DNA of 64,000 bases from Paramesorhizobium deserti (lineage in GTDB: Bacteria > Pseudomonadota > Alphaproteobacteria > Rhizobiales > Rhizobiaceae): the NCBI RefSeq assembly GCF_001558695.1, contig NZ_LNTU01000001.1:806001-870000 (forward strand). Reading direction: 5' to 3'. Both the position numbers and the translations under genes were made by a program. This document shows positions 1 through 64,000 of the stretch, piece after piece. A model generated the notes under the pieces. That model worked only from the letters and a program-made list of their open reading frames with translations. It was not told the origin of the DNA and made no database searches. Within the stretch, counting starts at the first letter, position 1. The number at the start of each line of letters is the position of its first letter.

Positions 1-116
1 AAAGCGATCCGGCACGTTGCGCACGGATCATACGACCAACTTTCCCATTCCGGTTAACCACTTGCTGCCGCGCATCCCTCACTTGTTGGCCATTACCCGG
101 CCATGCAGCTTCGGAC

Positions 117-144
117 AGCCCGCGCATCATCGCGCGAGCGGGCT
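117..144 (-). terminator. GC-rich hairpin downstream of rpoN
   Basis: AGCCCGC (117-123) pairs with GCGGGCT (138-144), a 7-bp stem with a GC-rich loop. No clear T-tract follows on the minus strand, so a terminator role for rpoN is weak; it could equally be a structure in the next leader. Confidence 0.3.
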
Positions 145-178
145 TCTATTGAGTGACGTTGCGAAAGTCAATTCAAAC

Positions 179-193
179 TTAAGAAGTCCTTAA
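179..193. promoter_or_regulatory. CtrA-type full site TTAA-N7-TTAA
   Basis: Two TTAA half-sites (179-182 and 190-193) are separated by exactly 7 bp, which is the consensus spacing for the alphaproteobacterial cell-cycle regulator CtrA. The site lies just past the rpoN stop, in front of whatever minus-strand gene follows to the left of the window. One of four such sites in the window. Confidence 0.5.
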
Positions 194-240
194 CGGACTC
201 CTTCCCTCGTTGTGTCGCCCCACACGACATAGGTCACGGT

Positions 241-1821
241 CTAGCGCCCAAACGCGGCAATCGCCTTCTTTTCCCGCCGCCGCTGGATCGATGATGGAAT
301 GTTCATCGATTCCCGGTATTTGGCGACGGTCCGCCGTGCGATATCCACGCCATCCCGGTTGAGAATATCGACAATGGCATCATCGGACAATATCGAATCG
401 GGACTTTCTCGGTCTATCAACTGCCGTATCTGATGACGCACCGCCTCTGAGGAGTGCGCGTCTCCCCCTTCGGCGGATGCGATCGCGGCATTGAAGAAAT
501 AACGCAATTCGAACACACCGCGCGGCGTCAGCATGTATTTGTTGGCGGTGACGCGGCTTACCGTCGATTCATGCATGCCGATGGCGTCGGCGACCATCCG
601 CAGATTGAGCGGCTTCAGATGCGAAACGCCGTTGACGAGGAAGCCGTCCTGCTGGCGCACGATCTCGCGAGCCACCTTCAGGATGGTGCGAGCCCGCTGA
701 TCGAGGCTGCGTGTCAGCCAATTGGCGTTCTGCAGGCATTCCGACAGGAAATCCTTCTCCTGCGGGCCGGCGCCACGTGCAACGGCGGTGTAATAATCAT
801 GGTTGACCAGCACCCGCGGCAGGGCGGCGGAATTGAGCTCGATCTCCCAGCCGCCACCATGGGCGGGCACGACATTGACATCCGGCACGATGGCGTCGGC
901 CACGCCGACGGCGAAGAGCGCACCGGGTTTGGGATCGAGCAGGCGGATCTCCGCCAGCATGTCGAGAAGGTCCGCCTGGTCGACGCCGCAGAGCCGCTTC
1001 AGGGTCTGGAAATCCCGCTTCGCCAGGAGTTCGAGATTGGCGAGGAGCGCCTGCATCGCCGGATCGAAGCGATCCTTCTGCCGGAGCTGGATGGCGAGGC
1101 ATTCGGCGAGATCGCGGGCGAACAGCCCGGCCGGCTCGAATGTCTGCAGGGTGGCGAGCACATCCTCGACCACCGGCAAATCCGCTCCAAGGCGTCCGGC
1201 GATCTCGGCAAGGTCGGCGCGAAGATAGCCCATATCGTCGAGATGATCGGCGAGTTCGGCGGCGATAAGCCTTTGAGCCGGGTCGCTGAAGGCGAAGAGT
1301 ATCTGTTCGTCGACATGGTCACGCAGCGAGACGCGATGTGCCGTTACCTGCTCGATATCGAACCCATCGCCGCCACCGCAGACATAGCCGTCCCCGCTGG
1401 AGGATTTCCATTGCGAGGCGAGATCCGGCGCGATCTGCTCGTAACGGCCGGGATCGTCGGGAAAGACATTCTCCATCGAACTGTCGAAGGTCTCGGAAAT
1501 GGCGCCTGAATCGGGTGCGCTGCCGTCCAGCCAGTCGATGCCCTCCTCACCCTGCCCGCCGGCAAGAGGCGTGGCGTCGAAGGCGGAATCGTCGGCATCG
1601 CCCATCATATCCGAACGCTCGGGCGACGAACGGGCATCGGACGCGATATCGTCATTGGCCGGCTCGATGCGTTCCAGGAGCGGGTTCTTCTCGATCTCCA
1701 GATCGATAAAATGTTCAAGCTCGATATGGGTCATCTGCAGCAGCCTGATGGACTGCATCAGCTGCGGCGTCATGACGAGCGATTGCGACTGGCGCAAATC
1801 GAGCTTTGGCGAAAGTGCCAT
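241..1821 (-). CDS. rpoN: RNA polymerase sigma-54 factor RpoN
   Basis: Sigma-54 directs RNA polymerase to -24/-12 promoters and needs an AAA+ activator to open them; it governs nitrogen assimilation and related regulons. The 526-residue protein has the Gln/Leu-rich region I at the N-terminus (residues 1-50, with LRQSQSLVMTPQL), an acidic region II (about 55-130), the core-binding domain, an HTH (HESTVSRV) and the C-terminal RpoN box ARRTVAKYR at 495-503 that reads the -24 element. The length is normal for rhizobial RpoN. It is the last gene of the lptC-lptA-lptB-rpoN run but is separated from lptB by about 200 bp holding its own promoter candidate. The start ATG is followed by the canonical MALSPKL. 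Confidence 0.98.
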   Translation of the reverse strand: MALSPKLDLRQSQSLVMTPQLMQSIRLLQMTHIELEHFIDLEIEKNPLLERIEPANDDIASDARSSPERSDMMGDADDSAFDATPLAGGQGEEGIDWLDGSAPDSGAISETFDSSMENVFPDDPGRYEQIAPDLASQWKSSSGDGYVCGGGDGFDIEQVTAHRVSLRDHVDEQILFAFSDPAQRLIAAELADHLDDMGYLRADLAEIAGRLGADLPVVEDVLATLQTFEPAGLFARDLAECLAIQLRQKDRFDPAMQALLANLELLAKRDFQTLKRLCGVDQADLLDMLAEIRLLDPKPGALFAVGVADAIVPDVNVVPAHGGGWEIELNSAALPRVLVNHDYYTAVARGAGPQEKDFLSECLQNANWLTRSLDQRARTILKVAREIVRQQDGFLVNGVSHLKPLNLRMVADAIGMHESTVSRVTANKYMLTPRGVFELRYFFNAAIASAEGGDAHSSEAVRHQIRQLIDRESPDSILSDDAIVDILNRDGVDIARRTVAKYRESMNIPSSIQRRREKKAIAAFGR

Positions 1822-1873
1822 GGCCTACGCTTTACTCCCCCTACCCTTACATCACCCTGGCGCACCTCTCTTT

Positions 1874-1902
1874 ACAAAACTGGTACAAACCTTGCTTGTC
1901 AA
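1874..1902 (-). promoter_or_regulatory. Candidate sigma-70 promoter of rpoN
   Basis: On the minus strand a perfect TTGACA (complement of 1897-1902) is followed 17 bp later by TTTTGT (complement of 1874-1879). The -10 is poor but the -35 and spacing are ideal, and the pair lies about 50 bp upstream of the rpoN ATG. It would give rpoN expression independent of the lpt genes. Confidence 0.45.
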
Positions 1903-2022
1903 TTCAGAATGTGCGGTTTTGGGCGCTTCTGACGCCGAAAAACGGGCAGAATCGCACTTTTCTGATTCTTTTTTTTGGCAAAAGGCGGAACGGAAAAGGA
2001 ATTTCCGCTCCTGCGCAGCGGA

Positions 2023-2865
2023 TCAAAGCATGAACTGATCGCCGAGATAAAGCCGCCGAACATCGGGATTGGCGACGATTTCCGCCGGGCGGCCATGGGT
2101 GAGCACCTGACCGGCATGGATGATATAGGCGCGGTCGATGAGGCCCAGCGTCTCGCGCACATTATGATCGGTGATGAGCACGCCGATGCCGCGGCTCGTC
2201 AGGTGGCGCACCAATTGCTGGATGTCGGAGACGGCGATGGGATCGACGCCGGCGAAAGGCTCGTCGAGGAGCATGAAATTGGGCCGCGAGGCGAGCGCGC
2301 GGGCGATCTCGAGCCTGCGGCGCTCGCCGCCGGAGAGCGAGAGCGCGGGCGCCTTGCGCAGATGCGCGATGTGGAACTCATCGAGCAGAGCGTCGAGCTC
2401 GCCGGCACGCTTCTTCTTGTCCTTCTCGACGACCTCCAGAACGGCCTTGATATTGTTTTCCACCGAAAGGCCACGGAAAATCGAGGCTTCCTGCGGGAGA
2501 TAGCCGATGCCGAGACGCGACCGCCGGTACATCGGCATGGTCGTCACGTCAAAGCCGTCGATCTCGATCGAGCCGCTGTCGACGGGCACGAGGCCGGTCA
2601 CCATGTAGAAGCAGGTGGTCTTGCCCGCGCCGTTGGGACCGAGAATGCCCACCGCCTCTCCGGCGCGCACGCCGAAGGAAACGCCGTTAACAACCTGCCG
2701 GCCGCGATAGCTCTTGGTGAGGCCGCGCGCGACGAGCGTGCCCTTGAGACGCTTGAGATCACCCGATCCTGGCCGGGAGGAACTGGCAGGAGCAGCCGGC
2801 ACAGCAGTGGAAGCCGGTTGAACACCGTCTTTGCCCTGCACCTTGGTACGCGATAAAAATGTCAC
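2023..2865 (-). CDS. lptB: LPS export ABC transporter ATP-binding protein LptB
   Basis: LptB is the cytoplasmic ATPase of the LptB2FGC complex that extracts lipopolysaccharide from the inner membrane and drives it over the LptA bridge. Walker A GPNGAGKT at 76-83, signature LSGGE at about 177-181, Walker B MLLDEP just after and the H-loop in ITDHNVRE are all intact. The 280-residue protein carries roughly 40 residues, rich in Ala/Ser/Pro, before the point where E. coli LptB begins; no internal Met offers a shorter start, so the extension is probably real. It lies 14 bp downstream of lptA on the same strand and is certainly cotranscribed with it. Confidence 0.97.
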   Translation of the reverse strand: MTFLSRTKVQGKDGVQPASTAVPAAPASSSRPGSGDLKRLKGTLVARGLTKSYRGRQVVNGVSFGVRAGEAVGILGPNGAGKTTCFYMVTGLVPVDSGSIEIDGFDVTTMPMYRRSRLGIGYLPQEASIFRGLSVENNIKAVLEVVEKDKKKRAGELDALLDEFHIAHLRKAPALSLSGGERRRLEIARALASRPNFMLLDEPFAGVDPIAVSDIQQLVRHLTSRGIGVLITDHNVRETLGLIDRAYIIHAGQVLTHGRPAEIVANPDVRRLYLGDQFML

Positions 2866-2879
2866 TGTGCAGGCCCGGA

Positions 2880-3557
2880 TCAGTTGCGTTTCGCGCTGCC
2901 GGCACGATTGCCCTGCTGGTCGTTCTTCGGCGTGAGGATGATCGAGACACGGCCGGCCTGGCCCTTGCAGCTTTCAAGGAAAGCCTTGCCGGTCGCGGTG
3001 TTGGCGGTCAGCTTGCAGCCCGTGGCGACATTGTCGCCATCGGAAAGCACGACCTTCTTGCCCTGCAGCGTCATGGTCTGCGTCTTCGCATCGTAGGTTC
3101 CGCTGTCGCCGGTGGCGATCTGCGTACCCGACTTGAGATAGACCTTGCCGCTCACCTCGAGATGATCGATACCGGCCGCGCCGAGGCCGGTCGCCTCGGA
3201 CTGCGCCTGCTGCGCGCCGCCGTTTTCGCCCGATTTGCTGGCGTAATAGACCGTCATCTTGCCGGATTTGAGCACCGACTGCCCCTGCACGACCGAGACA
3301 TTGCCGGTGAAGATGGCAATGCCTTCCTTGTCGCGCATCTCCAGCTTGTCCGCGTTTATCTGGACGGGCTCCTTGCCATTGGAGAGATTGAGCCCGCCGA
3401 ACGGAACGTTCTGCGTCTGCTGCTGGGCGAGCGCCGGAGCCGGAACAGAAGCCATGGCAGCGAAAAAAGCCGCCGCCGTCACCGTTGCGAGGCGGGGAGC
3501 TTTATGTTTCGAAAGAAGGTCTTTGCGTATTGCCAACCTGCGCTGCATTCCTAACAT
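2880..3557 (-). CDS. lptA: LPS transport periplasmic protein LptA
   Basis: An OstA/LptA-family periplasmic protein that forms the beta-jellyroll bridge carrying LPS from LptC to LptD. Residues 1-45 are basic then hydrophobic and end in APALA, a good signal peptidase I site; the OstA-like domain follows (PVQINADKLEMRDKEG and FTGNVSVVQG). It has 225 residues. The start could be Met1 or Met4 (3548); the basic stretch before the hydrophobic segment is long but typical for rhizobial LptA. It lies between lptC (69-bp gap) and lptB (14-bp gap). Identification rests on the domain pattern and operon context together. Confidence 0.93.
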   Translation of the reverse strand: MLGMQRRLAIRKDLLSKHKAPRLATVTAAAFFAAMASVPAPALAQQQTQNVPFGGLNLSNGKEPVQINADKLEMRDKEGIAIFTGNVSVVQGQSVLKSGKMTVYYASKSGENGGAQQAQSEATGLGAAGIDHLEVSGKVYLKSGTQIATGDSGTYDAKTQTMTLQGKKVVLSDGDNVATGCKLTANTATGKAFLESCKGQAGRVSIILTPKNDQQGNRAGSAKRN

Positions 3558-3626
3558 CCCCTTTAAAGACCGGCAGCGCCTGATGTCCGCCCTCTGCCCG
3601 GCCAGGCGTCAAACAAGGCCATGCCC

Positions 3627-4352
3627 TTAGCCATCGTTACCCGGAGCCGAAATATCGCTCTTTTGCTCTTTTGGCGGATCGATGACAAGCTTTACCTTGT
3701 TCTCGAACACCATCACGTCGCCATTATCCTGGATCTGCATCTTGTCCGCCGATATATGCGCATCGCCATTCTGGATATCGACGGGCTGATCCGTGGTGAT
3801 ACGCCCGGTGGAGATATTGACGTCCGCCGACTTCAATTTCGCCTTCAATCCACTGTTGGTAGTAACAGTAAAATCCTTATCGAGTTGCAAACGCCCGTTG
3901 GCATTGTCGTAAATGCCGGATTTCGCTTCTATCTTGGCGCGCTGGTCGGGACCGAGGGGAAGTTCGGCATCGATGTTCTCAAGGGTGATGACGCCATTGT
4001 TGGTGACGTCCTGCATCGCGCGGGCGGCCGTCATCGTATAGGGAAGGTTTTCCTTGGTGAATCCGTCGAGCTTGGGATTGGTCATCACCAGCTTGCCGTC
4101 CTCGGTCTCCGTCGTACCGACCTGGATCGTGACGGGGGCGGTCGGAGCGGCGAGAAAGGTGAACCACGAGAAGACGCCGGCAACAGCGACGGCGGCAAGC
4201 GGCAACGCGGTCTTGAGCACACGCACGCGCCCCGAATGGCGCTGCGCCGCCTGGAAAACCGCGGCGCTTTTTTCGGAGGCGCCGAAATCCATCATATGGG
4301 CACCCCCGGGTGCCCCAGCTCCCCGGTTCAAACCGTCTTTTTTCGCGTTCAT
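3627..4352 (-). CDS. lptC: LPS export periplasmic protein LptC
   Basis: LptC is a bitopic inner-membrane protein that receives LPS from LptFGB and hands it to LptA. This 241-residue protein has a cytoplasmic N-terminus of about 45 residues, one transmembrane helix (LPLAAVAVAGVFSWFTFLAA) and a periplasmic beta-jellyroll with OstA-like repeats. The N-terminal tail is longer than in E. coli, as is common in rhizobia. It is first in the lptC-lptA-lptB run; in the Rhizobiales gene orders I remember, a ribonuclease D gene lies directly upstream, whereas here the upstream neighbour is the divergent sppA and ribonuclease D lies near 51 kb. Confidence 0.93.
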   Translation of the reverse strand: MNAKKDGLNRGAGAPGGAHMMDFGASEKSAAVFQAAQRHSGRVRVLKTALPLAAVAVAGVFSWFTFLAAPTAPVTIQVGTTETEDGKLVMTNPKLDGFTKENLPYTMTAARAMQDVTNNGVITLENIDAELPLGPDQRAKIEAKSGIYDNANGRLQLDKDFTVTTNSGLKAKLKSADVNISTGRITTDQPVDIQNGDAHISADKMQIQDNGDVMVFENKVKLVIDPPKEQKSDISAPGNDG

Positions 4353-4567
4353 ATGACTAAATTCTCTTGTAGTGGGCCAACCGGACCATTTTCACGGCCC
4401 ATTCACACTCCAATATGGTTATATTGAGATAGAATACCAAATAGAAGCTAACAGCGTCTTGCCGCAGGGGTTAAGCTACACCTAAAGTGGCAGCCAAATC
4501 CTTCGGATTCAATAAACCGTTTATACGGCGTTCAACGCCTTGTGCAACAACGAATACGGGTACGACC

Positions 4568-5542
4568 ATGACACAATCTGCCGACGCAATTATAGACCGG
4601 CGGCGGCTGCGACGGAAGCTCACCTTCTGGCGTATCGCGACACTGGCCGTGGTGGCGCTCGGCATCGCGGCGCTCATCAATTTCACCAGCGGGATCGGCG
4701 GGCGCAACACACCGCATATCGCCAAGGTGAAGATCGAAGGCACGATTCTCGAGGACGACGATCTGCTCGACCGCCTCGACAAAATCGCCGCCAGCGATGC
4801 GGTGAAGGGCCTGATCGTCTCGGTCGATTCGCCGGGAGGCACGACGGCCGGCGGCGAGGCGATTTTCGAAGCGGTGCGCAAGGTCGCCGAGAAGAAGCCG
4901 GTCGTGGCCCAGGTCGGCACGCTCGCGGCTTCCGCCGGCTATATGATCGCCAGCGCCGCCGACCATATTGTGGCGCGCCAGTCCTCGATCGTCGGTTCCA
5001 TCGGCGTCCTGTTCCAATATCCCGATATTTCACAGCTCCTGACCAAGCTCGGCGTCAAGATCGAGACCATCAAGTCGAGCCCGCTCAAGGCCGAGCCGAA
5101 CTTCTTCAGCCCCGCCAGCGAGGAAGCAAAGGGAATGATCCGCAACATGATCATGGATTCCTATGACTGGTTCGTCGGCCTCGTCGAAAGCCGCCGCCCG
5201 CTCGACCATACGCAGACCCTGGCGCTGGCAAACGGCGCGGTCTTCACCGGGCGACAGGCGCTCGGCAACAAGCTCGTCGACGAGCTTGGTGGCGAGGACG
5301 AGGCGGTCAACTGGCTTAAAGGCAAGGGCGTGGACAGCAAGCTTTCCGTCATCGAGTGGAAGCCGGAGAAATCGGGCGCGGGCTGGTTTTTCTCCGAATC
5401 GACGGCCAGATTGCTGACGCGGCTTCTGGGCCTGCCGGAGGAGAGCGGCAGCCTGTTGCGCGAGGTGACGGGCGAGCGCATCTTCACCCCCGGCCTGCTC
5501 TCGATCTGGCATACCGAGACGGTGCCGTCCAAAGGCCAATAA
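4568..5542 (+). CDS. sppA: Signal peptide peptidase SppA, S49 family, short form
   Basis: A membrane-bound serine protease that degrades leftover signal peptides. From the chosen ATG the protein has 324 residues with one N-terminal membrane segment (about 20-40) and a single S49 domain, the short form rather than the tandem E. coli form. The catalytic Ser122 sits in AASAGY and the general-base Lys174 in SSPLKAEPN, giving the Ser/Lys dyad. An upstream in-frame ATG at 4487 would add 27 unlikely residues, so 4568, directly before the basic MTQSADAIIDRRRLRRK region, is preferred. ihfB follows 81 bp downstream on the same strand, and lptC is divergent. Confidence 0.93.
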   Translation: MTQSADAIIDRRRLRRKLTFWRIATLAVVALGIAALINFTSGIGGRNTPHIAKVKIEGTILEDDDLLDRLDKIAASDAVKGLIVSVDSPGGTTAGGEAIFEAVRKVAEKKPVVAQVGTLAASAGYMIASAADHIVARQSSIVGSIGVLFQYPDISQLLTKLGVKIETIKSSPLKAEPNFFSPASEEAKGMIRNMIMDSYDWFVGLVESRRPLDHTQTLALANGAVFTGRQALGNKLVDELGGEDEAVNWLKGKGVDSKLSVIEWKPEKSGAGWFFSESTARLLTRLLGLPEESGSLLREVTGERIFTPGLLSIWHTETVPSKGQ

Positions 5543-5623
5543 GCTGTTGAATATCAATGTTTATGCGAATACTACTGTATCCGCAGAACCATGAATGCAA
5601 CGTGCAAAGAGGGGTCGAACGCC

Positions 5624-5911
5624 GTGATCAAGTCAGAACTCGTACAGATCATCGCCAGCCGTAATCCGCATCTCTTTCAACGCGACGTGGAAAACATCGT
5701 CGGCGCTGTGTTCGATGAGATCACCAATGCGCTGGCGGAGGGCAACCGGGTGGAATTGCGCGGCTTCGGCGCCTTCTCAGTGAAAAATCGCCCCGCACGC
5801 AGTGGACGCAATCCCCGGACGGGTGAAGCGGTCAGCGTGGAGGAGAAGTGGGTGCCGTTCTTCAAGACGGGCAAGGAACTGCGCGACCGCCTGAACAGCA
5901 ACGACCAATAA
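5624..5911 (+). CDS. ihfB: Integration host factor subunit beta, GTG start
   Basis: IHF-beta pairs with IHF-alpha to bend DNA sharply at promoters (notably sigma-54 promoters), recombination sites and origins. The start is a GTG with an AGAGGGG Shine-Dalgarno about 10 bp upstream; this gives a 95-residue protein beginning (M)IKSELVQII, the usual IhfB start, whereas the in-frame ATG at 5591 would add 11 atypical residues. The DNA-intercalating arm is intact (RNPRTGEAV with the RSGRNP approach), as is the VELRGFGAF core. It lies between sppA and a LapA-domain protein; the ihfB-lapA pairing is also found in enterobacteria. Confidence 0.97.
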
Positions 5912-5922
5912 TCCACAACATC

Positions 5923-6258
5923 ATGGCAAACCGTCTCGTCACCATCATCATCTTCGTGCCGCTGGCAATCGTGCTGATCGCGCTGTCTGTCGCCAATCGC
6001 GCGACCGTCACCGTGACGCTCGATCCGTTCAACCCCGGGAATCCGGCGCTGTCCTATTCGGCGCCGCTGTTCGTCTGGCTATTCGGGATGTTGATCGCCG
6101 GACTCATTCTCGGCGGTGTGGTGACGTGGTTCGCGCAGGGCAAATATCGCAAGCTTGCCCGCACCCGCAAAGCGGAAGCCGACCGGCTGCGCCAGAATAC
6201 CGAAAGCGGGAAGACGGGCGACCCAGCTTCCCCGACGCAATTGCCTGCCCTGCGCTGA
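5923..6258 (+). CDS. LapA-domain membrane protein
   Basis: A 111-residue protein with two membrane helices (about 6-24 and 45-67) separated by a short periplasmic loop, then a basic coiled-coil-like tail (QGKYRKLARTRKAEADRLRQ). This is the LapA (DUF1049) architecture. E. coli LapA works with LapB in controlling LPS synthesis; whether this relative does so is an inference. It begins 11 bp after the ihfB stop and is probably translationally linked to it. The ATG at 5923 is chosen because translation further upstream would run inside ihfB in another frame. Confidence 0.85.
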   Translation: MANRLVTIIIFVPLAIVLIALSVANRATVTVTLDPFNPGNPALSYSAPLFVWLFGMLIAGLILGGVVTWFAQGKYRKLARTRKAEADRLRQNTESGKTGDPASPTQLPALR

Positions 6259-6281
6259 GCGCTCGCGGTTCGGGACCAGCC

Positions 6282-7259
6282 ATGAAAAACATCTCCGCCG
6301 ACGAAATCGATGCCGTCCTCACCTGGCCGGACATGGTGGACGCGCTTGACCGCGCCTTTCGCGAGGGCATGATCCAGCCGGTGCGCCATCACCATACCGT
6401 CGAGCGGCCGCAGGGTGCGGCGTCCACCCTGCTGCTGATGCCCGCCTGGTCCGATTTCTCCGGGCTGGAAGACATCACGAAGGGCTATATGGGCGTCAAG
6501 ATCGTGACGGTTTCGCCGGATAATGGCGCAATCGGCAAGCCAGCCGTAATGGGTGTCTATCTGCTTCTCGACGGCACCACCGGCGAGCCGAAGGCGCTGA
6601 TCGACGGGCAGAGACTGACCAACTGGCGCACCGCCGGCGCTTCGGCGCTCGCCGCGCGCTATCTCGCCCGCGAGGATGCCGAAAAGCTGGTGATCATCGG
6701 CGCCGGATCGCTCTCGACCTTCATCGCCAGGGCGCACAGCGCCGTAAGGCCGATCAAGGATATAGCCATCTGGAATCGCAATCTGGAGAGCGCCGAAAGG
6801 GTCGCCCGGCAATTGACCGCCGAAGGGCTCAACGCCCGTGTGGCGGAGAACCGGGATGCTGCGATCGCCGAAGCCGATATCGTATCCGCCGCGACGCTCT
6901 CCACCCTTCCTCTGATCCACGGCAAGTTCCTGAAGCCCGGCGCGCATGTCGATCTGATCGGCGCCTTCGCGCCTGCCATGCGCGAGACGGACGATGAATG
7001 CATCCTGCGTGCCCGCGTGTTCGTCGATACCAGAGAGGGTGCGCTGAAGGAGGGCGGCGATATAGTCCAGCCTCTGAAGGCGGGCGTCATCCAGGAGGGT
7101 CATGTGCTCGGCGATCTCTATGATCTGACGCGCGGCAAGGTGAAGGGTCGGGGCTCGGCGGAGGAGATCACGCTCTTCAAGTCGGTCGGGGCGGCGCTCG
7201 AAGACCTCGCGGCCGGCATCCTGATTTACGAGAAGACGGCGGCCAAGGACGCGCAGTGA
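6282..7259 (+). CDS. Ornithine cyclodeaminase / mu-crystallin family protein
   Basis: A 325-residue NAD(P)-dependent enzyme of the ornithine cyclodeaminase/mu-crystallin family. The family includes ornithine cyclodeaminase (ornithine to proline plus ammonia), alanine dehydrogenase and ketimine reductases, so the substrate cannot be fixed by reading. The Rossmann segment VIIGAGSLSTFIARAH lies in the middle, with the K-x-V motif (MGVKIVTVSPDN) and DGTTGEPKALIDG before it. It starts 23 bp after the LapA-domain gene. olsB, which consumes ornithine, lies 5 kb downstream, but I do not take that as evidence of a shared pathway. Confidence 0.85.
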   Translation: MKNISADEIDAVLTWPDMVDALDRAFREGMIQPVRHHHTVERPQGAASTLLLMPAWSDFSGLEDITKGYMGVKIVTVSPDNGAIGKPAVMGVYLLLDGTTGEPKALIDGQRLTNWRTAGASALAARYLAREDAEKLVIIGAGSLSTFIARAHSAVRPIKDIAIWNRNLESAERVARQLTAEGLNARVAENRDAAIAEADIVSAATLSTLPLIHGKFLKPGAHVDLIGAFAPAMRETDDECILRARVFVDTREGALKEGGDIVQPLKAGVIQEGHVLGDLYDLTRGKVKGRGSAEEITLFKSVGAALEDLAAGILIYEKTAAKDAQ

Positions 7260-7320
7260 CGTCTTTTTTCCTTTCGTCTTTCCGTAGTTTGTCCTAGGTG
7301 GAAGCCGAATTAACGGGAAT

Positions 7321-8391
7321 TTGCGGTTGAAACCACCGAAGCGAAAAGACAAGCGGCAGCAGCGGAGCGACAAGACGCCAGCCGGCGCGCGCGCGCCGCT
7401 TTCCCCAGCGCGGGCAAAGCCGGCGCAGGGGAAACAGGCGCGACCGGCGCCCGAACCCGCACGGCCGCGGCTGCTCAACCGACGCGAAGGCAAGCGGCCC
7501 GACGAGAAACTGCCGCTGATCCTCGAGACCGAACCTTCCGAGGACTATGCGCTGCTCGACAGCGGCAATGGCCAGAAGCTCGAGCAATACGGGCCGTACC
7601 GCATAGTACGCCCGGAAGGCCAAGCGATCTGGCTGCCGGCATGGGACCAGTCGGAGTGGGTGAAGGCCGATGCGGTCTTCACCGGCAATACCGACGAAGA
7701 AGGCATGGGGCGCTGGCATTTCCCGCGCACGCCGCTCGGCGAGACATGGCCCATGGCCTATGACGGCATTCCCTTCCATGGCCGATTCACCTCGTTCCGC
7801 CATGTCGGCGTCTTTCCCGAACAGGCTTCGCACTGGTCCTATATGGACCAGTTGATCCGCGATGCCGGGCGGCCAGTACGCGTGCTCAATCTCTTCGGCT
7901 ATACCGGCCTCGCATCGCTGGTCGCGGCAAGAGCGGGAGCCGAGGTCACCCATGTCGATGCCTCGAAGAAGGCCATCCTCTGGGCGCGGGAGAACCAGGA
8001 AATGGCAGGCTTGTCCGACAAGCCCATCCGCTGGATCTGCGACGACGCGACCAAATTCGTCACCCGCGAGGAGCGACGTGACAGCCGCTACGATATCATC
8101 CTGCTCGACCCGCCGGCCTATGGCCGCGGGCCGAACGGCGAGGTCTGGCAATTGTTCGACAATTTGCCTGAGATGGTCGATCTCTGCCGCTCGATCCTGA
8201 CGCCGAAGCCGCTGGCCGTGGTGCTGACGGCCTATTCGATCCGCGCCTCCTTCTTCGCCATCCACGAATTGATGCGCGATGCCTTCACCGGGCTTGGTGG
8301 ACGGGTGGAATCGGGCGAACTCATCCTGCGCGAACGCTCCGCCGGGCGCGCTCTTTCGACTTCGCTTTTCAGCCGCTGGGTGGCGCAATGA
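7321..8391 (+). CDS. Class I SAM-dependent rRNA methyltransferase, RlmI-like
   Basis: A methyltransferase with the fold of the 23S rRNA m5C1962 methyltransferase family. The N-terminal 50 residues are basic and Pro/Ala-rich and probably disordered. Motif I is VLNLFGYTGLASLVAARAGAEV, followed by VDASKKAI, and motif IV is ILLDPPAYGRG. The product has 356 residues from a TTG at 7321 preceded by ACGGGA; a second TTG two codons later is equally possible and no ATG is well placed. The stop overlaps the start of the following SpoU methyltransferase gene by 4 bp, so the two RNA-modifying enzymes are translationally coupled. Confidence 0.87.
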   Translation: MRLKPPKRKDKRQQRSDKTPAGARAPLSPARAKPAQGKQARPAPEPARPRLLNRREGKRPDEKLPLILETEPSEDYALLDSGNGQKLEQYGPYRIVRPEGQAIWLPAWDQSEWVKADAVFTGNTDEEGMGRWHFPRTPLGETWPMAYDGIPFHGRFTSFRHVGVFPEQASHWSYMDQLIRDAGRPVRVLNLFGYTGLASLVAARAGAEVTHVDASKKAILWARENQEMAGLSDKPIRWICDDATKFVTREERRDSRYDIILLDPPAYGRGPNGEVWQLFDNLPEMVDLCRSILTPKPLAVVLTAYSIRASFFAIHELMRDAFTGLGGRVESGELILRERSAGRALSTSLFSRWVAQ

Positions 8392-9248
8392 GTGGCCATG
8401 ACGATTTTCCGAAGACGGGCAAGGTGAAGGAAGTCACCAGCCTGACCAACCCGATCGTCAAGGATCTGCGTGCGCTGTCGGTGAAGAAATTCCGCGACCA
8501 GCAGGGCGTCTTTCTAGCGGAGGGGCTGAAGCTCGTCATCGACGCGCTCGATCTCGGCTGGCGCATCCGCACGCTGGTCTTCGCCAAGGCCGGCAAGGGT
8601 AACGCCCTTGTCGAGCAGGTGGCGGCGCGCACCGTCGCCAAGGGAGGGCTGGTGCTGGAGGTGAGCGAGAAAATCATCTCCGCCATTACAAGACGCGACA
8701 ACCCGCAAATGGTCGTCGGCGTCTTCGAGCAGAAATATCATCCCCTTGGCGGTCTCAAACCCCAGGGCAATGACGTCTATGTCGCGCTCGACCGGGTGCG
8801 CGATCCCGGCAATCTCGGCACCGTCATCCGCACGGCGGACGCTGTGGGCGCGAAGGGCGTGATCCTGATCGGCGACACCACGGACCCCTTCTCCATCGAA
8901 ACGGTGCGCGCGACGATGGGCTCGGTCTTTGCCTTGCCGCTCTACCGCGCGAGCGAAGCCGATTTCCTTGCCTGGCGGAAAAATTTCTCGGGCCTCCTCG
9001 TCGGCACGCATCTGAAAGGCGCGGTCGACTATCGCACCATTCCCTACGCCCGCAAGCCGGTCGTCCTGATGATGGGCAACGAACAGCAGGGCCTGCCGGA
9101 CAGCCTCGCTTCCGCCTGTAACAGGCTCGCCCGCATCCCGCAGGCGGGACGCGCCGATTCGCTCAATCTGGCGATCGCCACCGGCGTAATGCTGTTCGAG
9201 ATCCGACGCGAGGCGCTCGTCCTCGATGAAAGACCGGGCGAAAAATGA
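8388..9248 (+). CDS. SpoU-family RNA 2'-O-methyltransferase
   Basis: A SPOUT-fold methyltransferase of the TrmH/RlmB group, 286 residues. It has an N-terminal substrate-binding domain ([17 protein letters not shown]) and the knotted C-terminal domain with the three SpoU motifs: [18 protein letters not shown] (motif 1), [13 protein letters not shown] (motif 2) and [20 protein letters not shown] (motif 3). The target nucleotide (rRNA or tRNA) cannot be assigned from sequence alone. It overlaps the upstream methyltransferase gene and the downstream lspA by 4 bp each (ATGA), so the three form one operon. Confidence 0.9.
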
Positions 9249-9742
9249 CCAGAAAACCTGTTTTCTTGAATTTCGCCGTGGTGGCCTTGGCCGTTATTCT
9301 CGACCAGTTCGTCAAATATCTGGTCGAAACGGGCATGGAATATCATCAGCAGATCGATATTCTGCCGGTTCTGGCGCTGTTTCGCACACATAATGACGGC
9401 ATCGCCTTCTCCATGCTCTCGTCGATGGGCGATACCGGCCTCATCATCATGACGCTCGTCGTCATCGCTTTCGTGCTCTATCTCTGGTGGTCGAGTGCGG
9501 CGGAGCGGCGGCTGGCGCGGTTCGGCTTCGCGCTGATCATCGGCGGGGCGATCGGAAACCTGATCGACCGCAGCCTCCACGGCTATGTGATCGATTACGT
9601 CCTTTTCCACACCGCCACCTGGTCCTTCGCGGTCTTCAACCTGGCAGATGCCTTCATCACCATCGGCGCCGGACTGATCATTCTCGATGAGCTCATCGCC
9701 TGGAAGAGCGAACGGGACGAAGGCAAAATCAACGACGGGTGA
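9245..9742 (+). CDS. lspA: Lipoprotein signal peptidase (signal peptidase II)
   Basis: An aspartyl protease of the inner membrane that cleaves prolipoproteins after lipidation. The 165-residue protein has four membrane segments and the two family motifs bearing the catalytic aspartates: [10 protein letters not shown] and [11 protein letters not shown]. The HNDGIAFS segment matches the conserved N-x-G-x-AF region. It begins in a 4-bp overlap with the SpoU gene. The L,D-transpeptidase at 25.9 kb, which carries a lipobox, is a likely client. Confidence 0.96.
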
Positions 9743-9836
9743 AGCCGCTTGTTTCGGCAGAAAATGCTATAGCGCTTTATAAAAATTTGATCGTTTCGGG
9801 AAACCGGACCTGAACCGCCATATGTTAAGGCGGAGC

Positions 9837-11810
9837 ATGAGCATCGCCGATCCGACCGCCCATAATGCCCTGCCGCCCGCCTCGAACCATCGGCCCATAC
9901 CTGATGGAAGGGCAATGCTGCAGGCGGCGAAGAACCGCGACCGGGCTGCATTTTTGCGGGACGCGAGGAATGGCGCGGTCGGAACGAGGGCAATACTCCT
10001 TCTGTGCCCGCTTTTCGGCATGGGAGCCACCGCCTCGGCGCTGGCAGAGTGGCCGCTACCCCTGACATTCATACTGGCGGGGCTGACGGCGCTGACCGGC
10101 GCCATCGGTTGGCAGCGGAGCGCCCGCACCCCCAATACCAATGGCATCCTCGTCCTCGAAGAGAAGATCGAGGTCCAGCACCGTAAGATTGAAGAGTTGG
10201 CGGACCGGCTGTGGGAGGCGACGGAAAAGCTCGAAACGGAGGCGCTTCTGGTCGCGGCGCGCGAACGCGCCGAAAACGCCAATCAGGCGAAATCGCGCTT
10301 TCTCGCCACCGTCAGCCACGAGATCCGCACGCCGCTCAACGGCATCATCGGAATGGCGAAACTGCTTTCGGAGACAGGTCTTACCGGCGAGCAGCGCGCC
10401 TATACCGATGCCGTCCTGCAATCGGGCGATGCGCTTCTCCTCTTGATCGAGGATCTCCTGGATTTCTCCAAGATCGAGGCGGGGCATTTCGAGGCCAAAT
10501 CGGTCGAGACCGAAATCGTGCCGCTGTGCGAATCGATCATCGAGCTCCTGGCATCGCGGGCCTATGCTAAAGGGATCAGCCTCGGCTGCCATGTCTCGAG
10601 CAATGTGCCTGAAAGAATGGGCATCGATCAGGCGCGCGTCCGGCAGGTTCTCATCAATCTGATCGGAAACGCTGTCAAGTTCACCGATGAAGGCGGCGTG
10701 CTTCTCGACGTCTCGGTCAACAGCAATTCGCTCGTCTTCAGCGTCACCGACAGCGGGCCCGGCCTCAAGCCCGGCGACGAGAAGCGCATTTTCGAGGAAT
10801 TCGAGCAGGCCGATGACGGTTCGACGGCGCCGCGGGACGGCGCCGGGCTCGGACTGGCGATCTCGCAAAAGATCGCGGCGGCGATGGGCGGCACCATTCA
10901 TGTGGAGAGCGAATGGAAGAAGGGCTGCCGCTTCATCTTCACCCTCCCCTTTGCCGGTGCGCCGCCGCCGGCCGAGCGCCGCCAGCTTACAGACAGAAAT
11001 TATCTCATCCTCAGCGCCAACCGCCACGAAGCCGATGCCCTGGCGCGGACGCTCCATGACCATGGAGCAATCGTACTTTTTGCCAGTGACGGCGCGGAGG
11101 CGCTCGATATGGCCGGAAGGCAGCATTTCGACGCCATTCTGGCCGATATGGCCTTCGCCGAGGTGCTGTCGCCGCTGCTTCGCGCGCATAAGGCGGCGGA
11201 CAAAAGCGGTATCCAAGGCGTGCGCAAGGCGGTCATCCTGATAAAGCCGGAGGAGAAAAACGATCTGCCGGCGATCATGGGTCGGGGTTTCGACGCCTTC
11301 CTCGTGCGCCCCGTGCGCTCGGCGAGCCTCCTGCGCATCCTGACCTCGGAATTGCCGGAGCCCCTGTGGAAAGCCATCCGCGTACCACAGACAGCCGCGC
11401 CGGATACGCCGCCGCTGCGCGTTCTCATCGCCGACGACAATGAAATCAATCTGCAGCTTGCGCGCGCCGTTCTGTCGCGCGCCGGGCACGAGGCTGTCAT
11501 CGCCAATGACGGCGAGGCCGCGGTGGCCGCCTTTCGTCAAGCCAGGTTCGACGGGGCCGGCTTCGACATCGTGTTGATGGATCTGCACATGCCGCGCATG
11601 GATGGCGACGCGGCGATCAAGGCCATACGCAATTTCGAGACGGCGCAGGCCATGCCGGCAGTACCCATTCTGGTGCTGACTGCCGACGATCAGGCCGAAA
11701 CGCGAGCGAGACTGATGAAACTCGGCGCGGCGGGCTTCATCGCCAAGCCTGTAGACCCGGCGGAGCTTGCCATCGCGATCACGGAACATGTGAAGCCACA
11801 GGAGAGATAG
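9837..11810 (+). CDS. Hybrid sensor histidine kinase/response regulator
   Basis: A membrane-anchored hybrid kinase of 657 residues. Two hydrophobic helices lie at about 50-70 and 74-92, with almost no periplasmic loop, so sensing is probably intramembrane or cytoplasmic. A coiled-coil (about 108-150) leads to the HisKA domain with [10 protein letters not shown] (phospho-acceptor His161), an HATPase domain ([24 protein letters not shown]), a first receiver-like domain and a C-terminal receiver with phospho-acceptor Asp582 ([12 protein letters not shown]) and Lys in IAKPVD. The first receiver looks degenerate: no paired acidic residues after the first strand, and Arg where Lys is expected (LVRPVR). 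ATG 9837 has AAGG at a proper distance; 9822 is an alternative. The ligand and partner are unknown. Confidence 0.88.
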
Positions 11811-11818
11811 CCATATTC

Positions 11819-11836
11819 ATGTCACCTTGCTGTCAT
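11819..11836 (+). promoter_or_regulatory. Pho-box-like direct repeat upstream of olsB
   Basis: ATGTCAC (11819-11825) and CTGTCAT (11830-11836) form an 11-bp-period direct repeat, 13 of 14 positions fitting the PhoB half-site CTGTCA(T/C). A third, weaker copy (ATGTAGC, 11841-11847) keeps the same phase. The spacers are less AT-rich than consensus. A GATTAT about 18 bp further on could be the -10, giving a 5' leader of about 125 nt before olsB. In S. meliloti ornithine-lipid synthesis through OlsB is induced by phosphate starvation in a PhoB-dependent way, which fits. Confidence 0.6.
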
Positions 11837-11885
11837 CGTGATGTAGCAGTTGCGGATTATCTCCTTTGCGCATGTGTTGAGCTGC

Positions 11886-11975
11886 TTCGCAGGTTTCCGA
11901 GGAAACGCTGCGAAATTTTCAACTGTTTGAAAATTTTATATTTATTCCGCCGCCCTCCCCCAAAGGCGGAATAAA
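11886..11975 (+). promoter_or_regulatory. Three consecutive hairpins in the olsB leader
   Basis: Hairpin 1: TTCGCAG (11886-11892) pairs with CTGCGAA (11908-11914) around an inner GTTTC/GAAAC stem. Hairpin 2: AAATTTTCAA (11913-11922) pairs perfectly with TTGAAAATTT (11927-11936) over a 4-nt loop. Hairpin 3: TTTATTCCGCC (11941-11951) pairs perfectly with GGCGGAATAAA (11965-11975). Hairpin 3 ends just before the GGAGAAG ribosome-binding site of olsB. No long T-tract follows any of them. They could be a terminator for the upstream kinase, a regulatory leader or protein-binding palindromes. Confidence 0.55.
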
Positions 11976-11993
11976 GGACTGGAGAAGACTGCC

Positions 11994-12887
11994 ATGAGCA
12001 CATTGCTTGGAATTTCCCGGCAAATCATTAATGATGCGGGCATGTCGAGCATCGAAACACCTGCGGCCCTCTTTACCTCGCCCGACAGCCCCGGCGTTCT
12101 CGGGCGCCTGGGCTCGCTAGAAGTCCGCCTTGCCCGGACGGCGGCGGAAATTGCCGCCGCGCAGGAATTGCGTTTCAGGATATTCTTCGACGAATTGGGC
12201 GCAATGCAGGAGAATGCGGCGATCCTGGAAGAGCGCGATGCGGACCGCTTCGATGCCGCCTGCGATCATCTCCTCGTCTATGACACCGCCATCGCCGAGC
12301 CGGAACACCGGCAGATCGTCGGCACCTACCGGCTGCTGCGCGGCGAAATGGCGCGTGAGGCCCACGGCTTCTACTCGGCCGGCGAATATGACGTCGACCG
12401 GCTGACGCTCGCCAAGCCTGATCTCCATTTCCTCGAGCTCGGCCGCTCCTGCGTCAAGCCGGAATACCGCTCGAAGCGAACGGTGGAGCTGTTGTGGCAG
12501 GGCATATGGGCCTATTGCCGCCGTCACCGCATCGACGTGATGTTCGGCTGCGCGTCGTTCCCGGGCGCCATTCCCGCCGCGCACGCGCTCGCCCTGTCGT
12601 TCCTGCATCACAATTGCCGCGCGGACGCGGATTGGGACGTGCGGGCGCTGCCGCAACGTTATCAGCCGATGGATCTGATGCCCCGGGAAGCGATCAACCC
12701 CAAGGTGGCGCTGTTCTCCATGCCGCCGCTGATCAAGGGCTATCTCAGGCTGGGCGCGATGATCGGCGATGGCGCAGTGGTCGACCAGGCCTTCGGCACG
12801 ACGGATGTGTTCATCATCCTGCCGGTCTCGCACATCTCGACCCGCTACATCACCTATTACGGCGCGGAAGCGGACCGGTTTATGTGA
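11994..12887 (+). CDS. olsB: L-ornithine N-alpha-acyltransferase OlsB
   Basis: OlsB transfers a 3-hydroxyacyl group from acyl-ACP to ornithine, giving lyso-ornithine lipid, the first step to phosphorus-free ornithine membrane lipids. The 297-residue protein has the GNAT-like fold of this family: VRLARTAAEIAAAQELRFRIFF near residue 45, VGTYRLLR, then the long conserved block FLELGRSCVKPEYRSKRTVELLWQG and FGCASFPG. Placement beside mutS and the malic enzyme gene matches S. meliloti, where olsB was defined. No olsA follows, as in S. meliloti, where olsA lies elsewhere. Start ATG 11994 has GGAGAAG 7 bp upstream. Regulation by phosphate is suggested by the Pho-box-like repeat. Confidence 0.88.
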   Translation: MSTLLGISRQIINDAGMSSIETPAALFTSPDSPGVLGRLGSLEVRLARTAAEIAAAQELRFRIFFDELGAMQENAAILEERDADRFDAACDHLLVYDTAIAEPEHRQIVGTYRLLRGEMAREAHGFYSAGEYDVDRLTLAKPDLHFLELGRSCVKPEYRSKRTVELLWQGIWAYCRRHRIDVMFGCASFPGAIPAAHALALSFLHHNCRADADWDVRALPQRYQPMDLMPREAINPKVALFSMPPLIKGYLRLGAMIGDGAVVDQAFGTTDVFIILPVSHISTRYITYYGAEADRFM

Positions 12888-12962
12888 ATAAGGGAATAGG
12901 GGAGTGTGTTGGAGCAAACATACTCCCCTACTCACTTATTCCCCTATTCCCTTACTCCCTTT
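12886..12962. repeat. Convergent-junction hairpin element A (olsB/mutS)
   Basis: A purine-rich left arm beginning at the olsB stop (AATAAGGGAATAGGGGAGTG) faces a pyrimidine-rich right arm; the inner 24 bp of the arms match at 21 positions and enclose a short GGAGC-containing loop. Both arms are built of GGGAATA/GGGAGTA units. The right arm reads on the minus strand through the last codons and TAA of mutS. It is probably a bidirectional terminator. Related elements occur at 25832, 27242 and 56329, all between convergent genes. Confidence 0.8.
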
Positions 12963-15708
12963 TGACTGCCAATTCCTTCAGCTTATAAATCACGTCCATC
13001 GCCTCGCGCGGCGTCATCTCGTCGGGGCTGAGCGCCAGAATGGCCTCCGTGAGCGCCTCATTGCCCTTCGGCTTCGGCTGCTCACGCTTCACCTCGACCG
13101 AGAACAGCGGCAAGTCGTCGATCAGTTTGTCGGCCTTACCTGATGTTTCGCCCGCTTCCAGCTGATGCAGCACGTCGCGCGCCCGCTCCACCACCGCTTC
13201 CGGCAGGCCGGCGAGGCGGGCGACCTGCACGCCATAGGAGCGGTCGGCGGCGCCCTTCGCCACTTCGTGCAGGAAAACGACGTCGCCGTCCCATTCCTTG
13301 ACCCGCATGGTGACATTCGCCAGCCGCGCCAGCTTTTCCGAAAGCGCGGTCATCTCATGGAAATGGGTGGCGAAAAGCGCGCGGCAGCGGTTCTTCTCAT
13401 GCAGGTACTCGACCGAGGCCCAGGCAATGGAGAGCCCGTCGAAGGTAGCGGTGCCGCGCCCAATCTCGTCGAGGATCACCAGCGAGCGCTCGCCGGCCTG
13501 GTTGAGGATGGCTGCGGTCTCCACCATTTCCACCATGAAGGTAGAGCGGCCGCGCGCCAGATCGTCCGATGCGCCGACGCGGCTGAACAGCCGGTCGACC
13601 ACGCCGATATGGGCAGCACCCGCGGGCACGAAGGAGCCCATCTGCGCCATAATGGCGATCAGCGCATTCTGGCGCAGGAAGGTGGATTTACCCCCCATAT
13701 TCGGGCCGGTGAGCAGCCAGATCGCGCCATGCTTCTCGCCGCCCTCGGGCGAGAGATCGCAATCGTTCGCCACGAAAGGATTGGCCGCCTGACGGCGCAA
13801 CGCCTGCTCAACCACGGGATGTCGGCCGGCGACGATGTTGAAGGCGAGGCTCGCATCGACCATCGGGCGGCAATAACCCTGCTCCTCGGCAAGGGCGGCA
13901 AGCGCTGCCGAAACGTCGAGCACGGCAAGAGCCGCCGCGCCGGCGCGGATGGCATCGGCATGGGCGACGGTCTCGTTCGTCAGCTCGTCGAAGATAGCGA
14001 GCTCAATGGAAAGCGCCCGGTCGGCGGCATTGGCGATCTTCGATTCCAGCTCCGCCAGCTCCGTGGTGGTGAAGCGCATGGCGCTCGCCATGGTCTGGCG
14101 ATGGATGAAGCGGCCCTTCGCTTCCGCGCTGCCGGTCATGGTCTCCTGATGGCTGGCAGGCACCTCGATGAAATAGCCAAGCACATTGTTGTGCTTGATC
14201 TTCAGCGATTTGATGCCTGTTTCGTCCATATAGCGGGCCTGCAGACCGGCGATAATCCGGCGCGACTGGTCGCGTAAGGCCCGCATCTCGTCAAGCTCGG
14301 CATGATAGCCGGCCCGGACGAAGCCGCCGTCACGCTTCAGAAGCGGCAGTTCATCGTCAAGCGCACAGTCGAGATGCTCGGCATAATCCTGCGGCAGGGC
14401 AACCAGCGCAGCACGCGCTTCATCGAGCTCCGGCGGCAGATTGCAGCCAGCAAGAAGCGCGGCTATCCCACGCGAGGCCTCAAGCCCGCGCTGCAACGCG
14501 CCAAGGTCGCGCGGACCGCCACGGCCGACAGCCAGACGCGAGAGCGCACGCGGCATATCGGGCACGCCCTTCAATTCGGCCCGCAAGCCCTCGGCGAGCT
14601 GCTGTTCGCCCAGGAAAAACGAGACCGCATCCTGGCGCATCACTATTGCGCCGGGATCGGTCAGCGGCGAAGTGAGCCGCTCGGCCAGAAGACGGGCGCC
14701 GCCGCCGGTCACGGTGCGGTCGATCGCCTTGAGCAGGCTGCCGTCGCGGCTGCCTGAAAGCGTGCGCGTCAACTCCAGATTGGCGCGCGTCGCGGGATCG
14801 ATGAAGAGCGCGGAGCCCTCCTGCTCGCGCTCGGGATACATCAGCGGCGGGCGTTCCGAGATCTGGGTCTTCTCGATATAGGCAATGGCGCCGGAGATCG
14901 CGGAAAGCTCCGAGCGCGAGAACTGACCGAAGCCATCGAGCGCCGCCACCTCGAAATAGCGCTTGATGCGCGCCTCGGCGGTGGCGCTGTCGAAGAGGCT
15001 CGCCGGCTGCGGCGTCACCGCCCGGCCTATGATGTCGAAGACGGGACGCAGTTCGGGATCGTGAAACACCGGCTCGGCGACGATCAGCTCGCGCGGATCA
15101 ACCCGCATGATATCGGCAAGGAGCCTGCCGGAGGCCGTTTCGGAGACGCGGAAGGTGCCGGTCGAAATGTCGATCCAGGCGAGCGCCATATGCCCATCCT
15201 CGGCTCCCTTGACCCGGCCGAGGGTCATCAGGAAATTGGCCTCGGACGGGTCGAGCAGCTTTTCCTCGGTGATCGTGCCGGGGGTGACGAGGCGGATGAC
15301 ATCGCGGCGCACCACCGATTTCGAGCCGCGCTTCTTGGCCTCCGCCGGATCCTCGGTCTGCTCGCAGACGGCAACGCGGAAGCCCCTGGCAATCAGCTTC
15401 TGCAGGTAATCGTCGGCGGCATGCACCGGCACGCCGCACATCGGGATATCCTCGCCCAAATGCTTGCCGCGCTTGGTAAGCGTGATGCCGAGCGCCCTCG
15501 ATGCCTCGACGGCATCGTCAAAGAACAGCTCGTAGAAATCGCCCATGCGATAGAACAGGAGCGACCCCTCATTCGCAGCCTTGATCTCGATATATTGCTC
15601 CATCATCGGCGTCGGACGCGCGCCCGCATCGAACGGGCTGACGCCGGTCTCGACATTGTCGGTGATTTGCGGCTGATCGTTCAATGCGGCTTCCCGGAAT
15701 TGTTCCAT
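12952..15708 (-). CDS. mutS: DNA mismatch repair protein MutS
   Basis: MutS recognises mismatches and small loops and starts methyl-independent strand repair with MutL. From ATG 15708 the protein has 918 residues, normal for rhizobia. Mismatch-binding domain I shows [14 protein letters not shown] (the GxFYE Phe-Glu pair) near residue 55; the ATPase has Walker [11 protein letters not shown], Walker [12 protein letters not shown] and ATHFHEM. The frame is open 81 codons further upstream into the malic enzyme gene, but MEQFREAAL is the sensible start. The gene ends inside junction element A: its last codons (AAG/AGG GAG TAA pattern) are element sequence. It is divergent from tme with 121 bp between the starts. 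Confidence 0.97.
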
Positions 15709-15829
15709 GACGGCTTCGATGGGTAATTGGTCGCTTCGAGATAAATACCTATTACGTATCGCGCTGTTTACACACCGCCGTGCTAGCGGTATCGGACATT
15801 TCTCCACAGAACAAAGCACCGGAGGGAAC

Positions 15830-18127
15830 ATGCCCGTCGATACATCCAGCAGCAAGACCAACAGCCGGACTGCACCTTCGGTGACCGAACAGGAAGCGCT
15901 CGATTTCCACGCCAATGGCCGTCCCGGCAAGCTGGAGATCAATCCGACCAAGCCGATGGCGACGCAGCGCGATCTCTCGCTCGCCTATTCGCCGGGCGTG
16001 GCGGTGCCGGTGAAGGCGATCGCGGAAGACCCGGCGCGCGCCTATGACTATACCTCGAAGGGCAATCTGGTGGCGGTGATCTCCAACGGTACGGCGATCC
16101 TCGGTCTCGGCAATCTCGGCGCGCTGGCTTCAAAGCCGGTGATGGAGGGCAAGGCGGTGCTGTTCAAGCGCTTCGCCGATGTCGATTCCATCGATCTGGA
16201 AGTGGACACCACCGATATCGACGCCTTCGTCAACGCCGTGCGCTATCTCGGCCCCTCCTTCGGCGGCATCAATCTGGAGGATATCAAGGCGCCGGATTGC
16301 TTCATCATCGAAAGCCGGCTGCGCGAACTGATGGACATCCCGGTTTTCCATGACGACCAACACGGTACGGCGATCATCGCTGTGGCCGGCCTCATCAACG
16401 CGCTGCACCTGACCGGCCGCGACATGAAGACGACGAAGCTCGTCTGCAACGGCGCGGGCGCAGCGGGCATCGCCTGTATCGAACTGGTGAAAGCCATGGG
16501 CTTCGCGCCGGAAAACGTCATCCTCTGCGACACCAAGGGCGTCGTCTACAAGGGCCGCGAGGAGGGCATGAACCAGTGGAAATCCGCCCATGCGGTGGAG
16601 ACTTCCAAACGCACGCTGGCGGAGGCCATGGAGGGGGCTGATGTCTTCTTTGGCGTCTCGGCCAAGGGTGCCCTGACGGAGGATATGGTGCGCTCGATGG
16701 CGCCGAACCCGATCATCTTCGCCATGGCCAATCCCGATCCGGAGATCACGCCGGAGGAAGTGGCGCGCATCCGTTCGGACGCGATCATGGCGACGGGCCG
16801 GTCGGACTATCCGAACCAGGTCAACAATGTTCTGGGCTTCCCCTATATCTTCCGTGGAGCGCTGGACGTTCGCGCCACCACCATCAACGAGGAGATGAAG
16901 GTCGCGGCCGCCAATGCGCTTGCGGCGCTCGCCCGCGAGGATGTGCCTGATGATGTGGCGGCCGCCTATCAGGGCAACCGGCCGCGTTTCGGCCCCAACT
17001 ACATCATCCCCGTGCCGTTCGACCCACGCTTAATCTCCGCCATTCCCGTGGCGGTGGCCAAGGCGGCGATGGAATCGGGCGTCGCCGGCCGACCGATCGG
17101 CAATCTTGAAGCCTATGCGCGCGAGCTATCCGCCCGGCGCGACCCGATCGCCTCGACATTGCAGGGCATCTATGAGCGGGTACGGCGCCAGCCGAAGCGG
17201 ATCGTCTTCGCTGAAGGCGAGGAGGAGCAGGTAATGCGCGCCGCCGTCTCCTATGCGAACCAGCGCCTCGGCACCGCCATCCTGCTCGGCCGTGAGGAGC
17301 GCATCCGCGAAACGGCGCAGAATGCGGGCGTCGACCTCGCCAAGGCTGGCATCGAGATCATCAATGCGCGGCTTTCCAGCCGCAACACGGTCTATGCCGA
17401 CTATCTCTATGAGCGGCTGCAGCGGAAGGGCTATCTCTTCCGCGACTGCCACCGCATCATCAACAATGACCGCAACCATTTCGCCGCCTGCATGGTGGCG
17501 CTGGGCGATGCCGACGGCATGGTGACGGGGGTGACGCGCAATTACGCCACGGGCCTTGAAGACGTGCGCCGTGTCATCGATGCCAAGCCCGGACACAAGG
17601 TGATCGGCGTCTCGATCGCGCTTTGCCGCGGCCGCACGGTGCTCGTCGCCGATACGGCGGTTCACGAGATGCCCAATGCCGAGGAGCTTGCCGATATCGC
17701 CGAGGAAGCGGCCGGCATGGCGCGGCGCATGGGCTATGTGCCCCGCGTGGCGCTGCTTGCCTATTCGACCTTCGGCCATATGGGCGGCGAGCGCTCGGAG
17801 CGCATCCAGGAGGCGGTGAAGATCCTCGACAAGCGCCGCGTCGATTTCGAATATGACGGCGAGATGAGCGCGGATGTGGCGCTCAATCCGGCACTGATGG
17901 AACAATATCCCTTCATCCGGCTTTCCGGCCCGGCGAACGTGCTGGTCATGCCCGCCTTCCACTCCGCCTCCATCTCCACCAAGATGCTGCAGGAACTGGG
18001 CGGCTCGACCGTCATCGGCCCGCTGCTCGTCGGCCTCGACAAGCCGGTGCAGATCGTTTCGCTGGGCGCGAAGGATTCCGACATCGTCAATATGGCGGCA
18101 ATTGCGGCGTATAACGCGACGAATTGA
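15830..18127 (+). CDS. tme: NADP-dependent malic enzyme with phosphotransacetylase-like domain
   Basis: Oxidative decarboxylation of malate to pyruvate with NADP+, supplying pyruvate and NADPH during growth on C4-dicarboxylates. This is the 765-residue fused form: an N-terminal malic enzyme domain (residues 1-430; [34 protein letters not shown]) and a C-terminal phosphotransacetylase-like domain ([16 protein letters not shown]) thought to be regulatory, not catalytic. ATG 15830 has a GGAGG directly upstream. Position beside mutS and olsB matches what I recall for S. meliloti tme, so I prefer NADP-specific Tme over NAD-specific Dme, but cofactor use is inferred. Confidence 0.9.
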
Positions 18128-18131
18128 GGGC

Positions 18132-18164
18132 GTGGAGCGTGGCAGGATCCACGCTCCACCTTTT
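18132..18164 (+). terminator. Rho-independent terminator of tme
   Basis: GTGGAGCGTGG (18132-18142) pairs perfectly with CCACGCTCCAC (18149-18159) over a 6-nt loop, followed by C and TTTT. It starts 4 bp after the malic enzyme stop. Confidence 0.85.
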
Positions 18165-18223
18165 CCATACCCACGCCATATAAAACGCGGTATAGGGGGC
18201 ATCCATCTCATCGGGCCGTCTAC

Positions 18224-21025
18224 ATGAGCGCATCAGACTTGAAGCTTGAACAGATTGTCAGCGCGGAAAAGCTGCGCCGGAAGCTGGACCTGCTCACCAA
18301 ACAAGCGGATGCCGACGGCGCCAGCCATGCGGTGCGCGGACTGGTGCTGCAGACGCTGAAGGACACGCTGGCGCGCGGACGCGCGACCGCGGAAGCGATG
18401 CTGATGAAGGATGGCGGCGGCACGCGCTGCGCCACCCGCCTCTGTCACCTGATGGACGTCATCATCGAGACGCTCTACGATTTCGCCGCCACCACCGTCT
18501 ATCCCGTCACCAATCCGTCGACGGCCGAGCGGATGGCGATCCTCGCCGTCGGCGGCTATGGGCGCGGGGCGCTGGCACCGGGCTCCGATATCGATCTCCT
18601 GTTCCTCCTGCCCTACAAGCAGACGCCATGGGGCGAGCAGGTGGTCGAATATGTGCTCTATATGCTGTGGGACATGGGGCTGAAGGTCGGCCACGCCACG
18701 CGCAACGTCGACGAAACGATCCGCCTCTCGCGCGAGGACATGACCATCCGCACCGCCGTCCTGGAGGCGCGCTATCTCTGCGGCAACCACGAGCTCTTCG
18801 ATGAGATGGCCCGGCGCTTCGGCGAGGAAGTGGTCAAGGGCACGGCACCGCAATTCATCCAGGCCAAGCTCACCGAGCGCGACAACCGGCACCGCAAGAC
18901 CGGCGAAACGCGCTATCTGGTCGAACCGAATGTGAAGGAAGGCAAGGGCGGCCAGCGCGACCTGCATACGCTGTTCTGGATCGCCAAATATTTCTACCGC
19001 GTGCATACGAGCGAGGAGCTGGTGAAGGCGGGCGTCCTGTCCCGGGCCGAGTACAAGCTGTTCAACAAGGCCGAGGATTTCCTGTGGGCGGTGCGCTGCC
19101 ACATGCATTTTCTGACGGGCAAGGCCGAAGAGCGGCTCTCCTTCGACATCCAGCGCGATATCGCCGACCGGCTGGGCTATACGGCGCATCCGGGACAGCA
19201 CGGCGTCGAGCGCTTCATGAAGCACTATTTCCTCGTCGCCAAGGATGTGGGCGATTTGACGCGCATCATCTGCGCGGCGCTGGAGGAGGAACAGGCGAAG
19301 CACGTCCCCGGCTTCAACCGCATCTTTCTCACCTTCTCGCGACGCAAGCGCAAGCTGGCCGGCACGCAGGATTTCATCGTCGACAATCACCGCATCAACA
19401 TTGCCAACGACAATGTTTTCGAGCGCGATCCGGTCAACATTATCCGGCTCTTCCATCTCGCCGACAAAAACGGCGTGGAATTCCACCCGCAGGCTATGCA
19501 GCAGGTTACCCGCTCGCTGAAGCTGATCAACGCTGAGCTGCGCGAGAACCCGGAAGCCAACCGGCTGTTCCTGGACATCCTGACCTCGCCGCGCAATCCC
19601 GAGCTGATCCTCAGGCGGATGAATGAATCGGGTGTGCTCGGCCGCTTTATCCCCGATTTCGGCAAGATCGTCGCGATGATGCAGTTCAACATGTATCACC
19701 ACTATACGGTGGACGAGCATCTTCTGCGCTGCATCGCGGTCCTCTCGGAAATCGAGCATGGTGAGCTGGAGCGGGAGCATCCACTTTCCAACACGCTGAT
19801 GCCGGCGCTGAAGAAGGACCGCAATCTCCTCTATATAGCGCTGCTCCTGCACGACATCGCCAAGGGACGGCCGGAGGACCACTCCGACGCGGGCGCCAGG
19901 ATCGCGCGCAGGCTTTGCCCGCGTCTGGGCTTGAGCCCGGCCGAAACCGAGACTGTAGCCTGGCTGGTGCAGGAACATCTGACGATGAGCATGGTCGCGC
20001 AGTCACGCGATTTGAACGACCGCAAGACGATCGAGGATTTTGCCGCCGTCGTGCAGACGCTGGAGCGGCTGAAGCTGCTGCTCATCCTCACTGTCTGCGA
20101 CATCAAGGCGGTTGGCCCCGGCGTCTGGAATGGCTGGAAAGGCCAGCTCCTGCGCACGCTCTTTTATGAAACGGAGCTGTTGCTCACCGGCGGCTTCTCG
20201 GAAGTCTCGCGGCAGGACCGCTTCGAACATGCCCGCGGACAGCTTGCGACGGCGCTTTCCTCCTGGCCGCAGGCGGAGCGGGAAGCCTGTCTCAACCTGC
20301 ACTACCAGAACTATTTCCTCACCGTCAGCCTGGAAGACCAAGTGCGGCACGCGAAATTCATCCGCGATACGGATGCGGCGGGCAAGCCGCTTGCGACGAT
20401 GGTGCAGCCGCATGCCTTCGAGGCAGTGACCGAGATCACCGTGCTTTCGCCCGACCATCCGCGCCTGCTCTCGGTGATCGCGGGCGCCTGTGCCGGCGCC
20501 GGCGCCAATATCGTTGATGCGCAGATATTCACGACGAGCGACGGGCGGGCGCTTGATACCATCCTGATCAACCGCGAATTCGAGACGGACGATGACGAGA
20601 GAAGGCGGGCGGAGCGGATCGGAAAGCTGATCGAGGACGTTTTGTCCGGCCGTTCCTTCCTGCCCGACATGCTGGCGAAGCGCGCCAAGCCGAAGCGCGC
20701 GGCGAAGACCTTCCGCGTCGAGCCGCGCGTGGAGATCAACAACACGCTGTCGAACAAATTCACCGTCATCGAAGTGGAGGGGCTCGACCGGCCGGGCCTG
20801 TTGTCGGAGCTCACGGGCGTGATCTCCGATCTCTCGCTCGACATCGCCTCGGCGCATATCACCACCTTCGGTGAGAAAGTGATCGATGCTTTCTACGTTA
20901 CCGATCTGGTGGGCCACAAGGTTTCCAACCCCGCACGGCAGGGCAATATCCGGCGCAAGCTGCTGGCGCTCTTCGGCAGGGATGAGAGCCATGCGCGTTC
21001 CCGTGCGCATCAGGCTGCGGAATAG
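18224..21025 (+). CDS. glnD: Bifunctional PII uridylyltransferase/uridylyl-removing enzyme GlnD
   Basis: GlnD senses glutamine and sets the uridylylation state of PII proteins, the top of the nitrogen cascade. The 933-residue protein has the nucleotidyltransferase motif [19 protein letters not shown] (about 108-126), an HD hydrolase domain ([18 protein letters not shown]) and two C-terminal ACT domains ([21 protein letters not shown] and [20 protein letters not shown]) that bind glutamine. All catalytic motifs are intact. Together with RpoN at the left end of the window, two major nitrogen regulators lie within 20 kb, though not in one operon. A repeat-rich 352-bp gap follows. Confidence 0.97.
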
Positions 21026-21058
21026 AATTGGTTCATGTTTGAATGGAATCGCTAGGCG

Positions 21059-21332
21059 CCCCCCTCTGCCCTGCCGGGCATCTTCCCGTCCTCCCGTCGT
21101 CATCCTCGGGCTTGACCCGAGGATCCACGGCAAGGGGGCGCTGGCCTTCCCGCTGCCTCAGCGCGTTCCAGCAGGCGCGAACTGCATTCGTTCTTGGAAC
21201 GATATCCCGCTCCGTGATTCACGATCCCGTCGCAGATGATAATATCGTTTCTGCCCCCTTTGCCGTGGATCCTCGGGTCAAGCCCGAGGATGACGACGGG
21301 AGGGAGGAGATGCCCGGCAGGGCAGAGGGGGG
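21059..21332. repeat. Large inverted repeat of RIME/Bru-RS-like palindromic units
   Basis: The glnD-murJ gap holds two arms of about 80 bp (21059-21139 and 21253-21332) that are nearly perfect reverse complements, separated by about 113 bp of unique sequence. Each arm combines CCCCTCTGCCCTGCCGGGCA with a palindromic CCTCGGGCTTGACCCGAGG and a shared end. The first unit recurs at 24535 and 38864. Units of this kind are widespread intergenic mosaic repeats in Rhizobiales (RIME, Bru-RS); assignment to a named family is from memory. No gene is seen in the gap. Confidence 0.8.
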
Positions 21333-21377
21333 TGCTGTCCCGCCAGCGTCTCCGCTTAAAAACAAAAAGATTGCATC

Positions 21378-22964
21378 ATGAGCCTCGTCAAAAAGTTCGC
21401 CACCGTCGCGTCGGGCACGCTGATGAGCCGCATCTTCGGCTTCACCCGCGAGATGCTGATGGCGGCAGCGCTCGGCACCGGACCGGTGGCCGACGCCTTC
21501 AACGCCGCATTCCGCTTTCCCAACACGTTCCGGCGGCTTTTCGCGGAAGGCGCGTTCAACTCCGCCTTCGTGCCGCTCTTCGCCAAGGAGATCGAGAAGG
21601 ACGGGCTTGACGGCGCTAGGCGCTTCTCCGAGGAAGTGTTCGGCGTTCTCTTCACGGTGCTGCTCTGCCTCACCATCGTCATGGAACTGTCGATGCCGTT
21701 CCTGGTGCGCTACGTGATCGCGCCCGGCTTTGCCGACGATCCGCAGAAGTTCGAGAGCACGGTCAAGCTCGCCGTCATCATGTTCCCCTATCTCGCCTGC
21801 ATGTCCCTTGCGGCGATGATGAGCGGCATGCTGAATTCCTTGCACCGTTATTTTGCCGCGGCAGTCGCGCCTGTTTTCCTCAATATCATCCTGATCGGCG
21901 TTCTTGCCTGGGCCTGGTATCGCGGCCATGACGCGATCAGCGTCGGCTATGGTCTCTCCTGGGGCGTGATGGCCGCGGGGCTGGTGCAGCTTGCCATCGT
22001 CTGGATCGCGGTGCGCAATGCCGGGATCGCGATCGGCTTCCGCCGTCCCCGGCTGACGGCCAATGTCAAGCGCCTGCTCGTCCTCGCCCTGCCTGCGGCG
22101 ATAACCGGCGGCATCACCCAGATCAACCTCCTGATCAACACCAATATCGCATCGGGCAAGGCCGGCGCGGTCTCTTCGCTCGTCTATGCCGACCGCGTCT
22201 ACCAACTGCCGCTCGGCGTCGTCGGTATCGCCGTCGCAACCGTGCTCCTGCCGGAACTCTCGCGGGCGCTGCGCTCCGGAAACCTGAAGGAAGCCGCCAA
22301 TCTGCAGAACCGCTCGGTCGAGTTCACGCTGTTCCTGACATTGCCGGCGGCGGCTGCCTTGCTCGTCATGTCGGAACCGATCGTGCGGCTCCTCTTCGAG
22401 CGCGGCCAGTTCTCGCCTGACGCCACGCGCGTCGTCGCCGACATCCTGGCGATCTATGGCCTGGGGCTGCCGGCTTTCGTGCTGATCAAGGCGTTCATCC
22501 CCGGCTTCTTCGCCCGCGAGGACACCCGGACGCCAATGGTCTTCGCCGGCATATCGGTTGCCGTCAACATCTCGCTCGCGCTGACGCTCTTTCCGATTTT
22601 CGCGGCAGCCGGCATCGCGACGGCGGAAATCGTCGCGGGATGGGTCAACGCCATCCTTCTGTTCTCGATGCTGGTCTGGCGCGGCCATTGGGGGAAAGAC
22701 ATTCCGCTCCTGACCCGCATTCCGCGCCTGATGCTGGCCTCCGCCATCATGGCGGCGGGCCTTTATTACGCAACGCTGTGGTTCGGCCATCTTCTGGCTA
22801 CCGGCGTTCCCCTGCTGGTACGGGCGACGACGCTGGGCTCACTCGTGATAGTGGGCATGGTGGTCTATTTCGCCCTCGCCTTCGGCCTCGGCGGCGCCAA
22901 TATCGGAATGATCCGGCGCAATCTGAAACGAGGCGCCAGCAAAACGCAGGATACAGCCGAGTGA
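21378..22964 (+). CDS. murJ: Lipid II flippase MurJ (MviN)
   Basis: An inner-membrane transporter of the MOP superfamily that flips lipid II for peptidoglycan synthesis. It has 528 residues and about 14 predicted membrane helices. Family signatures include TLMSRIFGFTREMLMAAALG near the N-terminus (the Arg residues line the cavity), AFNAAFRFPNTFRRLFAEGAF and VYQLPLGVVGIAVATVLLPELSR. It follows glnD on the same strand but the 352-bp repeat-rich gap argues for its own promoter. The stop overlaps the GTG start of the VOC gene. Confidence 0.96.
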   Translation: MSLVKKFATVASGTLMSRIFGFTREMLMAAALGTGPVADAFNAAFRFPNTFRRLFAEGAFNSAFVPLFAKEIEKDGLDGARRFSEEVFGVLFTVLLCLTIVMELSMPFLVRYVIAPGFADDPQKFESTVKLAVIMFPYLACMSLAAMMSGMLNSLHRYFAAAVAPVFLNIILIGVLAWAWYRGHDAISVGYGLSWGVMAAGLVQLAIVWIAVRNAGIAIGFRRPRLTANVKRLLVLALPAAITGGITQINLLINTNIASGKAGAVSSLVYADRVYQLPLGVVGIAVATVLLPELSRALRSGNLKEAANLQNRSVEFTLFLTLPAAAALLVMSEPIVRLLFERGQFSPDATRVVADILAIYGLGLPAFVLIKAFIPGFFAREDTRTPMVFAGISVAVNISLALTLFPIFAAAGIATAEIVAGWVNAILLFSMLVWRGHWGKDIPLLTRIPRLMLASAIMAAGLYYATLWFGHLLATGVPLLVRATTLGSLVIVGMVVYFALAFGLGGANIGMIRRNLKRGASKTQDTAE

Positions 22965-23353
22965 CACAGTCCATTGCTCTCGTTACGCTTGTAGTGCGTG
23001 ACTACGATGAGGCCACTGCCTGGTACACTGAAAAGCTCGGGTTTCAACTGGTCGAAGATACGGCGCTTGGGCATGACAAGCGTTGGGTCGTGGTGGAGCC
23101 GGTGGGTGGGGGAACAAGGCTCCTCCTTGCCAAAGCCAGCGGCAGCGAGCAGGAAGCGCATGTCGGCAACCAGACAGGCGGCCGGGTAGCTTTCTTCCTC
23201 AGCACCGAGGATTTCAACCGCGATCATGCATCCATGCAACAGGCCGGCGTTCACTTTCTCGAAGAGCCCCGGCACGAGAGATACGGGATTGTCGCGGTAT
23301 TCGAGGATCTCTACGGCAACAAATGGGATCTCATCGAATATGGCCACCGCTGA
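22961..23353 (+). CDS. VOC-family (glyoxalase/bleomycin resistance) protein, GTG start
   Basis: A 130-residue protein of the vicinal oxygen chelate superfamily with two beta-alpha-beta-beta-beta modules. It starts ALVTLVVRDYDEATAWYTEKLGF and ends EDLYGNKWDLIEY, where the C-terminal acidic residue is a usual metal ligand. The substrate is unknown; small VOC proteins include fosfomycin resistance enzymes, lyases and dioxygenases. Its GTG start overlaps the murJ stop in a GTGA, so it is translationally coupled to murJ, an unexpected partner. There is no ATG in the first 90 codons to compete. Confidence 0.85.
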   Translation: MTQSIALVTLVVRDYDEATAWYTEKLGFQLVEDTALGHDKRWVVVEPVGGGTRLLLAKASGSEQEAHVGNQTGGRVAFFLSTEDFNRDHASMQQAGVHFLEEPRHERYGIVAVFEDLYGNKWDLIEYGHR

Positions 23354-23455
23354 ACGGCCTCTTCACCAATTGCCGCTTGATCGGCGCGCAACGCTCTGCC
23401 AAAAGCGCCCCGAGATCAACCACCCGGCTCTCCACCAGCTTCAGGGATACTACCC

Positions 23456-24523
23456 ATGAACACATTCAAACCGCTCGTCTTCTCCGGCGTCCAGCCGACC
23501 GGAAATCTGCATCTCGGCAATTATCTGGGGGCGATCAAGCGCTGGGTGGACCTGCAGGACAGCCACGACTGCATCTATTGCGTGGTCGACATGCACGCCC
23601 TGACGGTGATGCCCGATCCCGCCGACCTGATGGTCTCGACGCGCGAGGTGACGGCGGCGTTCCTCGCCGCGGGCATCGACCCGAAGAAGCATATCGTCTT
23701 CAACCAGAGCCGCGTGCGCCAGCATGCCGAGCTTGCCTGGGTATTCAACTGCATTGCCCGCATGGGCTGGCTCAATCGCATGACGCAGTTCAAGGACAAG
23801 GCCGGCAAGGACCGCGAGAATGCGTCCGCCGGGCTGTTCGTCTATCCGAGCCTGATGGCCGCCGATATCCTCGTTTACCGGGCGACGCATGTGCCCGTCG
23901 GCGAGGACCAGAAACAGCATCTGGAGCTGACCCGCGACGTTGCGCAGAAATTCAACAACGACTATTCCGACCGGATCGCCTCGCTGGGCGTTGGTGTTGA
24001 AATGGCCGTCGGCGACGAGACCGTCTCCGGCTTCTTCCCGCTGGCCGAACCGCTGATCGGCGGGCCGGCGACACGGATCATGTCGTTGCGCGACGGCACG
24101 AAGAAGATGTCGAAATCCGATCCGTCCGACCTCTCGCGGATCAATCTGGTCGACGATGCCGACACGATCGCCAAGAAGATCCGCAAGGCGAAGACTGATC
24201 CGGAGGCTCTACCGTCAGACGTGGCAGGGCTCGCGAACCGGCCGGAGGCGGACAATCTGGTCGGCATCTTCGCCGCGCTCTCCGGCACCGACAGGGAAAC
24301 CGTCATCCGCGATTTCGGCGGCAGGCAGTTTTCGGATTTCAAGCCGGCGCTGGCCGATCTCGCCGTGGCGCGGCTTTCGCCGATCACCGACGAAATGCGC
24401 CGCATCTCAGCCGACGAGGCCTATGTCGATGCAGTCCTGAAAGATGGCGGCGAGCGCGCCGGCGTTCTGGCGGAAGAAACCATGCGCCACGTGCGCGACA
24501 TCATCGGCTTCCTGCAGGATTGA
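23456..24523 (+). CDS. trpS: Tryptophanyl-tRNA synthetase
   Basis: A class I aminoacyl-tRNA synthetase that charges tRNA-Trp. The 355-residue protein has the HIGH-type motif as HLGNYLGA (about 18-25) after SGVQPTGN, and the KMSKS loop in [12 protein letters not shown] (about 216-227). The length is normal. It stands 102 bp after the VOC gene; that gap shows nothing of note. A RIME-like repeat fragment follows its stop. Confidence 0.97.
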
Positions 24524-24534
24524 TCATGAAATAA

Positions 24535-24580
24535 CCCCCCTCTGCCCTGCCGGGCATCTCCTCCACAAGGGGGGTGAGGA
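24535..24580. repeat. RIME-like palindromic repeat fragment
   Basis: A run of C is followed by CTCTGCCCTGCCGGGCATCT and, after a short spacer, CCACAAGGGGGG. This matches one end of the repeat at 21059 and of the one at 38864. It lies between trpS and the universal stress protein gene and may act as a transcript end. Confidence 0.75.
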
Positions 24581-24664
24581 CGAGCGATTCCTCCAAAGCA
24601 GGAACCGCTCCAATCCAAAAAACCCCATCTTGCAGGTTTCTCCACGCAATGACACATTGACGCC

Positions 24665-25156
24665 ATGGTTTCAAAACGTCTCAGCCGGGAAGCCGGACAC
24701 CGCCGCAAGTTCCTCGCCGTCATCGACGAGACGCCCGAATGCGATCGGGCGGTCGCCTATGCCTCGCGCCGCGCCAAGAACACCGGCGGCGTGCTGGTAC
24801 TTCTGTTCGTGATCGATTCGGCCGATTTCCAGCAGTTCCTGGGGGTCGGCGACATCATGCGCGCCGAAGCGGAAGAACGCGCTCAGGGGACGCTCAACAA
24901 ATATGCCGCCAAGGTGCGCGAGGAGCAGGGGCTGGAGCCGGAGCTCGTGGTGCGCGAGGGGCAGACGGCCGAGGAGATCCACAATCTCATCGACGAGGAT
25001 CAGGATATCGCCATCCTGGTGCTGGCGGCGGGGGCTGGCAAGGAAGGCCCGGGGCCGCTGGTGCAGTCGATCGCCGGACGCGGCGCAGGTTTCGCCGTTC
25101 CGGTCACCGTGGTGCCCTATAACCTCACCGACGAAGACATTGATGCCGTCGCGTAA
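24665..25156 (+). CDS. Universal stress protein, UspA family
   Basis: A 163-residue single Usp domain. The first strand FLAVIDETPECDRAVAYASRRA and the C-terminal part ILVLAAGAGKEGPGPLVQSIAGRGAGFAVPVTVVP are family-like; the ATP-binding G-x2-G-x9-G-(S/T) motif is only loosely matched (AGKEGPGPLVQS), so nucleotide binding is uncertain. It lies between trpS and the Nfu gene. No role beyond general stress tolerance can be assigned from sequence. Confidence 0.85.
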   Translation: MVSKRLSREAGHRRKFLAVIDETPECDRAVAYASRRAKNTGGVLVLLFVIDSADFQQFLGVGDIMRAEAEERAQGTLNKYAAKVREEQGLEPELVVREGQTAEEIHNLIDEDQDIAILVLAAGAGKEGPGPLVQSIAGRGAGFAVPVTVVPYNLTDEDIDAVA

Positions 25157-25196
25157 CGCTCTTATATAGGTCACGCAAACGTCACCGACGCCGGGC

Positions 25197-25240
25197 TTGA
25201 AGCGCCCGGGCGGCGAGCTTATTTTTAGAACAGTTCCAGG
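25197..25240 (+). promoter_or_regulatory. nfu promoter with ICE-box-like (Irr) sequence
   Basis: TTGAAG (25197-25202), a 17-bp spacer and TATTTT (25220-25225) form a reasonable promoter. Overlapping its -10 and probable start is TTTAGAA-CAG-TTCCAGG (25224-25240): the left half matches the ICE-box half TTTAGAA perfectly and the right half 4 of 7. ICE boxes bind Irr, the haem-responsive iron regulator of Rhizobiales, which would suit an Fe-S assembly gene. Confidence 0.4.
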
Positions 25241-25260
25241 AACCAGCGCGGGAGAACGCG

Positions 25261-25827
25261 ATGTTCATCCAGACCGAGACGACGCCCAATCCGGCGACCC
25301 TGAAATTCCTGCCGGGAAAGGTGGTCATGCCGGAAGGCACGGCGGATTTCCGTGATGCCGAGACTGCCGCAAGCACGTCGCCTCTTGCCGCCAAGCTCTT
25401 TGCCGTGCCCGGCGTCACGGGTGTGTTCTTCGGCTATGATTTCATCACCATCACCAAGGACGGCGCGGACTGGCAGCATTTGAAGCCTGCCATTCTCGGC
25501 ACCATCATGGAGCATTTCATGGCCGGCGCGCCGGTGATGTCAGTGCAGGAGAGCGCCGCTTCGGAGCATGGCGAGGGCGAGTTCTTCGACGAGGCGGATA
25601 TCGAGATCGTCGACACGATCAAGGAATTGCTGGAGACGCGCGTGCGCCCCGCCGTGGCACAGGACGGCGGCGACATCACCTTCCGCGGTTTCGAGAAGGG
25701 GACCGTCTACCTGCACATGAAGGGCGCCTGCTCCGGCTGCCCGTCCTCGACGGCGACGCTGAAGCACGGCATCCAGAACCTGCTGCGGCATTTCGTGCCG
25801 GAAGTGCAGCACGTCGAATCGGTCTGA
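25261..25827 (+). CDS. Nfu-type iron-sulfur cluster carrier (NifU family)
   Basis: A 188-residue Fe-S scaffold/carrier. The N-terminal Nfu_N domain (MFIQTETTPNPATLKFLPG) is followed by the C-terminal NifU-like domain with the cluster-binding C157-S-G-C160 in GACSGCPSSTATLKHGI. This two-domain form is the usual alphaproteobacterial Nfu and is similar to mitochondrial NFU1, delivering 4Fe-4S clusters to targets such as lipoate synthase and aconitase. It has a GGGAGAACG ribosome-binding site. It ends just before junction element B. Confidence 0.93.
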   Translation: MFIQTETTPNPATLKFLPGKVVMPEGTADFRDAETAASTSPLAAKLFAVPGVTGVFFGYDFITITKDGADWQHLKPAILGTIMEHFMAGAPVMSVQESAASEHGEGEFFDEADIEIVDTIKELLETRVRPAVAQDGGDITFRGFEKGTVYLHMKGACSGCPSSTATLKHGIQNLLRHFVPEVQHVESV

Positions 25828-25831
25828 TATT

Positions 25832-25908
25832 CAAGGGGAGTAGGGGAATAAGGGAGTATGTTTTGGCTCCCACATATTCCCCTACTCCCTTAATCCCCTA
25901 TTCCCTTA
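25832..25908. repeat. Convergent-junction hairpin element B (nfu/ldt)
   Basis: It starts 5 bp after the nfu stop with AAGGGGAGTAGGGGAATAAG and, across a short GGCTCC-containing loop, returns with the pyrimidine-rich arm. The arms pair imperfectly but over about 25 bp. On the minus strand the element provides the TAA stop of the L,D-transpeptidase gene (25906-25908). Same unit grammar as elements A, C and D. Confidence 0.78.
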
Positions 25909-26523
25909 CTTCACGATCACCTTCGCGCCGACCTCGACACGATTGTAGAGGTCCATGATGTCCTGGTTCAGGAGGCGGATGCAACCTGACGACATCGCCT
26001 TGCCGATCGACCACCATTCGGGCGTGCCGTGCAGGCGGTAGCCCGTGTCGCGGCCGCCCTTGTAGAGATAGAGAGCGCGGGCGCCCAGCGGGTTCTGCAG
26101 CCCCGGTCCCATGCCGCCGCGATAGACTGCCAGTTCCGGCCGGCGCCTGATCATCGGCTCGGGCGGCGTCCAGGTCGGCCATTCGCGCTTCATCGCGATG
26201 CGCGCCGTGCCCGACCATTCGAAGCCCTGCTTGCCGACGCCGATGCCATAGCGCATGGCCTTTCCGTCGGGCATGACGAAATAGAGGAATTTGTCCGTGG
26301 TATCGACGATAACCGTACCCGGCGCTTCCCGGGTTTCGTAACTCACGATCTGGCGGCGATACTGGGCAGGAACCTTGGCCACCGGAATGGCGGGAAGTTT
26401 ATAGCCCGCATCCGTCACTGAGGCATACGAAGCGGTGTGAACGGGTCCCCCGATCGTCGAGCAACCGGCAAGGGCGGTTGCGGCAACCACCCCGAACGCC
26501 ATCAGCAACGGCTTGATATTCAT
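25906..26523 (-). CDS. L,D-transpeptidase (YkuD family) lipoprotein
   Basis: YkuD enzymes form 3-3 cross-links in peptidoglycan or anchor outer-membrane proteins to it; in polar-growing Rhizobiales they are numerous. The 205-residue protein starts with a lipoprotein signal (ATALAGC, lipid Cys21). The catalytic centre is HGTPEWWSIGKAMSSGCIRL with nucleophile Cys181; the residue two before Cys is Ser where many family members have His (SHGC), a variant I believe is common in this subgroup. It lies alone on the minus strand. A perfect TTAA-N7-TTAA site lies about 77-91 bp upstream of its start, which points to CtrA control. Confidence 0.9.
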   Translation of the reverse strand: MNIKPLLMAFGVVAATALAGCSTIGGPVHTASYASVTDAGYKLPAIPVAKVPAQYRRQIVSYETREAPGTVIVDTTDKFLYFVMPDGKAMRYGIGVGKQGFEWSGTARIAMKREWPTWTPPEPMIRRRPELAVYRGGMGPGLQNPLGARALYLYKGGRDTGYRLHGTPEWWSIGKAMSSGCIRLLNQDIMDLYNRVEVGAKVIVK

Positions 26524-26599
26524 ATATTTTCCCTCGTCTGCAATGAATCCGACCCGGGCGAATCACCCTTCCGATGGCGATAATCTATGAGTTGTTTTC

Positions 26600-26614
26600 T
26601 TAACCGCTGATTAA
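26600..26614. promoter_or_regulatory. CtrA-type full site between ldt and mmcB
   Basis: TTAA (26600-26603), 7 bp, TTAA (26611-26614), with CC after each half. It lies in the 232-bp divergent region between the L,D-transpeptidase gene and mmcB and could serve either. An AATGCGA...TCGCATT hairpin (26619-26638) adjoins it. Confidence 0.55.
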
Positions 26615-26755
26615 CCGTAATGCGAGTTTTTTCGCATTTTCGCCTCTTTTGCAGGGAAACTGGCGCAGAAAAGCCACATTTTCAGTTGCCGCGAAACCCC
26701 GCCCGATTACGCTTGTGTCTGGACTGCCGTCCCCTTAATGACGCAGAATAAAGCC

Positions 26756-27253
26756 ATGCCGATCGTGAATCCCCACCAGACTCATCCGCTCGCCGACGGC
26801 CGCCAGTCGGAAAACGCCATGCTGGTCAGGCGCGGGGTGCAGCGCCTGTTCCTGGAAATGGGGCTGACCGTGGCGCCGGAGCTGCCGCTGGCTTCGGGCC
26901 GGCGCGCCGATCTCGTCGCGCTGACGAAGAGCGGCGATATCTGGATCGTCGAGATCAAATCCTCGATCGAGGACTGGAAGGCGGATCGCAAATGGCCGAT
27001 CTACCGGGCTCATTGCGACAGGCTGTTCTTCGCCACGCATCCAGGCGTGCCGCGCGAGATCTTTCCCGAGGATTGCGGCTTCATCCTCTCCGACGGCTAT
27101 GGCGCGGAAATCCTGCGCGAGGCGCCGGAGCACCGGCTGGCGGCGGCGACGCGCAAGGCGATGACACTGCGCTTCGCCCGAACCAGCGCGGCGCGGCTGA
27201 CCCTCGCGGAGCTGGCGGGTTTGGTGGTGCCGGAAGCGGATATAGGGGAGTAA
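26756..27253 (+). CDS. mmcB: MmcB-family DNA repair protein (PD-(D/E)xK-like)
   Basis: A 165-residue protein of the MmcB family, named for a mitomycin-C-inducible repair gene of Caulobacter. Residues 50-70 read RRADLVALTKSGDIWIVEIKSS: Asp52 and Glu66-Ile-Lys68 form the D...ExK core of PD-(D/E)xK nucleases. An upstream ATG at 26738 adds six residues; neither has a clear Shine-Dalgarno. I saw no GTTC-N7-GTTC LexA box upstream. The last residues (DIGE and stop) are encoded by junction element C, so the reading frame ends in repeat sequence. Confidence 0.88.
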   Translation: MPIVNPHQTHPLADGRQSENAMLVRRGVQRLFLEMGLTVAPELPLASGRRADLVALTKSGDIWIVEIKSSIEDWKADRKWPIYRAHCDRLFFATHPGVPREIFPEDCGFILSDGYGAEILREAPEHRLAAATRKAMTLRFARTSAARLTLAELAGLVVPEADIGE

Positions 27254-27355
27254 GGGAGTATGTTTTCCTGTTTATTCCTTGAAACGGCCTTTGCTCCGAA
27301 AAACGGGGCAATTGCCAAAACATACTCCCTATTCCCTTATTCCCCTACTCCCTTA
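27242..27355. repeat. Convergent-junction hairpin element C (mmcB/actR)
   Basis: Left arm ATAGGGGAGTAAGGGAGTAT (27242-27261, then GTTTT) and right arm starting AAAACATACTCCC (27318) and running to about 27355; at least 13 bp next to the loop are perfectly complementary. The loop is longer than in A and B (about 52 nt). The TAA of mmcB (27251-27253) lies inside the left arm and the TAA of actR (27353-27355) at the end of the right arm. Confidence 0.8.
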
Positions 27356-27916
27356 TCTCGGCGCGCGTTTGGCCAAAATCCGCTGGAGCGTGCGGCGATG
27401 CATGTTGAGACGGCGCGCGGTTTCCGAGACGTTGCGGTCGCACATTTCGTAGACCCGCTGGATATGCTCCCAGCGCACGCGGTCGGCGGACATCGGATTT
27501 TCCGGCGGCGCGACCTTTTCCCCGGTGCGCCTCGTCAGCGCGGCAAAGACTTCGTCGGCATCGGCAGGCTTTGAGAGATAATCGATCGCGCCGAGCTTCA
27601 CCGCGTTGACCGCGGTTGCGATATTGCCATAGCCGGTCAGCACGATGGCGCGGGTATCCTCACGACGGCTTCGAATCGCCTCGATGATGTCGAGACCGTT
27701 GCCGTCAGCGAGGCGCATATCGACCACCGCATAGGCCGGCGCCGCATTCCTGACCGCGGCGATGCCTTCCTCAACGGATTCGGCTGTCGTCACGTGAAAA
27801 CCACGGCTCTCCATGGCGCGCGCAAGGCGTTGCAGAAACGGCTTGTCATCATCGACCAGAAGAAGGGAGGGATCGCTGCCGATCGAGCCGGCATTGTCCT
27901 GATCTGCGTCTTCCAT
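27353..27916 (-). CDS. actR: Redox response regulator ActR (RegA/PrrA family)
   Basis: The DNA-binding partner of ActS; in Rhizobiales it controls acid tolerance, CO2 and nitrogen fixation, hydrogen and respiratory genes. The 187-residue protein has a receiver with acidic VDDD near the N-terminus, phospho-acceptor Asp66 (VVDMRLADG) and Lys in LSKPAD, a short proline-bearing linker (EKVAPPENP) and a C-terminal Fis-type HTH (NVSETARRLNMHRRTLQRILAK), which is nearly invariant in the RegA family. It lies 78 bp downstream of actS. The 3' end abuts junction element C. Confidence 0.95.
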   Translation of the reverse strand: MEDADQDNAGSIGSDPSLLLVDDDKPFLQRLARAMESRGFHVTTAESVEEGIAAVRNAAPAYAVVDMRLADGNGLDIIEAIRSRREDTRAIVLTGYGNIATAVNAVKLGAIDYLSKPADADEVFAALTRRTGEKVAPPENPMSADRVRWEHIQRVYEMCDRNVSETARRLNMHRRTLQRILAKRAPR

Positions 27917-27945
27917 CAGGTTGTTTCCTACTTGTCTTTTCTTTT

Positions 27946-27963
27946 GCCCCCTTATTGGGGGGC
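27946..27963. other. GC hairpin between actS and actR
   Basis: GCCCCC (27946-27951) pairs with GGGGGC (27958-27963) over a 6-nt loop within the 78-bp actS-actR gap. There is no T-tract on the minus strand, so it may alter the relative yield of the two genes by partial termination or RNA processing instead of ending transcription. Confidence 0.4.
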
Positions 27964-27994
27964 CTGCGTCAAAAAGTCAAATAGGCATTGAATT

Positions 27995-29293
27995 TCAGAC
28001 AAAATTGCCTTCCAAAGCGGTCCGGGGCCAGACCACCCGCACCTCGGCGCCCTGGCCGGGATCGCTGCGGTTGTGGAAACTGATCTGGGCGCCGGAGCGC
28101 TCCAGAAGCGTCTTGGCAATGAACAGGCCAAGGCCGAGGCCGCCGCCATTGTTGCGGGCATCGCGGCTTGTCATATAAGGCTCGCCGATACGGTCGAGAA
28201 TGTCGGGCGTGAAGCCTTGGCCATCGTCGAGGATGGTGATCTCAACTGTGCTGTCGGTCCAGCCCCATGTGACGCTTGTCCTCGTGCGGGCGAAATCGAC
28301 AGCATTCTCGATCAGATTGCCCAACCCGTAGATGACGCCGGGATTGCGCCGCGCCACCGGCTCGGGCCCCTCGCCGCCTGTCTTGGTGACGTCGATGACG
28401 ATGCCGAAATTGCGATGCGGCGCGATCACCTCCTCGATCAGCGAGGAGAGCGGCAGGCGCGACATGTGTTCCTCGCTCTCCGACGACAGGCTGGTCAGCC
28501 GCTGCAGTATCTCGCGGCAACGCTGCGTCTGCGAGCGCAGAAGCTCCAGGTCGTCGGCCACGCGGTCATCCTTGGCGAGGGCGCGCTGCATCTCCTTGAC
28601 CACAAGGGCGATGGTGGCGAGCGGCGTGCCCAACTCATGCGCGGCGGCGGCGGCAAGGCCATCGAGTGCCGAAAGATGCTGCTCGCGCTGCAGCACCAGC
28701 TCCGTGGCGGCCAGGGCATCGGCCAACTGCCGCGCCTCCTCGGCGACGCGGTAGGCATAAACGCCGGTGAAAACCAGCGCCGAGACGATGGCGCACCACA
28801 CGCCTGCAATCAGCAGGAAGGGCAGCGTCATCTGCACACCCGGATACCAGGGCAGCGGACGGTGCTCAAAGGCCAGAAGCGTGGTGCAGACGATGACGAA
28901 AACGCCAAGCGCCATGGTGCTGCGCGCCGGCAGCGAGGTGGCGGAAATGATGACCGGCACGATCATGAGCACCGCGAAGGGGTTTTGCAGCCCACCGGTC
29001 AGATAGAGCAGGCCCGCAAGCTGAAACAGATCGAAGGCAAGGACGGCGAGAGCCGCCCCCGGCTCCAGACGATGATTAACCGGGTAACGGAAGGACAGAA
29101 ACAGGTTCAGCCATGCCGAACCGGCGATAAGCGCGAAGCAGATGCCGACCGCAAACGGAAACTGCAGATAAAGCATCACGAAGAGAACGGCCGCAGTTTG
29201 CCCGGCAATCGCCAGCCAGCGCAGGCGCACCAGCGTCGTCAGCCGGAGCCGGCGCGAGAGATAGGAGGCGCGTGTGCTGAAATCGAGGTTCAT
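27995..29293 (-). CDS. actS: Redox sensor histidine kinase ActS (RegB/PrrB family)
   Basis: A six-helix membrane kinase that responds to ubiquinone redox state and oxidant stress. In 432 residues: membrane domain 25-180 containing the quinone-binding heptad GGLQNPF (100-106), H-box AAHELGTPLA with His219, the conserved Cys259 in QTQRCREIL, and an HATPase domain (NLIENAVDFA, DDGQGF, GLGLGLFIAK). The His-Cys spacing of 40 equals that of R. capsulatus RegB (His225/Cys265), so the thiol switch appears complete. It lies between hrpB and actR on the minus strand. Confidence 0.95.
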   Translation of the reverse strand: MNLDFSTRASYLSRRLRLTTLVRLRWLAIAGQTAAVLFVMLYLQFPFAVGICFALIAGSAWLNLFLSFRYPVNHRLEPGAALAVLAFDLFQLAGLLYLTGGLQNPFAVLMIVPVIISATSLPARSTMALGVFVIVCTTLLAFEHRPLPWYPGVQMTLPFLLIAGVWCAIVSALVFTGVYAYRVAEEARQLADALAATELVLQREQHLSALDGLAAAAAHELGTPLATIALVVKEMQRALAKDDRVADDLELLRSQTQRCREILQRLTSLSSESEEHMSRLPLSSLIEEVIAPHRNFGIVIDVTKTGGEGPEPVARRNPGVIYGLGNLIENAVDFARTRTSVTWGWTDSTVEITILDDGQGFTPDILDRIGEPYMTSRDARNNGGGLGLGLFIAKTLLERSGAQISFHNRSDPGQGAEVRVVWPRTALEGNFV

Positions 29294-29344
29294 GATCGGT
29301 CTATAGTGTATTTCATATGGAAGCGGAAATGCTCCTGCATATTC

Positions 29345-31816
29345 CTACTGTCCACGCGGCTTGGCGCGGCGTGTTGGATCGGCTGCCAACGGATCCTCCG
29401 GCCAGACATGCTTCGGATATCGGCCACGCATGTCGGCGCGCACATCAGCCCAGGAGCCGCGCCAGAAGCCCGGCAGATCGCGGGTGATCTGGATCGGGCG
29501 ATGAGCGGGGGATAAGAGTTCGAGCAGCAGCGGCACCTTGCCGTCGGCAATGGCCGGATGCGTGGCGAGGCCGAAAAGCTCCTGCACGCGCACGGCGATC
29601 ACCGGTTCCTCCGCGTCATAGCGGATCGGGATATGCGAGCCGGTCGGCACCTCGAAATGGGTGGGCGCCAAGGCATCGATCCGCCTTTGCAGATCGTAAG
29701 GCACGAGCGCGCGCAGGCCATTGGCGAGCGCCGAGGCCGGGATGCGGTCGAGCCGGGCTTCGCCGGCCAGAAACGGCAGCAGCCAATCCTCCAATGTCGC
29801 CAGGAGATGATCGTCCTCCATCAACGGCCAGGGGTCGCCCAAACCGCGATTGAGCCAGCCGAGGCGGCGGCGCAGGGCCTCCGCCTCCTTGCTCCAGGGC
29901 AGGATGGCGAGCCCATGCCGGCGCACCGCGTCGATAACGCCCCGGTCCGCCTCCTCGCCAGAGGGAGCGGGCAATTGCTTTTCCGAAAGCGCGATGGCGC
30001 CAATCCGGGTCGCCTCGCGGGCGCGCAGTGCATTTTTCTCCGGATCGTAGATTATCTGCCGGCCGCTCTCGACGCGCGGCCCCAGCACCGCACGGATATC
30101 CTCCTCACTCACTTCCGCCGCGGCCAGGATGCGAGCGCGCTCCGCCCGTCCGGTGAGATCGGCGACGACCAGCCAGAGCGCACGCGACAGCGGCAGAGCG
30201 GGATCGACCTCGCCTCCCCTGCCGTTGGCCAGCAGATATTGCCCCGCCGCGCCGCGCACCTTGGCAATCCGGTCGGGATAGGCATCGAGCAGCATGCGAC
30301 CGGCCGAAGAGAGTTCGCCAGAGGACGAAGCGGAAGGGACCGCCGAAGCGAGACGCTTCGCGAGCCCCCTCGCCCGCTGGGCGCGGTCGCTGCGGTCGCT
30401 CCGGAAGCGGGAGAGCCTGACATCGAGGTCGACATCATTGCCACCGAGCCCGCGCTCGGTCAGGAGCACCGCCAGTTCCGCCGCCCTGCCAGCCTCGCCG
30501 CGTCTTGCTGCGGCAACGACCATATGGGCGAGCCGGGCTGGCAGCGCCAGCGCGCGCATCGCTTCGCCATCGGCGGTCAGCCGACCATCCTCGTCGAGCG
30601 CGCCGAGACGCTTCAGGAGCGTCTTCGCCTCGGCGAGTGCAGGCGCGGGCGGCGGATCGATAAGGCTGAGCATCGCGGGATCCGCCACGCCCCAGGCGGC
30701 GCAATCGAGCACCAGGCCGGAGAGATCCGCTTCGAGAATTTCCGGCGGCGTGAAGGGCGGGAGGGCCGCCGTCTGACCGGAATGCCAGAGGCGGATCGCG
30801 ATGCCCGGCTCGGTGCGTCCGGCGCGACCGGCGCGCTGGTCGACGGCGGCGCGTGCGGCGCGCACCGTCTCAAGCCGGGTCAGCCCTGTCGACGGCTCAT
30901 ATTTCGGCAGGCGCGCCAGGCCGGAATCGATCACCACCCGAACGCCGTCGATGGTGATCGAGGTTTCGGCCACCGAGGTCGCCAGCACCACCTTGCGTTT
31001 CCCCTGCGGCGCGGGGCGGATGGCTGCATCCTGATCGCGCCCCTCCATCGCGCCATAGAGCGGCGCAGGGATGACATCGGCGGGCAGGCGATCTTCAAGA
31101 AGCCGGGCGGTACGCTCGATCTCGCCCTGGCCGGGCAGGAAAGCGAGAATGCTGCCCGTCTCATCAGCCAGCGTCTCGCGGATGGCGCGCGCCATCGCAT
31201 CCTCGATGCGCTCGTCGGCGCGACGCTCGCGGTAGCGTATATCGATGGGATAGGAGCGGCCTTCGCTCTCGATCACCGGTGCATCGTTCAAGAGCCTTGC
31301 GACGCGCGCGCCATCGAGCGTTGCCGACATGACGACGAGCTTCAGATCGGGCCGGAGCGCAGCCTGTACATCGAGCGCCAGCGCCAGGCCGAAATCCGCG
31401 TCCAGGCTGCGCTCGTGGAACTCATCGAAGAGGACGGCGGCAACGCCTTTCAGATCGGGATCATCGAGGATCATCCGCGCGAACACGCCTTCGGTGACGA
31501 CGAGAATGCGCGTGCGGGCGGAGGTCTTGGTCTCCAGCCGCATGCGGTAGCCGACGGTTTGGCCCGGCTCCTCTCCCAAAAGCGATGCCATGCGGCGGGC
31601 GGCCGCGCGCGCGGCTAGCCGCCTAGGCTCAAGAAGCACGATCATGCCGTCGCCGCGCCAGCCTGCCTCAAGCAGATGGAGCGGCACCAGCGTCGTCTTG
31701 CCGGCGCCAGGCGGCGCTACGAGGACGGCCGCACTGCCCCTTTCCAGCGCATTATCGAGCGCTGGCAGGATGCGGGTGACGGGAAGATCGGGCAGGCTCG
31801 GCAAAAGACGTTCCAT
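29345..31816 (-). CDS. hrpB: ATP-dependent helicase HrpB
   Basis: A DEAH-box helicase of the HrpB family, 823 residues from ATG 31816. Motifs: Walker A APPGAGKTT, EPRRLAARAAARRM (Ia), LFDEFHERSLDADFGL (DEFH form of motif II), MSATLDG (III), ATSVAETSITIDGV (V) and QRAGRAGRTEPG (VI). The C-terminal HrpB-specific domain is present. The in-frame extension upstream of 31816 would run into the frmR promoter and is rejected. The cellular substrate is not well established for the family; E. coli HrpB is non-essential. Neighbour to actS by 51 bp. Confidence 0.94.
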   Translation of the reverse strand: MERLLPSLPDLPVTRILPALDNALERGSAAVLVAPPGAGKTTLVPLHLLEAGWRGDGMIVLLEPRRLAARAAARRMASLLGEEPGQTVGYRMRLETKTSARTRILVVTEGVFARMILDDPDLKGVAAVLFDEFHERSLDADFGLALALDVQAALRPDLKLVVMSATLDGARVARLLNDAPVIESEGRSYPIDIRYRERRADERIEDAMARAIRETLADETGSILAFLPGQGEIERTARLLEDRLPADVIPAPLYGAMEGRDQDAAIRPAPQGKRKVVLATSVAETSITIDGVRVVIDSGLARLPKYEPSTGLTRLETVRAARAAVDQRAGRAGRTEPGIAIRLWHSGQTAALPPFTPPEILEADLSGLVLDCAAWGVADPAMLSLIDPPPAPALAEAKTLLKRLGALDEDGRLTADGEAMRALALPARLAHMVVAAARRGEAGRAAELAVLLTERGLGGNDVDLDVRLSRFRSDRSDRAQRARGLAKRLASAVPSASSSGELSSAGRMLLDAYPDRIAKVRGAAGQYLLANGRGGEVDPALPLSRALWLVVADLTGRAERARILAAAEVSEEDIRAVLGPRVESGRQIIYDPEKNALRAREATRIGAIALSEKQLPAPSGEEADRGVIDAVRRHGLAILPWSKEAEALRRRLGWLNRGLGDPWPLMEDDHLLATLEDWLLPFLAGEARLDRIPASALANGLRALVPYDLQRRIDALAPTHFEVPTGSHIPIRYDAEEPVIAVRVQELFGLATHPAIADGKVPLLLELLSPAHRPIQITRDLPGFWRGSWADVRADMRGRYPKHVWPEDPLAADPTRRAKPRGQ

Positions 31817-31880
31817 TGGTGCATCAGGAGGCACACCGATATAACAATTCCCCTGGGAATGGAAAGGCAAAGCGGGTCCA

Positions 31881-31907
31881 TTGACATACTCCCCTAGAGT
31901 ATATACC
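31881..31907 (+). promoter_or_regulatory. frmR promoter with FrmR/CsoR-type operator
   Basis: A perfect TTGACA -35 (31881-31886) and a TATACC -10 (31902-31907) are spaced 15 bp apart. Between them lies ATACTC-CCCTA-GAGTAT (31886-31902), a perfect 6-bp inverted repeat around a C-rich centre, the pattern of CsoR/RcnR/FrmR operators. A repressor there would block polymerase directly, giving autoregulated, formaldehyde-inducible expression of the cluster. Confidence 0.7.
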
Positions 31908-31930
31908 GTTCGCCACATTCGGGAGGTCCA

Positions 31931-32221
31931 ATGCCGCATTCACCGGAAGATAAGAAGCGCGCGCTGACGCGCCTGCGCCGCATTCGCGGTCAGGCCGAAG
32001 GGCTTGAGCGCGCGGTGGAAGCCGGTACGGAATGCGCGGCGCTCCTGCAGCAGATCGCGGCGCTGCGTGGCGCCACCAACGGGCTGATGGCCGAGGTGCT
32101 GGAAAGCCATTTCCGCGAGACCTTCGGGAATGCGCGGGAGGCGATGGCCGGACAAGCCGCGACCGACCCCGACACGCAAATTGACGACATCATGCGGATC
32201 TTGCGGACTTATCTCAAATAG
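31931..32221 (+). CDS. frmR: Formaldehyde-responsive repressor FrmR (CsoR/RcnR family)
   Basis: A 96-residue all-helical repressor that releases DNA when formaldehyde cross-links the N-terminal Pro2 to Cys35. Pro2, Cys35 and His60 are all present at exactly the E. coli FrmR positions (MPHSPED, GTEC35, ESH60), which separates it from RcnR (no matching Pro/Cys use) and CsoR (C-H-C). GGGAGG lies 5 bp upstream of the ATG. It is the first gene of the frmR-frmA-GNAT-frmB cluster, with its own operator in the promoter. Confidence 0.95.
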   Translation: MPHSPEDKKRALTRLRRIRGQAEGLERAVEAGTECAALLQQIAALRGATNGLMAEVLESHFRETFGNAREAMAGQAATDPDTQIDDIMRILRTYLK

Positions 32222-32262
32222 CGTGATCTCCGAAAAGTTGCAGGCTTTTCGGAGATCATGCG
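32222..32262. repeat. GATC-flanked palindromic repeat between frmR and frmA
   Basis: GATCTCCGAAAAG pairs perfectly with CTTTTCGGAGATC across a 7-nt loop, directly after the frmR stop and followed by ATGCGGCT. A diverged copy with the same flank (…GATCATGCGGCT) lies at 42782-42826. It resembles a very common Rhizobiales intergenic palindrome (GCATGATC…GATCATGC). Here it separates regulator and enzyme genes, so it may cause partial termination or mRNA processing. Confidence 0.75.
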
Positions 32263-32313
32263 GCTAAACAACAAAGACTCGCTTAAATTATCGCACTGGA
32301 AGGAAAGATTGCC

Positions 32314-33425
<1,112 letters not shown>

Positions 33426-33426
<1 letters not shown>

Positions 33427-33878
33427 TGCCCACTGAGCTGCAGTTCGTCTGGAGCGGGCTCGATGGGCTCGCTCCCCGCGATCTCTACGCCATGCTGAAG
33501 CTGCGCGTCGACACCTTCGTTGTCGAGCAGAATTGCCCCTATCCGGAACTGGACGGCAAGGATCAGGATGCGCTGCACCTGCGGGTGCTGGAGGATGGCG
33601 AGCTTGCCGCTTACTTGCGCGTCCTTCCGCCCGTGGATGACGGTCCAGCGCAGATCGGCCGCGTGATCGTCGCGCCCAGCCATCGCGGCAGGAAAGTGGG
33701 CGAAAAGATCATGCACGAGGCGATTGCGCATTGCCGGGCACATTTCCCGGACCGGGATATCGCGCTCAGCGCTCAAAGCCATCTCAAGGCATTCTATGGC
33801 GCCTTCGGCTTTGCGCCCGTCTCGGAGGAATATGTCGAGGACGGCATTCCGCATATCGACATGCGGCTTGCCGCTTAG
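33426..33878 (+). CDS. GNAT acetyltransferase, ElaA-like
   Basis: A 150-residue GNAT-fold protein like E. coli ElaA. The acetyl-CoA binding loop is RVIVAPSHRGRKVGEKIMHEAI (R/Q-x-x-G-x-G/A type), and LRVDTFVVEQNCPYPELDGKD is characteristic of the ElaA subgroup. The ATG overlaps the frmA stop by 1 bp (TGATG) and frmB begins 16 bp after its stop, so it sits inside the formaldehyde operon between the two detoxification enzymes. The substrate of the subgroup is unknown; a role in repairing or capping amine adducts is only speculation. Confidence 0.87.
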
Positions 33879-33893
33879 ATCAGGAAAAATACG

Positions 33894-34736
33894 ATGACCG
33901 TTGAAACCATCTCAACCGCGAAAAGCTTCGAAGGCACGCAAGGGGTCTACCGCCACAAGAGCGTGGCCTGCGCCTGCGACATGACATTCGCCCTCTTCCT
34001 GCCGCCGCAGGCGGCGGACGGCCCGGTGCCGGTCATGTGGTATCTCTCGGGCCTCACCTGCACACATCAGAACGTCATGGACAAGGGCGAATACCGCCGG
34101 GCGGCGGCCGAGCTCGGTCTCGCCATCGTCTGCCCGGACACGAGCCCGCGCGGCGAGAGCATTCCCGACGAGAAGGACAATTGGCAGTTCGGCAGCGGCG
34201 CGGGCTTCTATCTCGACGCAACGCAAGCGCCCTATGTCGCCAATTATCGGATGGCGACCTATATCGCGGAGGAATTGCCAACGCTGGTGGCGCAGAACTT
34301 CCCCGTCGACCTGACGCGCCAGGGCATCTTCGGCCACTCCATGGGCGGCCATGGCGCGATCACGCTTGCGCTGATGCATCCCGGCCGTTTCAGATCGGTT
34401 TCCGCCTTCGCGCCGATCGTTCAGCCTTCCACCGCGAACTGGTCGCGGCCCGCCTTCGAGAAATATCTGGGATCGGACGAGAAGGCCTGGCGGGCCTATG
34501 ATTCAACGCTTCTGATCGAGGATGGCTATCGCGTGCCGGAGCTTCTCGTCGATCAGGGAACGGCCGATGGTTTCCTCGACGAGGGCTTGCGCCCGTGGCT
34601 GCTAGAGGAAGCGTGCCAGAAAGCCGGCATTCAGCTGACGCTCAATATGCGCAAAGGCTACGACCACTCCTATTTCTTCATCTCGACCTTCATGGCCGAC
34701 CATCTGCGCTGGCATGCGGAGCGGCTGAAAAAGTGA
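33894..34736 (+). CDS. frmB: S-formylglutathione hydrolase
   Basis: An esterase D-type serine hydrolase that splits S-formylglutathione into formate and glutathione, the last step of the pathway. It has 280 residues; nucleophile Ser149 in GHSMGGHGA, oxyanion region YLSGLTCTHQN, Asp in VDQGTADGFLD and His in GYDHSYFFIS. Some annotators would name it fghA. It ends 6 bp from the convergent P450 gene, with no terminator visible between them. Confidence 0.96.
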   Translation: MTVETISTAKSFEGTQGVYRHKSVACACDMTFALFLPPQAADGPVPVMWYLSGLTCTHQNVMDKGEYRRAAAELGLAIVCPDTSPRGESIPDEKDNWQFGSGAGFYLDATQAPYVANYRMATYIAEELPTLVAQNFPVDLTRQGIFGHSMGGHGAITLALMHPGRFRSVSAFAPIVQPSTANWSRPAFEKYLGSDEKAWRAYDSTLLIEDGYRVPELLVDQGTADGFLDEGLRPWLLEEACQKAGIQLTLNMRKGYDHSYFFISTFMADHLRWHAERLKK

Positions 34737-34742
34737 GGCTTC

Positions 34743-36155
34743 TTACCGCCGCGACGTCACCTTCATCGGCAAGCCACCCTGCGGCTGCGTGGTCAGCTTC
34801 TGCACCGGCCAGGGCTTTGTCTGGCTCACCGTATCGAAGCGGTAGCGGGAGAGGAGGACGGCCAGCGCAATGACGGCCTCCTGCAGCGCAAAGCTCGCGC
34901 CGATACAGACGCGCGGGCCGGCGCCGAAGGGCAGATACTGGAAACGATCGATCTGCCCACGATTCTCCGGATGGAAGCGGGCGGGAATGAAGGCATCAGG
35001 GTCTTTCCAGTGGAGGCGATGCCGATGGATCGTCCAGGGCATGGCGAGCACCGTCGAGCCCTTTTCGATTTTCAGGTCGCGATACCGGTCGTCTTCCACC
35101 GCCTCCCGGTTGATGGATGGGGCCGGCGGATAAAGCCGCATCGCCTCCTCGAACGCCGCGCGGGTTAAAGGCAGGTTTTCCAGCCATTCATGTGGCGAAA
35201 CAGGCCCCTTGCGCATGAAGGCGTCGATCTCTGTCTCGACGATCTCGCGCTCTTGAGGAGCCTTGGCCAGGAGATAAAGCGTCCAGCCAAGCGCGCGGGC
35301 CGTCGTCTCGTGGCCGGCGCCGATGAAGGTGATGATGTTGTCCTCGATCTCGGCGCGGGTGAGTCCCTCCGGGCCTTCGGTCTTCAGCAGCAGCGTCAGG
35401 AAATCATTGGGAACATGATCTCCCTTTTCCATACGCGCCTTTCGCATGGCGACCGTATCGGCGACGATCTTGCGGAAGAAGGCTAGCGAACGACGTCCTC
35501 TGATCTGGGTGAAGCGTGGCAGCCAATCCGGCGCGCCCAGCAGATCGAGCGGATCGACGCGACCCATAGTTTCGAACAGATTGTCGATTTCCTTGGCGAA
35601 CTGGCCCGGCTCGCCGGCGATCTCGCCGGAAAAGAGCGTCGCAGCCAAGATGTCATAGGTAAGCAGCGTCATGTCGCGGGCGACATCGGTGACGAGACCT
35701 GGCGTTTCATAGCGTTCCGCGAAAGCCTCGGAGCGCTCCAACATCGCTTCAGCGAAGCCGTGGATGTGGCGCGGCGTGAAAACGGGGGCCATGGCCTTGC
35801 GCGAGCGCTTCCAGACCTCGCCTTCCGCCGTCAGAAGACCGTCGCGCAGGATCGGGCGCAGGATGCGCTGGCGCACTGCCGCCATGCGATAGTTCTTCGC
35901 ATTGTCGACCAGCACATGGCGGATCAGCCCGGGATCATTGGCGATGATGGTGTGCATGCCCATCCAGTCCACCTCGACCCACGGCTCGTTATAGGAGGGC
36001 TCACCCCACAGTTCGAGCGGATTGCGGTAGATGATGCGGATCAGTTCGAGGCGGCCGACCGGCTTCTCCCGCGGGGTCGGCGCAGGCGGAATGAAGGGCT
36101 TTGCGGGACCCGCCGCCCTGACACCTTCCGTGCCGCCCATTACCATATCGCTCAT
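34743..36155 (-). CDS. Cytochrome P450
   Basis: A haem-thiolate monooxygenase of 470 residues. I-helix oxygen-activation motif FIGAGHETTARALGW, ExxR as EEAMRLYPPAP, and haem loop FGAGPRVCIG with Cys417. It has no N-terminal membrane anchor and so is a soluble bacterial P450. ATG 36155 is preferred because GGGAG stands 8 bp upstream; ATG 36188 (481 residues) has none. No ferredoxin, ferredoxin reductase or fused reductase domain is seen nearby, so electrons must come from elsewhere. The substrate is unknown. Rhizobiales often carry one such P450 of this length. Confidence 0.93.
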   Translation of the reverse strand: MSDMVMGGTEGVRAAGPAKPFIPPAPTPREKPVGRLELIRIIYRNPLELWGEPSYNEPWVEVDWMGMHTIIANDPGLIRHVLVDNAKNYRMAAVRQRILRPILRDGLLTAEGEVWKRSRKAMAPVFTPRHIHGFAEAMLERSEAFAERYETPGLVTDVARDMTLLTYDILAATLFSGEIAGEPGQFAKEIDNLFETMGRVDPLDLLGAPDWLPRFTQIRGRRSLAFFRKIVADTVAMRKARMEKGDHVPNDFLTLLLKTEGPEGLTRAEIEDNIITFIGAGHETTARALGWTLYLLAKAPQEREIVETEIDAFMRKGPVSPHEWLENLPLTRAAFEEAMRLYPPAPSINREAVEDDRYRDLKIEKGSTVLAMPWTIHRHRLHWKDPDAFIPARFHPENRGQIDRFQYLPFGAGPRVCIGASFALQEAVIALAVLLSRYRFDTVSQTKPWPVQKLTTQPQGGLPMKVTSRR

Positions 36156-36323
36156 CGACCGAACTCCCGGGTTAGGGGTACTGCCCATCCAATATAGGAG
36201 GGGAATGACGATCCCGCCACAACGGGAAAGGCGGGCCCGCCGACGCGGGTTTATCGATCAAGGCTCATCCCCCGCAAAATCGCCGCAAAGATTTGGAAAA
36301 ACTGGCTTTAACACCTATATTAA

Positions 36324-38843
<2,520 letters not shown>

Positions 38844-38863
38844 TCGGCCGATACTGGCGCGAC

Positions 38864-39020
38864 ACCCCCCCCCTCTGCCCTGCCGGGCATCTCCCCCGGG
38901 AGATTGACTATGATATCCGTCCCGCCAATCATTGACGTAGCAGATAAAGCTCCGTTCCTGAGGCAGGCTAATCTCCCCCCTTGTGGGGGAGATGGCCGGC
39001 AGGCCAGAGGAGGTGAAAAC
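38864..39020. repeat. RIME-like composite palindromic repeat (gyrB/phytase junction)
   Basis: The left end (a C-run, then CTCTGCCCTGCCGGGCATCT) and right end (GGAGATGGCCGGCAGGCCAG) are inverted relative to each other, enclosing about 60 bp of unique sequence and an inner AATCTCCCCCC/TTGTGGGGGAGAT palindrome. It is the same repeat family as at 21059 and 24535. It occupies almost the whole gap between convergent gyrB and the phytase-like gene. Confidence 0.8.
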
Positions 39021-39046
39021 CTTCACCGCTCCAGTCAGGGAATCGC

Positions 39047-40408
39047 CTACTTCGCCTTCAGAAAATCCCCTACCTCGAGAAGGACGAACTCGTTGTCATC
39101 GGCCTTGTCCAGCGCGCGACCGGCGGAGAATGGCAGGTTGTTGTCGTTGCCGACGACGATATGGTTCTCGTCCACCACGTCGACATTCTCGATGGTGACG
39201 AAGGGCATGTCGTAGAATCCCTCCCCGCCGCCCTGGCGCGCCTTGCCTTCGGGATCGCTGATCGCCATCAGGTCGATATAGCCGATCTTGCGGATCGGAC
39301 CGCCGACATTGGCGTCGTTCATCTCGATCTTGTAGATGCGCTTGAACTTGGCGGGCGTCGAGAAGCAGTCCGGCTGCGGATCCTTGGCATCGGCGCAGGC
39401 TCTGGCCGCGACACCCTCGCCATTGTCGCGCTCGATGACGAGGCCGGTGGTGTCATCCATCATGTTGAAATCGCCGATCGCCTCACCGCCGTCGCTCAGG
39501 GGATAGAGCCAGCTGCGGCCTGTCCATTTCCTGCCCGCGATATCGAATTCGACGATGCGCAGCGCCGAATTGTCGCCCACCTTCTCGACCGTGCCATCGT
39601 CGAGATAACGGGGGCCTTCCAGGAGCGCATAGAGCTTCGCTCCATCCTTCGAACGCGCCATGCCCTCGAAGCCGCCGGAACGCTTCAAATTGAAGGCCGG
39701 CATTTTCTGGGTTGGATTTGCCGGCAGCGTGAAGGAGGGATAGTCGGGCGAGCGGACGGGCTCGCCTTCCACCACCGTTTCCACCACATCGGTCACCTTG
39801 CCGGCCCGGTCGACATGGATGAGGAAAGGACCGAACTCCTCGCCGATCCAGAAGCCGTCATCGACCGGCTGGATGGATTCCACATCGAAATCGGAGCCGG
39901 TCAGATAGCGCTTGTCCGTGCCTTCCAGCACGATCGGGAACGGCACCTTTTTGTCGGGATCGGAGAGGAAAAGCGTCTCGATCCGCTCGATCTTGCCGGC
40001 GTCCCAGTCGAATTTGATGTGATGCAGCATAAGTGCGGCATCGGGTGAATTCAATTTGTTGCCGAAGCCATTGTCGGAGAGCGTCCAGAAGGTGCCGTCG
40101 CCCATCGTCTTGATGCCGGAAAAGCCCTGCAGCGGCTGCCCGTCGAAAGGCAGCGCCAGCCCAGTCGGCCGGTTCTCGTCCATGCCGGGCATGGTGCCGA
40201 TGCCGACGGCGCGGTGGCGGTTCTTCGCGGTGAATTTTCCAGAGGTCCTGAGGAGTTCCGGCGCGTCTTCCGGCGCCTTGATGATCGAGTTCGCCGGCAG
40301 GATGGCATGAGCTTCAAGCGTGGCGGGGAAACGTGTCTCCCCGGAAAAAGCAGGCGTGGAGATCAGCATGGCGATCGCCGCAGTCGTCGACAAAAGAAGC
40401 GCCTTCAT
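39047..40408 (-). CDS. Esterase-like activity of phytase family protein, secreted
   Basis: A 453-residue periplasmic or secreted protein with signal peptide (MKALLLSTTAAIAMLISTPAFS; cleavage about 22/23) and a beta-propeller-like phytase-like domain (Pfam phytase-like, PF13449). Typical parts are GFSGIKTMGDGTFWTLSDNGFG, DFDVESIQPVDDGFWIGEEFGPFLIHVD and ENVDVVDENHIVVGNDNNLPFS. True phytase activity is not established for the family. An 8-bp inverted repeat lies 19-41 bp upstream of the start. Confidence 0.87.
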   Translation of the reverse strand: MKALLLSTTAAIAMLISTPAFSGETRFPATLEAHAILPANSIIKAPEDAPELLRTSGKFTAKNRHRAVGIGTMPGMDENRPTGLALPFDGQPLQGFSGIKTMGDGTFWTLSDNGFGNKLNSPDAALMLHHIKFDWDAGKIERIETLFLSDPDKKVPFPIVLEGTDKRYLTGSDFDVESIQPVDDGFWIGEEFGPFLIHVDRAGKVTDVVETVVEGEPVRSPDYPSFTLPANPTQKMPAFNLKRSGGFEGMARSKDGAKLYALLEGPRYLDDGTVEKVGDNSALRIVEFDIAGRKWTGRSWLYPLSDGGEAIGDFNMMDDTTGLVIERDNGEGVAARACADAKDPQPDCFSTPAKFKRIYKIEMNDANVGGPIRKIGYIDLMAISDPEGKARQGGGEGFYDMPFVTIENVDVVDENHIVVGNDNNLPFSAGRALDKADDNEFVLLEVGDFLKAK

Positions 40409-40426
40409 GGGAAGCCCTCGTTGAGA

Positions 40427-40449
40427 ATTATCGGTCTTTTCCCGATAAT
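40427..40449. promoter_or_regulatory. Inverted repeat upstream of the phytase-like gene
   Basis: ATTATCGG (40427-40434) and CCGATAAT (40442-40449) are perfect reverse complements with a 7-bp spacer, located 19-41 bp upstream of the minus-strand start at 40408. It could be an operator over the promoter or a leader hairpin. I know of no matching regulator. Confidence 0.4.
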
Positions 40450-40615
40450 GCCCGTCGATGTCGGCCGGTTGACGCTCTCATGAAGCTTTGATGAACCGCC
40501 ACGCCCACGGCGGTTGCTTGACTTGCAGGCGGTGCCTTCTACTTACTCCCCTATGGATTGTGGAGGGCTTATGTGGTCTTCTTACAAGTCCCAAAGGCGA
40601 TCAAAGGAGGGCAAG

Positions 40616-41107
40616 ATGAAAAAGCTCCTCGCAGTGTTCTGCGCAGCGCTGATGGCCGCTTCCTCGGCCGAATTCGTCGCTGCGCCCGCTCTGGCAGGCC
40701 CGGTGCAACCGCTGAAGGTGGAAGCAGCCGGCCCTGACGTACAGACTGTCCAGTACCGCCGCTGGCGTGAGAGACGGTATGACGGACGACGTGTCTATCG
40801 CGACCGTGACGTGAGGCGATTGGGCCGCGGACGCGATTTTTATCGTGGCCGTGATGGCTATTATTATCGCGGCCATCGCGGCTCCCGCCGCTATCGTTCA
40901 GGCTGGCGCCGGCACAATGGCTGGTGGTTCCCGCCGGCGGCATTCCTGGGCGGCGCGATCATCGGCGGCGCAATCGCCAATCAGGGCCGTGGCGGCAGCT
41001 CTCATACACAATGGTGCTATAACCGCTATCGGTCCTACAGGGCTTATGACAATACATTCCAGCCCTATAACGGCCCACGGCGCCAGTGCGTTTCGCCCTA
41101 TATGTAA
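40616..41107 (+). CDS. BA14K-family protein
   Basis: A 163-residue exported protein. Signal peptide residues 1-27 end in APALA; the middle is Arg/Tyr/Gly-rich ([28 protein letters not shown]); a Gly/Ala hydrophobic hairpin ([14 protein letters not shown]) precedes the C-terminal motif [26 protein letters not shown] that defines the BA14K family, first described as an immunoreactive, lectin-like Brucella protein. GGAGG lies upstream of ATG 40616. CTTGACT (40517-40523) and TACTTA form a candidate promoter about 70 bp upstream. Confidence 0.87.
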
Positions 41108-41157
41108 GGGCTGAACGACGATGCTAAACCGAGGGGCGTCCCTGCCCTTCGGGATGA

Positions 41158-42759
41158 TCAGGCGGCAATGCCGCCATGCTTTGCCTTGCCAGAGTGATCG
41201 CGCAGAAGGACGGCAACGTCTTCGACGGTCATTGGCCGCGCGTAGTAAAAACCCTGCACCTCGGTGGCACCCTCGTTGCGGGCGAAGGCGAGTTGTGTTT
41301 CGTTTTCCACGCCCTCAAGGGTGGCTTCCATCTGCAGCGCCTTCGACAGGCTGATCATCGATTTGATGATTTCGGCGCTGTCGTTCTTGTCGAGATCGCG
41401 GGTGAAGGAGCGGTCGATCTTCAGCCGATCGAAGCGGAAGCGGCGCAGATTGTTGAGGCTGGAAAAGCCGGTGCCGAAATCGTCCATGGTGAGGCGGATG
41501 CCCAACTGCCGCACCCGCTCGATGGCGCTGATGACGCGCGGCGAAGGCTCCAGCAGGAGGCTTTCTGTGATCTCGAGATCGAGCCGGTCGGGCGAGATGC
41601 CGCTTTCGCGCAGCGCGCCCTCGATCTTGCCGACAAGCCCGCAATCCTTGAACTGCACCACCGACAGATTGACCGCCACGCCGATATGGTCGGGCCATGA
41701 GGCGGCGGCCCGGCAGGCATCGCGCAGAACCTGATGGCCGATGGGGATGATCATTCCCGAGCGTTCGGCGATGGGGATGAACTCGACCGGCGAGATCATG
41801 CCGCGTTCAGGATGCTGCCAGCGCAAAAGCGCCTCGAAACTGCGCAGTTTTCCGGTCGAAACGGAATAGATCGGCTGGTAATAGACCTGGAATTCGCCCT
41901 GGGCGATCCCCCTGCGCATGTCCGTTTCGAGCGCCGCCTGATGATCGCTGACGAGCTTCAGCTCGGCGCTGTAGAAGCGGTATGTGCTGATCGGCTCGCC
42001 CTTCGCCTCGTAGAGTGCGAGATCGGCGCAACGCAGGATATCGGAGCGCGATTTGCCGTCGTGGCCGATCCTGGCGATGCCGATACTGGTGTTGGGCGTT
42101 ATCTGAGCATCGCCGAACGGGATGGACTCGGTCACGGCCGCAATCAGGCGATCGGCGAACCCGCCGGGGTCCTGATCCGCGTGATCGAGAAAATGCACGA
42201 CGAAAAACTCGTCGCCACCGAGCCGGACCACCACATCGCCTTCCGACGCCGTCTTCGTCAACCGCTGGGCGACGGCAACGAGGACATGGTCGCCCACGAC
42301 ATGGCCCATGGTATCGTTGATATGCTTGAAATCATCGAGATCGAGCAGATAAGCATAGGCCTGACGCGCTTGCCAGCGCCCGGTCGAGAGCCCTTCCTCC
42401 ATCGTCTTGGCGAGAAAGGTGCGGTTGAACAGACCGGTGAGAGTATCGGTGTGCGCCTGCTTGCGCGTCATCTCCTCCGCCTGCTCGAACTGATGCATCT
42501 GGTCGAGAAAGCGCTGTTGACGACGACCGAGCTCAAGAAAGATCCCGCCCATGATGAAAGGCAGGAACAGCATCAGGAAATGCATGACCGTGCCGGTGAA
42601 GGTCGCCCAGATATCGCTGCCAAGTCCCATCAGCAGCCTGAAACGCGTATCGAGAACGAAGCCCGAAACCGCCAGCACCGCGCCGATCGTCATGCCCCAG
42701 ATGAGATAGGTGCGCTCCAGAGCGCGCAGCCTGTTCCTGTTGGATGCCTTGAAGAACAT
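41158..42759 (-). CDS. Diguanylate cyclase/phosphodiesterase (GGDEF-EAL), membrane-bound
   Basis: A 533-residue c-di-GMP enzyme. Two membrane helices (about 19-37 and 54-74) and a short coiled-coil precede the GGDEF domain with intact RLGGDEFF (181-185) and the EAL domain with FEALLRW (Glu309), NLSVVQF, ITESLLL, DDFGTGFSS and EGVEN. The usual RxxD inhibitory site before GGDEF reads S-E-G-D, so product inhibition is probably absent. Both catalytic centres look intact; the net activity cannot be predicted. It converges on the BA14K gene with a 50-bp gap, and a palindromic repeat lies just upstream of its start. Confidence 0.92.
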   Translation of the reverse strand: MFFKASNRNRLRALERTYLIWGMTIGAVLAVSGFVLDTRFRLLMGLGSDIWATFTGTVMHFLMLFLPFIMGGIFLELGRRQQRFLDQMHQFEQAEEMTRKQAHTDTLTGLFNRTFLAKTMEEGLSTGRWQARQAYAYLLDLDDFKHINDTMGHVVGDHVLVAVAQRLTKTASEGDVVVRLGGDEFFVVHFLDHADQDPGGFADRLIAAVTESIPFGDAQITPNTSIGIARIGHDGKSRSDILRCADLALYEAKGEPISTYRFYSAELKLVSDHQAALETDMRRGIAQGEFQVYYQPIYSVSTGKLRSFEALLRWQHPERGMISPVEFIPIAERSGMIIPIGHQVLRDACRAAASWPDHIGVAVNLSVVQFKDCGLVGKIEGALRESGISPDRLDLEITESLLLEPSPRVISAIERVRQLGIRLTMDDFGTGFSSLNNLRRFRFDRLKIDRSFTRDLDKNDSAEIIKSMISLSKALQMEATLEGVENETQLAFARNEGATEVQGFYYARPMTVEDVAVLLRDHSGKAKHGGIAA

Positions 42760-42781
42760 CGCCCCACTTCCCCCAATTCAG

Positions 42782-42826
42782 CATGATCCCAAAAAATTGT
42801 CGACTTTTCGGATCGGATCATGCGGC
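42782..42826. repeat. GATC-flanked palindromic repeat, second copy
   Basis: It begins CATGATCCCAAAAAATTG and ends CTTTTCGG…GATCATGCGGCTTTAAA, a diverged version of the repeat at 32222. It lies about 25 bp upstream of the GGDEF-EAL start, so it falls in that gene's promoter or leader. Confidence 0.7.
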
Positions 42827-43171
42827 TTTAAAGCCTCCGCCGCATTTCCCCTTGCGACGGATTTCCCCATTGGGTTGCAGCTTCCACAAAGTTCTTAAAG
42901 ATTGAATTAATCCGACTCAGCCGACCAGGACGCCATTTCTCCTGGCTTTTTGAATATTCTGCACCATTGGCGAAATGTTTGAGGGCGAGGCATGGATTCC
43001 TGTGACAAGCACCAGGAATGACGAAAGTTTACCTGTTGGCGGCTAATCCCCGCTAGGCATTGGTTTCCGCTTCCAGAACCGTTCTTAAAAGGCGGAACAT
43101 CTCCACCTCGTCAGGCCAGTGCTTGTCACTGGCATCCATACCTCAGCAGCGCCGCTGCCATTACGGTGAAA
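42827..43171. other. Intergenic region with paired inverted repeat units
   Basis: No gene is seen in 42827-43171. At 42989-43024 and 43109-43142 are two related units in opposite orientation, sharing ATGGAT, TGACAAGCAC and TGACGA blocks; the right unit has a perfect CCAGTG-CTTGT-CACTGG core. The same core type appears as the hairpin at 51700. TTAA half-sites at 42893 and 42905 are spaced 8 bp and so are not a CtrA site. Confidence 0.65.
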
Positions 43172-44971
43172 TTATGAGCGCGGCTTCTTGCCCTTTGCCG
43201 GCTTATCGCTGCGATAAGTCTTCCCGGCGCCGTCCTTCTTTTTCCAGCTTTTCGCCTTCGGCTCGAAATGTTCCTTCTGCCGGCGCGGGGCGGATGCGCC
43301 CTCGGCAGCGAGGCGGATGGTGACGCCTTTTTCGCCAGTGCCGCGCTCGCGGAGATTTGCGAGATAATCATCGGCCTTCGACGCGGCGATCTCGAAGCGG
43401 GTTTCCGTTTCCAGAATGCGGATCGAGCCGACATCGCGTTTCGTCACCCCGCCCGCCTTGCAGATCATCGGCAGGAGCCAGCGCGGATCGGCGCGATGCT
43501 TGCGGCCGAGCGAGAGAGAAAACCAGGCGCCGTCTTCCATGAACTTCGCAGGCCGTTCTCCCCGTTCGCCCCGTTCTGGCCGATCGTACCCACCGGTACG
43601 CTGGTCGTACTTGCTGGTACGCTCACCACCCTTGCGGTCTTGGCCGAGCGGGCGCACTGGCACGTCGGAAATCTCTTCCGGTGCCGGGCGGGCGGCAAGC
43701 TCTCGGCGCAGATAGGCGGCGGCGATCTGCTCAGGCGTATAGAGCGCCTGAAGCTCCTTGATCAGGTCCTGCTCATCCTCGCCCGCCGCTTCCGACAGCG
43801 CCGGATCGTGCAGAATGCGCTCGCGGTTCTTCTCCTGAATGGCGGGGATGCCGGGAGCGTTCACGGTCGCCGCCTCCAGTTTCGCCATCTGCAACAGCCG
43901 CTCGGCGCTGCGGCGGCGGGAGAACGGCACGATCAGGACGCAGGTACCCTTGCGGCCGGCGCGGCCCGTGCGCCCGCTGCGGTGCAAGAGTGTTTCCGGA
44001 TTGCTTGGCAGATCGGCATGGATGACGAGATCGAGATTGGGTAGGTCGATGCCGCGCGCCGCGACGTCGGTCGCCACGCAGATGCGGGCACGCCCGTCGC
44101 GCATCGCCTGAAGCGCATTGGTGCGTTCCGCCTGGCTCAACTCGCCTGAAAGCGAGACGACCGAGAAGCCGCGGTTGGACAAACGGCTGGTCAGATGCTT
44201 CACCGCCTCACGGGTCGAGCAGAAGACGATGGTGTTCTGCGCATCAAAGAAGAGGAGCGTGTTGATGATGGCGTTTTCGCGCTCGCGCGGCTCGACGAGC
44301 ATGGCCTGATAGCTGATGTCGCCATGCTGTTCCTTTTCGCTGGTCGCGGAAATGCGCAAGGCGTCGCGCTGAAAACGCTTGGCCAGCTCGGCGATGGACC
44401 TGGGAACGGTCGCGGAAAAAAGCAGGGTGCGGCGATCCTCAGGCGCTTCGCCCAGGATGAACTCGAGATCCTCGCGGAAGCCGAGATCAAGCATCTCGTC
44501 GGCCTCGTCGAGAACCACGGCCCGCAAGGCCGACATGTCGAGCGCACCGCGGGTGATGTGGTCGCGCAGCCGGCCCGGCGTGCCGACGACGATATGCGCA
44601 CCCCGCTCCAACGCGCGCCGCTCGGTGCGGATATCCATGCCGCCGACGCAGGAGGCGATCCGGCCGCCGGCTTCGGCATAAAGCCATTCGAGCTCGCGGC
44701 GCACCTGCAGGGCCAGCTCGCGCGTCGGCGCGATGATGAGCGCCAAGGGCGCGCCCGGCGTCTCGAAACGCTCCGCATCGCCCAGCAAGGTCGGGGCAAT
44801 GGCGATGCCGAAGGCCACCGTCTTGCCGGAACCGGTCTGCGCCGAGACCAGAAGATCCGCTCCCTCGGCCTCAGGCGCCAGCACGGCGGTCTGGACGGAG
44901 GTAAGCGCCGTATAACCACGAGCGGCAAGAGCGCCGGACAGCGCCGGAGCGATGGAAGCAGACAGGGACAT
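43172..44971 (-). CDS. DEAD-box RNA helicase with DbpA-type RNA-binding domain
   Basis: A 599-residue ATP-dependent RNA helicase. N-terminal Q motif GYTALTSVQ, Walker A SAQTGSGKT, DEADEML, SATVP, then helicase C-domain HRSGRTGRAGRKG. After about residue 430 comes a linker and a C-terminal DbpA-type RNA-binding domain (ICKAGGVTKRDVGSIRILETETRFEIAASKADDY), ending in a basic tail with KGKKPRS. This is the DeaD/CsdA-like layout, suggesting ribosome assembly and RNA unfolding in the cold. An upstream in-frame start would add 62 unlikely residues. Its leader carries two hairpins. Confidence 0.92.
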   Translation of the reverse strand: MSLSASIAPALSGALAARGYTALTSVQTAVLAPEAEGADLLVSAQTGSGKTVAFGIAIAPTLLGDAERFETPGAPLALIIAPTRELALQVRRELEWLYAEAGGRIASCVGGMDIRTERRALERGAHIVVGTPGRLRDHITRGALDMSALRAVVLDEADEMLDLGFREDLEFILGEAPEDRRTLLFSATVPRSIAELAKRFQRDALRISATSEKEQHGDISYQAMLVEPRERENAIINTLLFFDAQNTIVFCSTREAVKHLTSRLSNRGFSVVSLSGELSQAERTNALQAMRDGRARICVATDVAARGIDLPNLDLVIHADLPSNPETLLHRSGRTGRAGRKGTCVLIVPFSRRRSAERLLQMAKLEAATVNAPGIPAIQEKNRERILHDPALSEAAGEDEQDLIKELQALYTPEQIAAAYLRRELAARPAPEEISDVPVRPLGQDRKGGERTSKYDQRTGGYDRPERGERGERPAKFMEDGAWFSLSLGRKHRADPRWLLPMICKAGGVTKRDVGSIRILETETRFEIAASKADDYLANLRERGTGEKGVTIRLAAEGASAPRRQKEHFEPKAKSWKKKDGAGKTYRSDKPAKGKKPRS

Positions 44972-44995
44972 GGATGACTTTCTATTTGTTTTTAA

Positions 44996-45030
44996 CGCAT
45001 TTATGCGAACGCCAAATGTTCCCATTTGGC
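44996..45030 (-). promoter_or_regulatory. Two hairpins in the leader of the DEAD-box helicase gene
   Basis: GCCAAATG-TTCC-CATTTGGC (45011-45030) is a perfect 8-bp hairpin and CGCAT-TT-ATGCG (44996-45007) adjoins it, 25-60 nt upstream of the start codon. Leaders of cold-induced helicase mRNAs are often structured and autoregulated; here that is an inference. Confidence 0.4.
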
Positions 45031-45214
45031 TGCAAAATGCTCTATCACTCCTACCGCTCGATGCCTTGAGCACGATCCCTCGAGATCGCACGGTTGCGCG
45101 GCGGGCGGTACGGAAAACAAATTGCGTGTGGGCGCTGTTTAGCGGTTCATCCGCCATGCGTCAATTGCGGTGTGGTGGCCGCTCCCTATCCGCATTGCGG
45201 GCTTTGTCGAGATG

Positions 45215-45436
45215 ATCCCCTCTCTTGCGATTTCTAACACTTAGCCTTCGGCTAAGATGTTGAAATCGCTTTCTCTCCCGCAAGGGGAGAGATAAAGCGC
45301 TGCAGCACCTTTCCTGCCAATCACAAAGCTGGAGATTGGCAAAAACGTTCATGCCGGTCTATCTCCCCCTGGGCGGGGGAGAAAGCAAATTCCTGGGCTT
45401 AGCGAAGCTAAGTCCTTAGAATTTGCAAGAGAGGGA
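45215..45436. repeat. Composite repeat with terminal inverted repeats next to polA
   Basis: The ends are inverted: TCCCCTCTCTTGCGATTTCT at 45215 and TTAGAATTTGCAAGAGAGGG at 45417-45435. Inside each end is a small hairpin (CTTAGCC-TTC-GGCTAAG and CTTAGC-GAA-GCTAAG) and then a CTCTCCCGCAAGGGGAGAG or CTCCCCCTGGGCGGGGGAG palindrome. It ends 14 bp from the polA stop. It looks like a non-autonomous mosaic element of the kind common in Rhizobiales; no coding capacity. Confidence 0.75.
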
Positions 45437-45449
45437 GCGATGCCGCCGC

Positions 45450-48404
45450 CTAATGCGCCTCGTCCCAGTTCTGCGCCGCGCGGGCATCCACCTGCAGCGG
45501 AACGGAGAGCGAGACCGCGGGCATGGCCGCATTCTCCATCACATGGCGGACCACCGAAATCGTCTTGTCGACTTCGTCATCCGACACCTCGAAGACCAGT
45601 TCGTCATGGACCTGCAGGAGCATGCGCGCCGAGAGCTCCGCTTCGGCAAGCGCGCCGTCCATGCGGATCATGGCGCGACGGATGATGTCTGCGGCCGACC
45701 CCTGGATCGGCGCGTTGATGGCGGCGCGCTCGTTGAAGGCGCGCATCTGCGGGTTGGAGGAGCGGATTTCCGGGTAATGCGCGCGCCGGCCGAAGATCGT
45801 CTCGACATAGCCGTGCTCGCGGGCAAAGGCCTTGGTGGCATCCATATAGTCGCGAATGCCGGGGAAGCGCTCGAAATAGGTGCGAATATATTGCCCCGCC
45901 TCCTCGCGGGGGATCGACAGCTGATTGGCAAGGCCGAAGGCGGAAATGCCGTAGATGATGCCGAAATTGATCGCCTTGGCGCGGCGGCGCACCTCGCTCG
46001 GCATGTCCTTGACCGGGACGTTGAACATTTCCGACGCCGTCATGGCATGGATGTCCACGCCGTCCTCGAAAGCCTGCTTCAGCTGCGGGATATCGGCAAC
46101 ATGGGCGAGCACGCGCAACTCGATCTGGCTGTAATCGGCAGAGATGAGCTTGTTGCCCGGACTGGCGATGAAAGCCGTCCTGATCTTTCGGCCTTCCGCC
46201 GTGCGGATCGGGATGTTCTGCAAATTCGGGTCGGAAGAGGAAAGCCGTCCGGTCGAGGTGGCGGCCATCGCATAGCAGGTGTGGACGCGGCCGGTTTCCT
46301 GGTTGATATAGCCCGGCAATGCATCCGTATAGGTGGATTTGAGCTTGGTGAGCTGACGCCAGTCGACGATCTTGCGTGGTAGTTCGTGACCCGCGGCGGC
46401 CAGATCCTCCAGCACCTGCGCGGAAGTCGACCATTGGCCCGTCTTGGTCTTGGAACCGCCGGGGAAGCCCATCCTGCCGAACAATATGTCGCCCAGCTGC
46501 TTCGGCGAGCCGATGTTGAAGCGCTCGCCTGCGAGCTGATAGATCTCGTCCTCGATCGCGGCGGCCGACTGCGCCAGCTCGCCGGAAAGACGGGACAATA
46601 TCTGCCGGTCGACGGAGATGCCGCGCGCCTCCATGCGCGCCAAGACCGTCACCAGCGGCCGCTCCAGCCGCTCATAGACGGAAACGGCGCCTTCGGCCAC
46701 GAGGCGGGGCTTGAGGACGCGCCAGAGCCTGAGCGTCACGTCCGCATCCTCGCCGGCATAGGCGGTGGCGCGCTCCAAATCGACCATGTCGAAACTCACG
46801 GCGGATTTGCCGCTGCCCGCCACGTCCTTGTAATGGATGGTTTTGTGCCCGAGCCAACGCTCCGACAGGCTGTCCATGCCGTGGCCGCCGGGGCCTGCAT
46901 CCAGCGCATAGGAGATCAGCATCGTATCGTCAAAGGGCGTGATATCGATGCCGTAGCGATGCATGAGCAGCCAGTCGAACTTCATGTTTTGGGCGATCTT
47001 CAGGACCGAGCGGTCCTCCAGCATCGGCTTCAACGCGGCGAGCGCCTGATCGAGCGGGATCTGGTTTTCCAGCATGCCGCCGCCCAGGAGATCGCCCGCG
47101 CCCGATTTATGCGCCAGCGGTACATAGGCCGCGCGGCCCGGCGCCAGCGCCAGAGAAAGACCGATCAGCTCCGCCTCCATCGGAAAGAGCGAACTGGTCT
47201 CGGTATCGAAGGCGACAATGCCGTTCTCGACCGCTTCGTCGATCCAAGCCTGCAGGGTGGCGAGATCGCGGATGCAGACATAGGCCGTCGTGTCGATCTT
47301 TTCGGCAGTCGCCGCTTCGGCGCGGGACCTGGCCAGCACGGCGGGGGTATTCTCCGGACCTTCGGGAGCGACCGGGGTGGCAGGCATGGCAGCAGCGCCA
47401 CCCATCACTTCTTCCGGCGTCGCTTCCGCCGACACGCCGGTTTGGAGATCAGGCCCATGTGCGTCGGCGCCCCATTGCGTTTCGACCGGCACCGGCTCGA
47501 TCAGGGCCGCATCCGTTTCGGTCGTCTCGGCGACGCGGCGGGTCAACGAGGTGAATTCCATCGCTTTCAGAAAGCCGATCAGCCTCGGCCCGTCCTGCGG
47601 CTCCAGCACCAGCGCATCGAGCGCGACATCGATCGGCGTATCGTTCTTCAGCGTCACGAGCTCGCGCGACAGCCGCGCCTGGTCGGAAAAGGCGATGATG
47701 TTCTCACGGCGCTTCTGCTGCTTGATCTCCGAGGCGCGGGCTAGAAGCGCGTCGAGATCGCCATATTCCTCCAGGAGCTGCGCCGCCGTCTTCGGGCCGA
47801 TGCCGGGGATGCCGGGGATGTTGTCGGTACTGTCGCCGGTGAGCGACTGCAGATCGATCATCTTTTCCGGCGGCACGCCCCATTTCTCGATCACTTCCGG
47901 GACCGAGATCTGCTTGTCCTTCATGCCGTCATACATCGACACTTTGTGATTGACGAGCTGCATCAAATCCTTATCGGAGGAGATGATGGTGACGTCGCCG
48001 CCCGCTTCCACGGCAAGCCGGGCATAGGTGGCGATCAGGTCGTCGGCCTCGTAGCCTTCCTTCTCGATGCAGGGCAGGTTGAACGCCTTCGTCGCCTGCC
48101 GGATGAGCCCGAACTGCGGAATGAGATCCTCCGGCGGCGCGCTGCGGTTGGCCTTGTATTCGGGATAGATCTCGTTGCGGAAGGTCTTCGAGGAATAGTC
48201 GAAGATGACGGCGAAATGGGTCGGCACTACCCCGACATCGGTGTTGCGCGCATCCTTCAGAAGCTTCCACAACATGTTGCAGAAGCCGGACACCGCGCCG
48301 ACCGGCAGGCCGTCCGACTTGCGGGTGAGCGGAGGAAGAGCGTGATAGGCACGGAAGATATAGCCCGAGCCGTCAACGAGAAAGAGATGATCGCCGTTTT
48401 TCAT
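45450..48404 (-). CDS. polA: DNA polymerase I
   Basis: A 984-residue repair and Okazaki-fragment polymerase. The 5'-nuclease domain (residues 1-290) begins LFLVDGSGYIFRAYHALPP and has GYEADDLIATYA; a low-complexity Ala/Pro/Glu linker of about 90 residues follows (PVPVETQW… to RAEAAT). The 3'-5' exonuclease has its motif I intact (VAFDTETSSL) and TLAYxxEDAD-like AYAGEDADVTL, so proofreading is likely. The polymerase domain shows SADYSQIELRVLAH (A), RRAKAINFGIIYG (B) and QVHDELVFEV (C). The ATG at 48404 is preferred over the longer frame. The sRNA candidate is divergent from it. Confidence 0.97.
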   Translation of the reverse strand: MKNGDHLFLVDGSGYIFRAYHALPPLTRKSDGLPVGAVSGFCNMLWKLLKDARNTDVGVVPTHFAVIFDYSSKTFRNEIYPEYKANRSAPPEDLIPQFGLIRQATKAFNLPCIEKEGYEADDLIATYARLAVEAGGDVTIISSDKDLMQLVNHKVSMYDGMKDKQISVPEVIEKWGVPPEKMIDLQSLTGDSTDNIPGIPGIGPKTAAQLLEEYGDLDALLARASEIKQQKRRENIIAFSDQARLSRELVTLKNDTPIDVALDALVLEPQDGPRLIGFLKAMEFTSLTRRVAETTETDAALIEPVPVETQWGADAHGPDLQTGVSAEATPEEVMGGAAAMPATPVAPEGPENTPAVLARSRAEAATAEKIDTTAYVCIRDLATLQAWIDEAVENGIVAFDTETSSLFPMEAELIGLSLALAPGRAAYVPLAHKSGAGDLLGGGMLENQIPLDQALAALKPMLEDRSVLKIAQNMKFDWLLMHRYGIDITPFDDTMLISYALDAGPGGHGMDSLSERWLGHKTIHYKDVAGSGKSAVSFDMVDLERATAYAGEDADVTLRLWRVLKPRLVAEGAVSVYERLERPLVTVLARMEARGISVDRQILSRLSGELAQSAAAIEDEIYQLAGERFNIGSPKQLGDILFGRMGFPGGSKTKTGQWSTSAQVLEDLAAAGHELPRKIVDWRQLTKLKSTYTDALPGYINQETGRVHTCYAMAATSTGRLSSSDPNLQNIPIRTAEGRKIRTAFIASPGNKLISADYSQIELRVLAHVADIPQLKQAFEDGVDIHAMTASEMFNVPVKDMPSEVRRRAKAINFGIIYGISAFGLANQLSIPREEAGQYIRTYFERFPGIRDYMDATKAFAREHGYVETIFGRRAHYPEIRSSNPQMRAFNERAAINAPIQGSAADIIRRAMIRMDGALAEAELSARMLLQVHDELVFEVSDDEVDKTISVVRHVMENAAMPAVSLSVPLQVDARAAQNWDEAH

Positions 48405-48599
48405 GGAGCAAGACTTAAAACAAACCGCCGGGAATTGGAATGAAGTCTCTGTCAGGAGGCTGAACGATCCACGCCAAAGTGCGTGCAGCAAAAAAGTGCG
48501 TGGTAGGAATTGCCGGGGATTTCAACATCACGCTTTTGTTACAAATATGTAATGTTTCGTGCCCTTGAATCGCCACGTTCCTCTCGCCAAATCATAACC

Positions 48600-48752
48600 G
48601 TCGACAACACGTCGATATCCGGTCTTCTGGCCCGTCCCCCGCTGGATTCCGGATCGGGCGGCAGCCTCACATCCCCCCTCTCCGGGCTGCCGCTTCATTA
48701 TAATGATCTGGCCGCTGCGGTACCCCCCTCACCGCAGCGGTCAAGTCTTTTT
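48600..48752 (+). ncRNA. Probable AbcR/alpha-r15-type trans-acting small RNA
   Basis: A non-coding segment divergent from polA that folds into consecutive hairpins and ends in a textbook terminator. ATCCGG (48617-48622) pairs with CCGGAT (48649-48654); GCGGCAGCC (48658-48666) pairs perfectly with GGCTGCCGC (48685-48693) and shows the loop TCACATCCCCCCTCTCCG; CCGCTGCGG (48712-48720) pairs with CCGCAGCGG (48732-48740) with the loop TACCCCCCTCA, followed by TTTTT at 48748-48752. C-rich single-stranded loops that mimic anti-Shine-Dalgarno sequence are the hallmark of AbcR sRNAs, which in several Rhizobiales lie next to polA and repress ABC-transporter mRNAs with Hfq. The 5' end is uncertain; a TTGAAT lies at 48565. 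Confidence 0.55.
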
Positions 48753-48783
48753 AGGGCGCCGTTCAGAGCGCCCTTCCTCTTTT
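48753..48783 (+). terminator. Second hairpin/terminator after the sRNA candidate
   Basis: AGGGCGC (48753-48759) pairs with GCGCCCT (48768-48774) and is followed by TCCTCTTTT. It lies immediately after the sRNA terminator and would insulate the vapBC module from upstream transcription. Confidence 0.6.
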
Positions 48784-48867
48784 CGCTTCCAAATACAGTT
48801 ACCTGCCGGCTCGCCTTGTTGCGATTGCCTTTTTGCGATATCCTGATTGCTAAAAGGAGATATCATT

Positions 48868-49113
48868 ATGCCGCTCTTCATACGCGACGATGAGGTGGCC
48901 GCCATGGCTGAGGAACTGGCGAGACTCACCAAGACGCGCAGCAAGACCGAGGCAGTGCGCATGGCGCTTCAGCACGAGCTGGATCGCACCCGGGCGCATG
49001 TACCGCTGCGTGATCGCCTTGCTAGAATCCATGAGAAGGCTGCAAGAATCGGCTTGCCCAATCCCACCTTCGACATGAAAGCCTATACCGACGAGATGTG
49101 GGGCGACACCTGA
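48868..49113 (+). CDS. VapB-type antitoxin
   Basis: An 81-residue antitoxin of the VapB/Rv0623-like family: MPLFIRDDEVAAMAEELARLTKTRSKTEAVRMALQHE is the ribbon-helix-helix-like DNA-binding half, and the C-terminal DLxA-type segment (GLPNPTFDMKAYTDEMWGDT) would block the toxin. ATG 48868 follows an AAAAGGAGA ribosome-binding site at ideal distance. Its TGA overlaps the toxin ATG by 1 bp. The pair would autorepress its promoter through VapB binding. Confidence 0.92.
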   Translation: MPLFIRDDEVAAMAEELARLTKTRSKTEAVRMALQHELDRTRAHVPLRDRLARIHEKAARIGLPNPTFDMKAYTDEMWGDT

Positions 49114-49541
49114 TGTTTCTGGATGCTTCGGCACTCGTTGCCGTTATCAACCAGGAAGCGGGCTGGCAGGAAATCGCAAAGCGCCTCTCCGACGTGCAGA
49201 ACGCCTGTTTTGTTTCTCCGCTTGTGCGGTTTGAAGCCACACTAGCCGTCGCTCGCGCCGCCGCCACAGCAGGTGGGGCGGCAGTTAGGCCGAGCTCGGA
49301 ACTCCTCGCCAGTGCACGCGAGATTGTCGACGATCTGATTGCAGAACTCGGTGCCAGCGAGATCAGCATTTCCGGAGAGATCGGAGACAAAGCCATTGAT
49401 GCTGCGATGACCTACGGCAAAGCCGTCGGCCATCGGGCTGGCCTTAACTTTGGTGATTGCTTTGCCTATGCGTGCGCAAAAATCCATGGCGTCGGACTCA
49501 TCTACAAGGGCGATGATTTCGCGCAAACCGATCTGGCATGA
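49113..49541 (+). CDS. VapC-type PIN-domain toxin
   Basis: A 142-residue PIN ribonuclease. The acidic catalytic residues are in place: Asp4 (MFLDASALVAV), Glu in VRFEATLAV, Asp in NFGDCFAYA and Asp in YKGDDFAQTDL. VapC toxins cut tRNA or rRNA when released from VapB. The TGATG overlap fixes the start and couples translation to the antitoxin. Nothing looks broken, so the module should be functional. Confidence 0.92.
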   Translation: MFLDASALVAVINQEAGWQEIAKRLSDVQNACFVSPLVRFEATLAVARAAATAGGAAVRPSSELLASAREIVDDLIAELGASEISISGEIGDKAIDAAMTYGKAVGHRAGLNFGDCFAYACAKIHGVGLIYKGDDFAQTDLA

Positions 49542-49634
49542 GGAATCCCTTTTCTCGATGACTCGCCTCTGTGCACAATCCTGAAAAATGGAATAGTCTG
49601 CGGCTCCCTTCGCGAATCGTAACCAGGTAGTCGC

Positions 49635-51026
49635 ATGTCCACGCTCGATCCCGTTCTTTCCCATCTCGATACCAATCTCGACCAGAGCCTCGACAGGCTG
49701 GTCGAGCTTTTGAAGATCAAGTCGATCTCGACCGATCCCGCCTACAAGGCCGAATGCCGCAAGGCGGCGGAGTGGCTGGTGGAGGATCTGAAGTCGATCG
49801 GCTTCGATGCCAGCGTGCGCGACACGCCGGGCCATCCGATGGTCGTCGCCCATCATGAAGGGGCGACGCCGGATGCGCCGCACGCCCTCTTCTACGGCCA
49901 TTACGACGTGCAGCCGGTCGATCCGCTGAACCTTTGGGAAAACGATCCCTTTTCGCCCGCCGTCAAAGAGGTTGAGCCGGGCCGCAAGATCATCACCGGG
50001 CGCGGCACCTCCGACGACAAGGGCCAGTTGATGACCTTTGTCGAGGCCTGCCGGGCCTACAAGGCGGTTCACGGCAATCTGCCCTGCCGCATCACCATCC
50101 TTTTCGAGGGCGAAGAGGAATCCGGCTCGCCATCGCTCAAGCCTTTCCTTAAAGAGCATGCAGAGGAGCTGAAGGCGGATTTCGCGCTTGTCTGCGATAC
50201 CGGCATGTGGGACCGCGAGACGCCTGCGATTTCGGTGGGCCTGCGCGGCCTTGTGGGCGAGGAAATCATCGTCAAGGCGGCCGACCGCGACCTGCACTCC
50301 GGCTTCTTCGGCGGTGCGGCGGCAAACCCGATCCACATCTTGACCCGCATTCTCGCCGATCTGCACGACGAGAACGGACGTGTCACCCTGCCGGGCTTCT
50401 ATGACGGTGTGGAGGAAACGCCGAAACAGATCCTGCAGATGTGGGACGGGCTCGGCCGCACGGCGGAGACTTTTCTCGGGCCGATCGGTCTTTCCATTCC
50501 ATCGGGCGAAAAGGGCAGGAGCGTTCTGGAGCTCACCTGGGCGCGGCCGACGGCGGAAGTCAACGGCATCACCGGCGGCTATACCGGCCAGGGCTTCAAG
50601 ACGGTGATCGCAGCGGAAGCCTCCGCCAAGGTCTCGTTCCGCCTCGTGCATCAACAGAACCCGGACAAGATCCGCGCCGCGTTCCGCGAATTCGTCAAGG
50701 CGCGCATTCCGGCCGACTGCTCGGTGGAGTTCCACCCGCATGGCGGTTCGCCGGCCATCCAGCTTTCCTACGATTCACCACTTCTCACCAAGGCCAAGGA
50801 TGCGCTTTCGGACGAATGGCCGAAGCCGGCCGTGCTGATCGCCATGGGCGGCTCGATCCCCATCGTCGGCGATTTCCAGTCGATGCTCGGTATGGAATCG
50901 CTGCTCGTCGGCTTCGGGCTGGAAGACGACCGCATCCACTCGCCGAACGAGAAATACGAGCTTCAATCCTTCCACAAGGGCCAGCGCTCATGGGCACGCA
51001 TCCTCGCTGCCCTGGCCAAGAGATAA
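49635..51026 (+). CDS. M20-family metallopeptidase (dipeptidase)
   Basis: A 463-residue di-zinc peptidase of the M20 family, in the carnosinase/cytosolic dipeptidase group. Metal-binding motifs: FYGHYDVQPV, GRGTSDDKGQ (bridging Asp), FEGEEESGS (catalytic and ligand Glu), CDTGMWD and RIHSPNEKY. The lid (dimerisation) domain occupies about residues 210-370. No signal peptide, so cytoplasmic. Ribonuclease D starts 13 bp downstream and is probably cotranscribed. Confidence 0.92.
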   Translation: MSTLDPVLSHLDTNLDQSLDRLVELLKIKSISTDPAYKAECRKAAEWLVEDLKSIGFDASVRDTPGHPMVVAHHEGATPDAPHALFYGHYDVQPVDPLNLWENDPFSPAVKEVEPGRKIITGRGTSDDKGQLMTFVEACRAYKAVHGNLPCRITILFEGEEESGSPSLKPFLKEHAEELKADFALVCDTGMWDRETPAISVGLRGLVGEEIIVKAADRDLHSGFFGGAAANPIHILTRILADLHDENGRVTLPGFYDGVEETPKQILQMWDGLGRTAETFLGPIGLSIPSGEKGRSVLELTWARPTAEVNGITGGYTGQGFKTVIAAEASAKVSFRLVHQQNPDKIRAAFREFVKARIPADCSVEFHPHGGSPAIQLSYDSPLLTKAKDALSDEWPKPAVLIAMGGSIPIVGDFQSMLGMESLLVGFGLEDDRIHSPNEKYELQSFHKGQRSWARILAALAKR

Positions 51027-51039
51027 CAGGAACAGCCGC

Positions 51040-51657
51040 ATGAGCATCCGCTTTCACAAAAACGACCTGCCTGATCTTTCACACTATCAGGTCGACGCCG
51101 TCGCCATCGATACCGAGACGCTCGGCCTCAAACCGCATCGCGACCGGCTCTGCGTGGTGCAGATATCGCCCGGCGACGGCACAGCGGACGTGATCCAGAT
51201 CGCGCCCGGACAGAAGAAGGCGCCCAATCTGGTGCGGCTCCTGAGGGATCGTTCGATCACCAAGATCTTCCACTACGGCCGGTTCGACCTGGCCGTGCTC
51301 GCCCACACCTTCGGCGTCATGGCTCAGCCGGTCTTCTGCACCAAGATCGCATCCCGGCTCACCCGCACCTATACGGACCGGCACGGGTTGAAGGAGCTCT
51401 GCGGCGAACTGCTCGACGTGACGATTTCCAAGCAGCAGCAATCCTCGGACTGGGCGGCGGAGGTGCTTTCACCCGCGCAGCTCGAATATGCGGCTTCCGA
51501 CGTGCTCTATCTGCACCGGCTCAAGGATGTGCTGGAGGCAAGGCTGAAGCGCGACGGACGGCTTAAGGAGGCCGAAGCCTGCTTCCGCTTCCTGCCGACC
51601 CGCGCCAAGCTCGACCTGATGGGCTGGGATGAAGAGGATATTTTTGCTCATAGCTGA
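51040..51657 (+). CDS. rnd: Ribonuclease D (short form)
   Basis: A DEDDy 3'-5' exoribonuclease of 205 residues, consisting of the exonuclease domain without the HRDC domains of E. coli RNase D. Catalytic residues: Asp-Glu in VAIDTETLGL, Asp in FHYGRFDLAVL, and Tyr/Asp in LEYAASDVLYL. It would trim tRNA and other RNA 3' ends. In the Rhizobiales orders I recall this short rnd precedes lptC; here it follows a dipeptidase gene and ends at a hairpin repeat. Confidence 0.92.
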   Translation: MSIRFHKNDLPDLSHYQVDAVAIDTETLGLKPHRDRLCVVQISPGDGTADVIQIAPGQKKAPNLVRLLRDRSITKIFHYGRFDLAVLAHTFGVMAQPVFCTKIASRLTRTYTDRHGLKELCGELLDVTISKQQQSSDWAAEVLSPAQLEYAASDVLYLHRLKDVLEARLKRDGRLKEAEACFRFLPTRAKLDLMGWDEEDIFAHS

Positions 51658-51699
51658 GTGAATATATTCATGCTTCCGTAGCGGCCACGGCACCGTAGA

Positions 51700-51736
51700 G
51701 GAATGGATCCCAGTGACGAGCACTGGGATCCATTCC
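51700..51736. repeat. Perfect 16-bp hairpin between rnd and the acyltransferase gene
   Basis: GGAATGGATCCCAGTG (51700-51715), loop ACGAG, CACTGGGATCCATTCC (51721-51736). It lies between convergent genes and would act as a hairpin in both transcripts. The CAGTG/CACTG core with GACGAG-like loop resembles units at 42989 and 43109 and is a common alphaproteobacterial intergenic palindrome. Confidence 0.8.
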
Positions 51737-51787
51737 TTTACATTTCCATGACAGCAACGGTTCATAACAGATTCCGGCGCTATTCAC

Positions 51788-52891
51788 TTACTCCGCCGCC
51801 ACAGCCGCCGTTTTCTTTTGCGGCGCCCTGTCGATGATGGCCCATGCCGGACGCTTGAACAGGAAGTGGCCGTAGCCGCTCCATTGCACCAGCGCATAGA
51901 GGATGACCGGGCCGACGACGCCGGCGGCGGTCGTCAGGAACGAGATCGTGCCGATATCGGCGATGACGCCGCTCTTGAGAAGCACGGTGCGCGTCACCGC
52001 CATCGGCAGGAAAAAGGCGAGATAGACGACGATTGAATGGCTGCCCAGCCAGCTCAAGCCCCGGTGCAGCGGATTGGCCCCGGCAAGCCGTGAGAGGAGC
52101 GCCGAGGTCGCCACGATGGCGAAGGCCCCGGCGAGACCGAGGAAAAGCGAGATGAGAGGCAGTTCGCTCCAGCCGCCGCGCCCGCCTGACATGAAGGCCT
52201 CAGGCGTGAGCAGCGAAGCGAGAGAGGGAGGTGCGGGCGTGAATACCAGCACATATTCGACCAAGGCCCAGAGAGCCAGCCCGGCCAGCCCCACCAGCGG
52301 CCGCTGGCGCAGCCAGTCGGCGGCACGGAAAATGGCCGGGGCAAACGCATAGCCGGCGAAGAAATAGACGAAACGCCCGCAGAACTCATCGATCATCACC
52401 CAGCCGGTATGGATAGGCAGCGTCTCCAGAAGTGCGAGCGCTGAGAAGACGAGCCAGGCCGGCACTCTTTTGACCAGTCGCGTCACCAGGAAGAACACCG
52501 GCAGGATATAGATGAACCAGAGCGTGCCGAAGGGCTCGACGAAGGACATGAGATAGGCGGAGACGACGCCGCGCGCGCCTTCCTCCGCGGCGATGCCCGG
52601 CGCCTTGAAGACGAACTGGATCGTCAGCCACAGAATGTAGAAATAGAGGAAATGCACGACCTTGCGATCGATATAGCGGCGCCAGGGGCGGTCGATCACG
52701 AGGCCCAGGAACAGACCGGAAATCAGGAAGAAATCGGGCATGCGGAAGGGCTTGGCGAAGGAGACGACATAATGCATCCAGCCTTCCGCCCCCGCGGCTT
52801 TCTCGACGCCCAATGTGGAATGCATCATCACGACGAAGATGATGCACATGCCCTTGGCGATATCGACCCAGTCGACTCTCTGTTTTTCCAT
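51788..52891 (-). CDS. Acyltransferase 3 family membrane protein
   Basis: A polytopic membrane acyltransferase of the OafA/NodX/OpgC type, 367 residues and about 10 helices. The N-terminal RVDWVDIAKGMCIIFVVMMH carries the conserved Asp-x-x-(R/K)-G and His of the family, and FRMPDFFLISGLFLG the conserved motif after helix 2. Members O-acylate surface polysaccharides, LPS, Nod factors or periplasmic glucans. With a cyclic glucan synthase gene about 11 kb away, succinylation (OpgC-like) of glucan is conceivable but not shown. A perfect CtrA-type site lies 66-80 bp upstream of the start. Confidence 0.88.
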   Translation of the reverse strand: MEKQRVDWVDIAKGMCIIFVVMMHSTLGVEKAAGAEGWMHYVVSFAKPFRMPDFFLISGLFLGLVIDRPWRRYIDRKVVHFLYFYILWLTIQFVFKAPGIAAEEGARGVVSAYLMSFVEPFGTLWFIYILPVFFLVTRLVKRVPAWLVFSALALLETLPIHTGWVMIDEFCGRFVYFFAGYAFAPAIFRAADWLRQRPLVGLAGLALWALVEYVLVFTPAPPSLASLLTPEAFMSGGRGGWSELPLISLFLGLAGAFAIVATSALLSRLAGANPLHRGLSWLGSHSIVVYLAFFLPMAVTRTVLLKSGVIADIGTISFLTTAAGVVGPVILYALVQWSGYGHFLFKRPAWAIIDRAPQKKTAAVAAE

Positions 52892-52956
52892 AATTCTCTT
52901 CGCGCCCCTGCCAAAAGAGGAATTAGCATATCCGCGGATAGCGGAGAAATGCTTAT

Positions 52957-52971
52957 TTAAAAAGAACTTAA
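52957..52971. promoter_or_regulatory. CtrA-type full site between the acyltransferase and omp25-like genes
   Basis: TTAA (52957-52960), seven bases, TTAA (52968-52971), then CG. It lies 66 bp upstream of the minus-strand acyltransferase start and about 195 bp upstream of the Omp25-like start in the 274-bp divergent region. Confidence 0.55.
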
Positions 52972-53165
52972 CGTAACGTCATCTGAGCGCGAGGTTTTCC
53001 CTCGATGCTCAGCCATCGGTTGAACCGTTCACAAACTCGTGACGAGATTGTGGCAACTTCATGTCATAAACAGCCCTGCTTTTCCGGGCGCTGTGTCCTT
53101 TACGCTACAGACAAGATGCAACCCACGCGTATATAAGTTGTGCATCAAATGACTGGAGAAACGCC

Positions 53166-53855
53166 ATGAAAGTTAAGTATTTCATCGCCGCTTCCGCGAT
53201 TGCGCTGTGCGCGGCAACCAGCGCAAAAGCGGCGGACGTCGTCTACGATCAGGAACCCGCCCCGGTGTACACGCCGCCGGTTTTCAGCTGGACGGGCGCA
53301 TATATCGGTGCCCAGGTCGGCTATGGATGGGGCAAGTCCGAGGCTGACGTCGGGGATGCCTTTTCCTCCGAACTGAAGCCGGATGGTTTCCTCGGCGGCA
53401 TCTATGGCGGCTATAATTGGGAAGCCGGCAATAACATCGTTCTCGGCCTTGACGCCGACATCAGCTATGCCGATCTCCAGGAAGAAGCCGACTTCTTCGA
53501 AGGTGGCGCTTATCTCTACACCGGCGAAGCCAAGTTGCGCTGGTCGGGTGCCGTGCGTGCTCGCGCCGGTTATGCGGTTGACCGCTTCCTCCCCTACATC
53601 GCCGGCGGTGTCGCCTTCGGCGAAGTCGAGCACAATGCCAATATCGACGGCGTAAGCGTTCTCGACGACAAGAAGACCCAGACGGGCTGGACGCTCGGCG
53701 CCGGTGTCGATTATGCGGCCACGGATAATGTGATCGTGCGCTTCGAATATCGCTACACCGATCTCGGCGACGAAGATTTCGATTTCGGCGGCGTCAACTA
53801 CAATGCCGATTTCAAGTCGCACGACATCCGTCTCGGCGTTGCCTACAAGTTCTGA
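53166..53855 (+). CDS. Outer membrane beta-barrel protein, Omp25/Omp31 family
   Basis: A 229-residue outer-membrane protein with signal peptide (cleavage after SAKA, residue 22 or so) and an eight-strand barrel ending in the classic C-terminal Phe (VAYKF). Family features: FSWTGAYIGAQVGYGWG, GFLGGIYGGYNWE, RARAGYAVDRFLPYIAGGVAFG and NVIVRFEYRYTDLG. Brucella Omp25 and rhizobial RopB-like proteins belong here and bind LPS and peptidoglycan. It is monocistronic: long upstream region with TATAAG at about 53132 as a candidate -10, and a strong terminator downstream. Confidence 0.92.
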   Translation: MKVKYFIAASAIALCAATSAKAADVVYDQEPAPVYTPPVFSWTGAYIGAQVGYGWGKSEADVGDAFSSELKPDGFLGGIYGGYNWEAGNNIVLGLDADISYADLQEEADFFEGGAYLYTGEAKLRWSGAVRARAGYAVDRFLPYIAGGVAFGEVEHNANIDGVSVLDDKKTQTGWTLGAGVDYAATDNVIVRFEYRYTDLGDEDFDFGGVNYNADFKSHDIRLGVAYKF

Positions 53856-53880
53856 TCGCTCTCGCGTCAGCCTGCGTCGA

Positions 53881-53904
53881 AGCCCCGCGATTCGCGGGGC
53901 TTTT
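53881..53904 (+). terminator. Rho-independent terminator of the omp25-like gene
   Basis: AGCCCCGC (53881-53888) and GCGGGGCT (53894-53901) pair perfectly over a 5-nt loop, followed directly by TTTT. It lies 26 bp after the stop. Confidence 0.92.
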
Positions 53905-53976
53905 CCTTTATAAGCACATGGAATCCACGCATTTTCGCGGCGCCCGAGACGGGCTGGCGGATTTGCAAATTATAAC

Positions 53977-53991
53977 TTAACGCCCCTTTAA
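53977..53991. promoter_or_regulatory. CtrA-type full site upstream of the class A PBP gene
   Basis: TTAA (53977-53980), seven bases, TTAA (53988-53991). It lies 72-86 bp upstream of the ATG at 54064, in a typical promoter position, with no other gene start nearby. Confidence 0.55.
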
Positions 53992-54063
53992 ACCGCCGCA
54001 TTTACCCTGCAACCCCAAGGGACGATTACGACGTAAATTCAAGAAAGCGGGTTGATAAAGGGC

Positions 54064-56328
54064 ATGGCTTCAGGCGGAGACAGGGGCAAGCGCATCGAAC
54101 CTTCCTTCGGTGATGATAGCCGCAGGACACGGGACGATGATCTGCGCGTCGACGAAAACGACCGCGCCGCACCCGCGCCGGCACGCCGCAAGTCCAAATC
54201 CGCAAAGACCGGATCGAAACGAGACCGCAGGAATTCCGGCCGCGGCCAGAGGCGCGGCTTTTTCGGGCTTCTGCGCCGTATGGTCTACTGGTCACTGGTT
54301 CTGGGGCTGTGGGGCGGCATCGCCCTTGGCGGGATCGTCATCTATTTCGCGGCGCAGATGCCGCAGACCACCACCTGGACCATTCCCGACAGGCCGCCCA
54401 ACGTCAAGATCGTCGACGTCGGCGGCAATCTCATCGCCAATCGCGGGACGACGGGCGGCGAGGCGGTCGGCCTTCACGACATGTCGCCCTATATCCCCCA
54501 GGCGGTCATCGCCATCGAGGACCGGCGCTTCTATTCGCATTTCGGCGTAGACCCGATCGGCCTCGCCCGCGCGATCATTACCAACATCACGAGCGGACGC
54601 ATGGTGCAGGGTGGCTCGACGCTGACGCAGCAGCTCGCGAAGAACCTGTTCCTGACGCCTGAGAGAACCATCGAGCGCAAGGTCCAGGAAGTGCTGCTGG
54701 CGCTATGGCTGGAGCACAAATATTCCAAGGACCAGATACTCGAAATGTATCTGAACCGGGTCTATCTCGGATCCGGCGCTTACGGCGTCGCCGCAGCCTC
54801 GCGGCGTTATTTCGACAAGCCCGCGCGCGACGTGAACCTGATGGAGGCTGCAACGCTGGCGGGGCTGCTGAAGGCGCCTTCACGGCTTTCGCCGGCACGC
54901 GATCCGGAAGCCGCGTCGGATCGGGCGAAGCTGGTGCTCAACGCCATGCGCGAGCAGGGCATGATCCAGGACAGCGAACTGGCCGTCGCCATGAGCGAAC
55001 CGCCGACACGCGCCGCCGCCTATTGGTCGGGCTCTGAAAACTATGTCGCGGACCAGGTGATGCGGGAACTGCCGGCGTTGATCGGCGAAACGAAGAGCGA
55101 CGTGATCGTCGACACCACGATCGACCTGCATCTGCAGAAGATCGGCGAAGAATCAATCCGTGATCTCATCTCCGCCAATGGCAAGAAGATGAATGTCTCA
55201 CAAGGCGCGCTGGTCTCCATCGACGGGACTGGCGCGGTGCGCGCCATGATCGGCGGCTATGATTATGCCAACAGCCAGTTCGACCGCGCCACCGAAGCCA
55301 AGCGCCAGCCGGGATCGACCTTCAAGCCCTTCGTCTATCTCTCCGCGCTCGAACAGGGCCGCACGCCGGATTCGGTGCGTAACGACGCGCCTGTCAAGAT
55401 CGGCAAGTGGACGCCCGGCAACTACAACGGCAAATATTTCGGCCCGGTGACGCTTGCGACCGCGCTCTCGCACTCGCTCAACTCCGTCGCCGCCCAGCTC
55501 GTCATGGAAGTCGGCCCGCAAACCGTGGTCGATACGGCCCATCGCCTCGGCATCCAGTCGAAGCTGACGGCCAATGCCTCCCTGGCGCTCGGCACCTCGG
55601 AGGTGACGCTGCTCGAGCTGACCGATGCCTTTACGCCCTTCGCCAATGGCGGCTACACGGCGCCGGTGCACATCATCAAGCGCGTGACGGATTCGAACGG
55701 CAAGGTGCTCTATGAGAACACCCAAAGCGGCGGCGAACGCGTGATCGACCCACGGAATGTCGGCATGATGAACGCCATGCTGCGCCAGACCGTGGAAGAC
55801 GGAACGGCAAAGAGCGGCAAATTCGGCTGGCCGGCGGCCGGCAAAACCGGCACCAGCCAGAACTTCCGCGATGCCTGGTTCATCGGCTATACGGCCAATC
55901 TCACCACCGGGGTCTGGTTCGGCAATGACGACGGAAAGCCGATGAAGCATGTCAGCGGCGGCTCGCTGCCGGTCAAGGCATGGAAGGAATTCATGGTCGC
56001 GGCCCACAAGGGCGTGCCGGTCGCCGAACTCCCCGGCAATTACCAGATCGAGAATGTGCTTCCGGGCGGCAGTGACGAACTGCCCGATTCCAATGCGCCC
56101 TCACCTTACGACCCGAACAATCCGGCCGGCGGCATGCCCATGGCGAACGAGGATGACGGCTATTGGCCGCCTGCGCCCGATGCGGCGCGAACCGGCTCGA
56201 CGCGGATGATCGAAAGCGCGCCCGTCGCCTCGCGCGGCCCGGTCCCGCCCGCCGATGTCGGCGGCGGACGCCAGTCCGGCGGCAAGACGACAACGCTGCT
56301 CGATCTCATCATGGGGAATGCGCAGTAG
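54064..56328 (+). CDS. Class A penicillin-binding protein (PBP1 family)
   Basis: A bifunctional peptidoglycan glycosyltransferase/transpeptidase of 754 residues. A basic cytoplasmic tail of about 65 residues precedes one membrane helix (about 70-97). The GT51 domain shows EDRRFYSHFGVD (catalytic Glu152), QGGSTLTQQLAKN and RKVQEVLLALWLE. The transpeptidase has STFK with nucleophile Ser418, SLNS and KTGTSQNF. The C-terminus is Pro/Gly-rich. ATG 54064 is chosen over a TTG four codons earlier. In polar-growing Rhizobiales a class A PBP of this kind is the main elongation enzyme. A perfect CtrA-type site precedes it, and its stop abuts junction element D. Confidence 0.95.
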   Translation: MASGGDRGKRIEPSFGDDSRRTRDDDLRVDENDRAAPAPARRKSKSAKTGSKRDRRNSGRGQRRGFFGLLRRMVYWSLVLGLWGGIALGGIVIYFAAQMPQTTTWTIPDRPPNVKIVDVGGNLIANRGTTGGEAVGLHDMSPYIPQAVIAIEDRRFYSHFGVDPIGLARAIITNITSGRMVQGGSTLTQQLAKNLFLTPERTIERKVQEVLLALWLEHKYSKDQILEMYLNRVYLGSGAYGVAAASRRYFDKPARDVNLMEAATLAGLLKAPSRLSPARDPEAASDRAKLVLNAMREQGMIQDSELAVAMSEPPTRAAAYWSGSENYVADQVMRELPALIGETKSDVIVDTTIDLHLQKIGEESIRDLISANGKKMNVSQGALVSIDGTGAVRAMIGGYDYANSQFDRATEAKRQPGSTFKPFVYLSALEQGRTPDSVRNDAPVKIGKWTPGNYNGKYFGPVTLATALSHSLNSVAAQLVMEVGPQTVVDTAHRLGIQSKLTANASLALGTSEVTLLELTDAFTPFANGGYTAPVHIIKRVTDSNGKVLYENTQSGGERVIDPRNVGMMNAMLRQTVEDGTAKSGKFGWPAAGKTGTSQNFRDAWFIGYTANLTTGVWFGNDDGKPMKHVSGGSLPVKAWKEFMVAAHKGVPVAELPGNYQIENVLPGGSDELPDSNAPSPYDPNNPAGGMPMANEDDGYWPPAPDAARTGSTRMIESAPVASRGPVPPADVGGGRQSGGKTTTLLDLIMGNAQ

Positions 56329-56397
56329 GAGTGAGTAGGGAATAGTGAGTAGTGAGATAGTAGAGGGCTTCTACTCCCTACCTCACTTATCTCACTC
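56329..56397. repeat. Convergent-junction hairpin element D (PBP/glpK)
   Basis: Directly after the PBP stop comes GAGTGAGTAGGGAATAGTGA, then a run of GTGAGTA/GTGAGATA units, and after GGGCTT the pyrimidine-rich return arm ending CTCACTTATCTCACTC. Units are GTGAGTA/GGGAATA, a diverged version of elements A-C. On the minus strand it supplies the TGA stop of glpK (56392-56394, GAGTGA). Confidence 0.75.
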
Positions 56398-57885
56398 GAT
56401 CGTCAGCGTCCGCCGCACCGCGTTCTTCCAGCCGGCAATCTTGGCCTTGCGGGTCTTTTCATCCATTTTCGGCAGGAAACGGGTGTCCAGCGCCCAGCTT
56501 CTGGCGAAGTCCGCCTGCTTCGGCCAGATACCAGCCTTCGATGCGGCGAGCCAGGCGGCGCCCAGCGCCGTCGTCTCCAGGATGACCGGGCGGTCCACTG
56601 GCGCATCGAGAATGTCGGCCAGACGCTGCATCGTCCAGTCCGAGGCGACCATGCCGCCATCGGCGCGCAGCACCGTCTTGCGGCCGTCGGCTTTCCAATC
56701 CTTCTTCATGGCTTCCAGCAGGTCACGGGTCTGGTAGGCGACCGATTCGAGCGCCGCCCGGGAGAACTCCGCCGGGCCGGAATTACGCGTCAATCCGAAG
56801 ATCGCACCACGGGCATCGGCATCCCAATGCGGCGCGCCGAGGCCGACGAAGGCGGGAACCATATAGACCTCCTGGCTCGGATCGGCGCTGTCGGCAAGCT
56901 TGCCGGATTCGGCCGCCGTGCCGATGATCTTCAGCCCGTCGCGCAGCCATTGCACCGCTGCGCCGGCGATGAAGATCGAACCCTCCAGCGCATAGGTGGT
57001 GCGCCCGTCAAGGCGATAGGCGATGGTGGTCAGGAGCCGGTTCTTCGAAAGCACCATCTCCGAACCGGTGTTGAGCAGCGCGAAGCAGCCGGTGCCATAG
57101 GTCGACTTGATCATCCCCGGCTCGAAGCAGGCCTGGCCGATGACCGCCGCGTGCTGATCGCCCGCAACGCCCAGGATCGGGATTTCAGCGCCGAGGATCT
57201 CCGCATCGGTGCTGCCGAAATCGGCGGCGCAATCCTTCACCTCCGGCAGCATCGCCTCCGGGATATCGAAGAGCTCGAGCAATTCCTTGTCCCAACGATT
57301 TTCGGCGATGTTGAAGAGCAGCGTGCGCGCCGCATTGGTCGCATCCGTCACATGGTTCCTGCCGCCGGTCAGACGCCAGATCAGGAACGAGTCGATCGTG
57401 CCGAAGAGAAGCTCGCCTTTGCGCGCCCTTGCCCGCGCACCTGGCACATTGCTTAAGAGCCATGCCAGCTTGGTGCCGGAAAAATAAGGGTCGAGCAGCA
57501 GGCCGGTCTTCCGCGTGACCATTTTTTCCAGGCCCTGCTTCTTCAGCTTGCGGCACAGATTGGCGGTGCGGCGGTCCTGCCAGACGATGGCATTGTGGAT
57601 CGGCTTGCCCGTCGCCTTTTCCCAGACGACGACGGTTTCGCGCTGGTTGGTGATGCCAAGCGCCCCTACCTGCCCAGCCTCGATATGCGCGTTGCGGATC
57701 GCCTCGCCGCAAGTCGTCACAACCGAGCGCCAGATATCATCCGGGTCGTGCTCCACCCAGCCGGAGCGGGGATAGATCTGCGGAAATTCCTGCTGGCCAA
57801 GACCCACGACCCGACGGTCGCGGTCGAAGACGATGGCCCTGCTCGACGTGGTCCCCTGATCGATTGCGAGTACGTATTCCGCCAT
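56392..57885 (-). CDS. glpK: Glycerol kinase
   Basis: Phosphorylates glycerol to sn-glycerol-3-phosphate. A 497-residue FGGY-family kinase with [14 protein letters not shown] (phosphate 1), [39 protein letters not shown] and [27 protein letters not shown]. Closest to bacterial GlpK by length and motif. No glpF or glpD lies beside it; the gene stands alone on the minus strand, with 197 bp before the divergent SDR gene. Confidence 0.95.
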
Positions 57886-58082
57886 GATTCCTCCTCCATT
57901 CGCGCGTGCAAGCTAGCGCATCGGGACGAAAACAGGAATCGGCATAAGCGAAAATCACGCAACATTCACCGGACCCGAAGCTATTGCGCGCCTGCGGCAA
58001 TGCGCAATTTGCGATTTGCATTCAACAGCCTCGAAATCTTGAGCGGTATCGTCTATTAAAAGACACCAACGAGGCACCTTTC

Positions 58083-58832
58083 ATGACCGACATCACCACC
58101 AAGAAGACGCTTGTGCTGACCGGAGCGAGCCGAGGCATCGGCCATGCCACCGTCAAACGTTTCTCGCGCGCGGGATGGCGCGTCATCACCTGCTCGCGGC
58201 AGGATTTCTCCGAGAACTGCCCCTGGCCGGCCGGACCGGAGGATCACATCAGGATCGACCTTTCCGACCCCGAGGATATCGGCCGCGGCATTTCAGAAAT
58301 TCGCCGGCGGCTGGAGGCGGAGGGCAGCAAGCTGCATGCGCTGGTCAACAATGCCGGCATTTCGCCCAAGGCGGAAGGCGGGCGGCGGCTCAATTCCATC
58401 GAGACGCCCATGCAGGTCTGGCGCGACGTATTCCAGGTGAATTTCTTCGCACCGATCATGCTGGCGCGGGGGCTCTTTAGGGAGTTGGAGGCAGCGCAGG
58501 GCTCGATCGTCAATGTCACCTCAATCGCCGGAAGCCGCGTACATCCCTTCGCCGGCACCGCCTATTCGACATCGAAGGCGGCGCTTGCCGCTCTGACCCG
58601 CGAAATGGCGTCGGATTTCGGCCCGCACGGCATTCGCGTAAACGCGATCGCGCCGGGCGAGATCGAAACCTCGATCCTGTCGCCGGGCACGGAAAAGCTG
58701 ATCGAGCACCTGCCGCTGCGCCGCCTTGGCCAGACATCGGAAGTGGCCGACACGATCTATTTCCTGTGCACCGAGGCCTCTTCCTATGTCACCGGTTCGG
58801 AAATCCACATCAATGGCGGCCAGCACGTTTAA
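58083..58832 (+). CDS. Short-chain dehydrogenase/reductase
   Basis: A 249-residue classical SDR. Cofactor motif TGASRGIG (about 12-19), NNAG in LVNNAGISP, catalytic Ser in VTSIAGSRV and YSTSK, and a C-terminal NGGQHV. The residue after the second strand (TCSRQD) suggests NADP(H), with low certainty. The substrate is unknown; neighbours are glpK (divergent) and a fructokinase, so a sugar or polyol substrate is possible. ATG 58083 is chosen over the longer frame, which would overlap the glpK promoter. Confidence 0.9.
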   Translation: MTDITTKKTLVLTGASRGIGHATVKRFSRAGWRVITCSRQDFSENCPWPAGPEDHIRIDLSDPEDIGRGISEIRRRLEAEGSKLHALVNNAGISPKAEGGRRLNSIETPMQVWRDVFQVNFFAPIMLARGLFRELEAAQGSIVNVTSIAGSRVHPFAGTAYSTSKAALAALTREMASDFGPHGIRVNAIAPGEIETSILSPGTEKLIEHLPLRRLGQTSEVADTIYFLCTEASSYVTGSEIHINGGQHV

Positions 58833-58944
58833 AACCCGGTGCGGCGTTTTCCATGGTTGCAAGAGAGGCGCAAAACCTTTAGCGCTTTCTCCGATTCAAT
58901 CGGTTTAGGTGCCCGTTCCCAAGGGTTTGAGAGAGGAGGCCCGC

Positions 58945-59871
58945 ATGATCATTTCCTGCGGTGAAGCGCTGATCGACATGCTGCCGCGCGAGACGGCGGA
59001 TGGCCAGGCAGCTTTCGTTCCCCATGCGGGCGGTGCCTTGTTCAACACGGCCATCGCCATCGGCAGGCTGGGCGCGCCGGCCGGTTTCTTCTCCGGGCTG
59101 TCCTCGGATTTCCTCGGCGATATCCTGCGCGAGACGCTCCATCGCTCGAATGTGGATAGCTCCTTCTGCGCAACCGCCAACCGCCCGACGACGCTCGCCT
59201 TCGTGCGCCTCGTCAACGGTCAGGCGAGCTATGCCTTCTATGACGAGAACACCGCTGGCCGGATGCTGACCGAGGCCGACCTGCCGCAACTCGACGACAG
59301 GGTTTCGGCGCTGCTTTTCGGCGCGATCAGCCTTATTCCCGAGCCCTGCGGCAACACCTACGAGGCGCTGATGGCGCGCGAAGCGGGGCGCCGGGTCATC
59401 ATGCTCGACCCGAACATCCGCCCCGGCTTCATTCCCGACCGCGAAAAGCACCTGGCGCGGCTGCGCCGGATGGTCGCCATGGCCGATATCGTGAAAATGT
59501 CCGATGAGGACATCGCCTGGTTCGGAGAAGGCACGGAGCACGACAAAATCGCCGCCGACTGGCTGACGCGCGGACCGAAGCTCGTCATCATCACGCGCGG
59601 ATCGCATGGCGCCGACGCCTATACGCTGCGTGGCAAGGTCAGCGTTCCGGGCGTCAAGGTCACGGTTGCTGATACGGTGGGCGCGGGCGATACGGTCAAT
59701 GCCGGCGTGCTGGTGAGCCTCCACAGGCAGGGGCTTCTCACCAAGGAAGCGATCGCCAATCTGACGGAAGACCAAGTCCATGCCGCAGTGGCGCTCGGCG
59801 TGCGCGCCGCGGCGGTGACTGTCTCTCGGGCTGGAGCCAATCCGCCTTGGCAGAGCGAGATGGCGGATTGA
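58945..59871 (+). CDS. PfkB-family carbohydrate kinase, probable fructokinase
   Basis: A 308-residue ribokinase-fold kinase. It opens MIISCGEALIDMLPRE, a fructokinase-like start, has GGALFNTAIAIGRLG (PfkB signature 1) and VADTVGAGDTVNAGVLVSL (signature 2 with catalytic Asp in GAGD). GAGAGGAGG lies upstream of ATG 58945. The substrate is likely fructose but other ketoses are possible. It lies 112 bp after the SDR gene; that gap contains an imperfect CCGATT/AATCGG palindrome. Confidence 0.87.
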   Translation: MIISCGEALIDMLPRETADGQAAFVPHAGGALFNTAIAIGRLGAPAGFFSGLSSDFLGDILRETLHRSNVDSSFCATANRPTTLAFVRLVNGQASYAFYDENTAGRMLTEADLPQLDDRVSALLFGAISLIPEPCGNTYEALMAREAGRRVIMLDPNIRPGFIPDREKHLARLRRMVAMADIVKMSDEDIAWFGEGTEHDKIAADWLTRGPKLVIITRGSHGADAYTLRGKVSVPGVKVTVADTVGAGDTVNAGVLVSLHRQGLLTKEAIANLTEDQVHAAVALGVRAAAVTVSRAGANPPWQSEMAD

Positions 59872-60455
59872 ACGGTTCACGTTTGGCCTATGGCGTGGTG
59901 GTCGGTTGATGGGGCCATGACGTTGAGTCTTCGGTGATATTTGGATGACGCGTTTGCCGTTCCGGAACCTTCTCCCCAAAAACTTATCCCACAGTTCCCG
60001 CCCTGCCCTTATCCTTCCCCGCAGTTCTTCCCGCGGGAACGCGGCTCGCGACGGCGGGTCTCGCGGGGAAGAACCGGCGCCTCCGACGGCGGGAAAACGT
60101 ATCTCGTCGTCCGGGGAGGCTCCGTCCAAGGGTTCCCCTGCCGGGACTACGCCCGGTGTGTGCTGGACGAGCACTTAAGGGGAGGGCCGAGACGGGACGT
60201 GGGGGCCGCAAGGCTGCCGCGACGATCCCCAGCCTTCGCCGAAGCGGAACGGGCGGAGACGGAAATCGCCGGACGGGGCGGTCCTGTGACCGCGGTCAAA
60301 CTTACTATCAAAGATCGAGCGTTCGCATGACCGCCCGTCTTCCCATTCCCGGTTCAGGGCGTTCTTTCTCAATGGCCAGACGCGGAAAGCGGGCGTGGTA
60401 ACGGTCCCCCGCTGCCCTCCCTTTCCCTTATGAAGAGATGACCGGCAAAAGGATG
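59872..60455. other. 584-bp GC-rich non-coding stretch with folded segments
   Basis: No credible gene: reading frames here are Arg/Pro/Gly-rich without domains or ribosome-binding sites. It is full of inverted repeats: GTTCTTCCCGCG (60024-60035) against CGCGGGGAAGAAC (60062-60074); and a three-way junction in which TCCCCT (60134-60139) pairs with AGGGGA (60178-60183) around two hairpins, CCGGG/CCCGG (60141-60156) and GTGCT/AGCAC (60160-60174). It could be a structured RNA, a decayed repeat element, or both. Confidence 0.5.
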
Positions 60456-61910
60456 CTACCGCGCCAATGCGTCCAGCGCCGGGTAGAGCCTGCGATAGCT
60501 GATATAGGCGTCATCGAAGGCACCGCGCAGGCGCGCTTCCGGCTCAATCGTCTCGGCGATGTCAGGCAATGTGCAGATCGCCCACGGATCGGCTTTCTCC
60601 GCCGCGATAAGTCCCAGACGAGCTGCGCCGAACGCGCCGCCGAAATCGCCGTCGGCGGGAACGTCCACGGCCAAATCGAGCGCCGTGGCGATCGCTCGCA
60701 GCCAATAATCGGAGCGCGAACCGCCGCCCACGGCCGTCACCCGGTCGAGCCTGGTGCCGGCGGCCGCAAGCGCTTCCAGACAATCGCGGAATGCGAAGGC
60801 TACGCCTTCGACGACGGCCTGCGTCAGCGTGGCGCGATCGCTTTCACGTCCCAGGCCGACAAAGGCCCCGCGGATGGCGGCATCGTTGTGGGGCGTGCGC
60901 TCTCCCGAGAGATAGGGCAGGAAGGTGACGCCCGAGGGCGCCTTCAGCCTGTCCCCCAGCTCCGCCGTGAGGTTGGCGGGATCGCTGCGCGCTATGCCGG
61001 CATACCAGTTGAGGGCATCCGTCGCCGACAGGATGACGCCCATCTGGTGCCAGGTTTTCGGCAGGGCGTGGCAGAAGGTATGCACCGCACTCGCCGGATT
61101 GGGCAGATACGAACCGTTCGCGGCGAAGAGGACGCCGGAGGTGCCGACGGAGATGAAGGCGTGACCGGGCGACACGGTGCCCATGCCGCAGGCCGATGCC
61201 GCATTGTCGCCACCGCCGCCCGCGACGACCACATCATCGCGCATGCCCCAGCGCCGCGCGAGTTCCGGCTTCAGAACAGCGGAAATTTCCGTGCCCTCGA
61301 CCAGCGACGGCATCTGGTTTTCGTCGAGATCGGTCGCGGCCAGAAGCTCGGGCGACCAGCGGCGCTCCTCCACATCGAGCCATGCGGTGCCGGCCGAGTC
61401 CGACATGTCGGAGACATATTCGCCGGTCAGCCAGAAGCGCAGATAGTCCTTCGGCAGGAGGACCTTCGCGATCTTCGCAAAAAGCTCGGGCTCATTGTTC
61501 TTCACCCAAAGGAGCTTCGGCGCCGTGAAGCCGGGGAAGACGATATTGCCGGTGATCTTGCGGAAGCGCGGATCGGCATCGAGGGCCGCCGCTTCCTTGT
61601 AAGCGCGCGTATCGTTCCACAGAATGCAGGGCCGCAGCACCTTGCCGTCGGCATCGATGAGGGTCGCGCCATGCATCTGACCGGAAAGGCCGATGCCGCG
61701 CACGGCGGCAAGCCGTGCGGGAAAGGTGGATTTCATCACGTCGAGCACGGTTTCCAGCGCGTCGATCCAGTGCGCAGGGTTCTGCTCGGACCAGCCCGAA
61801 TGCGGGCGCGAGACATTCAGCGAAGCGGAGGCGGACGCGGTGATCCGCTGCTTGTCGTCTATCAGCAGCGCCTTGATGCCCGAAGTGCCAAGATCAATTC
61901 CCAGATACAT
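60456..61910 (-). CDS. xylB: Xylulokinase
   Basis: An FGGY-family kinase of 484 residues that phosphorylates D-xylulose for entry into the pentose phosphate pathway. Motifs: MYLGIDLGTSGIKALLIDD, GIGLSGQMHGATLID, WNDTRAYKEA, GGGGDNAASACGMG and AVGGGSRSDYWLRAIA (FGGY signature 2). The length and GQMHG are typical of XylB. xylA and transport genes are not adjacent. The start at 61910 is chosen because the longer frame would add a poor, basic extension. Confidence 0.93.
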   Translation of the reverse strand: MYLGIDLGTSGIKALLIDDKQRITASASASLNVSRPHSGWSEQNPAHWIDALETVLDVMKSTFPARLAAVRGIGLSGQMHGATLIDADGKVLRPCILWNDTRAYKEAAALDADPRFRKITGNIVFPGFTAPKLLWVKNNEPELFAKIAKVLLPKDYLRFWLTGEYVSDMSDSAGTAWLDVEERRWSPELLAATDLDENQMPSLVEGTEISAVLKPELARRWGMRDDVVVAGGGGDNAASACGMGTVSPGHAFISVGTSGVLFAANGSYLPNPASAVHTFCHALPKTWHQMGVILSATDALNWYAGIARSDPANLTAELGDRLKAPSGVTFLPYLSGERTPHNDAAIRGAFVGLGRESDRATLTQAVVEGVAFAFRDCLEALAAAGTRLDRVTAVGGGSRSDYWLRAIATALDLAVDVPADGDFGGAFGAARLGLIAAEKADPWAICTLPDIAETIEPEARLRGAFDDAYISYRRLYPALDALAR

Positions 61911-62066
61911 GATGTGCCATCTCCTCCGTCTGGCCAATCCATCCTCTGTATTGTGCAAATCCCGCAGAAGACCAAAGTCCGCTCCTCCTAAACTTGCAAA
62001 TCTCCTCAAACGCAAGCCCAGATGGAAAATTCGTCTTCACTTTTCAGCGAATCTCGCCTCGCCGAG

Positions 62067-63371
62067 CTAAACCTTCACCAGATGCTCCACGCGATCCTCG
62101 TTGCCGAAGAATTCGAGATAGCGCTGGACCTCCTTGGGATCACCTGTCGCCTTGCGGGGATTGTCCGAGAGCTTGACTGCCGGACGGCCGTTCGCCTCGC
62201 TGACCTTGCAGACCAGCGAGATCGCGTTGAGGCCATCGATATTGGTCGGCGCGCATCCCGCGAAATCATTGGTGAGGTTGGTGCCCCAGCCGAAGCTCAT
62301 CCTGACGCGCCCATGGAAATGATGATAGGTTTCCTCGATGGTGTCGACATCGAGCGCATCGGAAAAGATCAGGAGCTTGTCGCGCGGGTCCTTGCCCTTC
62401 TCCTTCCACCAACCGATGATGCGCTCGCCACCCTCGATCGGCGGGGCGCTGTCAGGGCGGAAGCCCGTCCAGTCGGCCACCCAGTCCGGCGCATCGCGCA
62501 GGAAGGCGGTGGTGCCGAAGGCGTCGGGCAGCACGATCAGAAGATTGCCGCCATAATAGCGGTTCCATTCCTGCAGCACGCGATAGGGCGCGCTGCGCAG
62601 TTCCTCGTCATTGCGGGACAGCGCGGCAAGCACCATCGGCAGCTCATGCGCATTGGTGCCCAGCGCCTCCAGATCGGTGTCCATGGCAAGCAGCACGTTG
62701 CTCGTGCCGGTAAAGGCATCGCCGATGCCCTCCTTAAGTGCCTCGACGCACCAACGCTGCCACAGGAAGGAGTGGCGTCGGCGGGTGCCGAAATCAGAAA
62801 TCTTCAGGTCAGGCAGCCGGCGCAGGCGCTCAACCTTGCTCCACATCTTGGCCTTGGCGCGGGCATAAAGCACATCGAGCGAGAAGGGGCCGAGCGATTT
62901 CATCGCCGCGCGGGAGCGCAGCTCGTTGATGATGGCGAGAGCCGGGATCTCCCACATGGTGGTGTACATCCAGGGCCCATGGAAATTCAGCTCATACTGG
63001 CCCTCGCGCCGGATGAGCTCGTATTCCGGCAATTGGAAATCGGCGAGCCAGGCGAGGAATTCCGGCGAGAATATCTGCTTGTGGCCATAGAACGAATTAC
63101 CTGCCAGCCAGATCATCTCCTTCTTGCCGAAACGCAGCGTGCGCGCATGGTCGAGCTGGGCGCGCAGCTCGGATTCCTCGATCTCGTCGGCAAGGCGTAC
63201 GGAGGTCGTACGGTTGATGAGCGTGAAGGTGGCGTCGACCTTGGGATAAAGACCCCAGATCATCTGCAGCATCAGGAGCTTGTAGAAATCCGTATCCAGC
63301 AGGCTGCGGATGATCGGATCGAGCTTCCAGGTGTGATTGTAGACGCGCCGCGCGATGTCAGTCTTGGCCAT
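62067..63371 (-). CDS. pncB: Nicotinate phosphoribosyltransferase
   Basis: Converts nicotinate and PRPP to nicotinate mononucleotide in NAD salvage, with ATP hydrolysis. The 434-residue protein has [21 protein letters not shown] at the start, [11 protein letters not shown], the autophosphorylated His in GTNAHELPM, and [12 protein letters not shown] in the phosphate-binding part. Normal length. It lies between xylB (156-bp gap) and the cyclic glucan synthase gene (147 bp) on the same strand; I recall pncB near the cyclic glucan synthase gene in other Rhizobiales. Confidence 0.96.
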
Positions 63372-63492
63372 GTTGCCTCCCTCCCCGAAAGTCTCCCATT
63401 CACCGGATCGGGATGGGCGCGGGATATGTGCTGGCTGCCGGGCAGCCTTGTCAAGCAGCGTACCGGGTTTGCTGGCGAATGCCGGAAATGAA

Positions 63493-63514
63493 AGAGCGGG
63501 GAAACCCCCGCTCT
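63493..63514 (-). terminator. Terminator of the cyclic glucan synthase gene
   Basis: AGAGCGGGG (63493-63501) pairs perfectly with CCCCGCTCT (63506-63514) over a 4-nt loop. On the minus strand it is followed by TTTCATTT and begins 5 bp after the stop of the glucan synthase gene. Confidence 0.85.
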
Positions 63515-63518
63515 CCGT

Positions 63519-64000
63519 TTAGCTTTTCGGGGCCGGTTTGGGAAGCTCCACGACGATTTCGTGATCGCCGGTCATCTTCAGCGCAATGCCCTTTTCCGGA
63601 TTCGATACTTTCCGGCCGTCGAGCTTGACCGATTTGGTCTTGCCGCCGGTCTTGACCACGATGCGGTAAGTGGCTTCGCCGATGCGTAGCGACACATTGC
63701 AGCCGTCCCATTCCGGCGGAAGCGCCGGATCGACGAAGAGCCGGTCGGCGCGGCGGCGCAGGCCGAGAATGCCTTCCGTCGCGACGCGATAGAGCCAGCC
63801 CGCGGAGCCGGTGTACCAAGTCCAGCCGCCCTGTCCGCGCTTGGATTCCACGGAATAGATATCGGCGGCGACCACATAGGGCTCGACGCGATAGGCATCC
63901 GGATTACGGCTGTGATGGATCGGGTTGATCATCTGGAACCAGCGATAGGCCTCGGCATTCTGCCCGAGCTGCGTCAAGGCGAGGATCGCCCATGTCGCGC
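63519..64000 (-). CDS. Cyclic beta-1,2-glucan synthase, C-terminal end (partial)
   Basis: Only the last 160 or so codons are in the window; the frame is open to the edge. The sequence YRWFQMINPIHHSRNPDAYRVEPYVVAADIYS…GGWTWYTGSAGWLYRVATEGILGL is the end of a GH94 phosphorylase-like domain, as found at the C-terminus of ChvB/NdvB/Cgs, the giant inner-membrane enzyme that makes cyclic beta-1,2-glucans for the periplasm, needed for osmoadaptation and host interaction. A stand-alone GH94 cellobiose-type phosphorylase is the main alternative. A strong terminator follows. Confidence 0.82.
   Translation of the reverse strand, partial: ATWAILALTQLGQNAEAYRWFQMINPIHHSRNPDAYRVEPYVVAADIYSVESKRGQGGWTWYTGSAGWLYRVATEGILGLRRRADRLFVDPALPPEWDGCNVSLRIGEATYRIVVKTGGKTKSVKLDGRKVSNPEKGIALKMTGDHEIVVELPKPAPKS

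Follow-up and report, generated by a model that had tools for sequence, protein, structure and literature searches.

Gene-end hairpins of Paramesorhizobium deserti as probable ORF-less members of a dispersed palindrome family that also houses S23/IVP genes

Four hairpins made of inverted arrays of 7-8-base units lie between protein genes in the 64-kb stretch of the Paramesorhizobium deserti genome analysed here (the whole of which we call the window), and the reading that we favour, with a probability of about 0.6, is that they are copies without an open reading frame (ORF) of a dispersed family of hairpins resembling the intervening sequences (IVS) of 23S rRNA, with the S23/IVP protein (PF05635) as its likely partner. 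Hairpins of the same array kind are dispersed through the genome at gene 3' ends, some copies of that kind enclose an IVP gene, and IVP genes and arrays co-occur among genomes of the family; that IVP acts on the hairpins is what we infer from this. The pairing of the palindromes with S23/IVP genes is a deeper result than the earlier observation from which the work departed, a first-pass annotation of the window that had described the hairpins as mobile or expanding bidirectional terminators doubling as stop-codon cassettes, a reading that is partly supported.

The positions of the hairpins are collected in Table 1. Elements 1-3 are arrays of RGGGARTA octamers, elements 1 and 2 being about 80 bases long, and element 4, with the units GTGAGTA, GGGAATA and GTGAGATA, is a heptamer relative of them. 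The consensus of eleven copies reads [RGGGARTA]n TGTT ... ACA [TAYTCCCY]m, and the folds predicted for the four window elements range from -25 to -58 kcal/mol. The first-pass annotation had placed four such hairpins at these sites and none elsewhere in the window; sequence, inverted repeats and folds bear this out, as does a covariance model made from eleven copies and applied to window and genome, which found the same four elements in the window and nothing further below an E value of 0.4. Matches to the octamer pattern (up to 3 mismatches) numbered 20 in the window against a mean of 3.4 after shuffling, and 18 of the 20 fell within the four elements, the remaining two being at 21081 and 51781. 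None of the four copies contains an ORF and all lie outside rRNA; at Rfam gathering thresholds, the elements had no match in a search of the window and locus L173. The window also holds a dispersed repeat of about 280 bases (~21056-21343) that has inverted ends of about 80 bases, a MITE-like look and many copies in the P. deserti genome and that of its relative G001, and at which the alignments to all five relatives break; at 48599-48749 (+) lies the alphaproteobacterial sRNA ar7 (Rfam RF02342, 89.5 bits).

Table 1. Hairpin elements of the window and the two IVP-bearing copies of the same genome
Feature	Position	Strand	Neighbouring genes	Basis
Element 1, octamer hairpin	12884..12962	none	gene ending 12887 (+); mutS (name from the first-pass annotation) ending 12952 (-)	inverted repeats, fold, covariance model, relatives
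Element 2, octamer hairpin	25834..25913	none		inverted repeats, fold, covariance model, relatives
Element 3, octamer hairpin with long loop	27238..27362	none		inverted repeats, fold, covariance model, relatives
Element 4, heptamer-type hairpin	56327..56396	none	convergent; genes ending 56328 (+) and 56392 (-)	inverted repeats, fold, covariance model, relative L031
IVP copy, octamer arms	C1:493775-494257 (outside the window)			
IVP copy, heptamer arms	C23:594110-594424 (outside the window)			

Genome-wide, the exact two-unit pattern GGGARTARGGGARTA occurred 164 times (77+87) and the reversed pattern 8 times (7+1). At E <= 0.01 the covariance model matched 111 times, both strands counted, and these matches, mostly 75-105 bases long, merged into 57 elements; since scoring covered 150 of 594 first-look candidates, and since the set lacks both element 4 and the copy with an IVP gene at C1:493775, this figure is a lower bound and the true number is larger. 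With genes called by a codon-score caller made for this analysis, the 57 elements were at 27 convergent, 26 tandem and 4 divergent junctions, compared to 55, 283 and 77, respectively, among the remaining junctions of the same DNA, which amounts to an excess at convergent junctions (odds ratio 5.9, p 1.4e-8) and a deficit at divergent ones (p 0.04). A rule by which such elements lie between convergent genes only, as all four in the window do, is therefore rejected as an effect of the window, even though the preference for such junctions stands, and what the sites share is a gene 3' end. For 76 of the 80 gene ends that face an element the distance to the stop codon was measurable: 44 stops fell inside the array, a figure to which fuzzy unit matching contributes by at times counting coding sequence as a unit, 23 lay within 30 nt before it and 9 further away. 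Stop positions peaked at +1 (12), +9 (12), +17 (4) and +25 (4), which correspond to the TAA/TAG of consecutive units. The stems are stable in the predicted folds, and the U runs behind them look short by eye in most copies. Four elements of the genome (C3:7593, C3:13171, C23:462633 and C23:468671) have a common loop core close to GGACCTCCTCGGAGGAATCAG and, judging from that core, are a subfamily of common origin.

Outside the window, and so beyond what the first-pass annotation could see, the loop of the octamer-armed copy at C1:493775 measures about 390 bases and contains a complete ORF for a PF05635 (23S_rRNA_IVP) protein (E 8.6e-36); O. teleogrylli and B. pseudintermedia likewise have this kind of ORF framed by octamer arms. 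A search of 18 genome entries (17 distinct genomes, G272 and G422 being the same) found IVP in 11 entries, namely the five g1 genomes with octamers (G000, which is P. deserti, to G004), G021, G147, G216 and G272/G422 of group g17, and M. ciceri. In the same search IVP was not found in G005, G319, G358, G389, B. pituitosa, B. rhizosphaerae or M. waimense, and the exact core GGGAGTATGTTTTGG is absent from the three g17 genomes among these (G319, G358 and G389). Across the family Rhizobiaceae, IVP (E <= 1e-8) was present in 114 of 394 genomes. We examined 44 IVP loci, a non-random sample composed of the loci of the 17-genome search and 28 further best-scoring family loci after the duplicate L255 had been dropped. 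In 42 of the 44 the gene was flanked by inverted arms whose score exceeded that of each of 200 shuffles, compared to 1 of 174 shifted control windows; the two misses were L287, whose ORF has internal stops, and L291. All 42 armed loci were purine-first, the best arm period (4-12 tested) was 7 in 31 and 8 in 11 of them, and the 5' arm carried stops in three frames in 36. The unit types of IVP copies comprised GGGGAGTA, AGGGAGTA, GGGCAGTA, CAGTGAG, GTGAATG and GTGAGTA/GTGAGATA. GTGAATG-armed IVP genes lie ahead of an apparent nuoD (by eye) in G004 (L253) and G001 (L262), whereas the arms differ in the IVP genes listed for P. deserti, G002 and G003, and IVP is absent from G005.

The IVP protein is basic (pI 9.3; median 9.2, range 5.9-10.1, over 39 loci), and we know of no catalytic domain in it. 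A solved structure that it matches, 2GSC (E 1.5e-24), is reported to be a pentamer of four-helix bundles (PMC4990558). The inner edge of the arms is marked by a boundary motif, AACATAYTSCC in the right arm or GGSARTATGT in the left, at least one of which was found in 26 of the 57 elements and 3 times in the 508 kb outside them, both being absent from the other 31. Among ten IVP loci scanned, the right motif coincided with the IVP stop codon in five (L251, L256, L257, L258 and L263). This sharing of the boundary motif with the IVP stop region suggests an origin of the copies without an ORF from those with IVP, perhaps as miniature elements arise from transposons.

We next considered whether arrays and IVP genes occur in the same genomes. 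Counted as three units of a single pattern that leaves octamers outside its scope, heptamer arrays were present in 97 of the 114 IVP-positive genomes and in 50 of the 280 IVP-negative ones, and at least 3 matches were found in 88 and 38 of them, respectively; some of the 26 IVP-positive genomes with fewer than 3 heptamer matches hold octamers instead. In tests that take phylogeny into account to the level of the genus, 31 genera contained both kinds of genome; the IVP-positive genomes had the higher mean count in 26 of these genera and the lower in 2, with ties in 3 (sign test, p 3e-6). Within the genus of P. deserti, G005 has neither IVP nor octamers and 2 heptamer matches. The identity of IVP proteins correlated with the similarity of their units (r 0.66, 39 loci, p 2e-4 by permutation), also among pairs without upstream similarity (r 0.35, 499 of 741 pairs, p 2e-4 by permutation); six of 45 loci were omitted here (the duplicate L255, the misses L287 and L291, and L265, L271 and L289). 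Arrays can nevertheless exist without IVP, as the 38 IVP-negative genomes with at least 3 matches and M. waimense, an exception with octamers and no IVP, demonstrate; G415, without IVP, has 127 heptamer array matches, and G035 has a few octamers and no IVP. The idea that octamer elements go one to one with an IVP gene in octamer arms finds no support in G002 and G003, which have octamers, yet only heptamer arms around IVP. Octamers themselves are patchily spread among genomes. The exact core GGGAGTATGTTTTGG occurred in 5 of 394 family genomes, those of P. deserti and four members of g17, and two-unit octamer matches occurred in 10 of the 22 genomes reached via named loci: they were abundant in B. 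pseudintermedia (58+55), O. teleogrylli (60+74), M. ciceri (134+53), RMAD-H1 (27+34) and M. waimense (19+15), sparse in five further genomes, and not found in B. pituitosa, O. chromiisoli or B. rhizosphaerae.

Twelve elements were set against five genomes of the same genus, and the 11 with alignable relatives (all except C1:171545) were usable. An array of this class, counted by eye, was present in 23 of 53 comparable junctions of the relatives; in the rest its place was taken by a different palindrome, a minimal hairpin, a terminator of the ordinary kind or a long stretch of unrelated sequence, or there was next to nothing. G005 had a full array at none of the 11 junctions, and at C23:462633 it has three bases separating the two stop codons between which the P. 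deserti element lies. At C1:178891 and C1:1014307 the junctions of G002 and G005 are nearly empty, and no target duplication was seen by eye at C1:178891, the one site inspected for it. At the site of element 2, G002, G004 and G005 have a GGCCGC stem followed by T4-T5, and P. deserti and G001 the array, whereas the site of element 3 holds a hairpin of some kind in all five relatives, with differing units and sizes, G004 having nine and six units there. No insertion event was observed in this comparison; the empty or differently filled junctions and the variable number of units uphold the view of the first-pass annotation that the elements are mobile or expanding. Relatives also hold other, unrelated-looking palindromes at the mutS junction (L216, L217 and L219) and at that of C1:180850 (L222 and L224), and with several hairpin families at the same junctions, these gene ends are shared landing places.

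The comparison with relatives also bears on the claim that the elements provide the stop codons of flanking genes. The stop was at the conserved position in 15 of the 17 gene ends compared, which speaks against element-supplied stops as a general rule. Of the two exceptions, mutS ends within the array of element 1, its product exceeding that of four relatives by one residue and that of G002 by two, and the left gene at C23:461389 is 1-3 residues longer than in four relatives. On the other side of element 1, the TGA at 12885-12887 is native, with TGA in four of the five relatives and TAA in the fifth; the left gene of element 3 stops in the first units, with the C-terminus D[IMV]GE in P. deserti, G002, G004 and G005 and DVGE in G003; and the left TAG of element 4 is present by eye in L031, the nearest named relative. 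What survives of the claim is the case of mutS, the number of stops inside arrays and the fact that the purine arm has stops in all frames; at the 15 conserved stops, the element begins at the stop or just behind it.

IVP genes with inverted arms also occur beyond the family. A tblastn search found IVP-like genes in 30 plasmid records, and 16 of these loci were analysed, 13 being cyanobacterial and the others from Gemmatirosa, Azospirillum and Riemerella. Inverted arms, roughly judged against 200 shuffles, were present in 14 of the 16, including L306, with a pyrimidine-first arm and a score below a control window of its own locus, and L308, whose score is also below a control window; the misses were L299 (29 vs 30) and L305. 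The Azospirillum locus L303 lies inside 23S rRNA (by eye) and has short-unit arms. Three of the 16 plasmid genes (L299, L304 and L306) are within CRISPR-Cas operons; their neighbours are cas10 and a Cmr3-family gene in Picosynechococcus, and cas6 and cas4 in Anabaena and Pseudanabaena.

Hairpins that are dispersed at gene ends, and for which a partner protein encoded within such a repeat has been proposed, are familiar from the REP/RAYT system. Our elements resemble it in their dispersal at gene ends and in the candidate partner gene within the repeat, but the gene in the loop is here of the PF05635 family and in REP/RAYT a Y1 transposase. A second point of comparison is Bru-RS, reportedly described by Halling and Bricker in 1994. 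In the accessible parts of the sources, Bru-RS are palindromic dispersed repeats of Brucella, 103-106 bases long (PMC2267715, PMC10800456), and the primers of the Brucella octamer loci used in strain typing contain the core GGGAGTATGTTTTGG (PMC1513380). As far as these descriptions go, Bru-RS and the octamer VNTR loci share with our elements that they are palindromic, dispersed, intergenic octamer arrays with this core, which is exact in element 2, on the opposite strand in element 3, a variant in element 1 and absent from the heptamer element 4. Unlike Bru-RS, however, the P. deserti copies are mostly about 80 bases long and have heptamer relatives in the same genome. The available portions of PMC2267715, PMC1513380, PMC10800456 and PMC2266754 contain no mention of an IVP gene alongside Bru-RS. 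The IVS of 23S rRNA are alike in being stem-loops, and the loop of some copies, in the family as a whole and not in the four of the window, holds a PF05635 gene; tandem GACAGAT heptamers precede the S23 ORF in the Coxiella IVS (PMC4990558), and L303 offers short-unit arms within 23S rRNA. The window copies differ in lacking an ORF and in lying at the ends of protein genes and not in 23S rRNA. S23 proteins are reported to be of unknown function, and how rRNA intervening sequences arose is reported to be unclear (PMC4990558); PF05635 is said to resemble Avd, a retroelement accessory protein essential for retrohoming in diversity-generating retroelements (PMC10053308). Among the literature matches listed, no open title or abstract linked IVP genes with dispersed 7-8-base palindromes, a link that may be in print elsewhere.

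Three other explanations of the hairpins were weighed. IVP could be a passenger, a small gene that inserts into arrays that spread or grow by other means, much as IS711 is reported to find hot spots in Bru-RS (available part of PMC2266754), and the 50 IVP-negative genomes with at least one array match fit such an account; we nonetheless consider it unlikely, since arms flank IVP at 42 of 44 rhizobial and 14 of 16 plasmid loci, the 7-8-base architecture is constant while the rhizobial units differ, and both the co-occurrence within genera and the correlation of protein with unit argue for a closer tie. Somewhat less probable again is that the hairpins are immobile host terminators grown in place by replication slippage, to which IVP is unrelated. 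The hairpins of differing units and sizes in all five relatives at the site of element 3, the position of element 2 where three relatives have an intrinsic terminator and the variable unit number fit growth in place, but it accounts poorly for the nearly empty junctions of G002 and G005 at C1:178891 and C1:1014307, the common boundary motif, the loop core common to 4 of 57 elements and the patchy presence between close species.

Closest to the first-pass annotation is the idea that the elements are selected stop-codon cassettes, kept for supplying stops and termination to convergent genes. Stops inside arrays (44 of 76 measured), three-frame stops in 36 of 42 5' arms of IVP copies and the end of mutS speak for it; since 15 of the 17 stops compared are ancestral in position and 30 of 57 elements lie away from convergent junctions, we regard it as very improbable.

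Under the favoured reading, that of an IVS-like hairpin family with IVP as its partner, an element is a pair of inverted arrays, built of purine-rich units of 7 or 8 bases, around a short loop, in which a few copies hold a complete S23/IVP gene for a four-helix-bundle protein. This basic, Avd-related protein would bind the nucleic acid of the hairpin and promote its copying or retention, and a reverse-transcribed RNA intermediate in the copying would be a guess. Copies would persist mainly behind stop codons because no gene is broken there, and the purine arm would stop translation in every frame. In the transcript, the hairpin may act as a two-way terminator or as a stabiliser of 3' ends, and a role as bidirectional terminator is plausible given the position at gene ends and the one swap with an ordinary terminator, at element 2. 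The 23S rRNA IVS that carry S23 genes would belong to this class of element too, with rRNA as their site. More tentatively, and at somewhat less than even odds, S23/IVP may be the protein dedicated to a widespread class of mobile hairpins that would take in rRNA IVS, Bru-RS-like octamer palindromes and the heptamer palindromes of rhizobia and cyanobacteria; its kinship with Avd suggests that a borrowed reverse transcriptase copies the elements from an RNA intermediate, with landing at transcript 3' ends and in rRNA hairpins. On this view, units of 7 or 8 bases, which are not multiples of 3 and have built-in stops, would make arrays safe behind any frame.

The link to S23/IVP would tie the rRNA IVS and the Brucella octamer loci to one class of element with recognisable units and a candidate protein partner, and the repeats described here may connect to the rRNA intervening sequences of many bacteria. 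If this is true, many of the 7-8-base arrays found behind genes would be parts of such elements and not products of chance slippage.
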